A stretch of 64,000 bases of DNA from Alkalihalophilus pseudofirmus (lineage in GTDB: Bacteria > Bacillota > Bacilli > Bacillales > Bacillaceae_D): positions 1,406,001-1,470,000 of the forward strand of contig NZ_CP117835.1 in NCBI RefSeq assembly GCF_029094545.1, written 5' to 3'. Position numbers and translations under genes: made by a program. The notes under the pieces are model-generated. The model ran no database searches, was not told the origin of the DNA, and worked only from the letters and a program-made list of their open reading frames with translations. Of the stretch, positions 1-64,000 are shown piece after piece; the first letter of the stretch is position 1; each line of letters begins with the position of its first letter.

Positions 1-895
1 TTTTTTGATCATTCATTTTGACGATGAATTTGCAACTAATTTAGCAACTGAACAAGTTTCTACTTTAAGATATTATATAAACGATGCAAACTCTTTAATG
101 GTAGAGGGTATTGTCACACCGGTGATGATAAGTGTCACAGCAGCTGTTGATAAATTGAATTTACTCAATAGTACGGCTAACATATTGGGATCATTGAATA
201 TGCCTCAAGAACAAACTGAGGAAACGCTACAAGTCCTTGCATCTGGTATTGGTTCTACAGTAGAGACTCTAAATCCTATTGAAACGCATGCGGAGAAAAT
301 GATACCTCTTATGGTAGTGTTATCTTCATTTGTCGGTTCCATGGTGATGGCTATGTTTATGAATCAGTCAGTAATTTCCTTAAGGACAAAACCATGTTGT
401 AAATGGAAATTGTATGTGTCATGGCTTATTGTAAATCTTCTCAGTGCTATTGTAATTGGATTGATTTCAGGTTTTATAATCTTACTCAGTAATTTGAGTT
501 TTAATGATTTTAGTTTCTTAAATTTCTGGTTGTTCCAATCCATAAGCTTATTATCTTTTATGTTAATAACTGCTTTATTCTTGATATTGTTTAATCAGCT
601 GGGGATGGCTATTAATATTTTTCTTTTGTCCACTCAATTGGTTACGTCAGGAATATTGGTTCCTCAGTTATTCTTAACAGATTTTTATCAAGGTCTTAGC
701 AATTGGCTACCAGCAACTTATATGGCTTCTGGAATATATAAGATATTGTTTACTGATATGAAGGTAACTGGAGAGATCACGAATCTAGTCATATCGATAG
801 CGCTTAGTTTAGTAGCAATATTTATTGTAATATTAATACAGTCGAAACTTAAAGAAGTAAAGAAAAATAAAGTGAAAAGTACTGTGGGTATTTAA
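1..895 (+). CDS. YhgE/Pip-like (ABC-2 type) membrane protein, C-terminal part
   Basis: Partial gene; the reading frame is open to the left edge, so the TTG at position 5 is probably not the real start. The visible part begins with a non-membrane stretch (about residues 1-95) and then has about six hydrophobic segments between residues 100 and 285, ending in a Lys-rich tail. An extracytoplasmic region followed by a six-helix ABC-2-type block is the pattern of the C-terminal domain of YhgE/Pip or ABC-2 permease-like proteins. These are often involved in export or act as phage receptors, but the substrate cannot be told. A hairpin with a T-run follows directly. The family call is moderate; it could be another ABC-2 permease. 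Confidence 0.6.
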   Translation, partial: FLIIHFDDEFATNLATEQVSTLRYYINDANSLMVEGIVTPVMISVTAAVDKLNLLNSTANILGSLNMPQEQTEETLQVLASGIGSTVETLNPIETHAEKMIPLMVVLSSFVGSMVMAMFMNQSVISLRTKPCCKWKLYVSWLIVNLLSAIVIGLISGFIILLSNLSFNDFSFLNFWLFQSISLLSFMLITALFLILFNQLGMAINIFLLSTQLVTSGILVPQLFLTDFYQGLSNWLPATYMASGIYKILFTDMKVTGEITNLVISIALSLVAIFIVILIQSKLKEVKKNKVKSTVGI

Positions 896-911
896 ATTAA
901 ATATATAGTTT

Positions 912-946
912 AAAGGACGCATTAATTTTATTAATGTGTCTTTTTG
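912..946 (+). terminator. Intrinsic terminator after the YhgE/Pip-like gene
   Basis: An 11-bp stem (gacgcattaat / attaatgtgtc, one G-T pair) with a short loop is followed by TTTTT. It lies about 20 bases after the stop codon of the upstream gene. Confidence 0.8.
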
Positions 947-955
947 AATTCATTT

Positions 956-1191
956 TACAAGAGTTCTTTTGTACAGGCAGCCTCATCAATCATCAAACTA
1001 ATATTAAGCCCATAATAAGAACCATTAACACCGCCTGAAGTATTCTTGTAATGAGCTGATAGGGAATAGCCTTTCTTTAAGAGAGAGGAATAAATAGAAG
1101 AGTAAGGCTTCTTAATATAGCCTAATTGATAGGACCCTTGGCCTGTAACAGTAACAATTACAGCAACTGCATTAGGGAATTCACAAAACTA
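956..1191 (-). pseudogene. Frameshifted gene remnant, possibly HIRAN-like
   Basis: No intact gene. Read on the minus strand, one frame gives a stretch from FCEFPNAVAVIV to GYIKKPYSSIYSSLKE. A second frame continues from near position 1070 as KKGYSLSAHYKNTSGG and runs to a stop at 956-958. The two pieces join smoothly if a single base is corrected, and the beginning is missing. The pattern NAVAV...YQLGYI...L...G resembles HIRAN-type domains found in helicase- and nuclease-associated proteins, but this is only a visual impression. It sits in a stretch with no intact gene between the YhgE-like gene and the broken MATE gene. Confidence 0.45.
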
Positions 1192-1336
1192 AGTCACTTG
1201 CTGCACAGTACAACGATACTAACAGGGAAGATCTATTAAAGACCACGTACCAAGGAGAATATTGGTATTGTGTACCAATGATTCTCTATTAATAAATTGA
1301 CCACAAATTGACCACACAATTAAATTATTAATAATA

Positions 1337-1374
1337 AACAAGGGTGAACTTAAGTAAATAAGTTCACCCTTGTT
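1337..1374. repeat. Perfect 16-bp inverted repeat (hairpin)
   Basis: The arm AACAAGGGTGAACTTA at 1337-1352 is perfectly repeated in inverse at 1359-1374, around a 6-base loop. There is no T-run on the plus strand. On the minus strand the hairpin is followed by a T/A-rich stretch, so it could be a minus-strand terminator or a protein-binding/element-end palindrome. It lies between the frameshifted remnant and the broken MATE gene. Just upstream (about 1296-1317) the sequence aattgaccaca occurs twice in tandem. Confidence 0.75.
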
Positions 1375-1435
1375 ACATATTCAAATTGCCTAAAGTAAAG
1401 CATTTGACCCTGCAGTTTCACAAAGTTAATTGCTT

Positions 1436-1949
1436 ACTTATATGCAGGGCATGATGCCTATTGTGGGCTATAACTACGGCGCCAAGCAGTTTGAGAGGAT
1501 GCGAGAAACGATATGGCTAACATTAAAAGTCGTTGTCATTTCGTCTCGCCATCTTTTTATCGATGATGATTTTCCCTGCTTGGTTTATGAGAATCTATAC
1601 AGCAGATCGGGAAGTCATTGAAGCTGGTGCTAGTGCGATGCGGATTTTATTCTTAACCTTCTTTGTTGTCGGTGTGCAAGTGGTCGCCGGAGGACTGTAT
1701 CAGGCGCTCGGGAAACCAAAGCCAGCCTTGATCTTGTCGCTTTCTAGACAAATCTTATTCCTGATTCCGCTCGTATTAATACTGCCTCGTTTCTTTGGAG
1801 TCAGCGGGGTGTGGATTGCGTTTCCGATTGCTGATGTGCTGTCATTTGTGTTAGCGTCTGCGCTGTTATATAAGGATAGGGATACGATTTTAGTTAAGGG
1901 ACGTGCTGAAGTTGAAAGCGAAGAAAAAGTTATTGGGATAACAAATTAA
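1436..1949 (+). pseudogene. MATE family efflux transporter, N-terminally truncated and frameshifted
   Basis: Remnant of a MATE (multidrug and toxin extrusion) transporter. The first piece carries the MATE-typical motif GMMPIVGYNYGAKQ, which normally lies at the start of the second half of the protein. Homology starts near position 1436, and an in-frame TAA sits just upstream at 1427-1429, so roughly the first 250 residues are absent. The frame changes near 1535-1550: the first frame runs out into nonsense, and the second continues from about RLAIFLSMMIFPAWFMRIY to the natural end at 1949 through four hydrophobic helices. A 5' deletion plus one frameshift makes this clearly non-functional. A terminator follows at 2024. 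Confidence 0.88.
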
Positions 1950-2023
1950 GGCAATCAATTTTAAATTGCTTTTGGCTTTAGCCGAACATTACCCCTCGAC
2001 TTTTTGTTAGAGAAAATGCTTTT

Positions 2024-2054
2024 AAGACGATTGCGTTTAACGTAATCGTCTTTT
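2024..2054 (+). terminator. Intrinsic terminator downstream of the MATE remnant
   Basis: A stem of AAGACGATTGCG pairing with CGTAATCGTCTT (one G-T wobble) is followed by a T-run. The rest of 1950-2224 holds no further recognisable feature except the leader of the next gene. Confidence 0.75.
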
Positions 2055-2224
2055 CATATTTAACTTAGGATATGGATTACTAATAGGAATTGTTTAGTAA
2101 CAAAAATGATAATTAGAATTCGAAAGTAATAACTGGAAGTCCGATTGGGGATAACTACTATGAAACTCATGCAATAAATCTTATTCTGCTTATATACTCT
2201 TAAAGAAGGAATAGGTGAAAACAT

Positions 2225-2944
2225 ATGGAGGTCTTAAAAGAGTCAGCTATTATCTTAGCGAGAATTATTACGATTTTCCCCTTATTTTTAATAGTAACAC
2301 AGTATATGGGCAAACGTTCGATTGGAGAAATGCCTATTTTCGATTTTCTTATCATTATGACCTTAGCCAATGTGGTAGGAGCAGACATTGCTGATCCCAA
2401 AGTTGATCATATTTATACATATTTAGCTATTATAGTGATTCCTCTAATACAAAGATTTATTGCCTATTTATCCATAACCCACCGGAAGATAGGGAAAAAT
2501 ATCACATTTGAACCCACATTAGTTATACAAGATGGAAAGCTTTTAGTGGAAAATTTAAAAGGAATTAGGTATACCATCGACAATGTGCTGCAAATGTTAC
2601 GACAAAAAAATATTTTTGATATAAATGAGGTGAAAATAGCAATTATCGAAGCAAACGGTCAAATAAGTGTGTTGAAAAAAGATAATAAATTGGGAGTAAC
2701 CATTGAGGATATGAATGTACAAAAGAAAAGTAAAAGTTTGTCATATCCCTTAATCGTAGAAGGGAAAATTTACGAAGATATCTTAATCTATTTAGGTTTA
2801 AATCGGCAATGGTTAATTGCTGAATTACAAAAAAGTCGGGTTGCTCAAGTAAATCGCGTCTTCTTCGCTTCCATTAATGATGACCAAGAACTTCACGTAT
2901 CCTTAAACAATGAACAGCAGCAAATGCCGACTATTTACAACTAA
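2225..2944 (+). CDS. DUF421 domain membrane protein (YetF/YcaP family)
   Basis: 239 residues. Three hydrophobic helices lie in the first ~85 residues, with the family signature around GKRSIGEMPIFDFLIIMTLANVVG. They are followed by the soluble alpha/beta DUF421 core (residues about 90-160: VIQDGKLLVENLKG, then NVLQMLRQKN) and a second soluble half. Members in Bacillus are YetF, YdfR and YdfS, and some are packaged into spores. The molecular function is unsettled. The gene stands alone, facing the convergent coat genes; no clear plus-strand terminator was found. Confidence 0.88.
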   Translation: MEVLKESAIILARIITIFPLFLIVTQYMGKRSIGEMPIFDFLIIMTLANVVGADIADPKVDHIYTYLAIIVIPLIQRFIAYLSITHRKIGKNITFEPTLVIQDGKLLVENLKGIRYTIDNVLQMLRQKNIFDINEVKIAIIEANGQISVLKKDNKLGVTIEDMNVQKKSKSLSYPLIVEGKIYEDILIYLGLNRQWLIAELQKSRVAQVNRVFFASINDDQELHVSLNNEQQQMPTIYN

Positions 2945-3084
2945 TTGAGGGTCCGTTTCAAACTCGTTACTTTCTAATGTTCTTCACAAGAGTAACTCAA
3001 ATACAAAGCAATTTGCTTCACAGTAGAACAATAGCATTTAAAGAAAAATGAATTTATTATCACACTAAGTAAGGAAACCTTATG

Positions 3085-3135
3085 ATAAAAAAAGCGGTGA
3101 GACCCTGCATTACTATAGTAATGCGGAGTCTCACC
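3085..3135 (-). terminator. Terminator of the coat-gene pair (minus strand)
   Basis: Long near-perfect inverted repeat at 3096-3135 (ggtgagaccctgcattac with its complement, a few mismatches, loop around 3112-3117). On the minus strand it is followed by a run of T (plus-strand ataaaaaaag, 3085-3095). It lies about 90 bases past the end of the minus-strand coat gene. Confidence 0.85.
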
Positions 3136-3225
3136 AGCCCTTCTAAGGAACAAAGGTGTATGTCAGTCAACATATTAAAATGAGTCGTTATGTTCGAAAG
3201 ACTCGTTATGAAAACATTTTTATTG

Positions 3226-3528
3226 TTATTTTGAAGTTGGCATCTCAAGAGCAAGTTTTGCTTTTTCTAGGTCATGACTGACTTGCTCGTCAACATCATA
3301 AGCATGATACATTTCCTGCTCAATCATATAGGTAGCCACCTCATGATGTAATTGGATCGTTTCATCTAGTTGTTTCTTTAAAATTTTATGGATCTCAGGG
3401 CTTGCTGTTTCCGTAATCGCTACTGCATAGCTCCTTACAGCTGCTTTTGCAGTTACTAGAAGATCTGTTGCAATGACCTCATCATTAATTAAATCTTTAT
3501 TATTGATTTTATCAAGAATACTAGACAT
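3226..3528 (-). CDS. CotF-like spore coat protein
   Basis: 100 residues, mostly helical, with the coat-F type four-helix pattern: LINDEVIATDLLVTAKAAVRSYA, then ETASPEIHKILKKQL, then a tail with HHEVATYMIEQEMYHAYD. This resembles the CotF/YhcQ/YraD-type ferritin-like coat proteins made in the mother cell. It ends in a terminator and starts four bases after the stop of the partner gene, so the two form an operon. The exact family member cannot be named. Without functional data 'spore coat' is inferred from the family. Confidence 0.85.
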   Translation of the reverse strand: MSSILDKINNKDLINDEVIATDLLVTAKAAVRSYAVAITETASPEIHKILKKQLDETIQLHHEVATYMIEQEMYHAYDVDEQVSHDLEKAKLALEMPTSK

Positions 3529-3532
3529 AAGC

Positions 3533-3745
3533 TTATTCTCCTTTCTCTACTTTTTCTAAAATAGTACGCAATTCTTTAACAGCCTCTTGAGATGCAGCGG
3601 CATCTTTTTGTAGCAATTGTTTTAGTTTCTTGTCAGAAGCCAGCCCTTGCATCATTGAGGATTTTGCAGCACTAGCTGATTTAATTGTCAGCATTTCATG
3701 AACTTCTAACACTTCATGAGCTGCGTAGTTTGTTTTTGCCATCAT
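3533..3745 (-). CDS. Small helical spore-coat-associated protein
   Basis: 70 residues, fully helical (YAAHEVLEVHEMLTIKSASAAKSS..., then QLLQKDAAASQEAVKELRTILEK). The N-terminal HEVLEVHEML stretch is typical of the small partners encoded next to cotF-like genes in Bacillaceae (YraG/YraE-like). A strong ribosome binding site (AAGGAGG) precedes a double ATG at 3743-3745 and 3740-3742; the second ATG has the more usual spacing. It is probably co-transcribed with the CotF-like gene four bases downstream. Confidence 0.75.
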   Translation of the reverse strand: MMAKTNYAAHEVLEVHEMLTIKSASAAKSSMMQGLASDKKLKQLLQKDAAASQEAVKELRTILEKVEKGE

Positions 3746-3771
3746 TGTTGCCTCCTTGTTGTTTTAGAATG

Positions 3772-3780
3772 TAATGTATG
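3772..3780 (-). promoter_or_regulatory. Candidate mother-cell sigma factor -10 box for the coat genes
   Basis: On the minus strand the sequence CATACATTA lies about 27 bases before the start codon. It fits the sigma-E -10 consensus (CATACANT) and also CATANNNTA of sigma-K. The AT-rich stretch upstream (around ATTTTAT) is only a weak -35 match for sigma-E, and there is no AC at the sigma-K distance. Mother-cell expression would suit coat proteins. Confidence 0.5.
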
Positions 3781-3905
3781 AATTCCACTGTTTTATAAAA
3801 TAAAACCTATTAATTTTTTATTGATAGACAAAATGTTTAAAAAATAGTGTCGAATACGTGGTGATCATGTATAATAAAGATACTTATTAACAATCTCATA
3901 TAGCA

Positions 3906-4162
3906 CATCTAGGTCACTTTGTTATAGAAGTGATAATAGGGAAGTTGGTGTAAATCCAACGCGGTCCCGCCACTGTAAATGCTTGATTGCCTGCACATCC
4001 ACTGTCAATTTGATGGGAAGGGGAAGTAATCGATAAGCATGAGTCAGGAGACCTGCCTAGGTGTTTCGTGTGAAACCTTCGAGGAAAAGGGGAAGCGGTC
4101 TAAAACGACTCTATTTTATCTCATTTCAAAAATGGAGTAAGATTAGTACTACTTTAATGTGT
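3906..4162 (+). ncRNA. Cobalamin (AdoCbl) riboswitch
   Basis: The leader contains the hallmark elements of the cobalamin riboswitch: gaagttggtgtaaatcc, then cggtcccgccactg, and the highly conserved B12 box (agtcaggagacctgcc, 4042-4057). The outer stem pairs ctaggt near 3909 with acctgcctag near 4051. It lies upstream of btuF and the whole corrinoid operon, with a terminator between aptamer and gene. Control is therefore most likely by transcription attenuation when adenosylcobalamin is plentiful. Confidence 0.96.
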
Positions 4163-4192
4163 AAGCACTCCTCGGCATGGAGTGCTTTTTTG
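4163..4192 (+). terminator. Riboswitch terminator before btuF
   Basis: Stem AAGCACTCC / GGAGTGCTT with a 7-base loop, then six T's. It is placed between the cobalamin aptamer and btuF, so it is the expression platform of the riboswitch. Confidence 0.92.
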
Positions 4193-4279
4193 TGTATATG
4201 CCGCCTAATTCAACAATATGTTCCACAGAAGAGCTAGAGAGAGAAAATAAGTAATACTACATATTTAGGAGAGGATTTT

Positions 4280-5275
4280 ATGTTGAAAAAGTGGTATGCA
4301 ATTCTTGCCGCACTTATGCTTGCTTTTGTTTTAACTGCTTGTGGGGAGACAACAGATACAGAGGAGAGTACTGAGCCTGTTGATACAGAAGAAGCAGGTG
4401 AAGAAAATGTTGAGAGTGAGAGTGGAGAAACGGGAGATTTTCCTAGAACTGTAACTGATGCTTTGGGAGAAGAGGTTGTTATTGAAGAGAAGCCTGAGAA
4501 AATTGTTTCCCTCATTCCTAGTATTACTGAGACATTGTTTAAAATTGAGCAAGGAGAATATGTGGTAGGTCGTACAGATTGGGACAACTATCCTGAAGAA
4601 GTCTTAGATATTGAGAGCGTAGGAGATATGAACTTTGATGTCGAGCGTGTCCTATCCCTTAGTCCTGATCTTGTTTTATCCCATGAATCAAATGCACATA
4701 GTTCAACTGAAGGATTAGATCAAATCCGTGCTGCTGGTATTCCGGTAGTTGTCATTAACGATGCCAGTTCCATTGATGCCGTATATGAGGCTATCACAAT
4801 GATTGGAGAAGCATCTGGCGGAGATCAAGAAGCAGCTTCTACCATCGAAGAGATGAAAGAACGTTTTGCAGCTATTGAAGAAAAAGCTTCAGAAATTAGT
4901 GAGGAAGACCAGGTAGATGTATGGGTTGAAGTGTCAGATGAGTTATATACAGCTGGAAGCGAAACGTTTATTGATGAAATGCTTACTCTAATTCGTGCTA
5001 ATAATATTGCTGATACGGAGCAGGGTTGGCCGCAATTTACTGAAGAGGAAGTAGTCACTTTGAATCCACAAGTGATTATTACAACTTACGGGTATTACGT
5101 TGAAAATGCTGATGAGAAAATTAAAGAACGTGCCGCTTGGCAAGATGTAGATGCCGTTAAAAATGAGCGTATTTATGATGTGCAATCTGATGAAGTCACA
5201 AGGTCAGGTCCGCGTCTTGTAAAAGGAGTAGAGGAACTTGCGTCAGTCATTTATCCAGAGGTATTTGGCGAATAA
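4280..5275 (+). CDS. btuF: Vitamin B12 ABC transporter substrate-binding lipoprotein
   Basis: 331 residues. Lipoprotein signal peptide with lipobox LTAC (Cys21), then a very acidic Glu/Asp/Thr-rich linker (about residues 22-50). A periplasmic-binding-protein fold of the BtuF/FepB type follows from FPRTVTDALGEEVVIEEKPEKIVSL, with the two-lobe pattern DLVLSHE and NPQVIITTYG. It captures corrinoids outside the membrane and delivers them to BtuC. The upstream cobalamin riboswitch and the downstream btuC/btuD support B12 over iron-siderophore as substrate. An AGGAGAGG ribosome binding site precedes ATG 4280. The acidic linker is a trait often seen in alkaliphiles. Confidence 0.92.
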   Translation: MLKKWYAILAALMLAFVLTACGETTDTEESTEPVDTEEAGEENVESESGETGDFPRTVTDALGEEVVIEEKPEKIVSLIPSITETLFKIEQGEYVVGRTDWDNYPEEVLDIESVGDMNFDVERVLSLSPDLVLSHESNAHSSTEGLDQIRAAGIPVVVINDASSIDAVYEAITMIGEASGGDQEAASTIEEMKERFAAIEEKASEISEEDQVDVWVEVSDELYTAGSETFIDEMLTLIRANNIADTEQGWPQFTEEEVVTLNPQVIITTYGYYVENADEKIKERAAWQDVDAVKNERIYDVQSDEVTRSGPRLVKGVEELASVIYPEVFGE

Positions 5276-6296
5276 TCACTTTATTGCCTATACAGCAGTA
5301 CTAATATTTTGTTTTACAGCGTTTATCATAAGCATCGGAAAGGGAAGTGTTGAACTTCCCTTTTCTACCGTTATACACATCGTTTTACAAGAAGGATTAC
5401 ATATACCGCTCAATGCAGTCCTAGATCCTATGCATGTGAATATCGTGATGGAAATCAGGCTTCCGAGGACGCTGCTTGCTATGATGGTCGGCGCTTGTTT
5501 AGCCGTTGCTGGAGCAGCCTTTCAAGGTTTTCTTAAAAATCCCCTTGCTGATCCTTATACATTAGGGGTTTCATCAGGGGCTGCAGTTGGTGCGGTGGTC
5601 GTATTATTTTTTGGCATCAGCTTGCCGATTATTGGTCAGTTCACATTACCTTTTGTCAGTATTATTTCAGGCTTTTTGACTCTATTTTTAGTTATAGGGT
5701 TTGCTAGAATCGTTCAGCGTTCGATGTCGGCTGAGACGATTATTTTAGCAGGAATTATTTTCAGCTCGTTTTTAGGCGCATTTATCTCCTTGATGATTTC
5801 ATTAACAGGTGATGAGCTGCGGCAGATTATTAATTGGCTGATGGGCAGTGTGGCTATGCGAGGATGGCCCTATGTATACATGATTGTTCCTTGTTTTCTA
5901 ATTGGTTTTATTATGTTGTTTTTTAACCGGCATGAACTCAATGCACTAGCATTTGGTGAAGAAACAGCCCGTCAATTAGGTGTGAACTTAAAGGTGCGTA
6001 AATTGACCATATTACTTGGTGCTACAATCGTTACAGGAGGTGCAGTAGCTGTTTCAGGCACGATTGGATTCGTAGGTTTAGTCATTCCGCATCTGACGAG
6101 ATTGCTTTGGGGAAGCGACCATAAGCATTTGATTCCGCTCTCAATGTTTGTGGGTGCAGGATTTTTAGCCTTAACGGATCTAACGGCAAGAACAGTTTTA
6201 GCGCCAACAGAGCTGCCAATCGGAGTGATAACGGCGATTATAGGCGGGCCAGTATTTGCGCTTATTTTGTTAAAACAACGCAAGATTGGAAGATAA
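5238..6296 (+). CDS. btuC: Cobalamin ABC transporter permease (FecCD family)
   Basis: 352 residues with about ten membrane helices and FecCD signatures: EIRLPRTLLAMMVGACLAVAGAAFQG near residue 73, NPLADPYTLGVSSGAAVGA, and GTIGFVGLVIPHLTR, the coupling region for the ATPase. The start is a TTG at 5238 inside the 3' end of btuF (38-base overlap), preceded by aggag/gagg at good distance; no ATG occurs early enough to replace it. It forms the membrane channel of the BtuCD-F type corrinoid importer. Translational coupling with btuF is likely. Confidence 0.92.
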   Translation: MRQSFIQRYLANNHFIAYTAVLIFCFTAFIISIGKGSVELPFSTVIHIVLQEGLHIPLNAVLDPMHVNIVMEIRLPRTLLAMMVGACLAVAGAAFQGFLKNPLADPYTLGVSSGAAVGAVVVLFFGISLPIIGQFTLPFVSIISGFLTLFLVIGFARIVQRSMSAETIILAGIIFSSFLGAFISLMISLTGDELRQIINWLMGSVAMRGWPYVYMIVPCFLIGFIMLFFNRHELNALAFGEETARQLGVNLKVRKLTILLGATIVTGGAVAVSGTIGFVGLVIPHLTRLLWGSDHKHLIPLSMFVGAGFLALTDLTARTVLAPTELPIGVITAIIGGPVFALILLKQRKIGR

Positions 6297-6329
6297 AACG
6301 TAATTATGAAAGAGAAAGGAGGAACGTAA

Positions 6330-7799
6330 TTGTTAAATATAACTAATTTAACATTAAGCTACGGCGAAAAATGCGTGATTGAAAATGTATCTTTCAACGT
6401 AAATAAAGGAGAGATTTTTGGGATAGTTGGTCCTAATGGCAGTGGTAAAACGACTCTTTTAAAAGCGATTAGCGGCAGTCAGGAGCCCGTGCAGGGGAAG
6501 ATCATTTTAAATGAAAGATCTCTCACAACCTATCATTCAAAGGAATTAGCTAAACTAATGGCAGTCCTGCCTCAGCAATCTGAGACGGCCTTTACGTATT
6601 CTGTATCGGATGTGGTGGCGCTTGGGAGGTATCCCTATCAAAAAGGATGGCTGCAAGGTCTGACGAAAGAGGACCATCAAGTGATCGAGCAAGCTCTTCG
6701 TCAGACCGGAACGGAAGGATTTAAAGACATACCGCTTCAATCATTAAGCGGCGGGGAGCGCCAGCGTGTGCTTTTAGCGAGAGCCTTAGCTCAGGAACCA
6801 GATATCTTATTACTAGATGAGCCAACGAATCACCTTGATATATCCTATCAAATGAGCTTATTGAATTCGCTTAAGCAATGGTCTAGGGATCGCAGCTTAA
6901 CGGTCATTGCCGTTCTCCATGATTTAAATATGGCAAGCTTATACTGTGATCGAGTCTTGTTACTAGATGAAGGTCAGACAATCGCATTAAACGAACCGAG
7001 AAATGTGATGAAAAAAGAGTCTCTGACTGATGTGTATAAAACAGCGCTTGAGTGCGGAGAACATCCGGCTCATCCTTCACCATTGATTACATTTGTTCCT
7101 GAAACAGCTGATCAAGAAAGTCTCTCACCTATCGATCAATTACAGATAGAACAGAATGCACAGTGGATAAAAATAACGAGTCCTTATAGATGGAAGGCGT
7201 TATCATCTGCTGTATTAGGGGCAGGGTTCAGCTGGCATAATACGTTTGTTAATCGTCATGTGCATAAAGATTATCAGTGTGATGATGTCATTTCCGAATT
7301 TAGACATTACCTTACTGAACGTGAAGTGAGCGGTGAAGATGTGATGGGCATGATGACCGCGGCAATGTTAGAAGATGGAGTTATATTACGTGTGAATGAA
7401 AATGGATTAAATATGTTAGTCATGGTGACAGCAGGTACCTCAAATGCCGTCGATGCGACAAGAGCTTTTTCTCACCCGCAGATTGAAAGTAAGGTAGGTA
7501 CAATAAATACTTGGGTATTTGTGGAAGGGAAGATGCCTGAGTCTGCATACGTTCAAGCGTTAATGACGGTAACGGAAGCTAAAAGTAAAGCGATGTTTGA
7601 TGAAGGGATTAAAGATGAAGTCACCCAAACGATTGCGACCGGAACGTCTACTGACAGTGTAATGATTGCAGCTAGTCAGGAAGGGGAGGAATTTCCATAT
7701 GCCGGGACCATTACTCCAGTTGGAAAGTTAATGGCTAAATTGGTATATGAAGCTACAAGAGAGGCGATTGTTAATAACAAAAAGAGGCGGGGGATATGA
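6330..7799 (+). CDS. btuD-cbiZ: Fusion of B12 ABC transporter ATPase (BtuD) and adenosylcobinamide amidohydrolase (CbiZ)
   Basis: 489 residues with two domains. Residues 1-255 are an ABC ATPase: Walker A GPNGSGKTT (34-42), Q-loop near PQQ 81-83, signature LSGGERQ (139-145), Walker B ILLLDE with D163-E164, and H-loop in VLHDLN. Residues about 285-485 match CbiZ (VTAGTSNAVDA, TVTEAKSKAMFDEGIKD, ATGTSTDSVMIA), which cuts the aminopropanol arm from (pseudo)cobalamin or adenosylcobinamide to give adenosylcobyric acid. The TTG start at 6330 follows a good GGAGG site. Uptake energy and the first remodelling step are thus on one polypeptide. Such fusions are known in some Bacillaceae; activity here is inferred from the domains. 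Confidence 0.92.
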   Translation: MLNITNLTLSYGEKCVIENVSFNVNKGEIFGIVGPNGSGKTTLLKAISGSQEPVQGKIILNERSLTTYHSKELAKLMAVLPQQSETAFTYSVSDVVALGRYPYQKGWLQGLTKEDHQVIEQALRQTGTEGFKDIPLQSLSGGERQRVLLARALAQEPDILLLDEPTNHLDISYQMSLLNSLKQWSRDRSLTVIAVLHDLNMASLYCDRVLLLDEGQTIALNEPRNVMKKESLTDVYKTALECGEHPAHPSPLITFVPETADQESLSPIDQLQIEQNAQWIKITSPYRWKALSSAVLGAGFSWHNTFVNRHVHKDYQCDDVISEFRHYLTEREVSGEDVMGMMTAAMLEDGVILRVNENGLNMLVMVTAGTSNAVDATRAFSHPQIESKVGTINTWVFVEGKMPESAYVQALMTVTEAKSKAMFDEGIKDEVTQTIATGTSTDSVMIAASQEGEEFPYAGTITPVGKLMAKLVYEATREAIVNNKKRRGI

Positions 7800-8755
7800 T
7801 TTTAAATCATTTGTTGGCTCTAACTCTTGCAGTGATCATTGATCGTCTGATCGGCGACCCAAAATGGCTGCCGCACCCTGTCGTTGGGATGGGGAAAATC
7901 ATCTCCTTCTTTGAAAAAAGATTGAACAAAGGAAGCCAACGTCGTGTTAAAGGGTTTATGATGATGCTTATTTTACTCATTATCAGCGGCGGTGTCCTCT
8001 TTATCATCGTTTATACTGCCTATTCCATTCATACCATGTTAGGAATTATGGTAGAGGCATGGTTTATTTCAACGACCATAGCTGCAAAAGGGTTAAAGCA
8101 AGCTGCGCTTGATGTATGGCAGCCTCTTATGAAAAATGACGTAATAGGAGCAAGGAAGTATTTGTCTTATATCGTAGGCCGTGATACTACGAATTTGAAG
8201 GAAGAAGAGATTACAAGAGCAACCATTGAAACGGTATCAGAAAATACGAGTGATGGGATTACTGCACCTTTATTTTATGCCCTGATTGGAGGTGCTCCCC
8301 TTGCTATGATTTACAGAGCCGTTAATACAGGCGATTCAATGGTAGGGTATAAAAATGAGAGATATTGTGAGTTTGGGTATGCAGCGGCGAAATTGGATGA
8401 TCTTTTTAATTTGATTCCAAGCAGACTGACTGGATTAATGATGATTATGTTTAATCGTCCTGCGCTAAAACGCAGACGAACAGAGTGTTTCAATGTTCTC
8501 TTAAGAGATGCGAAGAAGCACCCGAGCCCAAATAGCGGATGGGGAGAAGCAGCAGCTGCGACACTAATGGGGATCCAGCTCGGCGGGAGAAATGTATATG
8601 GCGGACAAGTGTCAGAGCGAGCTAGAATGGGAGACTCATTAATTAAACTTCTTCCAGAACACATACTTGCTGCTAATCGCTTGATGATACGCACAGTGTT
8701 CGGATTCACAATTTTATTATGGATGATTGGGGGTATGTGGTATGTCCTTACCTGA
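7796..8755 (+). CDS. cbiB: Adenosylcobinamide-phosphate synthase CbiB
   Basis: 319 residues, a polytopic membrane protein of the CbiB/CobD(Pseudomonas) family. Conserved blocks: LALTLAVIIDRLIGDPKWLPHPVVGMGK at the N-terminus, YIVGRDTTNL, ATIETVSENTSDGITAPLFYA, and YRAVNTGDSMVGYKNERY in the middle. It joins adenosylcobyric acid to aminopropanol phosphate, re-forming adenosylcobinamide phosphate from the product of CbiZ. The ATG overlaps the stop of btuD-cbiZ by four bases (ATGA), so the two are translationally coupled. Length matches the family. Confidence 0.95.
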   Translation: MILNHLLALTLAVIIDRLIGDPKWLPHPVVGMGKIISFFEKRLNKGSQRRVKGFMMMLILLIISGGVLFIIVYTAYSIHTMLGIMVEAWFISTTIAAKGLKQAALDVWQPLMKNDVIGARKYLSYIVGRDTTNLKEEEITRATIETVSENTSDGITAPLFYALIGGAPLAMIYRAVNTGDSMVGYKNERYCEFGYAAAKLDDLFNLIPSRLTGLMMIMFNRPALKRRRTECFNVLLRDAKKHPSPNSGWGEAAAATLMGIQLGGRNVYGGQVSERARMGDSLIKLLPEHILAANRLMIRTVFGFTILLWMIGGMWYVLT

Positions 8756-9818
8756 CCACGGCGCCAACCCTAAGATTTTTACGAAAGCATTAGGAGTGGC
8801 TTATGAAGAAGGCTCAATCGATTTTAGTGTAAACACGAACCCTTTAGGTATAAGCAATTATGCGAACCTTACTCAAAGTGATCTTAAAGACGCAATAAGT
8901 GCTTATCCAGAACCTCATGCTGAACAATTAACAGAAACTCTAGCGAAGCATCTAAAGGTTGATAAGAGCAGGCTGTTAGCAGGAAACGGAGCGGCAGAAT
9001 TAATCTTTCATTTGGCCCATCTTTATCAAGGGAAAAAGGTGCTGTTGATAGAACCTGCGTTCAGTGAATATAGAGATGCATGTGAGGCTAATGGCTGTGA
9101 AATGGAATCGATCGTGTTAGAGGACCCCTGGAAAATAGATCTCAGACAATTAGAGGGGCGTCTAAATGAGGTTGACCTAATGTTTCTATGTGCGCCTAAT
9201 AATCCGACAGGAACCACATACGAGATAGAAGAAATCCGAGCAATCCTCAACTTGGCCGCACAACATAACACGATGGTTGTAATAGATGAAGCATTTTATG
9301 ATTTCCAGGAGAGTAAGCAAACCATCATAAAGGAAATTGAACAATGTAATCATTTAATCATTTTACGATCGATGACTAAAATGTATGGAATTGCAGGTGT
9401 ACGCCTCGGTTATATGGCTGCGTCTCCTTCAATCATCCAACAAATAAGAAATATTCAGCCGCCTTGGAGTGTGAACGGGCTGGCTCAGCGAATCGGGCTT
9501 AACCTCCTGCAGGATTCATTATTTGTAAATGAAACAGCTGCATACATAAAAAAAGAAAGGCTGCAGATGATGACAGAGCTTCGGAGAATGGACTTTTGCG
9601 TGTCTGATTCTGTCGTTAATTTTTACTTGCTTAGTGAAAAAGATAAGCGGGATCTTAGACCGCTTATGATCTTTTTAATTGAACATAAAATTATTCCTAG
9701 ACATACGTACTCTTTTAATGGGTTGAATGGACGTTATTTAAGGCTAGCTGTCAAAACGAGGGAGGAAAATGCAGCTCTCTTATCTGTGTTAAAAAAATGG
9801 CGGGATCAATCATGCTAA
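8742..9818 (+). CDS. cobD: Threonine-phosphate decarboxylase (CobD-type, PLP)
   Basis: 358 residues when started at ATG 8742, which has a G-rich Shine-Dalgarno at 7-base spacing; a TTG at 8727 is a poorer candidate. It is a class I/II PLP aminotransferase-fold enzyme: starts LPDHGANP, CAPNNPTG, DEAFYDF, and the Schiff-base lysine in SMTKMYGIAGVRLG (K213). The substrate is L-threonine O-3-phosphate, giving aminopropanol phosphate for CbiB just upstream. The first 14 bases overlap cbiB. A histidinol-phosphate aminotransferase is the close alternative, but the operon context settles it. Confidence 0.9.
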   Translation: MSLPDHGANPKIFTKALGVAYEEGSIDFSVNTNPLGISNYANLTQSDLKDAISAYPEPHAEQLTETLAKHLKVDKSRLLAGNGAAELIFHLAHLYQGKKVLLIEPAFSEYRDACEANGCEMESIVLEDPWKIDLRQLEGRLNEVDLMFLCAPNNPTGTTYEIEEIRAILNLAAQHNTMVVIDEAFYDFQESKQTIIKEIEQCNHLIILRSMTKMYGIAGVRLGYMAASPSIIQQIRNIQPPWSVNGLAQRIGLNLLQDSLFVNETAAYIKKERLQMMTELRRMDFCVSDSVVNFYLLSEKDKRDLRPLMIFLIEHKIIPRHTYSFNGLNGRYLRLAVKTREENAALLSVLKKWRDQSC

Positions 9819-10411
9819 CCTTTATAACAGGCGGAGTAAGAAGCGGAAAGAGTTCTTATGCGGAAAGACGTGCAGTAGATCTGTTCTATAAGGAGCTTTA
9901 TCGAGTCAAACTGTTTAACAAAGAAAAGGGAGCATTGTATTATCTTGCAACCGGCCTGGCAGAGGATGATGAAATGAAGCAAAGAGTGGAAAAACATCAG
10001 CTTCAGCGGAGTAAAACATCCCCGCACTGGAGGGTGATTGAACAGAGTACAAATGTTGCAGAGAAGCTGCCGTTATTTAAACAAACAGATGTTATTTTGA
10101 TTGATTGTTTAACCACTTTACTGACTAACGAATTATTCAACGATTGGCAGGATGAACCGGATAAATGGAAGGATGCTTTCTACCGGAAAAAAATAGAAAC
10201 CAAGCTAAAATCGTTTATCACTCATTTAGCTAGAGGAGAATTCACGGCTGTTCTAGTGTCCAATGAGGTAAGTCATGAGCATTTTTTTGATGAATTACCT
10301 CTCGTTTATGCAAAGCTCTTAGGCACCTTGCACCAGCATGCAGTGTTCGAGTCAGATGAAGCGGTTCTAGTAGAGGCTGGAATTCCAATTGTAAAGAAAG
10401 GCAGGGAGTGA
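9812..10411 (+). CDS. cobU: Adenosylcobinamide kinase/guanylyltransferase (CobU family)
   Basis: 199 residues from ATG 9812 (an upstream ATG at 9797 lacks a ribosome binding site). CobU fold with P-loop ITGGVRSGKSSYAE (G7-S15), LIDCLTTLLTNELF and VSNEVSHEHFFDELP. It activates adenosylcobinamide (phosphate) to adenosylcobinamide-GDP. The region after VSNEV deviates from the usual G-IVP...R-RDLxG block of CobU, a point of interest because a second CobU-like gene at 13250 carries that block. It overlaps cobD by seven bases. Confidence 0.88.
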   Translation: MLTFITGGVRSGKSSYAERRAVDLFYKELYRVKLFNKEKGALYYLATGLAEDDEMKQRVEKHQLQRSKTSPHWRVIEQSTNVAEKLPLFKQTDVILIDCLTTLLTNELFNDWQDEPDKWKDAFYRKKIETKLKSFITHLARGEFTAVLVSNEVSHEHFFDELPLVYAKLLGTLHQHAVFESDEAVLVEAGIPIVKKGRE

Positions 10412-10412
10412 C

Positions 10413-11921
10413 ATGAGAGGATTAATGATTCAAGGAACGGCGTCAGATGTAGGTAAGAGCATACTTTGTACAGCCCTTTGCCGAATTCTTTATAATAGAG
10501 GGATTAAAGTTGCGCCATTTAAATCGCAGAATATGTCTAATAACTCTTATGTTACAGCTTCTAATGAAGAAATCGGACGAGCACAGGGCATACAAGCAGA
10601 AGCAGCTAACGTTCAAGCGAGCGTATTTATGAATCCCATTTTATTAAAGCCGACGAGCGATCAAGAAGCTGAAATCGTTCTATTAGGTAAAAGACAACAT
10701 ACAGCAACAGGTGCCGATTATCGAGAAACATTTTATGAAAAAGGGTTGGAAGCCATTTCTTTCTCTTTAGCTGAACTAAAGAAAGAGTATGAATTTATCG
10801 TAATAGAAGGGGCCGGAAGTCCTGTTGAGATGAATTTGAATGATAAAGAACTCGTTAATATGAAAGTCGCCGAGTTAGCCGATGTACCTGTCGTATTAGT
10901 CGCAGATATAGACCGCGGCGGTGTCTTTGCCTCTATTGCGGGAACACTTTCTTTATTAAGTAAAGAAGAAAGAAGCCGTGTAATCGGAGTAGTCATTAAT
11001 AAGTTCCGAGGAGACCGTGCTTTATTTGAGAGCGGCGAAAAATGGATTGAGGAGCATCTGAATATCCCTGTATTAGCTGTGATTCCGCATCTTGTGAATC
11101 TTCGAATTGAAGCCGAAGATTCGCTTGCACTGGATCAACTTAAAAAGCATCACTCGCCACAGAGGGAGAGCATAGATATTGCTGTCATCGACCTCCCTTA
11201 TGTATCAAATCATACCGACTTAGAACCTCTTTTATCTGAAGAAGATGTGTCTCTACGTTTTGTCCAAAGAGGAGAAGAGTTAGGTTATCCTGATGCTGTC
11301 ATTCTGCCTGGCACTAAAAGCACTATCGCTGCTGTAAGCTGGCTGCATGAAACGAAGCTGTATGAAGCGATTCAGACGTATGCAAAAGATGGGGGATATC
11401 TTGTCGGGATATGCGGCGGTTATCAATTAATGGGAGCGTCGATTGTTGATACGGCTGGGACGGATACTGGAATAGTTGGAAAAAAAGTAAACGGGCTTGG
11501 CCTTTCTCCGCTTGAAACCGAATTCAGGAAAGATAAAACGACGATTCAATCATCAGGAGAGTTACTGCATTACCGGGAGATAAACAACCCAACCATTAGG
11601 GGCTATGAGATTCATTTAGGAGAAACTGTCTACTTAACAGATGAAGTGGTACCTTTCCTTAGATTAAACGGTAAATATGAAGGCGTATACGGGGAATCGG
11701 GACGCATAATCGGAACGTATCTGCATCATCTCTATTTCCATGACGAATGGCGGAATACATGGTTAAATCAACTAAGAGATAAGAAAGGGTTTAACAAAAG
11801 AGAGGTTGTTTCCTATGAAAAACTCAGAGGACGGGCCTATGATCAGTTAGCTGATTCCGTTTTAAAGGAGCTAGATTTAAATAGCCTATTGAATCGAATA
11901 GAGACATGGGAGAAAAGATAG
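10413..11921 (+). CDS. cobQ: Cobyric acid synthase (CobQ/CbiP)
   Basis: 502 residues. N-terminal dethiobiotin-synthetase-like ATPase (MIQGTASDVGKSILCTALCR, then PFKSQNMSNNS, and EGAGSPVEMNL). C-terminal class I-like glutamine amidotransferase domain with the nucleophile in GICGGYQLMG (Cys334) and a conserved ...GTYLHHLY near the end. It amidates four side chains of adenosylcobyrinic acid diamide. Its presence suggests that under-amidated corrinoid precursors can be used, although the early corrin-ring genes are not in the window. The ATG is one base after the cobU stop, with a GGGAG site. Confidence 0.95.
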   Translation: MRGLMIQGTASDVGKSILCTALCRILYNRGIKVAPFKSQNMSNNSYVTASNEEIGRAQGIQAEAANVQASVFMNPILLKPTSDQEAEIVLLGKRQHTATGADYRETFYEKGLEAISFSLAELKKEYEFIVIEGAGSPVEMNLNDKELVNMKVAELADVPVVLVADIDRGGVFASIAGTLSLLSKEERSRVIGVVINKFRGDRALFESGEKWIEEHLNIPVLAVIPHLVNLRIEAEDSLALDQLKKHHSPQRESIDIAVIDLPYVSNHTDLEPLLSEEDVSLRFVQRGEELGYPDAVILPGTKSTIAAVSWLHETKLYEAIQTYAKDGGYLVGICGGYQLMGASIVDTAGTDTGIVGKKVNGLGLSPLETEFRKDKTTIQSSGELLHYREINNPTIRGYEIHLGETVYLTDEVVPFLRLNGKYEGVYGESGRIIGTYLHHLYFHDEWRNTWLNQLRDKKGFNKREVVSYEKLRGRAYDQLADSVLKELDLNSLLNRIETWEKR

Positions 11922-11922
11922 C

Positions 11923-12708
11923 ATGGAATCAATTAAAAATCTAGTAAAAGGTGCTTTGTTAGCTTTTCAATTACTAACTACCATACCTATACCTATGCAG
12001 CTTGGCTGGAATGAGAGGCTGGCTCGAATCTCAGTCTGTTTTTATCCTTTAACAGGGCTTGTCTTAGGGGGGTTACTAGGAGGACAGGCTTATCTGTTAG
12101 TCCAATACACCAATTTGTCATCCCTGATTATTGCAGCATGGCTGATGACATTTACGTGTATCTATTCAGGAGCTCTGCACCTTGATGGGTGGGCAGATTT
12201 CAGTGATGCTGTATTTTCTAGACAGTCTATAGATCGCAAGCTTGAAATCATGAAGGATTCAAGAGTTGGAGCATTTGGGGTCATTTCCTTGCTCTTTTTA
12301 TTAGGATGGAGATTTTTATTCATTTATGAAGTCATCGAAGCTTCATTATCTGTCTATTGGCTGATTCTTATTCCGTTTTTAACACGTATCATCATGGGCA
12401 GTCAGATATTACTTGGTTCATTTGCCAGAAATAATGGAATGGCAGCAGCTCTAAAGCCTGCTCAAACGACGTCAGTGAAGCTTGTATTTTTCAGCTGGGT
12501 GACAGCTGCACTTATAGCTTTTTTGATCCTTGATTTCACTTCGGTTTGGTTAATATTAGTGGCTCTTCTCTTTTTGATAGGCTGGTTAAGGTTCAGCTAT
12601 AAACAAATTAATGGAATCACAGGTGATACGATTGGCGCGGGAACAGAAGGGAGTGAAACATTTTTGTGGGCGGTACTGTTTGTGTTGTACTCATTCGGCA
12701 TGGTTTAA
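11923..12708 (+). CDS. cobS: Adenosylcobinamide-GDP ribazoletransferase (cobalamin synthase)
   Basis: 261 residues with about six membrane helices. Family blocks: LLTTIPIP near the start, FYPLTGLVLGGLLG, and the acidic metal-binding motif LHLDGWADFSDAVF near residues 85-100, followed by ...MKDSRVGAFGVISL. It joins adenosylcobinamide-GDP to alpha-ribazole (phosphate), completing the nucleotide loop at the membrane. It starts one base after cobQ and overlaps cobC. Confidence 0.95.
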   Translation: MESIKNLVKGALLAFQLLTTIPIPMQLGWNERLARISVCFYPLTGLVLGGLLGGQAYLLVQYTNLSSLIIAAWLMTFTCIYSGALHLDGWADFSDAVFSRQSIDRKLEIMKDSRVGAFGVISLLFLLGWRFLFIYEVIEASLSVYWLILIPFLTRIIMGSQILLGSFARNNGMAAALKPAQTTSVKLVFFSWVTAALIAFLILDFTSVWLILVALLFLIGWLRFSYKQINGITGDTIGAGTEGSETFLWAVLFVLYSFGMV

Positions 12709-13298
12709 CCAGCTATAACAAGGAAAAAAGGTATTTAGGCCACACGAATCTATCCCTTCTTGAAAAAGAACGGTCGCGATTAGACTCCCTCAAGTCATGG
12801 TGTGAGAAGATGAAGCTGGATCAACTCTATTCCAGTGATTTAACCAGATGTATTGAGACGTCTTCTCTTTTATTTCCCGACGAAAACCCTGTCCTGATGT
12901 CTTCTCTAAGAGAGTATGACTTCGGGGATTGGGAAGGGAAGCAGTATAGAGATTTAGCTGATTTACCTCATTATCAGAACTGGATTGCGAATCCTCGAAC
13001 CATTACTCCTCCTAATGGGGAGTGTTTTCAAGATTTTACGAATCGAATTGAACAAGGTTTTAATCAATTGTTAAACGACGCATCTAGGAATAAGCATTCT
13101 ACTGTTGTGTGTGTGACGCATGGCGGTGTAATCAGGTATTTATTGAGTGAATATGCACCGAATTTAATGCCGTTTAATGAGTGGACTGCTGATATAGGAA
13201 AAGCATACAAGCTAACAGGAGATATCGTAGACGTTAGGAGGGGACAACGATTCAGTTTATTACAGGTAGTGCCTTCTGTGGTAAAAACAAATGGGTGA
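12666..13298 (+). CDS. cobC: Alpha-ribazole phosphatase (histidine phosphatase family)
   Basis: 210 residues. Phosphoglycerate-mutase-like fold with the catalytic LIRHGLT (H12), SSDLTRCIET, the acid in REYDFGDWEG and the second histidine in VCVTHGG. It removes the phosphate from alpha-ribazole phosphate or adenosylcobalamin phosphate. The GTG start at 12666 lies 43 bases inside cobS; no downstream start would keep the RHG motif, so the overlap is real. The activity is inferred from family and operon. Confidence 0.88.
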   Translation: MGGTVCVVLIRHGLTSYNKEKRYLGHTNLSLLEKERSRLDSLKSWCEKMKLDQLYSSDLTRCIETSSLLFPDENPVLMSSLREYDFGDWEGKQYRDLADLPHYQNWIANPRTITPPNGECFQDFTNRIEQGFNQLLNDASRNKHSTVVCVTHGGVIRYLLSEYAPNLMPFNEWTADIGKAYKLTGDIVDVRRGQRFSLLQVVPSVVKTNG

Positions 13299-13693
13299 AA
13301 ACGCAAATTTCCCATATCGAAGCGAGCGAATATTCAGAGATCACATGGTATAATGGATACACTAGCAATATAGCGGGTGAAGATATAATCCGAAGTGAAG
13401 GCATTTCTATTATCTTCGGGCTTGAACACGTGATTGAACAGGTTTTAGAGCAAGATGTAGATCATTCAAGAGGTCTGTTTAGACAATGGCTTCAAAGATT
13501 AATAGAATGGGAAAACAGCTCACATCAAAACAAGCTTTATCTTATTGGCTGTGATATCGGAAAAGGAATTGTGCCAATTGATAGCAGACATAGAAGTTTG
13601 AGAGATCTTGTTGGGTGGTGTTATCAGGATATTGTAGAAAGAGCAGATCGTGTTGATGTTATTTGGTATGGCATCAATCAGCGGCTAAAATAA
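13250..13693 (+). CDS. Short CobU-like protein with non-canonical ATT start
   Basis: 147 residues if started at ATT 13250. The reading frame is open from a TAG at 13235. Before the first standard start (GTG 13295) it encodes QFITGSAFCGKNKWV, a CobU-type P-loop (GxxxxGK, with Asn where Ser/Thr is usual). AGGAGGGG (13236-13243) sits six bases before the ATT, an ideal Shine-Dalgarno distance; ACG 13247 is the only close rival. The C-terminal half has the CobU-like GCDIGKGIVP...HRSLRDLVGW block. It overlaps cobC by 49 bases. Possibly an adenosylcobinamide-processing paralogue or subunit; its activity is unknown. Confidence 0.8.
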   Translation: MQFITGSAFCGKNKWVKTQISHIEASEYSEITWYNGYTSNIAGEDIIRSEGISIIFGLEHVIEQVLEQDVDHSRGLFRQWLQRLIEWENSSHQNKLYLIGCDIGKGIVPIDSRHRSLRDLVGWCYQDIVERADRVDVIWYGINQRLK

Positions 13694-13707
13694 GAGGAGG
13701 AAAACGG

Positions 13708-14307
13708 ATGAAACTTTATACGAGAACTGGTGATGAAGGAAAAACAAGTGTGATTGGCGGCAGACTATTTAAGGATGATATAAGAGTTGAAGCATACGGT
13801 ACAACGGATGAATTAAACAGTTTTATCGGCCAGGCTGTTACTCAGCTTGACCAAGAGCTTTTTGCTGATATAGTAGGAGAACTTGAAAAAATTCAGCATG
13901 AGCTATTTGATTGCGGCGGGGATCTTGCGATGGTGAAAGTAAGCGACGATCGACCATATAAAGCTAAGCAAGAGATTGTTGATTTTCTAGAAGAGAGAAT
14001 TGATGAGTATATTAAAGAAGCCCCAGAGCTTGAAAGGTTCATTTTACCAGGAGGCTCACTTGCTGCAGCGACACTGCATATATGCAGAACAGTCACAAGA
14101 AGAGCCGAACGATTAACGACAAGACTGCAGCAAGAATCGCAGACAAACCCGATCGTTTTAAAGTATTTAAACCGCTTGTCTGATTATTTCTTTGCAGTTG
14201 CAAGAGTGGTCAATGCACGTCTTAATGTTCGTGATGTAGAGTACGAACGTAGTGCGCTCGTTTTTCGCAACGGAAAACGAAAAGAAGATAAGAGAGATAC
14301 TAAGTAA
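13708..14307 (+). CDS. PduO-type ATP:cob(I)alamin adenosyltransferase
   Basis: 199 residues from ATG 13708, which follows a strong AGAGGAGG site; in-frame starts further upstream lack one. It is diagnostic from the N-terminal MKLYTRTGDEGKTSVIGG and the helical core with YGTTDELNSFIGQA, FDCGGDLA, LPGGS and ICRTVTRRAERL. It transfers the adenosyl group of ATP to cob(I)alamin, making the AdoCbl that the upstream riboswitch senses. It is the last gene of the corrinoid operon, followed by a terminator at 14315. Confidence 0.94.
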   Translation: MKLYTRTGDEGKTSVIGGRLFKDDIRVEAYGTTDELNSFIGQAVTQLDQELFADIVGELEKIQHELFDCGGDLAMVKVSDDRPYKAKQEIVDFLEERIDEYIKEAPELERFILPGGSLAAATLHICRTVTRRAERLTTRLQQESQTNPIVLKYLNRLSDYFFAVARVVNARLNVRDVEYERSALVFRNGKRKEDKRDTK

Positions 14308-14314
14308 GCAGGAT

Positions 14315-14352
14315 AAGACACTAGGCTCAGCAGAGTTCCTAGTGTCTTTTTC
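14315..14352 (+). terminator. Terminator of the corrinoid operon
   Basis: Perfect 9-bp stem GACACTAGG / CCTAGTGTC with a 12-base loop and a run of T's directly after. It closes the riboswitch-controlled operon. Confidence 0.9.
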
Positions 14353-14440
14353 TGTTTAGCCAGAAAAAAGAAAAGGGTAATCATACCGTGCCATGTTCTT
14401 ACATAATGTAGCAATGGAGTGTATAGAGGAGTGTGAGAAG

Positions 14441-15373
14441 ATGCGCAAAAGGTTATTGATTGCAGGATGTTTTTTGCTGTTAGGAGCATCTCCGGCTGTG
14501 GCAGAAGCACCATTGACTGCTGGGGATCATATTGGTTATCCGATGAATGCAGAAAGGGTTAAAACACCGCTTATTTGGCAGATTGAGCTTATTGATGAGC
14601 GGGATCAATCCACTGAAGTGATTGAATTAAATGAGTTTGGATATCAACCTGGAAATACGGTTCAGCGCGATGAACTGGTCGTTTTTGCCAAACAGCTTGC
14701 TGAAGCAATTGACACTCCAATGCGAAACCCGACGATAAATAAAGACGGAGTCATTACACCGGGGCAAGCGAGGGTGATTTTGGCGGAGGAAGAGTTAATA
14801 GACACCTTGTTACATGCCACATTTTTAGATAGTCAGATCCCGCTTCCTATCTATGTAACGGAGCCAACTGTATCAGAAGAGCAACTTGAGGGAATTGATT
14901 TGTATGAGATCGGCGCATTTACTACTTATTTTAACCCGAATGTAGCAGGCCGTTCTGAAAATATTAGATTGTCTGCCGGGTCAATCGAAGATTTTGTCCT
15001 TGGTCCTGGAGATCAATTTTCTTTTAATCAAGTCGTTGGAGAGCGAACGATTGAGCGTGGCTATAAGGAAGCGAAAGAAATTGTGAATAAGGAATTTGTG
15101 ATGGGAGTTGGCGGAGGCATCTGTCAGACATCTTCAACCTTATATAATGCAGTAGAAGAAGCTGGTCTAGAAATGGTTGAGCGGATTACGCATTCTAAAG
15201 ACATAGGCTACGTTCCGGCCGGGCGTGATGCGACAGTATCTTGGGGAGGGCCTGACTTTAAATTTAAAAATCCGCACACTCATCCTGTGATCATACGCAC
15301 GGAAGTTTCTCTTGAGCGAGGAGAGATCACGGTCAGTGTTCATTCCAATCAGCGTGTTACACCTTCAAGCTAA
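14441..15373 (+). CDS. VanW-family secreted protein
   Basis: 310 residues from ATG 14441, where a signal peptide begins (MRKRLL, hydrophobic stretch, cleavage near AEA). Upstream in-frame ATGs exist (14393, 14414) but would put the signal peptide internal. A central, poorly conserved domain is followed by the VanW domain: FTTYFNPNVAGRSENIRLSAG, GPGDQFSFNQVVGERT, VGGGICQTSSTLYNA, and HSKDIGYVPAGRDATVSWGGPDFKFKN. VanW proteins are linked to the cell envelope, and some relatives carry peptidoglycan-binding domains. The precise function is unknown. It lies just before a germination receptor operon, but a terminator separates them. Confidence 0.88.
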   Translation: MRKRLLIAGCFLLLGASPAVAEAPLTAGDHIGYPMNAERVKTPLIWQIELIDERDQSTEVIELNEFGYQPGNTVQRDELVVFAKQLAEAIDTPMRNPTINKDGVITPGQARVILAEEELIDTLLHATFLDSQIPLPIYVTEPTVSEEQLEGIDLYEIGAFTTYFNPNVAGRSENIRLSAGSIEDFVLGPGDQFSFNQVVGERTIERGYKEAKEIVNKEFVMGVGGGICQTSSTLYNAVEEAGLEMVERITHSKDIGYVPAGRDATVSWGGPDFKFKNPHTHPVIIRTEVSLERGEITVSVHSNQRVTPSS

Positions 15374-15395
15374 GCTCTTATGCTTAGCTTTTTTT
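15367..15395 (+). terminator. Terminator after the VanW gene
   Basis: Stem AAGCTAAGC / GCTTAGCTT with a 6-base loop, then a T-run. The stop codon lies inside the left arm. Confidence 0.85.
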
Positions 15396-15426
15396 GGTTT
15401 GGCTGGCAGACCATATTTGATTTTCC

Positions 15427-15456
15427 GCATAATTCACACCTAACCATTTCATACTA
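15427..15456 (+). promoter_or_regulatory. Candidate sigma-G promoter of the ger operon
   Basis: GCATA (15427-15431), an 18-base spacer and CATACTA (15450-15456) match the forespore sigma-G consensus (GHATR, 18 bp, CATNHTA) exactly. The box lies 33 bases before the gerA-type start codon, which has its own AGGAGGAGG site. Germination receptors in Bacillus are known sigma-G genes. Confidence 0.8.
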
Positions 15457-15488
15457 ATACTAATTAGGTAGGAGGAGGTGGATAAGAG

Positions 15489-16985
15489 ATGCTTGTTAGA
15501 TGGATGAAACAACGGATGAAAAATCAACATCACCAGGAAACGGTCGAAGACGTATATACAATGCTCACTAAATCAAGTGACTTTTCTCAGTATGAACGCG
15601 AGCAAAATCAACGCACATATGAAATTAGTTATTTTCAGACATTAATTGATATTGATCGCTTGCATCGTGATATCTTACTCCACCTAGAAAAAGCAGAATC
15701 AGAAGATTTAGCAGCGCTCATTGAGCCTGTACCTATCCAAAATAAACTTATTACAACAAAAGCCCAAGATGTTCGCGATAAAGTCATGGAAGGGTTTATC
15801 GCTATTCGTGATAAGAATGACCCTTTTACTGTAGCTCTCATTGAAGCAGGGCTTGCAAGTGATCGTGAAGTAACAACCCCAGAGGTTGAGTTCAGCGTAT
15901 CAGGACCCCAAGAAGCATTCATCGAATCAATTGATACAAATATTAACTTAATTCGAAAACGATTACCGCTTCCTCAGCTGCAAGTGAAGGAACTGACTTT
16001 AGGGAAGCTGACAAAAACGAGAGTAGCGGTTATGTATGTGGAAGGGCTAGTTGATCAAGCAAATTTAGAGACGATGCTCCAGAGACTAAATGATATCGAA
16101 TATGATCAAGTGTTTGATTCGAGCAGTCTTGCTCAAATGATTACAGATAAAACAATGTCGATATTTCCTCAGCTTATTAATACTGAGCGTCCTGAGCGAG
16201 TATCTGCTGTGCTTGCTGAGGGTAAAGTAGCCTTTTTATGTGATGGTTCGCCTGAAGGTGTCTTTGGACCAGTTACCTTAGTTGAGTTCTTCTCTTCCTT
16301 AGAAGACTATTACCTTCCATGGCAGATTGCTTCTTCCGTACGTCTGTTGCGATTTATTTCAGTAGCATTTTCTATTTTAGCTACCCCTGTTTATGTTGCT
16401 GTCTTAACGTATCATTACGAACTCATTCCAAAAGATCTGTTGGCAACCATTATGGCGTCAAGGAGTAATATTCCTTTTCCTCCGTTAATTGAGGCCATCT
16501 TTTTAGAGATGACGATTGAACTTTTACGTGAAGCGGGGGCTAGACTCCCAACGAAAGTCGGTCAGACAATCGGTATCGTAGGAGGGATTGTCATCGGACA
16601 AGCCTCAGTTGAAGCTGGTTTAACGAGTAACGTTCTCCTGATTATTGTCGCTTTAGCAGCACTTGCATCATTTACTACACCAGTTTATCAAATGGGCAAT
16701 ACGATTCGTTTGATTCGCTTTCCATTTATTATTTCAGCGGCTTTATTAGGCGGAGTCGGTGTTGCCTTTTGCGGCTTGTATACATTAGCCCATCTTCTTC
16801 ATCTAACCTCGTTAGGAAGACCTTATTTATCACCGCTCTTCCCGCCGAGAATAAAAGATTGGAAGGACGCATTTATCAGAATGCCTTTTAATTATATGTC
16901 TGAGCGACCTGTTTACTTAAGGCCAAGAGATAAAGGGAGATTCAACTTTAAAAGAGCCATGGAAAAGCACGATATAGATGAATAA
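15489..16985 (+). CDS. Spore germination receptor A subunit (GerA family)
   Basis: 498 residues. It has a soluble N-terminal part (about 1-280, with DVYTMLTKSSDFSQYE, RLPLPQLQVKELTLGKLTKTRVAVMYVEGL and VAFLCDGSPEGVFGPVTLVEFFSSLEDYY) and then about five membrane helices with SRSNIPFPPLIEAIFLEMTIELLREAGARLPTKVGQTIGIVGG, all GerA-family hallmarks. It is part of an inner-membrane spore receptor or channel that senses germinants. The short hydrophilic tail is typical. It is first of a gerA-gerB-gerC set; which germinant is sensed cannot be read from sequence. Confidence 0.95.
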   Translation: MLVRWMKQRMKNQHHQETVEDVYTMLTKSSDFSQYEREQNQRTYEISYFQTLIDIDRLHRDILLHLEKAESEDLAALIEPVPIQNKLITTKAQDVRDKVMEGFIAIRDKNDPFTVALIEAGLASDREVTTPEVEFSVSGPQEAFIESIDTNINLIRKRLPLPQLQVKELTLGKLTKTRVAVMYVEGLVDQANLETMLQRLNDIEYDQVFDSSSLAQMITDKTMSIFPQLINTERPERVSAVLAEGKVAFLCDGSPEGVFGPVTLVEFFSSLEDYYLPWQIASSVRLLRFISVAFSILATPVYVAVLTYHYELIPKDLLATIMASRSNIPFPPLIEAIFLEMTIELLREAGARLPTKVGQTIGIVGGIVIGQASVEAGLTSNVLLIIVALAALASFTTPVYQMGNTIRLIRFPFIISAALLGGVGVAFCGLYTLAHLLHLTSLGRPYLSPLFPPRIKDWKDAFIRMPFNYMSERPVYLRPRDKGRFNFKRAMEKHDIDE

Positions 16986-17027
16986 CATTTAGATGAATAA
17001 AAGGGTATGTAGTATGGGGGTGATAGT

Positions 17028-18146
17028 ATGGGCAAGCCGATCAAAGAACAGTATCTGGTGTCAGGCTTTTTAGTCTTCTTTTTGATTCACGGAATGCAGA
17101 TTGGAATCGGTATTTTAGGGTTTCAGCGCGGTGTGGTCAAAGAGGCAGGGTATGATGCGTGGATTTCTGTCATTGGTGCAGGCATTTTTGTACACTTGAT
17201 TATCTTTTGTATTTACTTATTAGCGAAGCGGTCTAATGGAGACCTGATATTGATTCACCAAGAGCTGTTTGGTAAATGGATAGGGAATATTCTCAGTTTT
17301 TTTGTATGTATTTATTTTGTCTGCTTAGCGTCGATTGTCATGCGTGCTTATATTGAAATTATCCAAGTATGGATGTTTATTGACCTGCCGACTTGGGTGA
17401 TGGCCTTGATTGGATTTGGCCTATTCTATTATGTCGTAGCTGGGGGCTTTCGTTCTGTTGTCGGCTTGACATTCTTAGGTGTCATTATTCCCATCCCTCT
17501 ATTTTTAATTTTATTAATGCCGCTTGAGTTTGCCCATTTCATTAATTTAGTTCCAGTATTGAAGCATACCATAGTGGAACTTGCTTTAGGTGCAAAAGAA
17601 ACGACATTAAGTTTTTTAGGCTTTGAGATATTGCTTTTATATTACCCTTTTCTAAAGAACAGGGAATTCTCACAAAAGTGGGCACAGCTCGGAGCGTTTG
17701 CGACAACTTTTATCTATACCATCATCATGCTGATCAGTTTGGCTTTTTATTCGGAGGAACAATTAAATAAAACGATATGGGCGACACTCAGTCTGTTTAA
17801 AGTTGTACAGCTGCCGTTTCTTGAGAGGTTTGAATACATTGGGGTCGCTCTTTGGGTCTTGTTTATTGCTCCTAATATTGCTCTCGCACTGTGGGCAGCA
17901 AGCAGAGGGGCGAAACGAATTTTTCATATGAACCAGCGTGTCGCTTTGTTTATTTCATTAGTATTAGTGTCATTTATTATGATCTCTTTGCCTACTCGTC
18001 AAGAAATCAGTATCTTTGCCGACTGGGTCAGTACGTTTGGCTTCTATTTTGTCTTTGCCTATATTCCATTACTTGTTATTATTCAAACGATTGTTATGAA
18101 AGTGAAAAAAGGGAGGGGAGATCATGAGAAAACGACTTCTATGTAA
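17028..18146 (+). CDS. Spore germination receptor B subunit (GerB family)
   Basis: 372 residues, ten predicted membrane helices, of the amino acid permease-like GerB family (endospore germination permease). Starts GKPIKEQYLVSGFLVFFLIHGMQIGIGILGFQRGVVKEAGYDAW, typical for the first two helices. It is thought to hold the germinant-binding pocket, by analogy with APC transporters and GerBB. It lies 42 bases after gerA with a GGGGG-type site, and its last 23 bases overlap gerC. Confidence 0.94.
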   Translation: MGKPIKEQYLVSGFLVFFLIHGMQIGIGILGFQRGVVKEAGYDAWISVIGAGIFVHLIIFCIYLLAKRSNGDLILIHQELFGKWIGNILSFFVCIYFVCLASIVMRAYIEIIQVWMFIDLPTWVMALIGFGLFYYVVAGGFRSVVGLTFLGVIIPIPLFLILLMPLEFAHFINLVPVLKHTIVELALGAKETTLSFLGFEILLLYYPFLKNREFSQKWAQLGAFATTFIYTIIMLISLAFYSEEQLNKTIWATLSLFKVVQLPFLERFEYIGVALWVLFIAPNIALALWAASRGAKRIFHMNQRVALFISLVLVSFIMISLPTRQEISIFADWVSTFGFYFVFAYIPLLVIIQTIVMKVKKGRGDHEKTTSM

Positions 18147-19224
18147 CCTGTTTCTCTTGCTCTTCATCCTCTCAGGCTGTATTGAAACGAGGATTATTGA
18201 TGAAATTGCCGTAATACGTACGGTCGCTTTTGATACGGACGGGGAGCAAAATCTCTCAATGACAGTTAGTTTTCCTATTTTTCTTGAACAAGGACAGGAA
18301 AATATTCAAGAAAGAGATATTATTACAGCCGACGCTGAAACGGTAAAAGGGGCGAGGATCTTATTAACCGAGAAATCTCAGAAGCCTCTTGAATTTGGAC
18401 AGCTGAATGTAGTGTTGATTGGGGAAGAGCTTGCCACAAAAGGAGTAGAAGAGGCTATTGATTCTCTATACAGGGATGCTTCAGTAGGTAATCGAATTAC
18501 ATTGGCTTTAGTTAAAGGCAGGGCACAAGATATCGTAGAAGCAAATTTAGGCGGGGGAGAACAGACAGGAGTTTATTTATCTGATCTAGTTCAGCAGAAT
18601 ATGGAGACAAACACAATCCCAGCAACGAACATGCACGAATTTCTGTTTAGTTTATATAATGACGCGAGGGACCCTTTCTTACCCGTTTTAGCTATTGAAA
18701 ATGATCGAGTTGGAATAACCGGTACAGCTCTTTTTAAAGATGATAAATATATACGTACTCTTACTTTAGATGATTCATTCATCTTAAAATTAATGACGAC
18801 ACCGACGAAAAGAGTGTCAAGACAATTTTATGTACAAACAGGAGATCAACAAGCTGTTGTTGTACTAGAAAAGATTTTCAGCAACCGAAAACGCTCAATT
18901 GATAAAACAGGACCTTATCCAAAATATACAATTGAGATTGATTTACAGGCAGAGATTATTGATTATACCGGAAAAATGAATTTGGATGAGGATGATTTAA
19001 TCGCAGATATTGAAACCCAAATTGAAGAGAAAATATCTACAAGAGGAAAAGCACTGCTCGAACAGTTTCGAGATGAAGGGGTGGACCCTGTCGCAGTTGG
19101 TGAGAAATTTCGAAGTACAACACGTGACTGGAAACCAGAACAATGGGAGACGGAGATTTATCAAACGATGGAATTTGATGTAAAGACGAATGTCGAGATC
19201 CTTAGTTCCGGTGCGATTGAGTAA
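18124..19224 (+). CDS. Spore germination receptor C subunit (GerC lipoprotein)
   Basis: 366 residues. Lipoprotein signal with lipobox LSGC (Cys19), then the Ger(x)C domains: ETRIIDEIAVIRTVAFDTD at the start, GQLNVVLIGEELA, a middle domain, and a C-terminal domain. In the last, EEKISTRGKALLEQFRDEGVDPVAVGEKFRS is the conserved helical region. It is anchored on the outer face of the inner spore membrane and needed for receptor function. It overlaps gerB by 23 bases, indicating coupled translation. A terminator follows. Confidence 0.94.
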   Translation: MRKRLLCNLFLLLFILSGCIETRIIDEIAVIRTVAFDTDGEQNLSMTVSFPIFLEQGQENIQERDIITADAETVKGARILLTEKSQKPLEFGQLNVVLIGEELATKGVEEAIDSLYRDASVGNRITLALVKGRAQDIVEANLGGGEQTGVYLSDLVQQNMETNTIPATNMHEFLFSLYNDARDPFLPVLAIENDRVGITGTALFKDDKYIRTLTLDDSFILKLMTTPTKRVSRQFYVQTGDQQAVVVLEKIFSNRKRSIDKTGPYPKYTIEIDLQAEIIDYTGKMNLDEDDLIADIETQIEEKISTRGKALLEQFRDEGVDPVAVGEKFRSTTRDWKPEQWETEIYQTMEFDVKTNVEILSSGAIE

Positions 19225-19327
19225 GAGCTAGACATGAATCAATGTAGAATAAAAAAACGGATAAAATGGCGGCATAAAATAATTGAAGCGAGCATAAACT
19301 AATAAAGGTTTGAACAAAATGAAGGTA

Positions 19328-19364
19328 TCATACATTCGTTGCAGTGCATGTATGATCCTTTTTC
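19328..19364 (+). terminator. Terminator of the ger operon
   Basis: Stem ATCATACAT / ATGTATGAT, loop about 12 bases, then CCTTTTT. It lies about 100 bases after gerC and before the M23 gene. Confidence 0.75.
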
Positions 19365-19383
19365 ATGAGGTAAGGAGGAAGAA

Positions 19384-20169
19384 ATGATCGATATTATTAA
19401 GCGTTTTTGTATTGCAGTAGCATTAGGGTTATGTATAGGGATTTTATTTTTAGGAACACAAACAGCTAAGGCAGAAGAAAAAAATAATGTATTGAAAGTA
19501 GATGAACAATCGCTCATTTGGCCTACGGTAGGTGAAGTTTCAGACACTTTTGGAACACGAGAAGGAAAACATTTCGGCATTGATATTGCTGCGGTAGAAG
19601 GGACACCGGTCGTCTCGGCAGCTGACGGCATGGTAAGTAAATCGTATTATTCTGATACATATGGAGAAGTCGTCTTTATTGAACATGAAAATGGATATGA
19701 AACGGTCTATGCTCATTTGCATGACCGGTTTGTTTCGGAGGGACAAGCTATAGAGGGTGGATCACAGCTTGGGACTGTCGGTAATACCGGAAGATCTCAG
19801 GGAAATCACTTGCATTTTGAAGTGCATGACGGAAGCTGGAATATTGATAAATCAGAAGCGATAGATCCTTTATTCGTCTTATCTGAAAAAGATTCGGACC
19901 GGTATGCAGCCTTGTCATTAGATTCTGCTTATGAAAATGATACAGAAGATTCTGAGGCTGTTTATGTTATGAGCAATCTACATGCAATGGGAAAAGCGGG
20001 TGATCAAGAAAGAAATGTTGTAGGACAACCAGTGAAGATGGTTGAGAGCGGGGACACATTATGGTCGATCAGTCAGCTGTATGATACATCTATTGAAGAG
20101 TTAATGGAGTGGAACGGGTTATCTGATGAGGCTATTATAGTAGGTGACTTATTGATTGTTGATCAATAA
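19384..20169 (+). CDS. M23 (LytM) metallo-endopeptidase with C-terminal LysM
   Basis: 261 residues. N-terminal signal peptide or anchor (hydrophobic 8-25, AKAEE cleavage site). An M23/LytM domain follows (about 40-165) with the zinc ligands in HFGID (H63, D67) and HLHFE (H142 and zinc H144), then a linker. One LysM domain at the C-terminus (VESGDTLWSISQLYDTSIEELMEWNGLSDEAIIVGDLLIV) binds peptidoglycan. All key zinc residues are present, so it is likely active, unlike SpoIIQ of B. subtilis. Sitting after the ger operon and with its own AAGGAGG site, it may work on spore or sporulating-cell wall, but the timing is not shown. Confidence 0.9.
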   Translation: MIDIIKRFCIAVALGLCIGILFLGTQTAKAEEKNNVLKVDEQSLIWPTVGEVSDTFGTREGKHFGIDIAAVEGTPVVSAADGMVSKSYYSDTYGEVVFIEHENGYETVYAHLHDRFVSEGQAIEGGSQLGTVGNTGRSQGNHLHFEVHDGSWNIDKSEAIDPLFVLSEKDSDRYAALSLDSAYENDTEDSEAVYVMSNLHAMGKAGDQERNVVGQPVKMVESGDTLWSISQLYDTSIEELMEWNGLSDEAIIVGDLLIVDQ

Positions 20170-20184
20170 ATATATGGAAGTAAT

Positions 20185-20216
20185 AAGCGTGCCTACGTTA
20201 GGCACGCTTATTTTTA
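20185..20216 (+). terminator. Terminator after the M23-LysM gene
   Basis: Stem AAGCGTGCCT / AGGCACGCTT with a small loop, followed by a T-rich stretch. Confidence 0.88.
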
Positions 20217-20346
20217 TACAAAGAGTTATTAGAAGAGTTACTAGAAGATTTACTTAAGATTTACTTTATGAAGAGCTCTGTAAAAAGAGAAAAGCATATG
20301 GTAGAATAATGTCTATGAAACTTGGAAAAGGTAGAAGGTTGTGGAC

Positions 20347-20733
20347 ATGAAGGAACGAGTTATAGTTAGTACTGAACTTTTTCAGTGGTTAAATCAACAA
20401 ACGGATCTAACGTCCAATCAAGTGGATCTTGTAGATGGTTTTGTATTCATGCTTCAAAAAATGAATAAACACGGTTCTATTCGCTTAATAGGTGAACGTA
20501 AGGTACATCCAAGGTTTTGGAGGACTCACGATAAGACATTTGGATACAGGCTTATGGGAAAAAAGAAAAAAACACAGATTGCTCTTTTATATCAATTTTA
20601 TGTAGATGTCGCTTTTGCGGAAGGACTTGTGTTTACAGAGGATGAAGCAATACAGCTGACAGACCGGGGGAAGATCTATTTAAAAATGCACCGAGAAGAC
20701 CAGCTAGAAACGCTATTTCAACATATTTGGTAA
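20347..20733 (+). CDS. Conserved hypothetical protein
   Basis: 128 residues from ATG 20347, which has AAGG nine bases upstream; a GTG at 20341 is too close to that site. The protein is soluble with no signal peptide. It looks like a small winged-helix-like fold (segments FQWLNQQTDLTSNQ and ...FTEDEAIQLTDRGKIYLKMHREDQLETLFQHIW), the last part similar to DNA-binding winged helices with a 'T..G..YL' turn. I do not recognise the family. It stands alone between the M23 gene and the PHP gene. Confidence 0.7.
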   Translation: MKERVIVSTELFQWLNQQTDLTSNQVDLVDGFVFMLQKMNKHGSIRLIGERKVHPRFWRTHDKTFGYRLMGKKKKTQIALLYQFYVDVAFAEGLVFTEDEAIQLTDRGKIYLKMHREDQLETLFQHIW

Positions 20734-20830
20734 TGTGTGAAGGTGTCAGAATTTTTGAGAATTTGATACATTTTGGTTTGGGGTTTGATACAATAAAAAG
20801 GACTATACATAACTTGTCTGGAGGCTGAAA

Positions 20831-21643
20831 ATGAAGACTGATTATCATAATCACCTGGAAAAAGGTGAACTTACACTTGACTATTTGAAGCAGTTTACCG
20901 ATCAAGCGAAAGCAAAGGATATCGAACATTTCGGTATTTCTGAACATGCTTATCATTTCTACCAAACAAAAGATATTTTAAGTAATCCATGGGTTGATGC
21001 TAGAAGATACTATGACATGGAGGATTATGTTTCTCTTTTTCATCAGGCATGGGATGCCAATATTGATGTGAAAATGTCCATTGAGATGGATTATACTCCC
21101 GGAAACCACCAAGAAATGAAGCATTTTATTGAGCAATATGATTTTGATTACGTGATTGGAAGTATTCACTGGGTTGGAGATTTTGGCATTGACTTAGCTG
21201 AGTTTAGAGCCGAGTGGGATAAACGAGATTTATATGATACATATCGAGGGTATTACGACCAAGTTATTACATTAGCTGAGTCAAATTTATTTGATATCGT
21301 TGGGCATCTTGATTTGGTGAAGATATTTAAATATGTGCCAGAGGATGAATCGTTCCTGCTTGAGCAGTATGACAGGGCAACGACAGCTTTAGCTAATTCA
21401 AAAACATGCGTGGAAATTAGTACTGCGGGGCTTAGAAAGCCGGTAGGAGAGCTGTACCCGGACCCGCGTCTATTGAAGATGTGCTATGACAAGAAGATTC
21501 CTATTGTACTGAGCTCTGATGCACATGAACCTGACCATGTCGGGGCTGACTTTGACCAAGCCATTGATTTTGCAAAATCAGCTGGCTATACCTCACTTAT
21601 GACATTTGAAAAAGGAAAACGAAAAGAAGTTCCTTTAGGATAA
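20831..21643 (+). CDS. PHP-domain phosphatase (histidinol-phosphatase type)
   Basis: 270 residues. PHP metal-site motifs: DYHNHLEKG at the N-terminus (HxH), SEHAY, the glutamate in MSIEMDY, GSIHWV, DIVGHLDLVK, and SSDAHEPDHVG near the end (DxH). Fold and length agree with HisJ/HisK-type histidinol-phosphatases, which hydrolyse L-histidinol phosphate, but related PHP enzymes act on other phosphate esters. No other his gene lies in the window. A TCTGGAGG site precedes ATG 20831 and a terminator follows at 21647. Confidence 0.85.
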   Translation: MKTDYHNHLEKGELTLDYLKQFTDQAKAKDIEHFGISEHAYHFYQTKDILSNPWVDARRYYDMEDYVSLFHQAWDANIDVKMSIEMDYTPGNHQEMKHFIEQYDFDYVIGSIHWVGDFGIDLAEFRAEWDKRDLYDTYRGYYDQVITLAESNLFDIVGHLDLVKIFKYVPEDESFLLEQYDRATTALANSKTCVEISTAGLRKPVGELYPDPRLLKMCYDKKIPIVLSSDAHEPDHVGADFDQAIDFAKSAGYTSLMTFEKGKRKEVPLG

Positions 21644-21646
21644 GCA

Positions 21647-21680
21647 AAACGAGATGGCAAGAAGCCATCTCGTTTTTTTG
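21647..21680. terminator. Bidirectional terminator between the PHP gene and serA
   Basis: Stem AAACGAGATGGC / GCCATCTCGTTT around a short loop, with T's after it on the plus strand and partly A-rich sequence before it. It lies between two convergent genes. Confidence 0.88.
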
Positions 21681-21704
21681 GTCCTTATATTCGTTCGAAT
21701 CAGA

Positions 21705-23327
21705 TTAGCCTTCGATCCTATCAGCAAACTGAATATCTTCAATTTTGCGTACCGCCTTTAAAACGTCTTCTTCTACTGTTTTATCAACGGTAATCATCAT
21801 GATGGCTTCGCCGCCTTCTTGCTTACGACCTACTTGCATCGTCGCAATATTTACATCATGTTCAGCTAATAATTGACCAATGCGCCCGATTACCCCTGGT
21901 TTATCATTATGCTGGATATATAAAAGGTGGCCTTGTGGAACAAAATCAACATTAAAGCCATTGATGCTTACGATTCTTGCTCCGTATTCTTTGATATATG
22001 TTCCTTTAATGTCAAAATGACGGTCTTCACCGTGTACGACAGCATGAATTAAGTTAGAATAACCGAACGTATTTTCAACATGCTTCTCACCATAGGTAAT
22101 GCCTCTTTCTTTAGCAATAAGAGCAGCATTGACATCATTTACGGCTGCATCTACGCGAGGCTGAAGGAAGCCTGCTATAAGGCTGCGTGTCGTAATTGAT
22201 GTTTCAAGATCAGTAATATTTCCGCCGTAATACACTTCGATTTCTTGTACAGGGGTTTTCATAACTTGAGATAATAAGTTACCCATGCGCTTCGTTAAGT
22301 CATAATAAGGCTGGATTTTTTCATAAATCTCTTTAGATAAAGTAGGCAGGTTAATTGAATTAGTAGCCGGCTGCCCTTCTAAGAAACGGATCACTTCCTC
22401 AGAAACTTGTGATGCTACATTTAACTGTGCTTCTTTTGTAGAAGCTGCAATATGCGGAGTTGCAATGACATTATCAAACTCAAGCAGTTCCTTATCTTGT
22501 GCAGGCTCTTCTTCAAATACATCCAGAGCCGCACCAGCAATATGACCGTTGGCTAAATAATGTTTGAGGGCTGATTCATCAATAATTCCGCCTCTGGCAC
22601 AGTTGATTAAGAAGACACCTTGCTTTGTTTTAGCGATATTCTCCATACCTAGAATACCCTTTGTTTCTTTTGTAAGAGGCGTATGAACAGTGATGATATC
22701 TGATTGCGCAAGAACATCATCTAAGCTAGCAGGGGTCACACCGATTTTTTCAGCTCTTGCCTTTGTTAAAAATGGATCAAAAACAAGTAAAGACATTTCA
22801 AAAGCGCGAGCTCTCTTAGCAATTTGTGTACCAATACGGCCAAAACCAACGATTCCTAATGTTTTACCGCGAAGCTCAGAGCCTTGGAATGCTTTACGAT
22901 TCCATTCACCCGCTTTAATAGATGCATTAGCTTGAGGAATTTTACGTAATAATGAGCTAATCATGGCAAATGTGTGTTCAGCTGTAGAAATCGTATTTCC
23001 ATCTGGTGCATTAACAACAACCACACCGTGTTTTGTGGCAGCGTCTAAATCAATATTATCAACGCCGACTCCTGCACGAGCGACAATTTTTAGATTAGGC
23101 ATTTTTTGCAGTAGTTCCTCTGTCACTTTCGTAGCGCTTCTCACGAGCAGAGCGTCAAATTGTGTAAGATCTTCTACCTCATCAACATAGGCTTCTACGC
23201 AATGTACATTGGCATTTTCGAGCAAAGGAAGCAACCCTTCTTGACTCATCGCATCAGATACTAAAATGTGATACTTAGCTGTTCTCTCTGTAGTCTTTTC
23301 CTTTTCAATCACTGCTTGCTTGTTCAT
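21705..23327 (-). CDS. serA: D-3-phosphoglycerate dehydrogenase
   Basis: 540 residues, slightly longer than B. subtilis SerA because of a basic/polar N-terminal extension (about 17 residues before AKYHILVSDAMS). Domains: substrate binding, NAD-binding core (GKTLGIVGFGRIGTQIAKRA), catalytic Arg/Glu/His region (INCARGGIIDESAL, TPHIAASTKEAQ), the intervening (ASB) domain, and a C-terminal ACT domain (LYIQHNDKPGVIGRIGQLLAEHDVNIATMQVGR) for serine feedback. First step of serine synthesis. It is preceded by a T-box leader. The extra N-terminal residues could mean that a later start is used, but the RBS supports this one. Confidence 0.96.
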   Translation of the reverse strand: MNKQAVIEKEKTTERTAKYHILVSDAMSQEGLLPLLENANVHCVEAYVDEVEDLTQFDALLVRSATKVTEELLQKMPNLKIVARAGVGVDNIDLDAATKHGVVVVNAPDGNTISTAEHTFAMISSLLRKIPQANASIKAGEWNRKAFQGSELRGKTLGIVGFGRIGTQIAKRARAFEMSLLVFDPFLTKARAEKIGVTPASLDDVLAQSDIITVHTPLTKETKGILGMENIAKTKQGVFLINCARGGIIDESALKHYLANGHIAGAALDVFEEEPAQDKELLEFDNVIATPHIAASTKEAQLNVASQVSEEVIRFLEGQPATNSINLPTLSKEIYEKIQPYYDLTKRMGNLLSQVMKTPVQEIEVYYGGNITDLETSITTRSLIAGFLQPRVDAAVNDVNAALIAKERGITYGEKHVENTFGYSNLIHAVVHGEDRHFDIKGTYIKEYGARIVSINGFNVDFVPQGHLLYIQHNDKPGVIGRIGQLLAEHDVNIATMQVGRKQEGGEAIMMITVDKTVEEDVLKAVRKIEDIQFADRIEG

Positions 23328-23399
23328 TCTCCACCACTCCCTTAAATTATCCTTATCTAAAAATGATTTATTTGAGCAACATGGTTAGACCATGAAAGC

Positions 23400-23675
23400 G
23401 CTACAACAAAAAGAACCTTCTGCCCACACGAATCGAATCGTGAGGGGCGGAAGGTTCTAACCGCGGTGCCACCCTCATTTATGTGTTAGATATAACACAT
23501 CTCAGGGGAGAATTAACTCCAAAGATAACGGATCATCCGAGCTGATCTACTCCAGTAGGTTTCAATCAGCCAACTCAGAAGGGCTATCTGAAATGATCCA
23601 TGTTAGTTCACACCAGCCACTAACTCTCTGTAAAATGGATTCCATTTCTTCATTCTTCATCAACGTTTTATAATT
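23400..23675 (-). ncRNA. T-box leader of serA (serine-type)
   Basis: On the minus strand the leader contains the T-box sequence agggtggcaccgcgg (plus 23461-23475). Upstream of it is a Stem I region with gagagttagtgg and gaac elements, and the stretch cagatagcccttctgag. The codon AGC (Ser) falls in the specifier position (plus 23583-23585). Serine-tRNA sensing fits the serA target. The exact secondary structure was not computed, so the specifier call is an inference. Confidence 0.9.
23409..23457 (-). terminator. T-box terminator hairpin
   Basis: Read on the minus strand, GAACCTTCCGCC pairs with GGCAGAAGGTTC, with further inner pairing of the acgattcga region, followed by TTTTTG. It begins just after the T-box sequence, as expected for the alternative terminator. 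Confidence 0.9.
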
Positions 23676-23890
23676 TATCATTCATTTTTATTAAGTCTAA
23701 GAAGTCTAATTGTTTGATAATTTATCATATTAAAATCTTTCTGTCAAACCTATTTTGAATGCGAGAGTACTTTATGAGAGTGCACTTTCTTTTGGACAAA
23801 ATACGATCAATAGATTCCTCTCCCAAAAGATTCCTCGTCTGCTTCTGATCCATCTAATTATTTCATATGGTAATAACAAGGGGTGATCAG

Positions 23891-24970
23891 ATGGAATACA
23901 CCGTAAAACAAGGCGATACACTGGCTAAAGTAGCCAATCAATTTGGCATTAGACCATTTGACTTATTGTTATTTAACTCGCATCTTACTTCTGAAATCGA
24001 CTATATCTATCCAGGCCAACTATTACATATTCCAGCCAGTACTGACAACCAAAATGCAGCTGGTAGTAGTTGGGAAGAATACGGACCAAGCGATCTTGAA
24101 AAAGATATTCCGTTCTTTCGTTCGATGGGTGCGCGGGTAGAAGTAATTGGTTACTCTGTTATGAAAAAACCAATTTATGCGATTGTTATTGGCAGTGGGA
24201 AGAAATCCATTTTTTATTCAGCAGGCTGGCATGCAAATGAGTGGCATACGACGAAATTTTTAGTGCAATTTTTAAAGGAATGCTTAGCAGCTGGTCATAA
24301 GAACAAAAAGATGTATGGGTATGATGTTGCAAAATGGTTAAAAGAGGTAAAGTTATTCGCCGTACCGCTTGTTAATCCTGACGGTATCGAACTTGTGATG
24401 CAAGGGATCTATGATAAGCATCCTCATTATGATGAAGTATTAAAAATAAATAAGGGGATGACTCGGTTTGAACATTGGTCAAGTAACATTAGAGGGGTGG
24501 ATCTTAATCACCAGTGGCCTGCGGGGTGGGAGCGAGAAGCAGATGAGAGTCCGCAAATGCCGTGGAGCAGGCATTACAGCGGAACGGCCCCGCTCACTGA
24601 ACCTGAGGCAAAGGCTGTACACAGACTAACGCTGCGCAATACGTTTAGTTATGTGTTGGCTTTTCACTCACAAGGACAAGTGATTTATTGGGGTTACAGA
24701 GGATACGAACCGAAAGAAAGTGAAGACATGGTCAAAAGATTGTCATTAGCAAGCTCCTATACACCTGTTCATACGGCTGACAGTGATGGAGGGTATAAAG
24801 ACTGGTTTATACAAGAAACTGGTAGGCCTGGCTTCACGATTGAGGTAGGAGTTGGAGTTAACCCCCTATCAAATCACAGCTATGCTGAAATATGGTCCAA
24901 TGCCGTTATGCTGGCGTTAGAAGGACTCACTCTCCATACTCTTTATAATGAAAAAAGCAGGCTGCCTTAA
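23891..24970 (+). CDS. LysM-M14 peptidase, gamma-D-glutamyl-L-diamino acid endopeptidase type
   Basis: 359 residues from ATG 23891 after a GGGGTGAT site. N-terminal LysM (MEYTVKQGDTLAKVANQFGI...GQLLHIP, about 1-50), then an M14 zinc carboxypeptidase-like domain with ligands in GWHANEWH (H114, E117) and H259 (LAFHSQGQ), and catalytic E318 in FTIEVG. It resembles endopeptidase I of Lysinibacillus sphaericus and B. subtilis YqgT, which cut gamma-D-Glu-meso-Dap bonds of peptidoglycan peptides. There is no signal peptide, so it may act inside the cell on recycled peptides or in sporulation. The terminator overlaps its end. Confidence 0.9.
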   Translation: MEYTVKQGDTLAKVANQFGIRPFDLLLFNSHLTSEIDYIYPGQLLHIPASTDNQNAAGSSWEEYGPSDLEKDIPFFRSMGARVEVIGYSVMKKPIYAIVIGSGKKSIFYSAGWHANEWHTTKFLVQFLKECLAAGHKNKKMYGYDVAKWLKEVKLFAVPLVNPDGIELVMQGIYDKHPHYDEVLKINKGMTRFEHWSSNIRGVDLNHQWPAGWEREADESPQMPWSRHYSGTAPLTEPEAKAVHRLTLRNTFSYVLAFHSQGQVIYWGYRGYEPKESEDMVKRLSLASSYTPVHTADSDGGYKDWFIQETGRPGFTIEVGVGVNPLSNHSYAEIWSNAVMLALEGLTLHTLYNEKSRLP

Positions 24971-24986
24971 AAGGCAGTCTGCTTTA
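24952..24986. terminator. Bidirectional terminator between the M14 peptidase gene and fer
   Basis: Stem AAAGCAGGCTGCCTT / AAGGCAGTCTGCTTT with a very short loop; it contains the stop codon of the peptidase gene. Convergent fer lies on the other side. Confidence 0.85.
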
Positions 24987-25001
24987 AATGTAATAATGAT
25001 C

Positions 25002-25274
<273 letters not shown>

Positions 25275-25614
25275 TTATTAAATCCAACTCTAGAATAAGG
25301 TTGCAATAGCCTATGCATCTTCCTGATCTAGGGTGATTTGATTTTTGTACTTTCCTATTGTAAAGCCGATTGATAAACTTTTCAACCAAATCATTCCTAA
25401 ACTTTTTCATTTATAAAGTTTTTATGTTCGAATTTATAGTTTTATGATCGATTGAGTATGTTAAATGGTCGTGTTCAAATCATGCTCTTATCATTATTCC
25501 CGCAGGTGATGCAAATAGCCCCTAAAGAAAGCGGAAATTTGATACAATCATTATATATTAGAAACGTGCAGCTAATCCGTAAGTAAGGCCTGTGATAGGA
25601 GATGAAATGAAACC

Positions 25615-26667
25615 ATGATAATAAAGTATGTGATTGTTTTAACAGTGTTAAAAAGGTTCCAAGGAGAACGAACGATATATGGAGCCTATCACCTACTTCA
25701 GGGCAAAAAGTCTGCACAAACGATTCAAGATGGACATTATTATACACTGCTTCCGTATTTTGGTCTTTTCCCTAAGATGAAACGTGAAGAAATGGACACG
25801 ATAGCAGCTGCTTGTATGGAGAGTGGGTATCTTAAGCCTTGTGATAAGGATTGTTATCTTGTTACAGAAAAGGGAGATATCGCGATTCGTGATACACTGG
25901 CAGAAACACCGATAATTAGACGCTTAAATGGATTTAAATATGGAAGGACAGGCATACTCTTTTGGCAGAGGTTTACGTTGTTTATCCAATCGTTGACACA
26001 GCTCCTATCACAGAGTGGATCTTTTATTCCAATCATTCAAGACCGCGCCATTCAAAAGTGGGTCAAGGCACGAATGCCGAACCAAAAAAACAAAAGGATG
26101 AATGTACTTCGACAATTACACATAGAGCTTAAGCAGCTATTAGAACGTTTTCCAGATCGTTATGCTCTGTTTATAGTTTTGCAACTGACAACAGAAAAGA
26201 AAGTCGGATATACCTCAGCCCAAGCTGCTCATACATGTGGGTTTAATGTGGAGGATGCTTGGATCATTCATCAAGCAATGCTTCATGAAATGCTTGAGGA
26301 AATGGAGAAGAACGAAAAAAAATTCCCAGTCTTACAAGTCTTTATTGAAAGAGATTCTAAATCAGCTGGTTGGACAAAGTCTGCTGACCAAACGGCTCGA
26401 CTCATACAGCAAGGTCATACATTAGACCAAATTGCAACGAAACGAAAATTAAAAAGAAGTACGATAGAAGATCATATTATAGAAATTGCTCTTCAGCAGC
26501 CTGATTTTTCAATCAAGCCTTATGTGACTGAAGAAATTAAACATAAAATTTATGCGTTTATGAAGGAAAAAGGATCATCTGTAAAGTTACGGGACATTAA
26601 AGAAGCATTAGGTGCTGAAGTATCTTACTTTATGATTCGCTTAGTTCTTGCAAGGAAGGAGGAATAA
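25615..26667 (+). CDS. ypbB: YpbB-family helix-turn-helix protein
   Basis: 350 residues, close in length to B. subtilis YpbB and directly upstream of recQ as there. N-terminal part has KRFQGERTIYGAYHLLQGKKSAQTIQDGHYY. The C-terminal third carries a helix-turn-helix of the RQC/HTH_40 type: QTARLIQQGHTLDQIATKRKLKRSTIEDHIIEIA (about 260-295), the kind of domain found at the end of RecQ helicases. It probably cooperates with the adjacent short RecQ, supplying a missing nucleic-acid-binding domain; that is inference. The ATG has AGGAG at a rather long 13-base spacing. It abuts recQ. Confidence 0.9.
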   Translation: MIIKYVIVLTVLKRFQGERTIYGAYHLLQGKKSAQTIQDGHYYTLLPYFGLFPKMKREEMDTIAAACMESGYLKPCDKDCYLVTEKGDIAIRDTLAETPIIRRLNGFKYGRTGILFWQRFTLFIQSLTQLLSQSGSFIPIIQDRAIQKWVKARMPNQKNKRMNVLRQLHIELKQLLERFPDRYALFIVLQLTTEKKVGYTSAQAAHTCGFNVEDAWIIHQAMLHEMLEEMEKNEKKFPVLQVFIERDSKSAGWTKSADQTARLIQQGHTLDQIATKRKLKRSTIEDHIIEIALQQPDFSIKPYVTEEIKHKIYAFMKEKGSSVKLRDIKEALGAEVSYFMIRLVLARKEE

Positions 26668-28199
26668 TGATGGATCTAGAAAAGGAGCTGTATAGGTGGT
26701 TTGGCTATTCTACATTTAGAAGTGGTCAAAAAGAAATTGTAGCTGCCCTAATGGAAAATGAAGACGTATTAGCAGTTCTTCCCACGGGGATGGGGAAATC
26801 CATTTGTTATCAGCTTCCTGCTTTATTGAAGGAGGGGGTGACCATCATTGTATCTCCGCTTCTTTCTCTCATGGAGGATCAAGTGCAGCAGCTGCGCTCC
26901 ATTGGAATTAAGCAAGTAGTAGCAATCAACAGCTTTATGAATCATCTTGAACGTGAAGAAGTATTTCTTTCTTTGTCTACCTATAAATTGATTTATACGT
27001 CACCTGAAATGCTCCAATCTGATTACGTCTTACATAAATTGAGAAAACTGCAGATCTCATTATTTATTGTTGATGAAGCACACTGTATTTCTCAGTGGGG
27101 ACATGAATTTAGAAGTGATTATTTACGCTTAGCACAAGTAAGAGAGAAATTATCCAATCCACCTTGCTTAGCAATTACAGCCACAGCTACACCTTATGTA
27201 CAAAAAGATATTTGCTCGTATTTACAAATGAGTCAACCTAAATCATTTATTCATTCCGTCAACCGGCCGAATATTGCGGTCCAAGTAGAACAATACTTAT
27301 CAACAGAAGAGAAGATGGAACGGTTACTTGAGCTGACATCAAAACTAAAAGGACCTGGTATGGTTTATTTTTCGAGCAGGCTGTGGAGTGAGGCAGCAGC
27401 TAGAAAACTACAAGAACGAGGCATTCAAGGTGTCAATTTTTATCATGGCGGGATGACAAATGATGATCGGCTTTTAATCCAACAGCAATTCATGCAAGGG
27501 GAACTTTCAATTATATGCTGTACAAGTGCATTTGGCATGGGGATTAATAAAGATAATATCCGGTACGTCATCCATTTTCACTATCCAACTCAAATGGAAT
27601 CGTATGTACAAGAAATAGGACGTGCAGGGCGTGATGGGGAGAAAAGTATTGCGATTACCCTATTTAGTGAAGAGGACCGCGGGCTTGCAAGACTGCTTTC
27701 AAAGCGAGAACAATTAGATAACGAGCAAATAGTGCAGCTGCTTCTTGCACTCAGCCAAATGGAAGAAATGGATGAGAAGGCAGAGACTGAACTTTGTGCC
27801 AAGCTTGGGTGCAGCGAAACAGCATGGAAAAATGTAAAAGTTTCATTAGAGGAAATGAACGTTTTAAAGGGTACCATGGTTCAACGGTTCTCAATCGATG
27901 CTGTTTCTACCATGTTAGCTGATTCATTTTTAAAATATCAAATCAATAAACAAAAACATTTATCTCAGTTTGAGACCTGGATGCACAGTAAAACGTGCAG
28001 GCGAAATGGGGTGTTGGACTATTTTGAAGAAGAAGAAAAACAGATTCAAACAGAAAATTGCTGTGATATTTGTGGGTTAACGCTTGAAACGTATTATTTA
28101 AAAGAACAAATACATCATTATAATCAGCATGATGCGAAAAATTGGCAAGAGGAGCTGTCTATCAGGTTGTTCGGCAAGACAGGGGAATTATATGAATGA
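26667..28199 (+). CDS. recQ: RecQ-family ATP-dependent DNA helicase (short form, RecS-like)
   Basis: 510 residues. Helicase motifs in order: LPTGMGKSICYQLPAL (I), VSPLLSLMEDQV (Ia), VDEAHCISQWGHEFR (II), ITATATP (III), VYFSSR (IV), TSAFGMGINKDNIRYVIHF (V), QEIGRAGRDG (VI). A zinc-binding region with CRR...CCDIC follows near the end. It lacks the HRDC domain of long RecQ, like B. subtilis RecS/YpbC. It starts at ATG 26667 (or 26670) after AAGGAGG, overlapping the last base of the ypbB stop codon. 3'-5' unwinding in repair and recombination is the family role. Confidence 0.95.
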   Translation: MMDLEKELYRWFGYSTFRSGQKEIVAALMENEDVLAVLPTGMGKSICYQLPALLKEGVTIIVSPLLSLMEDQVQQLRSIGIKQVVAINSFMNHLEREEVFLSLSTYKLIYTSPEMLQSDYVLHKLRKLQISLFIVDEAHCISQWGHEFRSDYLRLAQVREKLSNPPCLAITATATPYVQKDICSYLQMSQPKSFIHSVNRPNIAVQVEQYLSTEEKMERLLELTSKLKGPGMVYFSSRLWSEAAARKLQERGIQGVNFYHGGMTNDDRLLIQQQFMQGELSIICCTSAFGMGINKDNIRYVIHFHYPTQMESYVQEIGRAGRDGEKSIAITLFSEEDRGLARLLSKREQLDNEQIVQLLLALSQMEEMDEKAETELCAKLGCSETAWKNVKVSLEEMNVLKGTMVQRFSIDAVSTMLADSFLKYQINKQKHLSQFETWMHSKTCRRNGVLDYFEEEEKQIQTENCCDICGLTLETYYLKEQIHHYNQHDAKNWQEELSIRLFGKTGELYE

Positions 28200-28767
28200 G
28201 AATGAACGAAAAATAGAGCATTTAAGTGATAAAGAAATTTTAGCTAGCTTATATGGCTCACAAGCGGCCATGCTCTTAATTGGTTTGACAGGGGCTTACT
28301 TTGTTTTTGATGATCTATCCATGTTCCTGCAGTTACTTTCATTTACTTGGTATGAAACGATCGTAATAGGGGGCAGCTTTGCTCTGATTGTCGTTGGTGT
28401 TGATCTTTTAATGTACCGCTTTATTCCTTATCGTCATCTTGACGATGGCGGGATAAATGAACGAGTTTTTAAAGGGCGCAGTGTACTTCATATGATTATT
28501 TTATGTATGGTCATTGCTGTAGTAGAAGAGCTTTTATTTAGAGCGGTTTTACAAACAGCCTTCGGTTTAATTGCTGCAAGCATTATTTTTGCCCTTGTTC
28601 ATGTGCGGTATTTAAAGAAACCAATCTTGTTTTCATTTGTATTGTTAGTTAGTTTTTCTCTGGGGCTTCTATTTGAATATACAAATAACCTTACTGTAAC
28701 GATTTTTGCTCATTTTTTAATTGATTTTTTATTTGGGTTATTTTTAAGAAGAAAATCAAGAAAATAG
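28192..28767 (+). CDS. ypbD: CPBP family intramembrane metalloprotease (YpbD)
   Basis: 191 residues from ATG 28192, which has a GGGG-type site. It has about five to six membrane helices with the CPBP/Abi signature EELLFRAVLQTAFG and the later FALVHV and ...FAHFLIDFLFG histidines. Members are CAAX-prenyl-protease-like or bacteriocin self-immunity proteins; the substrate is unknown. It starts eight bases inside the end of recQ, as in B. subtilis ypbD, so it belongs to the ypbB-recQ transcription unit. Confidence 0.92.
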   Translation: MNENERKIEHLSDKEILASLYGSQAAMLLIGLTGAYFVFDDLSMFLQLLSFTWYETIVIGGSFALIVVGVDLLMYRFIPYRHLDDGGINERVFKGRSVLHMIILCMVIAVVEELLFRAVLQTAFGLIAASIIFALVHVRYLKKPILFSFVLLVSFSLGLLFEYTNNLTVTIFAHFLIDFLFGLFLRRKSRK

Positions 28768-28828
28768 GGAAATAAGATTCATTAAAAAAAGCAGTGGATG
28801 ACCGATACTATAAGTGAGGTGAAACGGT

Positions 28829-29071
28829 ATGAGTGAAGCACAGCGGGACTACAAGGACCAAGCAGAGCCTTTGAGAAAACAAATGTCAAGAGTTGAGAGT
28901 CGAACGGAGCGTAAGGAAGGAGAGCTTCCTTCTAGAAAAGACGTACATCGGCACAGGAAAAAGAAAAAACGCGGCATCCAGATGACATTTCCGCTTGTAC
29001 GATTATTATTAATGGCTTTTATTCTCATTGTTTTACTACTGATTTTTTCACCTTACTGGTTAAATCTTTAA
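28829..29071 (+). CDS. Small single-pass membrane protein, YpbE N-terminus-like
   Basis: 80 residues: a charged N-terminal half (residues 1-50; RVESRTERKEGELPSRKDVHRHRKKKKR) and one membrane helix (about 55-75). The ELPSR...H..KKKK segment before a helix, and the position between ypbD and ypbF, correspond to the N-terminus of B. subtilis YpbE. The extracellular LysM part of YpbE is absent: the protein ends right after the helix with a normal TAA. Whether this is a shortened orthologue or an ancestral form is open. GAGGTG site upstream. Confidence 0.75.
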   Translation: MSEAQRDYKDQAEPLRKQMSRVESRTERKEGELPSRKDVHRHRKKKKRGIQMTFPLVRLLLMAFILIVLLLIFSPYWLNL

Positions 29072-29128
29072 GCAAATCGTTCTAGTTTTCTACCCTCTTC
29101 ATATTTTCTAGTAAAGGGGGCCAAGCGT

Positions 29129-29590
29129 ATGACAGGTATGAAACAATGGAATATACATCCTGATGCTCTTACAAATGTTAGTAAAGTGATGCTTGAAGAA
29201 ATGATTGCACGAAAAGAAAAATGGGAAAAGCTGAATAAAGCCAAAAATCATTGGAGTTTATTTACGTTATTATCGCTTGGACTTTTTTTGCTGTTTGGTG
29301 CTCAAGTTTTAAGAGGGAGCAGCGGGCTTCATTTTAGTTCAAACTTTTTATCTATATTAGTAGGCAACACGATTCTCCTTTTGCTTATCCTTTTATTTAT
29401 AGTAGGGATTGTGCAGGTTAAGTTATTATCGAAAAAAGCAACTAAAGCAGAAATCGAATTTGAAGCTTTGCGAGAAGAGTGTATTGAGCGCTCAAGTGAA
29501 CTTTGGGAGAAAGATCAAAGCTGGCAGCATAGGGAATCTGTTTTTACTTATATGAAAACAGAACACGATATCAACCTATATCATAAATAA
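29129..29590 (+). CDS. ypbF: YpbF family membrane protein (DUF2663)
   Basis: 153 residues with an N-terminal helical part, two membrane helices (about 43-62 and 73-98) and a C-terminal coiled-coil-like helix (LSKKATKAEIEFEALREECIERSSELWEK). The pattern and the place after ypbD/ypbE fit YpbF of B. subtilis. Function unknown. A GGGGG-type site precedes it, and a terminator at 29590 ends the ypbB-ypbF unit. Confidence 0.85.
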   Translation: MTGMKQWNIHPDALTNVSKVMLEEMIARKEKWEKLNKAKNHWSLFTLLSLGLFLLFGAQVLRGSSGLHFSSNFLSILVGNTILLLLILLFIVGIVQVKLLSKKATKAEIEFEALREECIERSSELWEKDQSWQHRESVFTYMKTEHDINLYHK

Positions 29591-29642
29591 TAAAAACCAC
29601 TTCGTCATTCAGGGAGCAAGCTGAATGGCGGAGTGGTTTTAT
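29590..29642. terminator. Terminator between ypbF and the convergent small gene
   Basis: Inverted repeat AAAACCACTTCGTCATTCAG / CTGAATGGCGGAGTGGTTTT with few mismatches, T-run on the plus strand and A-run on the other side, so it can act both ways. Confidence 0.88.
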
Positions 29643-29649
29643 CTTTATC

Positions 29650-29871
29650 CTAGGCAGATAAATGTGGATGGCCAAAAAACATATGGTTCTCACGACAGTA
29701 AGATCTGCCGCTTACATAAATAAAATGGTCCGTATACATTTCAATTTTGCCAAAGGCAAGCGTTGTTCCCTGTCTTGAGCAATACACTTCAACTGGAAGG
29801 CCGATACGCTGGTTAAAAGCCAAGTCTTGGTTGGTTACGAGTGATTTGTCTGTCAGCTTAGTTAAAAACAT
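29650..29871 (-). CDS. Small conserved hypothetical protein
   Basis: 73 residues, soluble, mostly beta: GLPVEVYCSRQGTTLAFGKIEMYTDHFIYVSGRSYCRENHMFFGHPHL. Such short proteins in Bacillaceae start with a helix and continue as a small barrel; I cannot name a function. The AAAGGTGTGAG site is well placed before ATG 29871. It is convergent to ypbF, with a shared terminator. Confidence 0.75.
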   Translation of the reverse strand: MFLTKLTDKSLVTNQDLAFNQRIGLPVEVYCSRQGTTLAFGKIEMYTDHFIYVSGRSYCRENHMFFGHPHLSA

Positions 29872-30160
29872 ACACTCACACCTTTCTTATTTATTAATGT
29901 AAGCGCTTTCTACATCTCTGTGTCTTCAGTATAACGTAACTAATCTGAATATTCAATCTGTTAGTAAAGGAATCTTACAAAAGAATTTTGACAGAAAAGC
30001 TAATAAATCGACGAAAAAAATTCATTCATTTTACCCATTTTTATTGTATTCAATGTTCGTGAGATTGTCACAAATCGATTCTAGATCAACAAACAAGCTA
30101 TGTTACGATTAGTTTACAAATTATCAAAAAGAAACATCTTCATATGGGGAGTGTTGACTA

Positions 30161-30268
30161 ATGACATTAGTACAATTAGTAGCTGTTTTAGGTTTCGGAA
30201 TTATGGCAATGGTTCTTGCTGTAGTAATGGCAATTGGACTTCTTAAAGTTTCCGAGTACTCTGAGTAA
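30161..30268 (+). CDS. 35-residue single-helix membrane microprotein
   Basis: Short ORF MTLVQLVAVLGFGIMAMVL..., one long hydrophobic helix (about residues 3-28) and a polar end KVSEYSE. A GGGGAG site lies nine bases before ATG and a terminator-like hairpin follows at 30302. The isolated unit with its own signals makes it credible although it is tiny. Many such peptides bind and modulate larger membrane complexes (for example CydS/CydX types); no partner is visible nearby. Confidence 0.65.
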   Translation: MTLVQLVAVLGFGIMAMVLAVVMAIGLLKVSEYSE

Positions 30269-30301
30269 TTTTAGAGCAACTGAAGTAAGGCAATTTAACA
30301 T

Positions 30302-30342
30302 TGAGACCAAACTGGTATCCAATCGGGTATCAGTTTTTTATT
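30302..30342 (+). terminator. Terminator after the microprotein gene
   Basis: Stem AAACTGGTATCC / GGGTATCAGTTT (one mismatch region) with a four-base loop, then TTTTATTTTT. Confidence 0.75.
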
Positions 30343-30469
30343 TTTCTAAACTGTTATAATTTGAGAATATCCTATGAAAAATCGGAATATTTAGGATAAT
30401 AGGTTTTCATTTCGCCCTACGAAATGTACAATAGATATGTGCAATGGAAAAGAAAAGGAGTGCTGATAG

Positions 30470-31696
30470 ATGATTGATCAATTACATAAAACACTGGAAA
30501 CGTATTATCCGGAAATGGTTGAATTAAGAAGAACGCTTCACCAACATCCTGAGCTCTCTTTTGAAGAGGAACAAACGCCAGCTATGATTGCGGATTACCT
30601 TGAGAAATTAGGGGTAGAAGTAAAAAGAAATGTAGGCGGACGAGGGGTTGTTGGCTACATTAGAGGGGCAAAGCCTGGAAAAACAGTAGCACTGCGTGCA
30701 GACTTTGATGCTCTTCCTATTCAAGAGGAAACAGGGCTTCCGTTTGCTTCCGAGACTCCTGGTGTGATGCATGCATGCGGTCACGATGGCCACACAGCTA
30801 CCCTTTTAGTCGTTGCGAAAGTGTTAATGGAAAATCAACAAAACTTAGAAGGTACGGTTGTCCTTATTCATCAATTTGCTGAAGAGCTTGCCCCAGGTGG
30901 TGCTATTGCTATGATTAGTGATGGCTGCTTAGAAGGTGTAGATGCCATTTTTGGTACGCACTTATGGTCCACAATGCCGCTCGGAGAAATTGGATATAGA
31001 AGAGATGCCATCATGGCAGCAGCTGATCGTTTTGAGATTGATTTTAAAGGCAGAGGGGGACACGGGGCTTCCCCTCATGAAACGGTAGATGCCATTGCAG
31101 TTGGTACCTCAGTTGTTCAAAACCTGCAGCATATCGTCAGCAGAAATGTTGATCCATTAAAATCTGCTGTTTTAAGTGTCGGGTCTTTCCATGCTGGCGG
31201 AGCATTTAATGTTATTGCTGATAGTGCTAAGATTGTCGGGACGGTTAGAACGTTCGAAACTGATGTACAAGATATGATGTTTGAACGTATGGAGCAGGTG
31301 ACAAAGGGAGTATGTGACGCCATGGGAGCAACATATGATTTCTTGTACAAAAAAGGCTATCCAGCTGTTATTAATGACCCGTTTGAAACAGATCGCTTTG
31401 TCGGGACAGCTACGAAATTACAAGGGGAAGACCTTGTCAAAGAGATGGCGCCAGTTATGGGGGGAGAGGATTTTGCTTATTACTTGCAGCATGTTCCTGG
31501 TACATTCTTCTTTACTGGGGCAGGCAATGTAGAAAAAGGAATTGTTTATCCGCATCACCATCCAAAATTTGATTTTGATGAATCTGCTATGCTTGTTGCT
31601 GCGAAACTTTTATTGAGTGTTGCATTAGATTTCCTTTCTGATAAAAATTCTTCTCTACTAAAAACTCAATCAAAAGAAGCCGATGCAACCTCGTAA
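30470..31696 (+). CDS. M20-family amidohydrolase (aminoacylase type)
   Basis: 408 residues. M20D metallopeptidase motifs: RRTLHQHPELSFEE, LRADFDALPIQEETGLPF, HACGHDGHTA (zinc ligands), HQFAEELAPGGA (Glu pair), the dimerisation domain, and GGEDFAYYL with the late HHHPKFDFDE. It hydrolyses N-acyl amino acids or related amides, like B. subtilis YhaA/AmhX-type enzymes. The substrate cannot be told. AAGGAG site before ATG 30470. It stands alone with its own terminator; absent from this position in B. subtilis. Confidence 0.92.
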   Translation: MIDQLHKTLETYYPEMVELRRTLHQHPELSFEEEQTPAMIADYLEKLGVEVKRNVGGRGVVGYIRGAKPGKTVALRADFDALPIQEETGLPFASETPGVMHACGHDGHTATLLVVAKVLMENQQNLEGTVVLIHQFAEELAPGGAIAMISDGCLEGVDAIFGTHLWSTMPLGEIGYRRDAIMAAADRFEIDFKGRGGHGASPHETVDAIAVGTSVVQNLQHIVSRNVDPLKSAVLSVGSFHAGGAFNVIADSAKIVGTVRTFETDVQDMMFERMEQVTKGVCDAMGATYDFLYKKGYPAVINDPFETDRFVGTATKLQGEDLVKEMAPVMGGEDFAYYLQHVPGTFFFTGAGNVEKGIVYPHHHPKFDFDESAMLVAAKLLLSVALDFLSDKNSSLLKTQSKEADATS

Positions 31697-31711
31697 GTTA
31701 TTGGTCTTTAA

Positions 31712-31744
31712 ATGCGCTTATCCTAGGATGAGCGTGTTTTTTTA
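31712..31744 (+). terminator. Terminator after the M20 gene
   Basis: Stem GCGCTTATCC / GGATGAGCGT (with G-T pairs) and a T7 run directly after. Confidence 0.85.
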
Positions 31745-31773
31745 TGAAACCTTTTAAATGTGACAGTCGTTTT
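31745..31773 (+). promoter_or_regulatory. Candidate ECF sigma-factor promoter (autoregulation)
   Basis: TGAAAC (31745-31750), a 17-base spacer and CGTTTT (31768-31773) fit the -35 TGAAAC / -10 CGT pattern shared by Bacillus ECF sigma factors (SigW, SigX, SigM). It lies about 95 bases before the ECF sigma gene and directly after the preceding terminator. Confidence 0.65.
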
Positions 31774-31867
31774 ATGGATGTCATGTTAAAAAACCTAACT
31801 AACCATAAATTGCTTACTAGCATTAAATGAAATAAAAACAGTGAGACCAACTTCGGGGGTAGTCGCA

Positions 31868-32398
31868 ATGGAAGAACAATTGATCATGCGTGCAAAGAAA
31901 GGGGACGACGAAGCTTTCCAACGATTAATTGAAATGCACATAAAGACCGTTGAGAAGTTCGCGTTCCAGCTTGGAGCAAAGGAATCGAGTGTGGAGGATA
32001 TCACACAAGAAGTGTTTATTAAAGTCTATCGATTCTTATCTAAGCATACGAGAGGTAAATTTACTACGTGGCTTTATACGATTACATTAAATGTAGTCAG
32101 GGACCAATATAGAACAGAGACAAGGCATTCTAAAAGAGTAAAGGCGATGCAGGATGAGGGGGAGGCATCGGTTTATGTAGAAACTTTTTATGACGATGAA
32201 ACAAAAGCACTGCATGAACAAATTCAATCCCTAGATGAAAAATATAAAGTTCCTATCATTTTGCATTACTTTCATGACCTGACCTATGCAGAAATTGCAG
32301 ATGTTTTAAAGGTATCGGAAGGGGCCATAAAAACGAGAATGATGCGAGCTAAAAAGCAATTAAAAGAAAAGCTTGAAAAAGTAGGTGAAAGACAATGA
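31868..32398 (+). CDS. ECF-type RNA polymerase sigma factor
   Basis: 176 residues from ATG 31868, which has GGGGGT upstream. Region 2: EEQLIMRAKKGDDEAFQRLIE..., VEDITQEVFIKVYRFL and FTTWLYTITLNVVRDQYR. Region 4: LDEKYKVPIILHYFHDLTYAEIADVLKVSEGAIKTRMMRAKKQLKEKL. It ends overlapping the next gene by four bases (ATGA). It most likely responds to envelope stress, released by its membrane anti-sigma partner. I do not assign it to a named Bacillus ECF (SigX, SigV, SigM, YlaC). Confidence 0.95.
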   Translation: MEEQLIMRAKKGDDEAFQRLIEMHIKTVEKFAFQLGAKESSVEDITQEVFIKVYRFLSKHTRGKFTTWLYTITLNVVRDQYRTETRHSKRVKAMQDEGEASVYVETFYDDETKALHEQIQSLDEKYKVPIILHYFHDLTYAEIADVLKVSEGAIKTRMMRAKKQLKEKLEKVGERQ

Positions 32399-33297
32399 AT
32401 GATCAACAGTTTGAAAATCAAATGAAAAAATTAAAAAAGCAATTTGATCAAATACCGCAAAAGACTTCAAGTGATCATATCATGTCTCAAATTAAAAAGG
32501 GGAATCAGCCTCGCCGGGCTACCTTTTTTCCTCGTTGGCAAGTGGCGGCGTTAATGTTTTTAGCTGCTGGAATAGGTGCTATTCTCCTATCAGGCGGTTT
32601 TTTTACAGACCAGGGTAATCAAATAGCCATTAGTGATGAGGAAATCAACGAGGAATCTAACGGGGACGGCGAAGCGAATTTTTTAATCGAGGAAGAAGCT
32701 GCCGAAGAGGGTGGAACGGATAAAGACGAGGTCACAACCTATGAAGAACCTGCTGGAGAAAATGTGACAGCACCAAGGTCGTCATTTGAACGAATTGATA
32801 TTGGTGAAACGAGAGAAGAAACAGTTATGCGAGAAGGACAAGAAGATACTATCGTAGTTAAAGAATTTACAGATACCGAACTTGGTTTTTCCTCCGTTGT
32901 AGACGAACAATTTGATGTAGAAATAAATTCTGACGCAGAAAAAGGAATTCAAATCGTAGCCAATTATGGCAATGGTCGGATAGAACCGGCATTTTTATCG
33001 ATCACTCCAGTTGACGTGGGCAGTGTAGATGAAATTTTAGAAGAGTGGGATCAAGAAATGAGTCATAACGGATTTGCTTTAGAAGATAATGAATCAGATT
33101 GGGTCAATTCAAGAAATGACCAATTAAATGTGATGGAGGAGCGTTTCTACATTGGTGAATATGAATCTAAGCGATATGCATTACTATCTAACGATGATAA
33201 TTACTATACCATCGAGATCTATACGTTTGGAGAATATTCCGAAGGCCTTCAAGTACGTGCAGGACAGGTGATAGAGCACTTTGAGTGGACCCCTTAA
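32395..33297 (+). CDS. Membrane anti-sigma factor partner of the ECF sigma
   Basis: 300 residues. Short cytoplasmic N-terminus (1-45, helical, Lys/Gln-rich), one membrane helix (about 49-66: WQVAALMFLAAGIGAILLSGGFF), then a very acidic linker (about 75-125) and an extracytoplasmic domain to the end. Architecture and four-base overlap with the sigma gene identify it as its anti-sigma factor, although the N-terminus lacks an obvious zinc (HxxxCxxC) motif. The extracellular domain could sense stress or ligand; not recognised. Confidence 0.85.
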   Translation: MNDQQFENQMKKLKKQFDQIPQKTSSDHIMSQIKKGNQPRRATFFPRWQVAALMFLAAGIGAILLSGGFFTDQGNQIAISDEEINEESNGDGEANFLIEEEAAEEGGTDKDEVTTYEEPAGENVTAPRSSFERIDIGETREETVMREGQEDTIVVKEFTDTELGFSSVVDEQFDVEINSDAEKGIQIVANYGNGRIEPAFLSITPVDVGSVDEILEEWDQEMSHNGFALEDNESDWVNSRNDQLNVMEERFYIGEYESKRYALLSNDDNYYTIEIYTFGEYSEGLQVRAGQVIEHFEWTP

Positions 33298-33343
33298 ACG
33301 CAGGGGCAAGAAGGGCACTAAAAATGCTCTTCCTACAATAATT

Positions 33344-33413
33344 GTTGATTTCCGCTGCAGGCACACGCTTTCCGCGGGTGCCTGCAGCGAGGTCAACGGA
33401 GGAAGGATTTTGT
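33344..33413. repeat. End of a Bacillaceae interspersed repeat with palindrome
   Basis: Starts GTTGATTTCCGCTGCAGGC and contains ACGCTTTCCGCGGG, which I recognise as one end of the GC-rich interspersed repeats common in Bacillaceae genomes (Oceanobacillus, B. halodurans group). An 11-bp inverted repeat (gctgcaggcac, 33354-33364 with 33378-33388) forms a hairpin. No coding potential. Confidence 0.7.
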
Positions 33414-33550
33414 TAAGCTGCTCTCTCATTAAAAGCAAATTTTCAGGCCTTAGAAAGTGAAGCGGGATGAAAGCAATTATACTTGAGCCTCAAGTGAACT
33501 GAATCATAACAAAAGTATCCCACTTAATAATTACACAAAGCAATAACCTA

Positions 33551-33675
33551 GCGGATGAAATATGCGAGACTTCTGCGGGGCCTAGAGCAGGAGTGAGATC
33601 CCACAGGGCATTAGCCCGAGGAAGCTCACTAGCTCCCCGCGAAAAGCGAGTTTATCTCAGGAGCGGCAATCCTCC
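33551..33675. repeat. Second, opposite-orientation degenerate copy of the interspersed repeat
   Basis: GC-rich block with GCGAGACTTCTGCGGGG, CAGGAGTGAGATCCCACAGG, CCCGAGGAAGCTCAC and CCCCGCGAAAAGCGAG, ending GAGCGGCAATCC. This is the reverse-orientation layout of the same repeat family as 33344. The region 33298-33789 otherwise holds no gene; a short ORF across it is repeat sequence. Confidence 0.7.
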
Positions 33676-33789
33676 ACTTACTTGCGTTTATTTTCAAGAC
33701 TTAAACTTCAGTTTCTTTTTCCTCATATCTTTGTTTAAATCCCATACTATGTTTTTAAAAGAAGTAAAAGACATGAAGGAGAAATAGAC

Positions 33790-34182
33790 GTGGATCCTTA
33801 TTTTATCTTTAAGAAATGTCTACTTTTATTAACCGCATATGGCGGGATTTTGACGGCATTCAAGCTTTTTCCTCACCCCAGAGGGTTTGGGCTAGGGGAG
33901 CTGATCGGCGCTGTTCTTTTTTCTCCCTTTCAAATGCTTGCCGCCTCTTTTGCATTTGTTGCGGGATTTTTAGCCTATTCGCTGTTTGTTCAAGATTTAC
34001 TAAAAACCCTCTTTCAAATGCCACGTTATTCAGTGAATCACAACATACGCATTTTATTTCTTGTTTTAGCCTTTTTATCGATTGCACACCTTATGTACAC
34101 CAGCTGGGTGCCTGCCCTCTGTGCTCTAATTTTGGCAAGCTTATATGGTATAATGGATGTTAATTTGCAAAAAGTTGATTAA
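33790..34182 (+). CDS. Hypothetical membrane protein
   Basis: 130 residues with about four membrane helices (residues 10-28, 36-70 as two, 85-105, 108-122). GTG start at 33790 with AAGGAG eight bases upstream. I do not recognise a family. It precedes ypbG by 32 bases and is probably co-transcribed with it. Confidence 0.65.
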   Translation: MDPYFIFKKCLLLLTAYGGILTAFKLFPHPRGFGLGELIGAVLFSPFQMLAASFAFVAGFLAYSLFVQDLLKTLFQMPRYSVNHNIRILFLVLAFLSIAHLMYTSWVPALCALILASLYGIMDVNLQKVD

Positions 34183-34214
34183 GAAACACGAGATGTGAGA
34201 AAGTAGGAAAATGC

Positions 34215-34958
34215 ATGTTTTACCTATACTTGGTCATAGCAGCAGGAGTGTTGCTGCTGTTTTATATGTTTATAGAAGCTTTTCGTAATCGTTTAATACA
34301 CCATCCTTTAACATTTGAGGAGCTGCCAGAAGGACTTAATTCTTTTCGTATATTCTTTATTTCTGATATCCATAAAAGGCGGGTGTCAGAAAGACTAATA
34401 AACAAACTTACAAAGCCGGTTGATATAGTCATTATCGGAGGCGATCTGCTAGAGGCAGGAGTTAAACAAGAAAGACTTGAAGAAAATTTACGCCAGTTAA
34501 CAAAACTAGCTCCTGTTTATTTTGTTTGGGGAAATAATGACGAGGAAGTAAATAAACAGTGGCTAGAAACGACTCTCCTTCGTCATGGAGTGACGATTTT
34601 AAGCCAATCAAGCGAAATAATAACTAAATCAGAATCGAGGATCCAATTAATTGGTATTGATGAAGAGTATGAGCAGCTAGATCAAAGAGAGATTAATAAT
34701 GAAATGTTCACTGTGTTAATCAGTCATTACCCAGACATTATAAGAGAAGCATCCTCTATGCTCTCTCCTGAACTTTCTTTAAGTGGACATACCCACGGGG
34801 GGCAGATCCGACTAATCAGGTTTGGTATAGCTGAGCTGGGCGGTATGAAAAGAGAAAACGGAGGGTGGCATTTAATTAGTAATGGATACGGGACTACTAA
34901 GCTGCCGCTTAGGCTCGGAGCGCCTCAACAAACACATATAATTGAAATAAAGAAATAG
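34215..34958 (+). CDS. ypbG: Membrane-anchored metallophosphoesterase (YpbG)
   Basis: 247 residues. N-terminal membrane helix (1-22) and then the calcineurin-like phosphoesterase motifs: ISDIHKRR, IGGDLLEAG, WGNNDEE, ISHYPD, LSGHTHGGQIR. These coordinate two metal ions. Position in the ypb block and family agree with B. subtilis YpbG; the substrate (phosphoester or nucleotide) is unknown. TAGGA site close to ATG 34215. Confidence 0.92.
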   Translation: MFYLYLVIAAGVLLLFYMFIEAFRNRLIHHPLTFEELPEGLNSFRIFFISDIHKRRVSERLINKLTKPVDIVIIGGDLLEAGVKQERLEENLRQLTKLAPVYFVWGNNDEEVNKQWLETTLLRHGVTILSQSSEIITKSESRIQLIGIDEEYEQLDQREINNEMFTVLISHYPDIIREASSMLSPELSLSGHTHGGQIRLIRFGIAELGGMKRENGGWHLISNGYGTTKLPLRLGAPQQTHIIEIKK

Positions 34959-35011
34959 GATGAAAGAAAATAAATAAATGATATAACTTACAATTTAAAT
35001 GAACACATTAT

Positions 35012-35058
35012 ACAAATGATTGTACAAAGTTTACACAGAGGGCTTCATTCGCTATACT
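35012..35058 (+). promoter_or_regulatory. Sigma-A promoter of the MerR-B12 gene with overlapping ACA-repeat operator candidate
   Basis: TTTACA (35030-35035), 17-base spacer and TATACT (35053-35058) form an excellent sigma-A promoter, about 160 bases before the regulator. Upstream and across the -35 box lie repeated TACA cores (TACAAAT at 35011, TACAAAG at 35023, TACACAG at 35032; spacing 12 and 9-11). CarH-type regulators bind tandem ~11-bp repeats with an ACA core, so this may be its own operator. The promoter is seen; the operator is inference. Confidence 0.6.
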
Positions 35059-35220
35059 AAGCTAAAAAGCACCACTTTAAGGCAGAGGTTGTATTCATAG
35101 TGTATTCAATGATCGCATGAAAAGTATGGAGTAAGATACGAAGGCAAGGTTCTCTAAAGCAAGTCTTACATCAAAGATCTAAAATACGGAGCTTGTGCAA
35201 CTTGTATAGGGGGAGAGAAT

Positions 35221-36126
35221 ATGGCTTCTAATGAAGGGAAATACAATATAAAAGCAATTTCAACCATGTTAGGGATACAACCAGGAACGTTAAGAGCTTG
35301 GGAGCGAAGGTATCAAATTATTGAACCAATACGTAATTCGGCAGGCCATCGTTTGTATTCAGATGAGCATGTTGCCATCTTGCGGTGGTTAATTGACAAA
35401 GTAAATAAAGGTTTTACAATCGGACAAGCTGTCGGATTATTTGAGAAAGGTAATATTGGGATGCCGCAGCAAGAAAGCAGTGAGCATCAAGACTATTCAA
35501 TACAATTATCAGATGAGATTCTTCAAGCCTTGCTTTCTTTTGAAGAAACAAAAGCACATCAGCTCCTAAACCAAGCGTTCAGCATGTTTAGTATTGATAA
35601 GGTGACCATTGATATCCTTGGAACGTTGCTTGTGAAAGTAGGGTATATGTGGGAGAATAATGAAATTTCGACTGCTCACGAGCATTTTGTCACTTCTTTT
35701 CTACGCACAAAAATCGGTAATATTTTTCACGGGCTGCCTGTTGATGGGTTCTTGCCGAAAGTAGTAGCGGTGTGTGGACCTAATGAAACACATGAGCTTG
35801 GCTTGTTGATCTTTACTTTATTTTTAAGACGTAAAGGATTTGAGGTCATTTATTTAGGGGCAGGTATACCAAATGATGATGTAGAAATGGTGTTGCGTGA
35901 AGTGAATGCTAAAATGTTTTTCACTTCTTGTACAATTTCCGCTAATGCTAGAGCGACAATAGAGTTAATTGAACATCTAAAAGAGGTGTTTCCACATTTA
36001 ATTATTGGCACGGGCGGATATGCCTTTGATGAGTTAGAGGATGAAAAACAAGAAGTGTTAGAGCCGCATCTTGTCGGTAAGACGAAGACTGAATGGGAAA
36101 ACTGGCTAAAAAACAACCTTAAATAA
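35221..36126 (+). CDS. CarH/LitR-like MerR regulator with adenosylcobalamin-binding domain
   Basis: 301 residues. MerR-type DNA-binding domain (YNIKAISTMLGIQPGTLRAWERRY...NSAGHRLYSDEHV, 8-75), helical B12-cap domain and a Rossmann B12-binding domain. Diagnostic motifs: W-x9-EH (W144...E154-H155), which contacts the adenosyl group, and ETHELG with the lower-ligand His191. In Thermus CarH the residue after the Trp is His132, which becomes the light-state cobalt ligand; here it is Glu145. DNA binding may depend on AdoCbl, and light sensing may differ. Target genes are not evident; GGGGGAGAG site upstream. Confidence 0.9.
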   Translation: MASNEGKYNIKAISTMLGIQPGTLRAWERRYQIIEPIRNSAGHRLYSDEHVAILRWLIDKVNKGFTIGQAVGLFEKGNIGMPQQESSEHQDYSIQLSDEILQALLSFEETKAHQLLNQAFSMFSIDKVTIDILGTLLVKVGYMWENNEISTAHEHFVTSFLRTKIGNIFHGLPVDGFLPKVVAVCGPNETHELGLLIFTLFLRRKGFEVIYLGAGIPNDDVEMVLREVNAKMFFTSCTISANARATIELIEHLKEVFPHLIIGTGGYAFDELEDEKQEVLEPHLVGKTKTEWENWLKNNLK

Positions 36127-36252
36127 ATAATTAGGTTTGTTTCACAGGCGTGTTTGCGAACCTTCTGTAACGTCCTCACATACCGTATAGCAAGACGATG
36201 TTTACGGCACGAGTCAGCCATTTTCAGGCTCTCGGAAAAGGGAGGGTTAACA

Positions 36253-36852
36253 ATGCGTCTTGAGCGTTTAAATGTAGATAAATTTAAAGTGTTCCTTACA
36301 TTTGATGATATGCAGGAAAGAGGAATAACGAAAGAAGATTTATGGCAGGATGTTCCAAAAGTACATGATCTATTTCGAGATATGATGCTTGAAGCAGATG
36401 ATGAATTAGGTTTTAAAGTAGATGGGCCGATTGCTGTAGAAGTATATGCAATGCCGGCGCAAGGAATGGTTATCATTGTGTCAAAAGGGCTTCCAGATGA
36501 AGATTTTGATATTGAGGGGTTTGAGGAAGGCTATATTGAAATGCAGGTAACATTAGATGAGAGTGATGAGATATTCTATACATTTAAAGAATTTGAAGAT
36601 GTCATTGGCCTTTCTTCTAGGCTGTATCCATTTGGTGTGATAGGCGGACAGCTTTATTTCTTTGACGGTCAATACTATATGAAATTTGAAGATATGGACA
36701 TTATTGACCAAGACGAAGAAGCTTTTATCGCATTACTATCTGAATTTGGGTATTCCTCGACCGTGTCTATACACAGAGTAAAAGAATACGGTAAGACATT
36801 AATGGAAAATGAAGCTGTTTATCAACTATATCATACATTTATCAAACGATAG
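36253..36852 (+). CDS. ypbH: MecA-like adaptor protein YpbH
   Basis: 199 residues from ATG 36253, after GGGAGGG; upstream in-frame codons are non-coding. MecA family: MRLERLNVDKFKVFLTFDDMQERGITKEDLW (N-terminal substrate-binding domain), acidic linker, and a C-terminal ClpC-binding domain (FKEFEDVIGLSSRLYPFG...). Shorter than MecA and located as ypbH/mecB in B. subtilis. It targets proteins to ClpCP and affects competence and sporulation. The 36127-36252 spacer has no further gene. Confidence 0.93.
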   Translation: MRLERLNVDKFKVFLTFDDMQERGITKEDLWQDVPKVHDLFRDMMLEADDELGFKVDGPIAVEVYAMPAQGMVIIVSKGLPDEDFDIEGFEEGYIEMQVTLDESDEIFYTFKEFEDVIGLSSRLYPFGVIGGQLYFFDGQYYMKFEDMDIIDQDEEAFIALLSEFGYSSTVSIHRVKEYGKTLMENEAVYQLYHTFIKR

Positions 36853-36890
36853 AAAACTGATGCCAAATGGTCATCGGTTTTCTTTTTTTG
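36853..36890 (+). terminator. Terminator after ypbH
   Basis: Stem AAAACTGATGCC / GGTCATCGGTTTT (G-T and one mismatch) with an AAAT loop, then CTTTTTTT. Confidence 0.85.
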
Positions 36891-37054
36891 GGTGCAGCTC
36901 TGCTTTTTCGTTGAGGTACTTTTTCTTTCACAGTTTTCCTGTGCTTTTAATAAGCGTGGCCAAGGGTATTATGGTACAATAACCGAGACTAGTTCCGAAA
37001 ATAAAGTAGGCGAATATACTAGTGGTACATAATGTGTAGTAGGAGTTGAGCCAA

Positions 37055-37972
37055 ATGAAAATTGCTGTATTGTATGGTGGGATTTCAGCAGAGAGAGAAG
37101 TATCTTTATCCTCTGGTAAGGGCATTATTAATGCCCTTAAAGCAAATGGACATGAAGTGATCGGGATTGATTTTCACCCTGATAGATTAGAAGATTTATT
37201 AAACTTGGAAGTCGACTTAGTTTATATTGGTTTGCATGGCAGGTACGGTGAAGATGGCAAAGTGCAAGCTTTACTAGATATGCTGAACATTAACTATGTT
37301 GGTTCAGGTGTGCAAGGTTCTGCTCTAGCGATGGATAAAGCAAAGTCGAAGCTGTTCTTTGAGAGAGAAGGTACCAGAATAGCCAAACAGCACGTGCTTT
37401 ATAAGCATGCATACGACCCTGAAACGACGGCAATTGAGATTCCGTTTCCTGTTGTAGTAAAGCCAAACCAAGAAGGCTCTACAATTGGAATTACGTTTGC
37501 TGAGAATGAAGAAGAATTGTTAAATGGTATTGAGGAAGCATTCAAACTAGATGAAACGGTACTGCTTGAAGAATTTATTAAGGGCAGAGAAGTGACGGTC
37601 GCTGTAATGGGGAATAAAGGGCGTGAGAAAGCTCTTCCTGTAGTAGAGATTGTACCAAAAAATAAGTATTATGATTATGAGGCAAAATATGCAGCAGGTA
37701 TGAGCGAGCATATTGTTCCTGCACGTCTTACAAGTGAACAAACAGATTATGTTCAAAAGCATGCTGTATTGGCTCACCAAGCTCTAGGCTGCGACATTTA
37801 TTCACGCGTTGACTTTATTGTACCCGATGATGGCGGAGCTCCAGTCATTTTAGAAGTAAATACTCTTCCTGGGATGACACCAACAAGCCTCTATCCGGAT
37901 GCTGCTCGTGAAATTGGGTTATCCTATGATGAGATGATTGAAACATTCGTCCAACTATCTTTAAATAAATAA
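37055..37972 (+). CDS. ddl: D-alanine--D-alanine ligase (short DdlB type)
   Basis: 305 residues from ATG 37055 (AGGAG nine bases upstream). ATP-grasp fold: VLYGGISAEREVSLSSG, HGRYGEDGKVQ, SALAMDKAKSK, VVKPNQEGSTIGI, LLEEFIKGREVTVAV, ILEVNTLPGMTPTSLYP. Makes D-Ala-D-Ala for peptidoglycan. Length is like E. coli DdlB, about 50 residues shorter than B. subtilis Ddl. The Tyr in GSTIG-type active site region and other ligand contacts look intact. Ends in a terminator. Confidence 0.95.
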   Translation: MKIAVLYGGISAEREVSLSSGKGIINALKANGHEVIGIDFHPDRLEDLLNLEVDLVYIGLHGRYGEDGKVQALLDMLNINYVGSGVQGSALAMDKAKSKLFFEREGTRIAKQHVLYKHAYDPETTAIEIPFPVVVKPNQEGSTIGITFAENEEELLNGIEEAFKLDETVLLEEFIKGREVTVAVMGNKGREKALPVVEIVPKNKYYDYEAKYAAGMSEHIVPARLTSEQTDYVQKHAVLAHQALGCDIYSRVDFIVPDDGGAPVILEVNTLPGMTPTSLYPDAAREIGLSYDEMIETFVQLSLNK

Positions 37973-37980
37973 ACATTAAT

Positions 37981-38015
37981 AAAAGGCAGACTGATTTTAG
38001 ATCAGTCTGTTTTAA
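37981..38015 (+). terminator. Terminator after ddl
   Basis: Stem AAAAGGCAGACTGAT / ATCAGTCTGTTTT with a short TTTAG loop, followed by T-rich sequence. Confidence 0.8.
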
Positions 38016-38201
38016 TTGCTTAAGATTTGGGTAAATAGTAGTAAGAATAGTGTGAATAGGACGGAAATATAAGTTATCTTGTTTTTTTTACTGAAAAGGT
38101 GGAAATATGACAGCTCTTTCATTATAGTAAGTAGTGATGAATGATAACGCGGTCATATGCGTAAAAAATAATACATCGAACACTGGCTAGAGGTGAAACA
38201 G

Positions 38202-39464
38202 ATGGAAGGTAATGGTAAGCAAGCTGAAAATTTAGATGTGCTTGTTTCAACGCAGAAGGTAATTAAAAAGGCTTTGGACAAGCTTGGTTATCCTGATGAA
38301 ATGTTTGAGTTAATGAAGGAACCAATCCGTATGTTAACGGTGCGTATTCCTATTAAAATGGATGATGGTTCGACAAAGATTTTTACAGGTTTCCGAGCTC
38401 AGCATAATGATGCAGTTGGACCGACAAAAGGTGGAGTGCGTTTCCACCCAAATGTTACTGAAAAAGAAGTGAAAGCGTTATCTATCTGGATGAGTTTGAA
38501 AGCTGGAATAGTTGATCTTCCTTATGGCGGAGGAAAAGGTGGAATTATTTGTGACCCTCGTGATATGTCCTTCCGTGAATTAGAAAGATTAAGCCGCGGA
38601 TATGTGCGAGCAATTAGTCAATTAGTAGGACCGACTAAGGATATTCCTGCTCCAGACGTATTTACTAATTCGCAGATTATGGCGTGGATGCTCGATGAAT
38701 ACAGCCGTATCCGTGAGTTTGATTCACCTGGATTTATTACAGGAAAGCCTCTTGTGTTAGGAGGATCACACGGACGTGAATCTGCAACAGCTAAAGGTGT
38801 AACCATTTGTATCCGTGAGGCTGCTAAGAAAAAAGGGATCGATATTGAAGGAGCAAAAGTAGTAATCCAAGGCTTTGGTAATGCAGGAAGTTTCCTCGCG
38901 AAGTTCATGCATGATGCCGGAGCAAAAGTAGTTGGTATTAGTGATGCTTATGGAGCCCTGCACGATCCTGAAGGGTTAGATATTGATTACTTGCTTGATC
39001 GTCGTGACAGTTTTGGTACGGTAACCAATCTGTTTAAAGAAACCATTACAAACCAAGAGCTGCTTGAATTAGAATGTGATATTTTAGTTCCAGCTGCTAT
39101 TGAAAATCAAATTACAGAAGAAAATGCAGAGCGAATTAAAGCTTCAATTGTCGTAGAAGCTGCTAATGGTCCGACAACGATGGAAGCAACGCGTATTTTA
39201 TCAGAACGTGATGTCCTGTTAGTTCCTGATGTATTAGCTAGTGCAGGCGGAGTAACTGTTTCTTACTTTGAGTGGGTTCAAAATAATCAAGGCTATTATT
39301 GGACAGAAGAAGAAGTAGAAGGTAAGCTTGAACATGTTATGGTTGGTTCTTTTGAAAACATTTACAACCTATCGAAGAGCCGAAAAGTAGATATGCGTCT
39401 AGCCGCATACATGATTGGTGTGCGTAAGATGGCCGAAGCCTCTCGTTTCCGTGGCTGGGTGTAA
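38202..39464 (+). CDS. gudB: NAD-dependent glutamate dehydrogenase
   Basis: 420 residues from ATG 38202, preceded by AGAGGTGA; GTG 38193 overlaps the site. Glu/Leu/Phe dehydrogenase motifs: YRAQHNDAVGPTKGGVRFHP-type region (here FRAQHN...), the catalytic-Lys segment LPYGGGKGGI, and NAD-binding VVIQGFGNAGSFLAKFM. Oxidises glutamate to 2-oxoglutarate. The stretch EKEVKALSIWMSLK does not contain the 9-base duplication that inactivates GudB in B. subtilis 168, so this copy should be active. Followed by ypdA, as in B. subtilis. Confidence 0.95.
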   Translation: MEGNGKQAENLDVLVSTQKVIKKALDKLGYPDEMFELMKEPIRMLTVRIPIKMDDGSTKIFTGFRAQHNDAVGPTKGGVRFHPNVTEKEVKALSIWMSLKAGIVDLPYGGGKGGIICDPRDMSFRELERLSRGYVRAISQLVGPTKDIPAPDVFTNSQIMAWMLDEYSRIREFDSPGFITGKPLVLGGSHGRESATAKGVTICIREAAKKKGIDIEGAKVVIQGFGNAGSFLAKFMHDAGAKVVGISDAYGALHDPEGLDIDYLLDRRDSFGTVTNLFKETITNQELLELECDILVPAAIENQITEENAERIKASIVVEAANGPTTMEATRILSERDVLLVPDVLASAGGVTVSYFEWVQNNQGYYWTEEEVEGKLEHVMVGSFENIYNLSKSRKVDMRLAAYMIGVRKMAEASRFRGWV

Positions 39465-39494
39465 TTTGATATACTATAAATAAGATTAACCTTG

Positions 39495-39525
39495 CCCTTG
39501 TGTCAATGATACAAGGGTTTTCGGG
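39495..39525 (+). terminator. Terminator between gudB and ypdA
   Basis: Stem CCCTTGT / ACAAGGG with a 9-base loop and TTTTCGGGTTTT after it. Confidence 0.7.
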
Positions 39526-39551
39526 TTTTATTGTTGTGAGAGGTGAGTAGT

Positions 39552-40523
39552 TTGATCAAAGAAGACATCATTATTATAGGAGCAGGACCATGCGGGCTAT
39601 CAGCTGCCATTGCGTGCCAAGAAGCCGGATTTTCTCCACTTGTTATAGAGAAGGGTAATATCGTCAATGCGATCTATCGTTATCCAACTCATCAGACATT
39701 CTTTAGTACAAGTGAAAAGCTTGAGATCGGAGACGTTGCATTTGTAACTGAAGAGCGGAAGCCGAAGCGGAACCAAGCGTTAGTCTATTACCGTGATGTA
39801 GTGAAGCGTAAGAAGATTCGTGTCCAATCATATGAAGAGGTAAAATCGGTGACGAAACAAGATGACAGTGAGTTTCACGTGAGTACATCAAAAGGGGAAT
39901 ACGTTTGTCAAAAGCTGATTATCGCAACAGGTTATTATGACAGCCCTAATAAAATGAATATTCCTGGTGAGGATAAGGAGCATGTGCATCATTATTTTAA
40001 AGAAGCCCATCCTTATTTTGATTTAGATGTGGTCGTAATCGGCGGGAAGAACTCTGCAGTAGATGCAGCTCTTGAACTCGAGAAAGCAGGGGCTAGAGTG
40101 TGTGCATTGTATCGTGGGAGCGAATATTCAACCAGTGTGAAGCCTTGGATCTTACCAGAATATGAATCACTTGTCCGCAATGAGAAAATAAATCTACATT
40201 TTAATGCAGAAGTTAAAGAGATAACAAATCATGAAGTAATATATACAATCGGTGATGAAGTATATTCAGTGAAGGCAGATGCTGTTTTCGCTATGACAGG
40301 TTACCATCCTGATCATTCTTTTCTAAGAAAAATAGGGGTGGAAGTAGAAGCAGGTTCCGGACGTCCTGCTTTAGATCCTGAAACGATGGAAACAAATGTT
40401 GAAGGAGTTTATATTGCTGGAGTGATTGCAGCTGGCAATAATGCAAATGAAATCTTTATCGAAAATGGACGTCACCATGGACCGTTGATCGCTGAAGATT
40501 TAAAGAAAAAATTTTCAACATAA
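39552..40523 (+). CDS. ypdA: Bacillithiol-disulfide reductase YpdA
   Basis: 323 residues from TTG 39552, which has AGAGGTGA six bases upstream; GTG 39543 lies within that site. FAD- and NADPH-dependent oxidoreductase: IIIIGAGPCGLSAAIA (FAD), GYPHQTFF-like RYPTHQTFFST, second Rossmann DVVVIGGKNSAVDAALEL (NADPH), and ...GVYIAGVIAAGNNANEIFIENGR. Reduces bacillithiol disulfide, a thiol of Bacillaceae. Situated between gudB and convergent ansA, sharing the terminator with the latter. Confidence 0.93.
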   Translation: MIKEDIIIIGAGPCGLSAAIACQEAGFSPLVIEKGNIVNAIYRYPTHQTFFSTSEKLEIGDVAFVTEERKPKRNQALVYYRDVVKRKKIRVQSYEEVKSVTKQDDSEFHVSTSKGEYVCQKLIIATGYYDSPNKMNIPGEDKEHVHHYFKEAHPYFDLDVVVIGGKNSAVDAALELEKAGARVCALYRGSEYSTSVKPWILPEYESLVRNEKINLHFNAEVKEITNHEVIYTIGDEVYSVKADAVFAMTGYHPDHSFLRKIGVEVEAGSGRPALDPETMETNVEGVYIAGVIAAGNNANEIFIENGRHHGPLIAEDLKKKFST

Positions 40524-40549
40524 AAAAGCCCTTTTAGGGGCTTTTTTAT
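40521..40549. terminator. Bidirectional terminator between ypdA and ansA
   Basis: AAAAAAGCCCCT-type stem (AAAAAAGCCC / GGGCTTTTTT around CTTTTAG) with A- and T-runs on its flanks, directly at both gene ends. Confidence 0.9.
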
Positions 40550-41514
40550 GTTAGGAATATTTGTTGTAATTGTTCATTATCAGTAGTAAGTTCAAGAGCA
40601 ACCATTAGCTTCAAGCGTGCTTTTTGTCCGTTTAGTCCATTCGTAAAAATTACCCCAAGATCTTTAAGCGTTCTTCCGCCTCCGTCGTAACCATATGTAT
40701 CCTGTACGACTCCGCTGTAACATCTTGATACTAATACAACAGGGATTTGTTTTTTTATTAAACGGTCTAATGCAGGCATGATGGCCGGTGGCACGTTCCC
40801 TTGTCCAAAAGCTTCAATGACCAGGCCGTTAATTCCTGCATCAGCTACTGCATCAACAATATCAGCTTCCATCCCGGCGTACGTTTTAAGCAGTGAGACT
40901 TTCTTTGTTAGGGAATCAACTGGGTGGCATTCCCTATGCGATAATGTATGATGGAAGTTTACCCCTCGTTTAGTGACAATTCCAATCGGGCCGTATTGAG
41001 GGCTTTGAAAGGTGGCAATGTTAGAACTATGTGTTTTCGTTACGTTTTTAGCTGTATGAATTTCATCGTTTAAAACAACGAGCACACCTTTACCGTAGGC
41101 TTCGTCACTTGCTGCGGTTTTTACAGCAGAAATGAGGTTGTGAGGACCATCTGATCCTAGTTCATTGCTTGAGCGCATAGCGCCGGTTACCACAACTGGG
41201 TTTTCGATGTTTAAGACAAGATCAAGTAAATAAGCCGTCTCTTCTAGCGTATCCGTACCATGTGTCACTACAATTCCATCGAGCGAATCATTTTGTACTC
41301 TTTCTTTTAATCGTTTGGCCAGATCGACCATTAGAGAAGGAGTCATATGAGGCGACGGAATGTTCAAGTAATCATCTACGACAACAGAGGCGATGCTTGA
41401 AAGGGATTCAATTGTGGAATATAATGGATTTACTAGATTGGGGGTAACCGCACCATGTTCATCCTCTTGCATAGCGATGGTTCCGCCAGTATGTAACACA
41501 AGTATCTTTTTCAT
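40546..41514 (-). CDS. ansA: L-asparaginase, type I-like
   Basis: 322 residues. Asparaginase motifs LHTGGTIAMQED (nucleophile Thr near 10) and VVTHGTDTLEETAY. There is no signal peptide, so it is a cytoplasmic enzyme. Converts asparagine to aspartate and ammonia. ATG 41514 follows AAAGGAGC on the minus strand. In B. subtilis ansA is in an ansAB operon elsewhere; here it stands alone between ypdA and prsW. Confidence 0.95.
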   Translation of the reverse strand: MKKILVLHTGGTIAMQEDEHGAVTPNLVNPLYSTIESLSSIASVVVDDYLNIPSPHMTPSLMVDLAKRLKERVQNDSLDGIVVTHGTDTLEETAYLLDLVLNIENPVVVTGAMRSSNELGSDGPHNLISAVKTAASDEAYGKGVLVVLNDEIHTAKNVTKTHSSNIATFQSPQYGPIGIVTKRGVNFHHTLSHRECHPVDSLTKKVSLLKTYAGMEADIVDAVADAGINGLVIEAFGQGNVPPAIMPALDRLIKKQIPVVLVSRCYSGVVQDTYGYDGGGRTLKDLGVIFTNGLNGQKARLKLMVALELTTDNEQLQQIFLT

Positions 41515-41679
41515 CTTTCATGCTCCTTTTTATCGTTCGAGAATGACTCTCTTGATGTTATGTACGTATTTTACCATACTTTTCATACCTCACTCATTAG
41601 AATTACCATCTAATTTTGTATAAATACTATTTGTATGATTAATAAATGATTGCACAGTATAAGAAAGGTAGGCTCTACA

Positions 41680-42327
41680 TTGTTTGCCCTATTAACAGCT
41701 GCTATTGCACCAGGAATGGCGTTACTATCTTATTTTTATTTGAGAAATGAATATGAATCAACTGTCAATGCCTTAGTGTTTAGAACCTTTATTATTGGAC
41801 TTATCCTTGTTTTCCCTGTTATGGTGTTGCAGTACGCCTTTACAGCTGAGGGTTTATTACAGGCTGGTCTAAGTCAAGCATTTATTTTGTATGGATTTTT
41901 TGAGGAGTTTTTCAAATGGTTCATGCTCTATTTTTTTGCATATCAATATGGACAAATGAAACGTCGTTATGATGGAATTGTCTACGGTGTGTCTTTATCA
42001 CTAGGGTTTGCATCGATGGAAAATGTGTTCTATATTCTAGCTCACGGACTAGAGACTGCGGTAGGTCGTGCTCTGCTTCCTGTATCAAGCCATGCATTAT
42101 ATGGGGTGATTATGGGCTATTATCTAGGCAGAGCCAAGATGGAGAACACCAAAAGAAAGCAGTTTCTATTACTATCCTTATTGATCCCGGTCCTGCTTCA
42201 TGGAGTCTATGATTTCATTTTGCTGACATTTGATATGTACTTTTTAATCGGACTGGTACCTTTTATGGTCGGCCTTTGGATCTTAGCGTTAAATAAGGTA
42301 AAATGGGCTAATAAGCTTGATCATTAA
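41680..42327 (+). CDS. prsW: Site-1 intramembrane protease PrsW
   Basis: 215 residues from TTG 41680 (MFALLTAAIAPGMALLSYFYL; AAGGTAGG site), which matches the family N-terminus; upstream in-frame codons do not belong. About eight membrane helices with the conserved GFFEEFFKW (EExxK), GFASMENVFY (ExN) and HALYGVIMGYY / HGVYD histidines. PrsW starts the cleavage of the anti-sigma-W factor RsiW under envelope stress. The ECF pair at 31.9 kb is not necessarily its target. Confidence 0.92.
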   Translation: MFALLTAAIAPGMALLSYFYLRNEYESTVNALVFRTFIIGLILVFPVMVLQYAFTAEGLLQAGLSQAFILYGFFEEFFKWFMLYFFAYQYGQMKRRYDGIVYGVSLSLGFASMENVFYILAHGLETAVGRALLPVSSHALYGVIMGYYLGRAKMENTKRKQFLLLSLLIPVLLHGVYDFILLTFDMYFLIGLVPFMVGLWILALNKVKWANKLDH

Positions 42328-42349
42328 AATGTAGAAAGGGGAATGAAAG

Positions 42350-42514
42350 ATGGTAGGAGAACGTTATCGAGTAATCATTCGTTGCCCGAAATGCGGGGAA
42401 AAATATATTCTACGTGGCAAAGAAAATGATCACGGTGAATATGAGACGGGCTTTAAACAATGTGTGTGCGGAAATAATGATGACCTTCACGTGGATGCGA
42501 CACCTGAATCTTAA
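42350..42514 (+). CDS. 54-residue zinc-ribbon-like protein
   Basis: Starts MVGERYRVIIRCPKCGEKYILRG and has CPKC (Cys12, Cys15) and CVC (Cys38, Cys40), a likely zinc ribbon. AAAGGGG site eight bases before ATG. It is 22 bases after prsW and could be co-transcribed with it. Below the size usually called. Function unknown. Confidence 0.72.
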   Translation: MVGERYRVIIRCPKCGEKYILRGKENDHGEYETGFKQCVCGNNDDLHVDATPES

Positions 42515-42595
42515 AAAACACTTGCAATTACTCGTGAGATAGTGTAACTTAGGTTCAACGTAGAAAGTTTATTTAGAAATTTCATAAAACATGAA

Positions 42596-42700
42596 TTCTT
42601 ATCAAGAGAGACGGAGGGAATGGCCCGATGAAGTCTCAGCAACCAGCCATTATTGGTCAGGTGCTAATTCCACCAAGCTGAAGCTTGGAAGATAAGAAGA
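42596..42700 (+). ncRNA. SAM-I (S-box) riboswitch
   Basis: Aptamer with P1 pairing of ttcttatc (42597 on) with gataagaa (42690 on), and the S-box core: agagagacggagggaatggcc, gatgaa, ctcagcaacc, gtgctaattcc. Upstream of metI, so transcription of the methionine genes stops when S-adenosylmethionine is high. Confidence 0.97.
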
Positions 42701-42713
42701 GGCTAGCATTTAA

Positions 42714-42756
42714 CAGACACCTTCTTCTTATTTATTTAAGGAAGGTGTCTTTTTTA
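42714..42756 (+). terminator. SAM riboswitch terminator
   Basis: Stem AGACACCTTC / GAAGGTGTCT with a 16-base loop region and six T's; follows the aptamer immediately. Confidence 0.93.
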
Positions 42757-42785
42757 GTTATTAGGAGGAATCGGGAGGAGAAACC

Positions 42786-43907
42786 ATGACAAAAGAGAGA
42801 TATAAAACAGAGGTTGTTCAGATTGGAAATAGAGGACGCGAGCATACTGGAGCTGTTAATACGCCTATTTACTTATCAACAGCCTACAGACATACTGGTA
42901 TTGGAGAATCAACAGGATATGATTATGCAAGAACGGGCAATCCGACACGTGAAGTTTTAGAAGATGCGATTGCGTCCCTTGAAGAAGGAGATCAAGGATT
43001 TGCATGCAGCTCTGGAATGGCTGCAATTCAAACAGTCTTTTCGTTATTTGAGTCGGGGGATGAAATTTTAGCATCTAAAGATTTATATGGCGGGACATAT
43101 CGACTGTTTGAAGAAGGATGGAGCAGATGGGGCCTTCATTTCTCTTATGTTGACCCGAGGGACTTAGCTCAAGTAGAAGCGGCTGTCAATGAAAAAACAA
43201 AAGCACTGTTTATAGAGACTCCAACGAATCCTTTGATGCAAGAAGCCTGTATTAAGTCACTTGCAGCTATTTGTCAAAAACAACAGCTATTATTGATCGT
43301 TGATAACACGTTCTACACTCCTTTATTACAACAGCCGCTTGTAGAAGGTGCTGATATCGTTGTTCATAGTGCATCCAAATATCTAGGAGGGCACAATGAT
43401 GTAATCGCAGGTCTCGTCGTCTCAAAAGGCAAAGAATTATCTGAGCGAATTGGATATTATCATAATGGAATTGGCGCAACACTCGGTGCTTTTGACTCAT
43501 GGCTTTTAATTCGTGGGATGAAGACTCTAGCCCTCCGTATGGAAAAGCACGAAGAGAATGCGAAAGCTGTCGTTCAATATTTAGAAGAAAATGAGCATGT
43601 TACAGATGTATTATATCCAGGGCGCGGCGGAATGGTATCGTTTCGTATTCAAGACGAGGAATGGGTGAATCCGCTCTTGCAGCAATTAAAACTGATTTCC
43701 TTTGCAGAGAGCCTAGGCGGTGTGGAAAGTTTAATGACCTATCCAGCAACCCAAACACATGCAGATATTCCAGAAGACGTGAGGGTTGAAAATGGCGTCT
43801 GTAATCGACTTCTTCGTTTTTCAGTAGGGATTGAGAGAGCAGAAGATCTTATAAATGATTTAGAGCAAGCCATTACGTATGCAGCTAAATCGAAATCAAA
43901 TGTGTAA
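42786..43907 (+). CDS. metI: Cystathionine gamma-synthase / O-acetylhomoserine thiolyase
   Basis: 373 residues, same length as B. subtilis MetI. PLP-dependent Cys/Met metabolism enzyme: STAYRHTGIGESTGYDYARTGNPTR, CSSGMAAI, ETPTNPLMQE, VDNTFYTP and the Schiff-base lysine in HSASKYLGGHNDV. Makes cystathionine or homocysteine from acyl-homoserine. First gene behind the SAM riboswitch; a GGAGG-type site lies before ATG. The usual partner metC (cystathionine beta-lyase) is not present next to it. Confidence 0.93.
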   Translation: MTKERYKTEVVQIGNRGREHTGAVNTPIYLSTAYRHTGIGESTGYDYARTGNPTREVLEDAIASLEEGDQGFACSSGMAAIQTVFSLFESGDEILASKDLYGGTYRLFEEGWSRWGLHFSYVDPRDLAQVEAAVNEKTKALFIETPTNPLMQEACIKSLAAICQKQQLLLIVDNTFYTPLLQQPLVEGADIVVHSASKYLGGHNDVIAGLVVSKGKELSERIGYYHNGIGATLGAFDSWLLIRGMKTLALRMEKHEENAKAVVQYLEENEHVTDVLYPGRGGMVSFRIQDEEWVNPLLQQLKLISFAESLGGVESLMTYPATQTHADIPEDVRVENGVCNRLLRFSVGIERAEDLINDLEQAITYAAKSKSNV

Positions 43908-43919
43908 GGGGGTGTCCGC

Positions 43920-45746
43920 ATGACTTTTATAGAAAAAATGAAAAATGAAGTATTAGTTGGAGACGGTGCAATGGGGACTCTTCTTTATGAACAAGGGATT
44001 TCCAAATGCTTTGAGGAGCTGAATCTATCAGACCCAAATAGAATTATAGATGCACATAAACAATATATCGAAGCAGGTGCTGTAATCATTCAAACGAATA
44101 CGTACGCTGCCAATCGCTTAAAACTGGAGAAATATGGCCTCGGTGAAAAGGTTAGAATCATTAATCAAGAAGCAGTAAAGCTTGCAAGAGAAGCTGGCCC
44201 TAATGGCATATTTATTGTCGGAACAGTCGGTGGATTGCAAAATTTCCATCAAGAGGAATGGACGAAAGAAGAAGTTCTAGAGGCATTAGAAGAACAAATT
44301 GAGGCCTTGCTTGCATCAAATGTAGACGGTATATTGTTAGAAACTTTTTATGACTTAGATGAACTGTTAGGAGCAATTAATATCGTTCGGAACCAATCGG
44401 AGCTCCCTATAATTGCTAATGTTTCACTAGGTGAAATCGGGGTGCTTCATGGCGGGGTTTCTCTTAAAGAAGCAATTGGCAAGCTAGAGAATGCAGGAGC
44501 AGATGTTGTAGGGGTAAACTGCAGAATGGGTCCAAGCCACATGCTTCGTTCATTAGAAGATGTGCCGCTGCCAAAGCGTGCGTATTTGTCCGTTTATCCA
44601 AATGCCAGCTTGCCTGAATATCAAGACGGAAGATTGTTTTATCATTCAAATCCTGAATATTTCGAGAGTATGGGTGAGCAGTTTGTGAATCAAGGGGTAC
44701 GCCTTCTTGGCGGCTGCTGTGGTACGACTCCCGAGCACATTAGAGCCTTTAGTCAAGTAGCAGAGCGTAGAACACCTGTGGAGGAGAAATGGGTTACGCC
44801 TTCTTTGGAAAAAGTTACAAAGAAAATAGAGTTTCCTCGCTCTCTAGAGCCGCTATCTGATATTGCTAAGAAAAGACGCTCAGTGATCGTTGAGCTCGAT
44901 CCTCCTAAGAAATTAAGTACTGAAAAATTTATAAAGGGTGCAAAAGTTTTAAAAGAAGCAGGAGTGGATGCGGTGACTCTGGCGGATAATTCACTTGCTT
45001 CTCCGAGGATTGACAATATGGCTCTGGCCGCCCAAATAAAAGAAGATGTAAGGCCGCTTGTACATGTAACTTGCCGAGACCGTAATTTAATTGGGCTGCA
45101 GTCACATTTGATGGGGCTGCATGCGCTCGGTATTAATGATGTGCTGGCTGTGACCGGAGATCCGACAAAAGTGGGGGATTTCCCGGGGGCTACTTCGGTG
45201 TATGATGTCACCTCTTTTCAACTTATTTCATTAATGAAACAATTAAATGAAGGCATATCTTTCTCAGGTAAAGATCTTGGACAGAAAGCTAATTTCTCTA
45301 TTGCTGCTGCTTGTAACCCTAACGTTAGGCACTTGGATAAAGCAGTTCAGCGAATGGAGAAGAAAATAGAGAGTGGTGCTGACTTCTTTATGACGCAGCC
45401 TATGTACAGCGAGGAACAAATTGAAGCGTTCTATCATGAAACAAAACATTTAGATACACCAATTTATGTCGGGATCATGCCGCTGACAAGCTCAAGAAAC
45501 GCTGAATTTCTTCACAATGAAGTGCCGGGTATTAAGCTTACAGATTCAATCCGCAGATCAATGGCTTCCTGTGAAACAAAAGATAGTGCTCAATTAGAAG
45601 GAATAAAGATTGCAAAATCATTAATTGATACAGCTACACAGTATTTTAACGGTATTTATTTAATTACACCGTTTCTGCGATATGAAATTACAGCTGAGTT
45701 AACAGCCTATATTGAGCAGAAATCAACGGCTAAATTAATGAATTAA
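43920..45746 (+). CDS. yitJ: Bifunctional homocysteine S-methyltransferase / 5,10-methylenetetrahydrofolate reductase
   Basis: 608 residues. N-terminal homocysteine-methyltransferase barrel (1-300: VGDGAMGTLLYEQG, NTYAAN, VNCRMGP and the zinc cysteines in LLGGCCGTTPEH). The C-terminal MetF-like barrel runs about 320-608 (VELDPPKKL, THVTCRDRN-like VHVTCRDRNL, AVTGDPT, FMTQPMY, PIYVGIMPL). This is the YitJ layout. The reductase half makes the methyl-THF that MetH, just downstream, uses. Twelve bases separate it from metI. Confidence 0.95.
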   Translation: MTFIEKMKNEVLVGDGAMGTLLYEQGISKCFEELNLSDPNRIIDAHKQYIEAGAVIIQTNTYAANRLKLEKYGLGEKVRIINQEAVKLAREAGPNGIFIVGTVGGLQNFHQEEWTKEEVLEALEEQIEALLASNVDGILLETFYDLDELLGAINIVRNQSELPIIANVSLGEIGVLHGGVSLKEAIGKLENAGADVVGVNCRMGPSHMLRSLEDVPLPKRAYLSVYPNASLPEYQDGRLFYHSNPEYFESMGEQFVNQGVRLLGGCCGTTPEHIRAFSQVAERRTPVEEKWVTPSLEKVTKKIEFPRSLEPLSDIAKKRRSVIVELDPPKKLSTEKFIKGAKVLKEAGVDAVTLADNSLASPRIDNMALAAQIKEDVRPLVHVTCRDRNLIGLQSHLMGLHALGINDVLAVTGDPTKVGDFPGATSVYDVTSFQLISLMKQLNEGISFSGKDLGQKANFSIAAACNPNVRHLDKAVQRMEKKIESGADFFMTQPMYSEEQIEAFYHETKHLDTPIYVGIMPLTSSRNAEFLHNEVPGIKLTDSIRRSMASCETKDSAQLEGIKIAKSLIDTATQYFNGIYLITPFLRYEITAELTAYIEQKSTAKLMN

Positions 45747-45828
45747 ACACTTTGAGCTGTATTTTACGAGATGTATGATAGGAATGTAAATTTTTGGACT
45801 TGTATGGATTTAAAAAGGAGAGTTAATC

Positions 45829-48800
45829 ATGCCAAAATCATTATTAGAACAACAACTTAAAGAGAGAATCCTTGTACTAGATGGAGCTATGGGGACGATG
45901 CTTCAACAAGCAAACCTTACGGCAGAAGATTTTGGCGGCGAGGAATATGAAGGTTGTAATGAATACTTAAATGAAACAGCACCTCATGTCATTGAAGGTA
46001 TTCATCGTGCTTACTTTGAAGCAGGTGCGGACATTGTTGAAACAAATACATTTGGAGCAACAGATATTGTTTTAGACGATTATGATTTAGGATTTAAAGC
46101 AGAAGAGCTTAACCGTGTCGCTGTAGAGATTGCAAAGAAAGCAGCTAAGGAATTTTCTACTCCTGAAAAACCGAGATTTGTAGCAGGTGCGATGGGTCCG
46201 ACAACCAAATCATTATCGGTAACAGGAGGCACCACCTTTGACGCTTTAATCAACTCTTATCATGAGCAAGCACGAGGGCTGCTCTCTGGTGGAGCCGATT
46301 TATTATTACTTGAAACAAGCCAGGATATGAGGAATGTAAAAGCTGCATATGTCGGTATTGAGCGTGCATTCTCTGAACTTGATGTAAAGGTGCCGATTAT
46401 GGTGTCAGGAACGATTGAGCCAATGGGTACAACGCTTGCCGGCCAGACAATTGAAGCCTTTTATTTATCGCTTGAACATATGAAGCCGACTGTCGTTGGC
46501 TTAAATTGCGCAACGGGTCCTGAATTTATGCGGGACCATATTCGTTCCTTATCGGAGCTGTCTAATACGTTTGTAAGCTGTTACCCGAATGCAGGGCTTC
46601 CTGATGAAGAAGGACATTATCATGAATCGCCAAGCTCTCTATCGAAAAAATTAATGGGATTTGCTGAAAAAGGCTGGTTAAATATTGTCGGCGGCTGCTG
46701 CGGGACGACACCTGAACATATCCGGGCAATGGTCGAGGCTGTAGATGGATTTGCCCCGAGAAAGCTAGAAGAGAAACGTGGTCATGCTGTTTCTGGTATT
46801 GAGCCCCTTATTTATGATGACAGTATGCGTCCTCTATTCGTAGGTGAGCGAACGAACGTCATCGGGTCGAGGAAATTTAAACGGCTGATTGCTGAAGGGA
46901 AGTATGAAGAGGCATCAGAAATTGCTCGTGCACAGGTGAAGCGTGGTGCGCATGTAATCGATATCTGTCTAGCTGACCCTGATCGTGAAGAACTTGAAGA
47001 TATGGAAGCCTTTTTGAGTCATGTTGTTAATAAGGTGAAAGTACCGTTAATGATCGATTCTACAGATGAGGCTGTTATTGAAAAATCTCTAACTTACTCT
47101 CAAGGAAAAGCGATTATCAATTCCATTAACTTAGAAGACGGGGAAGAGAGATTTGAAGCGATTGTTCCTTTAATAAAAAGATACGGCGCAGCAGTTGTTG
47201 TAGGAACTATTGATGAAGAAGGGATGGCTGTTTCAGCAAAACGAAAGCTTGAAGTGGCCAAGAGGTCTTATGATCTTCTAGTAAATAAGCATGGGCTAAA
47301 GCCATCCGATATTATCTTTGATCCGCTTGTTTTCCCCGTAGGAACGGGGGATGCGCAATATATCGGCTCTGCTGAAGCAACGGTTGAGGGAATTCGCTTG
47401 ATAAAAGAGGAATTACCTGAATGCTTAACGATTCTTGGTGTAAGTAATGTCTCGTTTGGACTGCCCCCTGTAGGGAGAGAAGTTTTAAATGCTGTTTATC
47501 TTTATCACTGTACACAGGCCGGACTCGATTATGCGATTGTAAATACCGAAAAATTAGAACGCTATGCCTCGATTCCTGAGGAAGAAAAAGAAATGGCTAA
47601 AACGTTATTATTTAAAACAACGGATGAATCCTTAGCTGAATTTACAGCTTTTTATAGAGGGAAGAAACAAGAGAAAAAGGTTGAAGCGTCTTCAATGACA
47701 TTAGAAGAGCGCTTGGCAGCTTACGTAGTAGAGGGAACGAAAGAAGGATTGTATAAAGATCTCGATCAAGCTCTTAAATCTTACTCGGATGCATTAGATA
47801 TTATAAATGGTCCTTTAATGGACGGTATGGATGAGGTTGGCCGTTTATTTAATAATAATGAGCTGATCGTTGCTGAAGTGCTCCAAAGTGCTGAAGTCAT
47901 GAAAGCGTCAGTTGCCCACCTTGAACCTCATATGGAGAAAAAAGCGGATGATGATGGTAAAGGTAAAATCTTGCTCGCTACTGTGAAGGGTGATGTGCAT
48001 GACATCGGTAAGAACCTTGTTGAAATCATCCTGGGGAATAATGGTTTTAAAATTGTTAACTTAGGCATTAAAGTAACGTCAAATGAATTAATTGAAGCGA
48101 TCAAAAAAGAGAATCCAAAAGCAGTAGGATTATCTGGTTTGCTTGTGAAATCAGCTCAGCAAATGGTATTAACGGCACAGGATCTTCGTCAACAAAATAT
48201 TTCGATCCCTATTTTAGTGGGCGGGGCTGCTTTGACTCGTAAATTTACGGACACTAAAATTGCTGCTGAATATGACGGGCTTGTCCTCTATGCAAAAGAT
48301 GCGATGAACGGGCTTGAACTAGCAAATAAATTAGTGAAGCCTGAAGATCAACAGAAACTAGCGCTTGAAATAAGTGAAAAACGCTCTTTAAAAGAACAAG
48401 TAAGACCTCAAAGGGAGGCAGCAGTTCAAGTATTAGAGAAGCCGGTCCGCTCAAAAGTGGCGGCAGATGGTCCGTTATTTATTCCTGAGGATCTTGATGA
48501 ACATATTTTGCGTGACTATGATTTAAGTCACCTTGAGCCGTATGTGAATTTACAGATGCTTCTTGGAAAACATTTAGGTCTGCAAGGGAAAGTGAGCCGT
48601 TTGCTTGAAGAGGGGGATTCCCGCGCTGTTGAATTAAAAGAGAAAGTTGATGAATTGTTTAAGCGTATTAAGAAAGAAGGCATCATTAAAGCAAACGGAA
48701 TGTATCGATTCTTCCCTGCACAAGCAGACGGTAATGATGTCATTATTTATGATCCTAACGATAAGAAAACCGAAATTAATCGATTTAGTTTTCCAAGACA

Positions 48801-49275
48801 AAATCATGAGCCGTTTTTATGTTTGGCGGATTATCTTCGTCCAAAAGAAAGTGATGAAATGGATTATGTAGGATTTTTATCAGTAACAGCTGGAAACGGA
48901 GTAAGGGATCTGGCTGAGGAAGCAAAAGAGAATGGTGATTATTTATTCAGCCACCTTATACAAGCAGCTGCTCTAGAAATAGCAGAAGGTTTTGCTGAGC
49001 GGGTACACCAGCTGATGCGTGATAAATGGGGTTTCCCTGACTCGACTGATTTCACTATGGCAGAGAGGTTTGCTGCTAAGTATCAAGGGGTTCGTGTCTC
49101 GTTTGGATATCCTGCTTGTCCAAACTTAGAAGACCAAGAAAAGCTATTCGACTTGATCAAGCCTGAAAAAATTGGCGTTCAATTAACAGACGGTTTCATG
49201 ATGGAACCGGAAGCATCTGTTACAGCGATGGTCTTTGCCCATCCAGAAGGTAGATATTTCAATGTATTAGCATAA
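45829..49275 (+). CDS. metH: Cobalamin-dependent methionine synthase
   Basis: 1148 residues with all four MetH modules. Homocysteine domain (1-310; zinc ligands C227 in LNCATG and C290-C291 in GGCCGTT); folate-binding pterin domain (about 335-610; FVGERTNVIGSRKF, HVIDICLADPD); cap plus B12-binding domain (about 640-860; GDVHDIGKNL with axial His724, GLSGLLVKSA); C-terminal AdoMet reactivation domain to 1148. Methylates homocysteine using methylcobalamin. The 82-base gap after yitJ has no terminator, so SAM-riboswitch control probably extends here. Links to the B12 salvage operon at 4-14 kb. Confidence 0.97.
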   Translation: MPKSLLEQQLKERILVLDGAMGTMLQQANLTAEDFGGEEYEGCNEYLNETAPHVIEGIHRAYFEAGADIVETNTFGATDIVLDDYDLGFKAEELNRVAVEIAKKAAKEFSTPEKPRFVAGAMGPTTKSLSVTGGTTFDALINSYHEQARGLLSGGADLLLLETSQDMRNVKAAYVGIERAFSELDVKVPIMVSGTIEPMGTTLAGQTIEAFYLSLEHMKPTVVGLNCATGPEFMRDHIRSLSELSNTFVSCYPNAGLPDEEGHYHESPSSLSKKLMGFAEKGWLNIVGGCCGTTPEHIRAMVEAVDGFAPRKLEEKRGHAVSGIEPLIYDDSMRPLFVGERTNVIGSRKFKRLIAEGKYEEASEIARAQVKRGAHVIDICLADPDREELEDMEAFLSHVVNKVKVPLMIDSTDEAVIEKSLTYSQGKAIINSINLEDGEERFEAIVPLIKRYGAAVVVGTIDEEGMAVSAKRKLEVAKRSYDLLVNKHGLKPSDIIFDPLVFPVGTGDAQYIGSAEATVEGIRLIKEELPECLTILGVSNVSFGLPPVGREVLNAVYLYHCTQAGLDYAIVNTEKLERYASIPEEEKEMAKTLLFKTTDESLAEFTAFYRGKKQEKKVEASSMTLEERLAAYVVEGTKEGLYKDLDQALKSYSDALDIINGPLMDGMDEVGRLFNNNELIVAEVLQSAEVMKASVAHLEPHMEKKADDDGKGKILLATVKGDVHDIGKNLVEIILGNNGFKIVNLGIKVTSNELIEAIKKENPKAVGLSGLLVKSAQQMVLTAQDLRQQNISIPILVGGAALTRKFTDTKIAAEYDGLVLYAKDAMNGLELANKLVKPEDQQKLALEISEKRSLKEQVRPQREAAVQVLEKPVRSKVAADGPLFIPEDLDEHILRDYDLSHLEPYVNLQMLLGKHLGLQGKVSRLLEEGDSRAVELKEKVDELFKRIKKEGIIKANGMYRFFPAQADGNDVIIYDPNDKKTEINRFSFPRQNHEPFLCLADYLRPKESDEMDYVGFLSVTAGNGVRDLAEEAKENGDYLFSHLIQAAALEIAEGFAERVHQLMRDKWGFPDSTDFTMAERFAAKYQGVRVSFGYPACPNLEDQEKLFDLIKPEKIGVQLTDGFMMEPEASVTAMVFAHPEGRYFNVLA

Positions 49276-49293
49276 AATGAGTATTTACTTTTA

Positions 49294-49341
49294 TTAAAAA
49301 AGCAGCCAGCTATACGTAGTCAACGTATGGCTGGTTTTTTT
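49294..49341 (+). terminator. Terminator of the met operon
   Basis: Long hairpin CAGCCAGCTATACGT / ACGTATGGCTGG (bulges) between A- and T-runs, just after metH. Confidence 0.88.
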
Positions 49342-49519
49342 GTCGTTGTTTTAACTTAACTCCCACTAAATGTGCGAACCTGCCATTAACGAGGCAAGGG
49401 AAGAAAAGTAAGGTTCATTCGTATAAAAAATGGGACTGTACAAACAATACGATTAGAGGAGATGAGAAACTACTACTCATCGAACAAAGAACTTGTAACT
49501 TAAGGAGGGTAATAACAGC

Positions 49520-50581
49520 ATGAAGAGTCATCAGTTCTACTCAAGATTTACTCTTGCTCTTTTAACCGTATGTGCAGCGCTTTTAGTAGCAACAAGCACA
49601 CCAACACATGCATTTACAGATCAAGTCATTCAGCAAGGGGCAACGGGGGACGATGTCGTTGAGCTACAGTCGCGTCTTCAGTACATCGGTTTTTATAATG
49701 GGAAAATTGATGGTGTATATGGCTGGGGTACGTATTGGGCTGTTAGAAACTATCAATATGAATTTGGACTTGATATTGACGGCTTAGTAGGTCCTGAGAT
49801 GAAAGAAATGTTAGCGAAATCAACAGAGTATAATGAGCAATTTGTTAAGCGGGCATTAAATGAGGGAAGAAAATTTACTCACTACGGCGGTACGCCTAAA
49901 AAGATTCAAAAAGGTCCAAAAGGAAGCCGTGACAAGCAAATGAGAAGAGGAAGAGGCGGCGAGGCACCAGCACCAGGCGGCGGTCAGCCAGGAGAAGCAC
50001 CGGCACCAGCACCAGGCGGCGGTCAAACAGGCGAGACTCCAGCACCAGCACCAGGCGGCGGTCAAACGGGCGAGACTCCAGCACCAGCACCTGGTGAAGC
50101 GGCACCAGGCGGCGAGGGACCGGCTCCTGAAACACCTGAACAAGCACCTGTTCCTGAGGAGGAAACACCAGAAGATCAAAACAACGATGCAGATATTGAA
50201 AAAGCCACAAATGTACCGCCGGGTTATTCTGATAACGATTTGCAGCTAATGGCTCAAGCTGTTTACGGGGAAGCGCGCGGGGAGCCTTATGTAGGGCAGG
50301 TAGCAGTTGCTGCTGTTATTATTAACCGAATTAATAGCCCTACATTTCCTAATACTGTATCAGGTGTAATTTTTGAACCGCGTGCCTTTACAGCGGTAGC
50401 TGATGGTCAAATATGGATGTCGCCTGATGATACAGCAAGACGTGCTGTTTTAGACGCGTTAAATGGGCAAGATCCTTCAGGTAATGCAATGTATTATTTC
50501 AATCCAGATACAGCAACATCCGGCTGGATTTGGTCTAGACCGCAAATCAAAAAGATTGGTAAACATATTTTCTGTCATTAA
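49520..50581 (+). CDS. sleB: Spore cortex-lytic enzyme SleB with repeat-rich linker
   Basis: 353 residues, somewhat longer than B. subtilis SleB. Signal peptide (cleavage near THAFTDQ), peptidoglycan-binding domain (38-95: GATGDDVVELQSRLQYIGFYNGKIDGVYGWGT...), then a linker. This runs about 130-225 and is basic first, then made of Pro/Ala/Gly/Glu repeats. The catalytic SleB/CwlJ domain follows (about 235-353: LMAQAVYGEARGEPYVGQVAVAAVIINR). It is a lytic transglycosylase that digests cortex muramic-lactam peptidoglycan in germination; needs YpeB, encoded next. The extended linker is unusual. Confidence 0.95.
   Translation: MKSHQFYSRFTLALLTVCAALLVATSTPTHAFTDQVIQQGATGDDVVELQSRLQYIGFYNGKIDGVYGWGTYWAVRNYQYEFGLDIDGLVGPEMKEMLAKSTEYNEQFVKRALNEGRKFTHYGGTPKKIQKGPKGSRDKQMRRGRGGEAPAPGGGQPGEAPAPAPGGGQTGETPAPAPGGGQTGETPAPAPGEAAPGGEGPAPETPEQAPVPEEETPEDQNNDADIEKATNVPPGYSDNDLQLMAQAVYGEARGEPYVGQVAVAAVIINRINSPTFPNTVSGVIFEPRAFTAVADGQIWMSPDDTARRAVLDALNGQDPSGNAMYYFNPDTATSGWIWSRPQIKKIGKHIFCH
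49958..50095 (+). repeat. In-frame tandem repeat in the sleB linker
   Basis: Units GEAPAPGGGQP (33 bases), GEAPAPAPGGGQT, GETPAPAPGGGQT (39 bases each) and a partial GETPAPAPG, followed by degenerate E/P/G/A sequence. The DNA of the second, third and fourth units is almost identical, so the number of units probably varies between strains. Confidence 0.9.
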
Positions 50582-50599
50582 TCATTGGAGGTGAAAAAA

Positions 50600-51958
50600 A
50601 TGATACGTAATATAATTATTGGGTTGCTTGCAGTCGCAGTGATTGCATTAGGGTACTGGGGTTTTCAAGAACAGGAACAAAAACAGGTACTCTCTATTAA
50701 TGCTGAAAATAACTATCAGCGTGCCTTCCATGATCTCACGTTTCATTTAGATCAAATTGAAGATGAGCTTGGAGCGACCCTTGCTATGAACACACGTCGT
50801 CAGTTAACTCCTGCACTTGCAGAGGTGTGGCGTATAACAAGCTTAGCTCAAGCCGAACTAGGTCAGCTTCCATTAAACTCCCTGCAGCTTGGGAAAACGG
50901 AAGAGTTCCTTTATAAAATTGGGAAATTCTCTTACCAAACATCTATTAGAGATCTTGATAAAGAGCCTTTAACAGATAAAGAATATGAGACATTAAACAA
51001 GTTATACGACTACTCTCATGAAATTAGAGAAGAGATGCGAGAATCACAAGCTTATGTCTTGAAGAATGGCCAAAGATGGTTAGATATTGATAAAGAGCTT
51101 CAAGCGGCAACGACAGAGGAACCATCTAGAAATCTTGTCGTAAATAATTTTGAAATTATGAATAAAAACGTTGAGGGCTACAGTGAAGTAGAATGGGGCG
51201 CGGGCTTAACTTCCATTGAAGATCTAAATGGCGAGTTAAAGCGTGCTTTATCTGGAAAGAAAAAAGTGTCTAAAGAAGAAGCCCAAGATATCGCGCGTAA
51301 GTATTTAGATTTAGGTGACCGTGCGGCTGTCCATGTAGCTGATACAGGAAAGGGGTTAGAGTATCCGGCTTATAGTTTAGTGATTGATGACCCTGATCAT
51401 GAAACAAATTATTATATGGATATGAGTGTTGAGGGCGGCCATCCTATATGGTTTTTGCAGGAGCGTCAAATTTCTGATCAAAATATCAGCTTAAATGATG
51501 CTTCTAATAAGGCGCAAAGGTTTTTGAATGAAAATGGCATGGAGAATATGCAGTTGATTGACAGCAAGCAATATGATTCTATTGGGATGTTTGAATTTGT
51601 CTACCTTGATAATAATGTACGGGTTTATACAGATGCAGTTATGACTGAAGTGGCGTTAGATGATGGAAGCATTATCAGTTATGAAGCGAAGGACTATTTA
51701 ATCAATCACAAAGAGCGTGACATTAAAGAGCCTAAACTTACGCTAGAAGAAGCTGAAACAAGTGTGAATCCTAATGTTTCAGTCATGGAAGATCACCTTG
51801 CTATTATTGAAAATGACTTAGGTGATGAAGTATTATGCTATGAATTCATTGGAACGATTAAAGACGATACGTATCGAATCTTTATCAATGCTGATGACGG
51901 GGAAGAAGAGAAAGTAGACAGATTAGAGCGTGCTGAGCGTGTGTATGATTTCTCTTAA
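50600..51958 (+). CDS. ypeB: Germination protein YpeB
   Basis: 452 residues from ATG 50600 after GGAGGTGAAAAAA. N-terminal membrane anchor (MIRNIIIGLLAVAVIALGYWG), a long helical part (about 30-190), then three PepSY-type domains (for example SKEEAQDIARKYLDLGD and SLNDASNKAQRFLNENG, ...KLTLEEAETSVNPNV). Needed for SleB to be stable and placed in the spore. Nineteen bases after sleB, so the two are one operon. Ends with a terminator at 51981. Confidence 0.95.
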   Translation: MIRNIIIGLLAVAVIALGYWGFQEQEQKQVLSINAENNYQRAFHDLTFHLDQIEDELGATLAMNTRRQLTPALAEVWRITSLAQAELGQLPLNSLQLGKTEEFLYKIGKFSYQTSIRDLDKEPLTDKEYETLNKLYDYSHEIREEMRESQAYVLKNGQRWLDIDKELQAATTEEPSRNLVVNNFEIMNKNVEGYSEVEWGAGLTSIEDLNGELKRALSGKKKVSKEEAQDIARKYLDLGDRAAVHVADTGKGLEYPAYSLVIDDPDHETNYYMDMSVEGGHPIWFLQERQISDQNISLNDASNKAQRFLNENGMENMQLIDSKQYDSIGMFEFVYLDNNVRVYTDAVMTEVALDDGSIISYEAKDYLINHKERDIKEPKLTLEEAETSVNPNVSVMEDHLAIIENDLGDEVLCYEFIGTIKDDTYRIFINADDGEEEKVDRLERAERVYDFS

Positions 51959-51980
51959 TTAAATATCATCTAATTTATTA

Positions 51981-52014
51981 AAAAGAAGAAGCGGCAAATG
52001 CTTCTTCTTTTTTT
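51981..52014 (+). terminator. Terminator after ypeB
   Basis: Stem AAAGAAGAAGC / GCTTCTTCTTT with a GGCAAAT loop and a T-run. Confidence 0.88.
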
Positions 52015-52080
52015 TATTCCGTGAGATAATGAGTAAAAAGATATAGGACTGTCAGGTCATGGTGTCAGAGGAGGGTTTTG

Positions 52081-52749
52081 ATGATTGAGATCGGAACAAC
52101 GATTCAGTTAGAAACGATAGAGGACTCAAAAGATAAGGAGAGCAAGAAGATGCGCTGCCGCTTAGTTGATAAAAGCAAAGGCTTGTGTATTATTGATTAT
52201 CCTATAGATCAAAAAACAGAAAAACCCAGCTTCTTAATAGATGGGACAAAGTTAAAGGCTTCTTTTATAACAGAAGCAAATGTGGTGTATGAATTTAATA
52301 CTGAGGTAATAGGTCGTGAAAAACGGAATATTCCTGTTTTATTTTTAATGGATCCAGGTAAAGACAAGTATTACCGTATTCAAAGAAGGAACTATGTAAG
52401 GGTTGAAGCGGCGAATGATGTAGCCGTTCATTCTATTGATGATGCGTTTAAGCCATTTACTTCAGTAACTGTAGACATTAGCGGGGGAGGATGTGCTATA
52501 TTACTGCCTGATGAAGTCGTTCTTTCAGTGGATACTCAAGTAGATATTACAATCGTTCTTCCCATGCAAAAAAGCGAAAACCAGTATGTACGAGCACGTT
52601 GCAGGGTCGTACGAAGTTACAAGCCTAGACCTGAAGCGAAAACTCGTGCTTCGTTGCAGTTTATTGACGTTAACCAAAAGGATCAGGATCAAATTGTTAG
52701 GTATTGTTTTGAACGACAAGTTGTCCTTAGACGCAAGAACCGCGACTAG
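52081..52749 (+). CDS. ypfA: PilZ-domain c-di-GMP receptor (YpfA/YcgR-like)
   Basis: 222 residues from ATG 52081 (GAGGAGGG upstream). N-terminal YcgR-like domain (1-95), then a PilZ domain with RRNYVRVE (R-x3-R) and the DISGGG (D/N-x-S-x2-G) motifs that bind cyclic di-GMP. B. subtilis YpfA (DgrA) slows flagellar motility when c-di-GMP rises. Situated between ypeB and cmk as in B. subtilis. The 52750-52936 spacer holds no other feature seen. Confidence 0.92.
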   Translation: MIEIGTTIQLETIEDSKDKESKKMRCRLVDKSKGLCIIDYPIDQKTEKPSFLIDGTKLKASFITEANVVYEFNTEVIGREKRNIPVLFLMDPGKDKYYRIQRRNYVRVEAANDVAVHSIDDAFKPFTSVTVDISGGGCAILLPDEVVLSVDTQVDITIVLPMQKSENQYVRARCRVVRSYKPRPEAKTRASLQFIDVNQKDQDQIVRYCFERQVVLRRKNRD

Positions 52750-52936
52750 CATGCAGAGACTAAATCACTAGCAAAAATATGCCGGCCTCAATTTGTCAAT
52801 AATTCGAGCAAGCTAGTATTAGACCGAGATATACGAGTGTGATATGATGAAGGTATCTGAAAATTTACCGTTGAATAAAATGGGATAGCCGTTCTGTGCT
52901 AGCTGTTTTGGGAAGATTGTATGAGGTGTGGAATAG

Positions 52937-53611
52937 ATGAATAATTTAATGAATATTGCTATTGACGGCCCTGCAGGAGCAGGTAAGAGTACGGTTGCGA
53001 AGCTTGTAGCTGAAAGACTCTCTTACTTATATATTGATACAGGTGCCATGTATCGAGCATTAACTTATGCAGCACTTGAAAAAAATGTTAACCTAGAAGA
53101 TGAGGATGCTCTCGATCAATTACTTGAAGGAATTGATATTGATTTAAAGCATACAAAAAACGGGGTTCTCGTTTACGTAAATAAGGCAGATGTAACAGAA
53201 TTAATTAGGACCGATGATGTGAATAAACACGTCTCTTTAGTGGCAAGTCATCCTTCTGTTCGAATTGAAATGGTGGAAAGACAGCGTACTCTCGCAAAAG
53301 GTACGGATGCGGTGTTAGATGGAAGGGATATTGGAACATACGTCCTTCCTGATGCGGAATTAAAAGTATTCTTGACTGCTTCAGTAGAAGAGCGTGCTAG
53401 AAGAAGGCATGAAGAACAAGTGAAAAAAGGACTCCCATCTAATCTTGAAGAGCTAAAAAAAGATATAGCCAGACGAGACGAATTAGATTCAACTAGAGAA
53501 TTTGCTCCATTAAAAAAAGCAAATGATGCGGTGGAAATTGATTCGACCTCTATGTCGATTGAAGAAGTTGCGGCCTCCATTATCAATTTAGCGAAGGAGC
53601 GTGCTTCTTAA
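52937..53611 (+). CDS. cmk: Cytidylate kinase
   Basis: 224 residues. P-loop IDGPAGAGKSTVAK near the N-terminus, YIDTGAMYRALTY, DGRDIGTYVLPDAELKVFLTAS and ...RARRRHEEQ (lid region). Phosphorylates CMP and dCMP. The frame also offers an ATG 12 bases later (52949). Followed directly by plsC. Confidence 0.95.
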   Translation: MNNLMNIAIDGPAGAGKSTVAKLVAERLSYLYIDTGAMYRALTYAALEKNVNLEDEDALDQLLEGIDIDLKHTKNGVLVYVNKADVTELIRTDDVNKHVSLVASHPSVRIEMVERQRTLAKGTDAVLDGRDIGTYVLPDAELKVFLTASVEERARRRHEEQVKKGLPSNLEELKKDIARRDELDSTREFAPLKKANDAVEIDSTSMSIEEVAASIINLAKERAS

Positions 53612-54217
53612 ATGGGTTTATATCAAATTGGTCAGCGTATTTGCAGAATGTACCTCTCAAGTAAATACAAAGTTGAAGTGATTGGTGCTGAGAATCTTCC
53701 TGCTGATGGTGGTGTGCTGCTTTGCTGCAATCATATAAGTAATCTAGATCCACCTCTATTAGGCGCGTATATTAGTCGTCCTATCCGTTATATGGCCAAA
53801 CAAGAGTTATTTGAAAAACCCATTTTAAAGTCGCTTCTGCCAAAACTCGGCGCCTTCCCTGTTAGGAGAGGAATGAGTGATAAGCAAGCCCTGCGTAAAG
53901 GGATGGATTTTCTCAAGCAAGGCGAAATGCTTGGCTTATTTCCTGAAGGAACGAGGAGCAAGGATGGCAAACTTGGGAAGGGTCTTGCAGGTGCCGGGTT
54001 CTTTGCTCTTAGAACGAATGCGGCAGTTGTCCCTTGTGCCATTGTAGGACCTTACAAAAAAGGACAGCCATTAAAATTAATTTATGGAAAGCCGATGGAT
54101 TTTGAACAAATTCGGTTAGAAAAGCGTTCTGCTGATGATGCGACAGCGATCATCATGGATGAAATTGGTCAGCTTATTGAGCTGCATTCTAAGGAAGTTA
54201 AGTCTACTCTTACGTAG
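53612..54217 (+). CDS. plsC: 1-acyl-sn-glycerol-3-phosphate acyltransferase
   Basis: 201 residues. Acyltransferase motifs NHISNLDPPLLG (HX4D), FPVRRGMSD, and FPEGTRSKDGKLG. Makes phosphatidic acid in membrane lipid synthesis. ATG follows the cmk stop with no gap; AAGGAG lies 12 bases upstream, inside cmk. No clear membrane helix beyond the N-terminal hydrophobic patch. Confidence 0.92.
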   Translation: MGLYQIGQRICRMYLSSKYKVEVIGAENLPADGGVLLCCNHISNLDPPLLGAYISRPIRYMAKQELFEKPILKSLLPKLGAFPVRRGMSDKQALRKGMDFLKQGEMLGLFPEGTRSKDGKLGKGLAGAGFFALRTNAAVVPCAIVGPYKKGQPLKLIYGKPMDFEQIRLEKRSADDATAIIMDEIGQLIELHSKEVKSTLT

Positions 54218-54304
54218 TTAAATACTTTCTCGCTATATGTGAGAGTTCAATTTATATAATACGTATACATACCGCTTTAGCGGAGATTGAAGGAGGCAAA
54301 AGTC

Positions 54305-55462
54305 ATGGGTGAAGAAATGAACAATGAACAACTAGCAGAAATGAAGTCATTAGCTGTAGGGGATGTTGTTACTGGGAAGGTAACAAAAGTGGAAGACAAA
54401 CAAGCATTGGTTGATGTTGGTTTTAAAGTGGAAGGCATTGTACCAATCAGCGAGCTTTCTAGTTTGCATGTCGAAAAAGTAAGTGATGTTCTTTCTGTAG
54501 ATGATGAATTGGAAATGAAAATTCTTAAACTAGAAGACGATGAGCTGATTCTTTCAAAGCGTGCTGTACAAGCTGAAAAAGCATGGGATCAATTACGTAA
54601 GCAACAAGAAAATGGCGAAATCATTACTGCTGAAGTAGCTGAGGTAGTAAAAGGCGGTTTAGTAGTAGATGTAGGTGTAAGAGGTTTCATTCCGGCTTCT
54701 TTAGTTGAACGTCATTTTGTAGAAGATTTTTCGGATTATAAAGGGCGCGAACTTCGTCTGAAAGTAGAAGAGCTGGATCAAGAAAATAATAAACTAATCT
54801 TATCGCAGCGTGCCGTACTAGATGCAGAGCTTGAAGAAAAGAAGAAAAATGTCCTTCAATCACTTAAATCGGGAGATACAGTTGAAGGAACTGTACAGCG
54901 TCTGACAAACTTTGGTGCATTTGTAGATGTGGGCGGAGTAGATGGACTTGTGCATATTTCTCAGCTTGCGCACCACCGTGTTGAAACGCCTTCTGATATT
55001 GTAAATGAAGGGGATAAGGTTAAGGTGAAAGTCTTATCTGTGGACCCAGACAGCGAGCGTGTATCACTGTCTATTAAAGATACACAGCCTGGACCGTGGG
55101 AAGAAGTAGCGGGGCGAATTTCAACTGGTGATGTCATTGAAGGAACAGTAAGACGTTTAGTGTCATTTGGTGCATTTGTTGAGGTAGCACCAGGAGTGGA
55201 AGGTCTGGTCCACATTTCTCAAATCGCCAACCGCCATATCGGCACACCGTCAGAAGTTTTAACTGAGGGCGAAAAGGTTGAAGTGAAAGTGTTAGATGTA
55301 AATCTTGATGATAAGCGTATTTCTTTAAGCATTCGTGAGCTTTTAAAAGACGATTCGAATGATGGAGATTATGCCGCGTATGAGGCGAATAAAGAAGAAG
55401 AACCAAGCGGGTTTTCTCTTGGCGACATGATAGGAGATCAATTGAAAAAATACAAATCTTAA
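54305..55462 (+). CDS. ypfD: Ribosomal protein S1 homologue (YpfD), four S1 domains
   Basis: 385 residues from ATG 54305 (AAGGAGG eight bases before; the upstream TTG 54287 overlaps that site). Four S1/OB domains: LAVGDVVTGKVTKV (about 12-82), EIITAEVAEVVKGG (about 100-168), LKSGDTVEGTVQRLTNFGAFVDVG (about 185-255) and ISTGDVIEGTVRRLVSFGAFVEV (about 270-343). It lacks two of the six domains of E. coli S1, as usual for Firmicutes. RNA binding; role in translation is not fully settled in Bacillus. Confidence 0.93.
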   Translation: MGEEMNNEQLAEMKSLAVGDVVTGKVTKVEDKQALVDVGFKVEGIVPISELSSLHVEKVSDVLSVDDELEMKILKLEDDELILSKRAVQAEKAWDQLRKQQENGEIITAEVAEVVKGGLVVDVGVRGFIPASLVERHFVEDFSDYKGRELRLKVEELDQENNKLILSQRAVLDAELEEKKKNVLQSLKSGDTVEGTVQRLTNFGAFVDVGGVDGLVHISQLAHHRVETPSDIVNEGDKVKVKVLSVDPDSERVSLSIKDTQPGPWEEVAGRISTGDVIEGTVRRLVSFGAFVEVAPGVEGLVHISQIANRHIGTPSEVLTEGEKVEVKVLDVNLDDKRISLSIRELLKDDSNDGDYAAYEANKEEEPSGFSLGDMIGDQLKKYKS

Positions 55463-55479
55463 TTGATTAGGTGATGTAC

Positions 55480-56529
55480 ATGAGTCGTGCAAAAAGAAAA
55501 TTAGATCATATCGAACATGCTCTTTCTACGGGGCAAGAGCGCACTCATGGCTTTGAACACATTCGTTTTGTCCACAATAGTATTCCTGATGCTTTTGTTG
55601 ATGAAGTGGATTATTCTTCTGAAATCGGCGGACTTTCATTAAGTTCGCCGATTTTTATCAATGCCATGACCGGCGGCGGCGGCGAGCGGACGAAAATGAT
55701 TAACCAGCAATTAGCCGAAGTCGCCTCTGAATGCGGAATTGGAATAGCTGTAGGGTCGCAAATGGCAGCCATACGAGATCCGGAAGAGAGAAAAAGCTAT
55801 GAAATTGTCAGGCAGACCCATCCAAATGGAGTTGTATTTGCTAATTTAGGAAGTGAAGCAACGGTAGACCAAGCCAAAAGGGCTGTCGACATGCTTCAGG
55901 CTTCTGCTCTGCAAATTCATCTTAACGTTATTCAAGAACTTGTGATGCCAGAAGGAGACAGAGATTTTAGACACACGCTGACTCGTATTGAAAAAATCAA
56001 AGATGCGATTGATGTCCCGTTAATCATTAAAGAAGTAGGATACGGTATGAGCAGGGAAACGGCTGAAACATTAGGATCTATCGGAGTTCAAATGATTGAT
56101 GTCGGCGGGTTCGGCGGAACGAATTTCTCTCGAATTGAAAATGCAAGAAGAGAACGGAAGCTAAGCTATTTTGATGATTGGGGCATAAATACCACTAGTT
56201 CTATTATAGAAGTGACGGAAGCTGCTAAGGGGATATCAGTGATTTCATCAGGAGGTCTTCAGTCTGCATTAGATGTAGTTAAATCGATTGCGCTAGGAGC
56301 CGATGCGACAGGCTTTGCAGGCTACTTCCTAAAAATATTAATGGAAGAAGGCCAAACGGCCCTTATCGAAGAGATCAATTTTATCCATAAAGATATTAAA
56401 ATGTTGATGACTGCATTAGGAGCATCTTCACTTAGTGAACTGAAAGAAGTCCCTTTAGTCATAGGCGGGAGCACAAAAGAATGGTGTGAGCAGCGGGGGA
56501 TTCCCCTAGATCGATATCTTAAACGCTAA
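55480..56529 (+). CDS. fni: Type 2 isopentenyl-diphosphate delta-isomerase (FMN)
   Basis: 349 residues from ATG 55480, with AGGTGAT upstream; ATG/GTG further up overlap the site. IDI-2 motifs: [86 protein letters not shown]. Interconverts IPP and DMAPP with FMN and NADPH. Same neighbour order as B. subtilis ypgA. Confidence 0.95.
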
Positions 56530-56569
56530 AAGGTTGAATGAGGAGAAAATCCTTATTCAACCTTTTTTG
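56528..56569. terminator. Terminator between fni and the ypzI-like gene
   Basis: Stem AAAAGGTTGAATGAGGA / TCCTTATTCAACCTTTT with a short loop and T-run; convergent genes on both sides. Confidence 0.88.
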
Positions 56570-56571
56570 TC

Positions 56572-56706
56572 TTATGGCCGTTGATTTTCTCTAGCTTCTT
56601 CAGGGCTCTGGAGCTTGCTTGCTCCTTTATTGGATAAACTTTGATCACGATCTGATTCGACACGGTGAGAAGCTTTTAATTTGCGCTCTTGGCGATCACG
56701 TCCCAT
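56572..56706 (-). CDS. ypzI: YpzI-like small protein
   Basis: 44 residues: MGRDRQERKLKASHRVESDR..., very polar. The MG(K/R)DRQE+KL...RVESDRDQ pattern matches the YpzI family of Bacillaceae. GGGAGGGGAG site right before ATG on the minus strand. Function unknown. Lies between fni and yphA, divergent from yphA. Confidence 0.82.
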   Translation of the reverse strand: MGRDRQERKLKASHRVESDRDQSLSNKGASKLQSPEEARENQRP

Positions 56707-56832
56707 ATACTCCCCTCCCTTCATATTGCAATTTTTAGTATGTCCACTTTCGTTTGTTTCATGTAGAACCTATTTCTTTTCACGTTTAGCTTTTGTGGGA
56801 TTGTCGATACTAAAGCAAGGGAGGTGGGTTTA

Positions 56833-57462
56833 ATGGAAGGTGTATATTTTTATTGGATAGGTTGGATCTATATTTGTATTGTCACATTCTTTTGGAACAA
56901 AACGTCATTAAGAACGGCTTCTGCTATATTTTTATTTATTACATTAATAGTAAGTCCAATTTATATCCCAGTATTTTCAAGTGAGGTCAGTTTAGGCTTT
57001 TTATTTTTAATCGGTGTTTCTTATGGTTTTATTTCTCAAGTGAAAGTCATGAGATTGTTGCATATAGTGATTGCCGTTCTAGCTGTAGCCGCGGCTTATG
57101 CCACGTTTCAATTAGTAGCTATTTACGATCCGGTTGTTCATTTAATTGATGGGAGGCTTATGTCAATGGCCATCGTGGTGTGTCTGTCTTGTATGCTGGC
57201 TGGGAAATGGAGCTTGAGAATACTCATTGCGGTAGTAGGGTTGCTGCATGGGGAACTTTTATATGGACTGGCTGCCATTCAGACGTTTACTTCCCATGCA
57301 TTTGGCTCTTTTTATGTTTTAGATGTGCTGGCGCTCTCAACTGCTGTCATCGGGGGAGGATGGTTATTGCATATGCTTTCTGAACATGTAGGTGAATGGA
57401 TTAAGCAGCGAAAAGAACAACCAATTCGGAACATGATTGCGCAAGAAGATCGCATTGAATAA
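56833..57462 (+). CDS. yphA: YphA-like membrane protein
   Basis: 209 residues from ATG 56833 (GGGAGGTG site). Six to seven membrane helices, Lys/Arg-rich end (EWIKQRKEQPIRNMIAQEDRIE). By place between fni and der it corresponds to B. subtilis YphA, also of unknown function. The 57463-57694 spacer contains a weak hairpin and a direct repeat of acgattgtttt. Confidence 0.82.
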   Translation: MEGVYFYWIGWIYICIVTFFWNKTSLRTASAIFLFITLIVSPIYIPVFSSEVSLGFLFLIGVSYGFISQVKVMRLLHIVIAVLAVAAAYATFQLVAIYDPVVHLIDGRLMSMAIVVCLSCMLAGKWSLRILIAVVGLLHGELLYGLAAIQTFTSHAFGSFYVLDVLALSTAVIGGGWLLHMLSEHVGEWIKQRKEQPIRNMIAQEDRIE

Positions 57463-57694
57463 TAAATCGTTGTGATTTATTTCGTTATTAATATAATCAA
57501 AAAATGAAAATAGCGACCAAAAAGGTTGATTGAAACGATTGTTTTGAACGATTGTTTTCAACCAAGGTCTCGACAATCTCATTGAGGTTTAGTAGAATGA
57601 ACAGGTTACACGCGGAGTCTATCTCCATCAATTAATCATTTTAACTAATACAAAAAAACGATGTATTTTACATAAGAAAGGTCGGGGGACAATT

Positions 57695-59008
57695 ATGACG
57701 AAACCAGTCGTTGCCATAGTAGGGCGTCCTAATGTTGGAAAATCAACCATTTTTAACAGAATAGTAGGAGAAAGAGTAGCCATTGTCGAAGATATGCCAG
57801 GAGTAACTCGTGACCGCTTGTACAGTCACGGTGAATGGTTAGATCGTGAATTTAATCTGATTGATACAGGCGGGATTGAGCTTGCGGATGAACCATTATT
57901 GAATCAAATGCGCGAACAGGCAGAGCTTGCGATTGAAGAAGCAGATGTCATTGTTTTCATCGTAAATGGACGAGAAGGAATTACTAGTGCAGACCAAGAA
58001 GTCGCGAAGATCTTATTTAGATCTAAAAAGCCGGTTGTTTTAGGGGTTAATAAAGTCGATAACCCTGATATGCATGATTTGTTATATGAGTTTTATTCTC
58101 TTGGTATCGGTAATCCGTTCCCGATTTCAGGGTCGCACGGTTTAGGGCTTGGTGATCTTCTCGATGAGGTATTAAAGCACTTCCCTGAAAAAGTAGAAGA
58201 TGATTATGATCCTGATACGATTCGTATCTCACTTATTGGACGTCCCAATGTTGGTAAATCCTCGTTAGTAAATGCGATGCTCGGTGAGGAACGAGTGATA
58301 GTCAGTAATATTCCTGGTACGACAAGAGATGCAATTGATACATCTTTCACAAGAGATGGTCAAGATTACGTCTTAATTGATACTGCAGGGATGCGTAAAC
58401 GTGGAAAGGTATATGAGAGTACAGAGAAATACAGCGTGCTGCGCTCATTAAAAGCCATTGAGCGTTCTAACGTCGTTTTAGTTGTTATTAATGCTGAAGA
58501 AGGCATTATTGAACAAGATAAAAAAATTGCAGGCTATGCACATGAGGCAGGACGAGCTGTAATTATCGTAGTCAATAAGTGGGATGCGATTGAGCGCGAT
58601 GATAAAACAATGCAGAAATTTGAACAGAAAATTCGAGATGAATTTTTATTCTTATCTTATGCACCAATTTTATTTACATCAGCTAAAACAAAACAGCGCC
58701 TGCAACATGTGCTGCCTATGGTAAAGAAAGTTTCTCAAAATCATAACTTGCGTGTACCGACGAATGTTTTAAATGACTTAATTATGGATGCTGTAGCAAT
58801 GAATCCTACTCCAACTGACAAAGGAAAGAGACTTCGTATTAATTATGTGACTCAAGTTGCAGTAGAGCCGCCAACTTTTGTCTTCTTTGTCAATGAGCCA
58901 GAGCTTCTTCACTTTTCTTATGAACGTTTCTTAGAAAATCGTCTGCGTGCGACATTTGAATTCGAGGGTACACCTATTAAAATTATTGCTAGAAAGAAAA
59001 ATGACTAA
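57695..59008 (+). CDS. der: Ribosome assembly GTPase Der (EngA)
   Basis: 437 residues with two consecutive G domains: first GRPNVGKST (10-18) with [17 protein letters not shown]; second GRPNVGKSS (about 183) with DTAGMRKRG and NKWD; C-terminal KH-like domain to residue 437. Needed for 50S subunit maturation. Position before gpsA fits B. subtilis. Confidence 0.98.
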
Positions 59009-59046
59009 CTGGAAATGACTTATCATAGTTAGAACTGGGGGAGACT

Positions 59047-59673
59047 ATGACTATTTTGTTACTGCTCGTTGTTATTTTAATTGGTTATTTACTTGGTTCG
59101 ATCAGTTTTAGTTATTTAATTGCTAAGAAGATTAAGAAAGTTGATATCAGACAGCATGGCAGCGGCAATGCCGGAGCAACGAATACTTTGCGTGTCTTAG
59201 GAATCGGTCCGGCAATTTCTGTGCTTGCTTTGGATATTGTCAAAGGGATTATTGCTGTATGGATTGGGGTTTTGCTTGCCCCAGACCAAAGCGGTGTGTT
59301 TCCAGCTCTTGCAGGTTTAGCGGCTATTTTAGGGCATAACTGGCCTGTTTACTATGGCTTCAGAGGGGGAAAAGGGGTCGCTACGACCATCGGAGTTATT
59401 GCGACGCTTGTTTTCTTCCCTGCTTTATTTGCCGGAATTATTGCTATTATTAGTATTGTCTTAACGCGTTATGTTTCGCTAGGTTCGTTGTTATTTGCTC
59501 TTTTAACACCTGCTTTTGCCTACTTGCTGATGGAAACGTACCAAATCCCTCAGATGTACATTATCTTATCTATTCTAGTAGCGGTTCTTTCATTTTGGAG
59601 ACATCGTACCAATATTCAACGCTTGCTGACAGGAACTGAGAGCAAGATTGGAAAGAAAAAAGAAGCTTCCTAG
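59047..59673 (+). CDS. plsY: Acyl-phosphate:glycerol-3-phosphate acyltransferase PlsY
   Basis: 208 residues, about five to six helices. Family motifs: GYLLGSISFSYLIAK, RQHGSGNAGATNTLRVLG (motif 1), GHNWPVYYGFRGGKGVATTIG (motif 2). First acyl transfer in membrane phospholipid synthesis, feeding PlsC. Placed between der and gpsA, the enzyme that supplies its glycerol-3-phosphate. Confidence 0.95.
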   Translation: MTILLLLVVILIGYLLGSISFSYLIAKKIKKVDIRQHGSGNAGATNTLRVLGIGPAISVLALDIVKGIIAVWIGVLLAPDQSGVFPALAGLAAILGHNWPVYYGFRGGKGVATTIGVIATLVFFPALFAGIIAIISIVLTRYVSLGSLLFALLTPAFAYLLMETYQIPQMYIILSILVAVLSFWRHRTNIQRLLTGTESKIGKKKEAS

Positions 59674-59704
59674 GAAGTAGAAATGGTCCAAAGGAGTTGA
59701 TCAA

Positions 59705-60745
59705 GTGGCAAATATCGCAGTAATGGGTGCAGGAAGCTGGGGAACGGCATTAAGCATGGTGTTAGCTGATAATCATCATGACGTTCGTTTGTGGGCAAGG
59801 CGAGAAGAACAAATTGCTGAAATTAATAACAATCATACAAATGAAGCTTACCTGCCAGACATTCAGTTACCAAAACAAATCAAAGGATACTCTGACCTTT
59901 CTGAAACTGTAAAGGACGTACAGGTGCTTTTGCTTGTCGTACCCACAAAAGCTGTACGTGACGCGATTCAAAGCCTTCGTAAAGTCCTGACTTCACCTGT
60001 TGTGATTGTTCATGCAAGTAAAGGGATTGAACCGGGCACGCATAAACGTATATCAGAAATGATTGAAGAAGAATTTGAGGGCTCAGATTTATTGAAAGAT
60101 GTTGCTGTTTTATCAGGGCCAAGTCATGCAGAGGAAGTCAGTCTTCGTCAGCCTACAACGGTGACGGTATCTTCAAGTAATAACGATGCCTCACTTCTTA
60201 TTCAAGATTTATTTATGAATCAGCATTTCAGAGTCTATACGAATCCTGATTTAATCGGGGTTGAAATCGGAGGAGCGTTAAAAAATATTATTGCGCTTGT
60301 ATGCGGTTTAACAAATGGTCTTGGGATGGGTGATAATACAAAAGCAGCCATCATGACAAGAGGATTAGCAGAAATTACTCGACTTGGAGTTAAGCAGGGA
60401 GCCAACCCTTTAACGTTTGCGGGCCTCTCTGGACTCGGTGATTTGATCGTAACGTGTACGAGTGTTCACTCAAGAAACTGGAGAGCAGGTCAAATGATCG
60501 GGCAAGGGAAGTCGCTTGATGAAGTGTTAAGCAGTATGGGGATGGTAGTGGAAGGAATAAGAACCACACAGGCGGCCTTTGAATTAGCTAATGAATTAAA
60601 AGTAGAAATGCCGATTACCTCAGCATTATATGAGGTGTTATTTGAAGGTCTTCATCCGAAAGAAGCAACCGAGAAATTAATGGGTAGAGTTAAAAAACAC
60701 GAAGTTGAACAAATTTCAGATTTTTTAAATCAAGATGAACTTTAA
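59705..60745 (+). CDS. gpsA: Glycerol-3-phosphate dehydrogenase [NAD(P)+]
   Basis: 346 residues from GTG 59705 (AAAGGAG site). Motifs: GAGSWGTALSMVL (nucleotide binding), VHASKGIEPGT, LSGPSHAEEV, and catalytic K in EIGGALKNIIAL. Produces glycerol-3-phosphate for lipid synthesis with neighbours plsY and plsC. Confidence 0.97.
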   Translation: MANIAVMGAGSWGTALSMVLADNHHDVRLWARREEQIAEINNNHTNEAYLPDIQLPKQIKGYSDLSETVKDVQVLLLVVPTKAVRDAIQSLRKVLTSPVVIVHASKGIEPGTHKRISEMIEEEFEGSDLLKDVAVLSGPSHAEEVSLRQPTTVTVSSSNNDASLLIQDLFMNQHFRVYTNPDLIGVEIGGALKNIIALVCGLTNGLGMGDNTKAAIMTRGLAEITRLGVKQGANPLTFAGLSGLGDLIVTCTSVHSRNWRAGQMIGQGKSLDEVLSSMGMVVEGIRTTQAAFELANELKVEMPITSALYEVLFEGLHPKEATEKLMGRVKKHEVEQISDFLNQDEL

Positions 60746-60780
60746 GACGTAAGCTCGCACTACCTACCCAAAGGTCATGC

Positions 60781-60807
60781 ACCAACCCTTCGTTCATGCA
60801 TAGTATA
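60781..60807 (+). promoter_or_regulatory. Candidate sigma-K promoter of spoVIF
   Basis: AC (60781-60782), 16-base spacer and CATAGTATA (60799-60807) match the late mother-cell sigma-K consensus (AC, 16-17 bp, CATANNNTA). It lies about 30 bases before the start codon. Confidence 0.65.
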
Positions 60808-60835
60808 TGTCTATATTAAGAACGAAGGAGGACGT

Positions 60836-61105
60836 ATGATGTTTCAAAAAAATGACCCTTCATTTATGGATCAGCTTCAAAAGAAAACGAGTGTGAGACC
60901 AGATGAATTAATGAAACTGGCAAACTCGGTCAGTCAAGCAAATTTACAAGATGAGAAAACGGTTCGTCAATTAATTTCGCAAGTATCAAAGCTTGCTAAT
61001 ACTCCAGTATCGAAAGAAAAGGAAGATCAGATTGTTCAGGCTATTGTGAAAAATAATATGCCTACTGATTTCGCTTCTCTTGCTAAAATGTTCAATAAAA
61101 AATAA
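60836..61105 (+). CDS. spoVIF: Stage VI sporulation protein F
   Basis: 89 residues (B. subtilis SpoVIF about the same). Helical: NDPSFMDQLQKKTSVRPDELMKLANSVSQANLQDEKTVRQLISQVSKLAN and ending KNNMPTDFASLAKMFNKK. Needed for the assembly of late coat layers. GGAGG precedes a double ATG (60836 and 60839). An orphan-looking terminator at 61223 may end its transcript. Confidence 0.9.
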   Translation: MMFQKNDPSFMDQLQKKTSVRPDELMKLANSVSQANLQDEKTVRQLISQVSKLANTPVSKEKEDQIVQAIVKNNMPTDFASLAKMFNKK

Positions 61106-61222
61106 TGCAGTGTAAAAATAGGTGCAACAATAGGCAGATGCCAAACGCAAAAGCACTTATTCTGCATATAATTTATGGAACGAACATTAAAATAGGGCTG
61201 TTCAATAAGAAGGCTTTAGTTG

Positions 61223-61258
61223 AGTTAGAGAAGTGCGCCCCGCTTCTCTAACTTTTTT
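61223..61258 (+). terminator. Intrinsic terminator between spoVIF and yphE
   Basis: Perfect 11-bp stem AGTTAGAGAAG / CTTCTCTAACT with a 9-base loop, then six T's. The 61106-61411 spacer has no other clear feature apart from a 30-codon ORF I rejected. Confidence 0.9.
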
Positions 61259-61411
61259 AATGGATTCAAAGGAAGGGAAGTTAAGATGGAAAATGATACA
61301 CTCTGTCTGTAACCGAATGGACAAGCATTATAAGAAATATGGGCTTGGATGATATGGTATAATAAATCGTAGAATTTTTAAAAGTGTATTTATAAAAAAA
61401 GGATGATGGTA

Positions 61412-61615
61412 ATGTCTGATGCAATGATGAATATGTGGATCTCGTTTTTTGCTCTCGCTTTAATGTTTATTTCTGCAGGGGCAGCGATCTTCAGTCGCGA
61501 AAAACTTAGAGGGGTCATTCAAAAAATAGTTCTTGCCTTCTCGTTTATTTGTTTATTAGTGTCTGGTTTAATTGTATTTTTAATCGTAATTGGCGGGCCG
61601 ACTGCCGCTTTATAA
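61412..61615 (+). CDS. yphE: YphE-like small membrane protein (DUF2768)
   Basis: 67 residues from ATG 61412 (AAAGGA upstream). Two membrane helices (about 8-25 and 39-62). Position between gpsA and yphF, and length, agree with B. subtilis YphE. Function unknown. Confidence 0.85.
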   Translation: MSDAMMNMWISFFALALMFISAGAAIFSREKLRGVIQKIVLAFSFICLLVSGLIVFLIVIGGPTAAL

Positions 61616-61655
61616 GCTGAGTTTCAAAGAATGAAAAGAGTAGGAGATTGATTGG

Positions 61656-62372
61656 ATGAAATGGACGATAGTTTCAATCCTGATGATAAGTATGTTTCTA
61701 GCAGGATGTATGCTTCCAGAGGAACAGAGAAGTGAAAATCAGCTGGCTTATCCAGATCAGCTGCAAGCCGTTGAACAGGCTGCAAAGCAATTTCAACAAG
61801 ATACAGGAGTCCTTCCTATTCGAAACTTCGATGAAACGACTCCCCTCTATCAACGTTATGTAGTTGATTTTAACCAGCTTGTACCAAGATATTTGCAGCA
61901 ACCTCCAGGAACGGCTTTTGAAAATGGCGGAGTCTTTCAATATGTGCTTGTTAATGTCGAAGAAGAGCCAGAAGCAAAAGTCATCGATTTAAGAAGTCAA
62001 CGTGAAATCCAGCAATTTCAACAGCGTATTAATGAATATATGCGGAAACATACGTATGCACCAGTATTAGAAATGGTGGATGTAGGGCTCTTTAAATTGG
62101 ATCATGAAGCGTTAAATTACAGCGAAGCTCCTCATGTGAGAAGCCCGTATTACGATACGTATCTGCCGCTGTTATATACGAATGATGGAGAAATTGTGAT
62201 TGATTATCGAATTGATCTTAATATGGCACTCAACGAATTCGAGCATGACTTTAAAGAAACCGAAGACATTCGCTCCATTTTAGTAGATAACTTTCCGATT
62301 GTACCTGTAAGGTCCGTTCCATATACACTTGATGAAAACGGAGAGCCTGCCTACAATATCCGGCAAGAATAA
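61656..62372 (+). CDS. yphF: YphF-like lipoprotein
   Basis: 238 residues. Lipoprotein signal peptide with lipobox LAGC (Cys18), then a soluble extracytoplasmic domain. Corresponds to B. subtilis YphF by place before spoIVA and by length; function unknown. Forty bases after yphE, so possibly in one transcript. Confidence 0.88.
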   Translation: MKWTIVSILMISMFLAGCMLPEEQRSENQLAYPDQLQAVEQAAKQFQQDTGVLPIRNFDETTPLYQRYVVDFNQLVPRYLQQPPGTAFENGGVFQYVLVNVEEEPEAKVIDLRSQREIQQFQQRINEYMRKHTYAPVLEMVDVGLFKLDHEALNYSEAPHVRSPYYDTYLPLLYTNDGEIVIDYRIDLNMALNEFEHDFKETEDIRSILVDNFPIVPVRSVPYTLDENGEPAYNIRQE

Positions 62373-62431
62373 GGTAAATAAGTAAGTGCAATTAAAGCAA
62401 GGTCACACAAATCAATAAAAAGTTGGTCTAA

Positions 62432-62477
62432 AGCCCCTTATCCATTGATATACATGTCAAAGGAAGGGGCATTTTTT
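62432..62477 (+). terminator. Terminator after yphF
   Basis: Stem AAAGCCCCTT / AAGGGGC around a long loop with an inner partial stem, then TTTTTT. Confidence 0.75.
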
Positions 62478-62638
62478 CTTTCTACCCCTTCTCGGTATAT
62501 CTATCGAGACATCTTACTTCCTAGATCTATACTTCATTGAAGGTTGTGTATGGCAGTTGCCGCTGAAATCATTCCTATTTTATTAAATCTTTCTAAGAAG
62601 GCTGATTTAGAAAATAAAATGCTTCTTTCCTGGTAGTT

Positions 62639-62667
62639 GTCATAAATAATGGACAACATCATACACA
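62639..62667 (+). promoter_or_regulatory. Candidate sigma-E promoter of spoIVA
   Basis: GTCATAAA (62639-62646), 13-base spacer and CATACACA (62660-62667) resemble the mother-cell sigma-E consensus (GKCATATT, 13-15 bp, CATACANT). SpoIVA is a known sigma-E gene. Match not perfect at the last -10 base. Confidence 0.55.
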
Positions 62668-62736
62668 TGATAGTGTCTAAGATTTACGGAAGTTTATGAT
62701 GAATCTCAAATCTTTACTCGATCGGGAGGGGATCAC

Positions 62737-64000
62737 GTGGAAAAGGTTGATATTTTTAAAGATATCGCAGAACGCACGGGCGGCGATATTTATCTAGGGG
62801 TCGTAGGTGCGGTTCGGACAGGGAAATCGACATTCATTAAGAAATTTATGGAGCTTGTCGTACTCCCGAATATCGAAAATGAATCAGAAAAGGCTCGTGC
62901 TCAAGATGAACTGCCGCAAAGTGCAGCGGGTAAAACAATCATGACGACAGAGCCGAAATTTGTACCTAACCAAGCAATTTCGATTCATGTAGATGAAGGG
63001 TTAGATGTTAATGTCCGCCTGGTGGACTGCGTTGGCTATGCTGTTCCTGGTGCTAAAGGATATGAGGACGAAAATGGTCCAAGGATGATCAATACTCCTT
63101 GGTATGAGGAGCCGATTCCATTTCAGGAAGCAGCTGAAATTGGAACAAGAAAAGTTATTCAAGAGCATTCTACTTTAGGAGTAGTGGTTACAACCGATGG
63201 TTCAATCGGGGAAATTCCTCGCTATGATTATATTGAATCAGAAACACGAGTCATTGAGGAATTAAAAGAAGTCGGAAAGCCATTTATTATGATTGTCAAC
63301 AGTGTAAGACCGCATCATCCTGACACAGAAAATCTGCGTCGTCAGCTTTCAGAAGAACATGATATTCCAGTGCTTGCGATGAGTATTGAAAGCATGACAG
63401 ATCATGACATTAACAATGTCTTAAGGGAAGTATTATTTGAATTCCCGGTACATGAAGTAAATGTTAATCTGCCGAGCTGGGTCATGGTATTAAAGGATGA
63501 TCACTGGTTAAGACAAAGTTATGAAGAATCTGTTCAGGAAACAGTGAAAGATATTAGACGATTGCGGGATGTGGATCGTGTCGTCGGACAATTTACAGAA
63601 TATGAATTTATTGATGATGCAAGGCTTGCAGGCATTGAGATGGGTCATGGGATTGCTGAGATTGATCTATATGCACCAGATGACTTATATGACCAAGTGT
63701 TAAAAGAGGTCGTTGGTGTGGAAATAAGAGGGAAAGATCACTTGCTCCAGCTCATGCAGGATTTTGCTCATGCTAAAGCTGAATACGATCAAGTAGCAGA
63801 GGCTCTAAGAATGGTGAAGCAGACAGGTTACGGCATTGCAGCCCCAGCCCTTTCTGATATGAGCTTAGATGAGCCTGAGATCATTCGTCAAGGGTCAAGA
63901 TTCGGGGTTCGTTTGAAAGCCGTCGCTCCTTCTATTCATATGATTAAAGTAGATGTAGAGAGTGAGTTTGCCCCAATTATCGGAACTGAAAAGCAAAGTG
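62737..64000 (+). CDS. spoIVA: Stage IV sporulation protein A (partial, 3' end outside the window)
   Basis: GTG start at 62737 after GGGAGGGG; 421 codons visible and still open at the edge, compared with about 492 in B. subtilis. TRAFAC-class ATPase: P-loop GVVGAVRTGKST (21-32), Walker B-like LVDCVGYAVPGAKGYEDENGPRMI, and IVNSVRPHHPDT in the sensor region. Polymerises on the forespore surface, driven by ATP hydrolysis, and forms the basement layer for the coat. Complete N-terminus; the membrane-binding C-terminal end is cut off. Confidence 0.97.
   Translation, partial: MEKVDIFKDIAERTGGDIYLGVVGAVRTGKSTFIKKFMELVVLPNIENESEKARAQDELPQSAAGKTIMTTEPKFVPNQAISIHVDEGLDVNVRLVDCVGYAVPGAKGYEDENGPRMINTPWYEEPIPFQEAAEIGTRKVIQEHSTLGVVVTTDGSIGEIPRYDYIESETRVIEELKEVGKPFIMIVNSVRPHHPDTENLRRQLSEEHDIPVLAMSIESMTDHDINNVLREVLFEFPVHEVNVNLPSWVMVLKDDHWLRQSYEESVQETVKDIRRLRDVDRVVGQFTEYEFIDDARLAGIEMGHGIAEIDLYAPDDLYDQVLKEVVGVEIRGKDHLLQLMQDFAHAKAEYDQVAEALRMVKQTGYGIAAPALSDMSLDEPEIIRQGSRFGVRLKAVAPSIHMIKVDVESEFAPIIGTEKQS

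Follow-up and report, generated by a model that had tools for sequence, protein, structure and literature searches.

A cobU-like gene that probably starts at a conserved AUU codon inside cobC in Alkalihalophilus pseudofirmus and its relatives

Introduction

Few AUU start codons that are held by selection are known in bacteria. According to the available excerpt of PMC6097659, the infC gene of Bacillus subtilis starts with ATT, and in the accessible portion of PMC1805508, infC is handled as a gene with an ATT start behind a strong Shine-Dalgarno sequence. A second case is cvfC1 of Staphylococcus aureus, for which the available text of PMC13009471 reports an AUU start identified by ribosome profiling and kept among staphylococci, together with an extended Shine-Dalgarno sequence. 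The same text describes an AUA start for ccpN in S. aureus and also in B. subtilis, and reporters with such starts that gave about 10% of the output of AUG in poor medium.

Here, we describe a gene for a CobU-like protein that very likely starts at an AUU codon under selection. It lies in a stretch of 64,000 nucleotides, referred to as the window, that comprises positions 1406001–1470000 of the 4.24 Mb Alkalihalophilus pseudofirmus genome (2 contigs). All coordinates below are those of the window, and all features are on its + strand. The gene resembles infC of Escherichia coli and B. subtilis in that AUU would be used across species behind a Shine-Dalgarno sequence. However, the infC product is the factor that discriminates against AUU, whereas the CobU-like gene is one of vitamin B12 synthesis, with a start located inside another gene. 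With cvfC1 and ccpN it shares a non-canonical start across species; the extended Shine-Dalgarno sequence and the lowered output are properties of those two genes (PMC13009471, available text). Their starts were shown by experiment, whereas the CobU-like AUU is predicted from sequence, and the available text of PMC13009471 does not describe them as lying inside another coding frame. Conserved AUU starts are already known (infC, cvfC1); neither this gene nor its clade nor the overlap was met in searches of open-access papers on AUU or ATT initiation, on Bacillus CobU and on the structure of CobU.

The CobU-like gene is metabolic, and its 133 relatives with an ATG, GTG, TTG or CTG start (collectively NTG) provide a comparison in which the change to AUU is traceable and testable. 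Gene finders that accept only NTG starts would trim 15 residues, including the first strand, from the protein. The locus also raises a second question, namely whether CobU is a two-protein enzyme in these bacteria.

Results and Discussion

The Operon and the Start Region

A cobalamin riboswitch (3894–4074; RF00174, 116.4 bits against a gathering score of 31.5) lies upstream of a run of cobalamin genes. The same-strand order after the riboswitch is btuF-, btuC- and btuD-like, cbiB- and cobD-like, cobU, cobQ- and cobS-like, cobC, the CobU-like gene and pduO, where all names other than cobU, cobC and pduO were assigned by reading of the proteins. The cobC gene (12666–13298) encodes an alpha-ribazole phosphatase-like protein that scores 128.2 bits with His_Phos_1 (cut-off 21.7) and 133 bits with TIGR03162, under the cut-off of 162.9. 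The PduO-type cobalamin adenosyltransferase gene is found at 13708–14307 (TIGR00636, 202.6 bits, cut-off 108.45). Provided that the ORF calls, made mechanically from the first start, are correct, overlapping junctions recur in the operon: the cobD-like TTG start lies inside the cbiB-like gene (8727–8755), and the cobC GTG start lies inside the cobS-like gene (12666–12708). The run also encodes an ABC-type ATPase (6330–7799) with a C-terminal extension that, by eye, resembles the CbiZ amidohydrolase.

The original prediction placed the start of the CobU-like gene at an ATT codon, in a frame that is devoid of conventional starts for some distance downstream. From 13235 to 13295, the codons read TAG GAG GGG ACA ACG ATT CAG TTT ATT ACA GGT AGT GCC TTC TGT GGT AAA AAC AAA TGG GTG. 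This agrees with the prediction in every detail: there is no in-frame ATG, GTG, TTG or CTG between the TAG (13235–13237) and the GTG (13295–13297), the Shine-Dalgarno sequence AGGAGGGG occupies 13236–13243, an ACG stands at 13247, the ATT (13250–13252) follows AGGAGGGG at a distance of six bases, and the 49 bases up to the end of cobC at 13298 are common to cobC and the CobU-like gene. In the cobC frame, AGGAGGGG encodes Arg-Arg-Gly. The computed duplex with the 3′ end of the 16S rRNA is −12.2 kcal/mol at ATT 13250, as opposed to −4.5 kcal/mol at GTG 13295; the AUU is preceded by a strong Shine-Dalgarno sequence at a suitable spacing.

GGAG is found at most 22 bases upstream of the start in all 14 loci with ATT that are introduced below. 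The computed Shine-Dalgarno pairing is equally strong at ATT loci and NTG loci (p 0.76). A stronger Shine-Dalgarno sequence that would compensate for ATT is therefore not apparent, and we rejected this idea. A special RNA fold around the start was likewise rejected, as its stability was no better than that of shuffles (z 0.18).

Conservation and Origin of the ATT Codon

To place the ATT codon among its homologues, we searched for the CobU-like gene, which was found in 18 of 41 genomes of the family and in 206 of 397 genomes of the order. A total of 171 loci were read, consisting of the 18 family loci, 50 named loci, 23 more from the order search and 80 drawn from the list of that search, with at most four fetched per genus. 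This covers 110 of the 206 order matches; the other 96 were left out, save any that entered as named loci. Over the interval from −40 to the stop, the 171 loci amount to 147 different sequences. At the position homologous to ATT 13250, ATG stands in 91 of these, GTG in 25, TTG in 16, ATT in 14 and CTG in one; all 147 thus have NTG or ATT there, which is more than chance would give. The aligned relatives thus have a conventional start at the ATT position, followed by a segment that matches QFITGS, which supports the AUU start that had been predicted; homologues without QFITGS and with a start no earlier than GTG 13295, which would have pointed the other way, did not emerge from the comparison. 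The single CTG (L105, genome G387) is preceded by AGGAGGGG.

The 14 loci with ATT at the homologous start position represent several species and are confined to the family of the window itself (Alkalihalophilus, Halalkalibacter and kin). The nearest relative, G002, belongs to the same species (96% protein identity). As the 14 ATT loci were found in separate genomes, all in one family, we rejected a sequencing error. The 18 family loci comprise these 14, one with GTG (G026) and three with ATG, the latter being divergent copies with 33–35% identity. This means that ATT is not indispensable in the family. Two of the ATT loci (L028 and L031) have an in-frame ATG or GTG further upstream.

Between pairs of the 14 ATT loci, the encoded proteins are 50% identical in the median, and the four-fold degenerate third bases of shared residues have a median identity of 0.35. 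In the 31 columns where the 14 loci share a degenerate residue, a single codon is used throughout at the start only, although these sequences are related and the codon conservation does not represent 14 independent draws. The internal Ile codons of the same genes are ATT (100), ATC (34) and ATA (28), so an ordinary Ile at the start position would be expected to vary. In infC, used as a positive control, ATT precedes AGY-AAR-GAY in 34 of 34 loci read (34 of the 41 family genomes). We are confident that the gene at 13250–13693 (147 codons from AUU, plus the stop) would be translated from AUU, with initiation at that codon itself. NTG probably changed to ATT within the family, where ATT has been kept since.

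In a quick tree of all 147 rows, 13 of the 14 rows with ATT form a single clade (SH-aLRT 89). In a careful tree of 42 chosen rows, from which the three divergent ATG family members were omitted, the main ATT clade has a support of 95/93, with L025 (Halalkalibacterium ligniniphilum) outside. Two start-codon changes were counted on each of two trees, the careful one included, and a single change was needed in 0% of 200 bootstrap trees. A tree that forces all 14 ATT loci together was not rejected (p-AU 0.343), and a single ATT origin is neither shown nor rejected. The direction of change was probably from NTG to ATT: an ancestral NTG start would have given way to ATT on one or two occasions within the Alkalihalophilus/Halalkalibacter family.

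The Overlap with cobC and the Use of AUU

In the cobC frame, selection acts on the overlap between the two genes. Conservation in this frame is 0.574 within the overlap, compared with 0.443 (sd 0.009) that is explained by the CobU-like frame, and stops inside the overlap occur in the cobC frame of 3 of 133 loci versus 53 expected. The cobC stop lies 46–58 bases downstream of the start in the ATT loci. Codon 196 of cobC (TTC, Phe; 13251–13253) consists of the second and third bases of the start codon and the next base. Residue 196 is Phe in 14 of 14 ATT loci, whereas in the 133 NTG loci it is Cys in 128 and Trp in 4 (one was not read). Cys or Trp is forced by NTG in these loci, as the sole other choice is a stop.

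With the strong AGGAGGGG as a guide, AUU would be read by the usual initiator tRNA and yield fMet; initiation there is likely to proceed at a low rate and to be sensitive to IF3, as at infC. Output from the AUU may be low and subject to control by IF3. The AUU is probably held by two pressures, namely a low output of the subunit, which is tolerated or needed, and the overlapping cobC frame, in which ATT would place Phe rather than Cys beside the final beta strand. Either of the two may dominate.

Another reading, which we consider rather unlikely, is that AUU has been kept for Phe 196 of cobC and not for regulation, since a return to ATG would yield Cys 196. The selection in the cobC frame and the division between Phe at all ATT loci and Cys or Trp at 132 of the 133 NTG loci agree with this, as does the predicted structure, in which residue 196 adjoins strand 198–202 (block pLDDT 96). 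Outside the order, the aligned residue in 27 cobC-like loci is mostly Leu (17), with Phe in 3, Ile in 2, Val, Glu, Ala and Cys in one each and one gap, although the cobC tail aligns poorly there and these residues are only a hint. However, Cys is tolerated in 128 of the 133 NTG loci, and this reading does not account for the invariant A at the first position of the ATT, which is the third base of a codon in cobC.

It is improbable that the AUU is reached by ribosomes that end cobC at 13296–13298, step back and re-initiate. This would suit the arrangement of the frames, as the upstream frame taken as cobC is open, from up to 400 bases before the start to 37 after it, in 137 of the 147 loci, and the first cobC-frame stop begins at +46 in 102, at +64 in 22 and at +49 in 11 of them. 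However, the strong Shine-Dalgarno sequence permits direct initiation, and a step back of at least 46 bases is long for re-initiation. In two loci (L096 and L097, from genomes G163 and G102), cobC-frame stops lie upstream, and the CobU-like gene is possibly a relic there or has another role.

A start at GTG 13295, with the upstream segment serving as cobC coding sequence only, is very improbable. This GTG is the earliest conventional codon in the frame, but codon 16, which it occupies, reads GTG at just 3 of the 14 loci with ATT, where the first downstream NTG is scattered over codons 16 to 55, and we rejected it as a start for this lack of conservation. Its Shine-Dalgarno sequence is weak, as given above, and the NTG start of the relatives lies 15 codons before it. 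The confident structure model has a strand (residues 2–6) and a helix (9–21) at the N-terminus; a protein starting at the GTG would lose the first strand of the fold and half of the helix.

A −1 ribosomal frameshift from cobC, by which the ATT would become an internal codon of a CobC-CobU fusion, is also highly improbable. Over the stretch read, no cobC-frame stop interrupts the start region in any of the 14 ATT loci, and the frames overlap by 49–61 bases, but the NTG at exactly the ATT position in 133 relatives speaks against a frameshift, which we rejected on this ground. Moreover, the ATT need not be invariant under frameshifting, and no shared slippery run upstream of the FITGG codons was seen in the loci inspected by eye. 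A start at ACG 13247, a near-cognate codon three bases closer to the Shine-Dalgarno sequence, has next to no probability and was rejected, since the codon before the invariant ATT is ACG in just 6 of the 14 loci (AAC 4, GCG 2, GCC 1, AAG 1).

The CobU-like Protein and the Main CobU

With the start at AUU, the CobU-like protein would open with M-Q-F-I-T-G, residues that make up the initial strand and loop of a fold of the CobU type. The original prediction saw a CobU-type P-loop in this segment, and this stands in part. The segment matches that of the relatives, but the loop TGSAFCGKN (13262–13288), which is encoded solely with a start upstream of it, lacks the Ser or Thr after GK of a standard Walker A (GxxxxGK[ST]). 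Among the 147 loci, the residue following GK is R in 62, S in 26, K in 23, A in 14, N in 13, G in 4, T in 3 and H in 2, so that GK[ST] is present in 29; in the ATT loci it is N in 13 and S in one. The Walker B Asp in D[CS]x[TE] is found in 0 of 147 CobU-like loci. As the loop is degenerate, nucleotide binding by the CobU-like protein is doubtful.

The C-terminal part is conserved. The CobU motif GKGIVP..R..RD..G...Q (13559–13627), which fits the pattern GxGIVP..R..RD..G, has G106, V108, P109, R115, R118, G122 and Q126 in 147 of 147 loci and D119 in 146. The structure model predicts a CobU fold. The protein narrowly passes the gathering score of Pfam CobU (PF02283; 29.2 versus 27) and falls below the cut-off of the curated model NF004469 (34.7 bits versus 161). 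Compared with CobU, the bifunctional adenosylcobinamide kinase/guanylyltransferase described by these two models, it is shorter, has GKN in place of GK[ST] and is without the Walker B D[CS]x[TE].

The main CobU of the operon (9797–10411) keeps the Walker A GKS and DCLT, and the C-terminal R..RD..G is absent. We parsed 38 main CobU proteins, namely that of the window, 36 from other paired genomes and that of G133. R..RD..G occurs in 0 of 38; all 38 contain D[CS]x[TE] as well as a loosely defined H..R pattern. Because a GG..GKS pattern served to pick the main CobU, Walker A cannot be counted independently here, and this pattern missed 3 of 41: in G061 and G137, GKS, DC.T and R..RD..G are all present, and in G144 the protein has GKN and is without R..RD..G. 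R..RD..G is also absent from the main CobU of another 15 genomes of the family, without exception (two of them judged by eye).

CobU matches were found in 76 of 150 order genomes, all of which also match in the CobU-like search. For 73 of the 76, the CobU-like match is at E 1.1e-13 or better (part of the 73 were read in DNA); in G061, G133 and G137, it ranges from E 1.2e-5 to 8.6e-10 and was taken as CobU itself. These three are the only ones of the 150 genomes with a CobU over the curated cut-off. The G133 protein is awkward, as it passes the cut-off, yet has R..QD instead of R..RD.

CobU forms trimers, and its His46 is guanylylated. The complementary losses of motifs in the main CobU and the CobU-like paralogue of the genomes read suggest that the two are perhaps one enzyme made of two proteins, of which the main CobU would retain the nucleotide-binding motifs and the small CobU-like protein the C-terminal motif; the two may meet physically. 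We tentatively propose, without considering it the likelier outcome, that in these Bacillus-like bacteria a bifunctional CobU has given rise to two paralogues, each degenerate where the other is intact, which function only in combination, and that in one family the AUU sets the subunit ratio and is locked by the cobC frame. Against such a pair, G102 and G163 have a CobU-like gene and no match to a main CobU. The family genomes G015, G021 and G022 have neither a CobU-like gene nor a CobU match. One further genome, G135, contains two CobU-like genes about 5 kb apart (G135:C7:371340 and G135:C7:376251).
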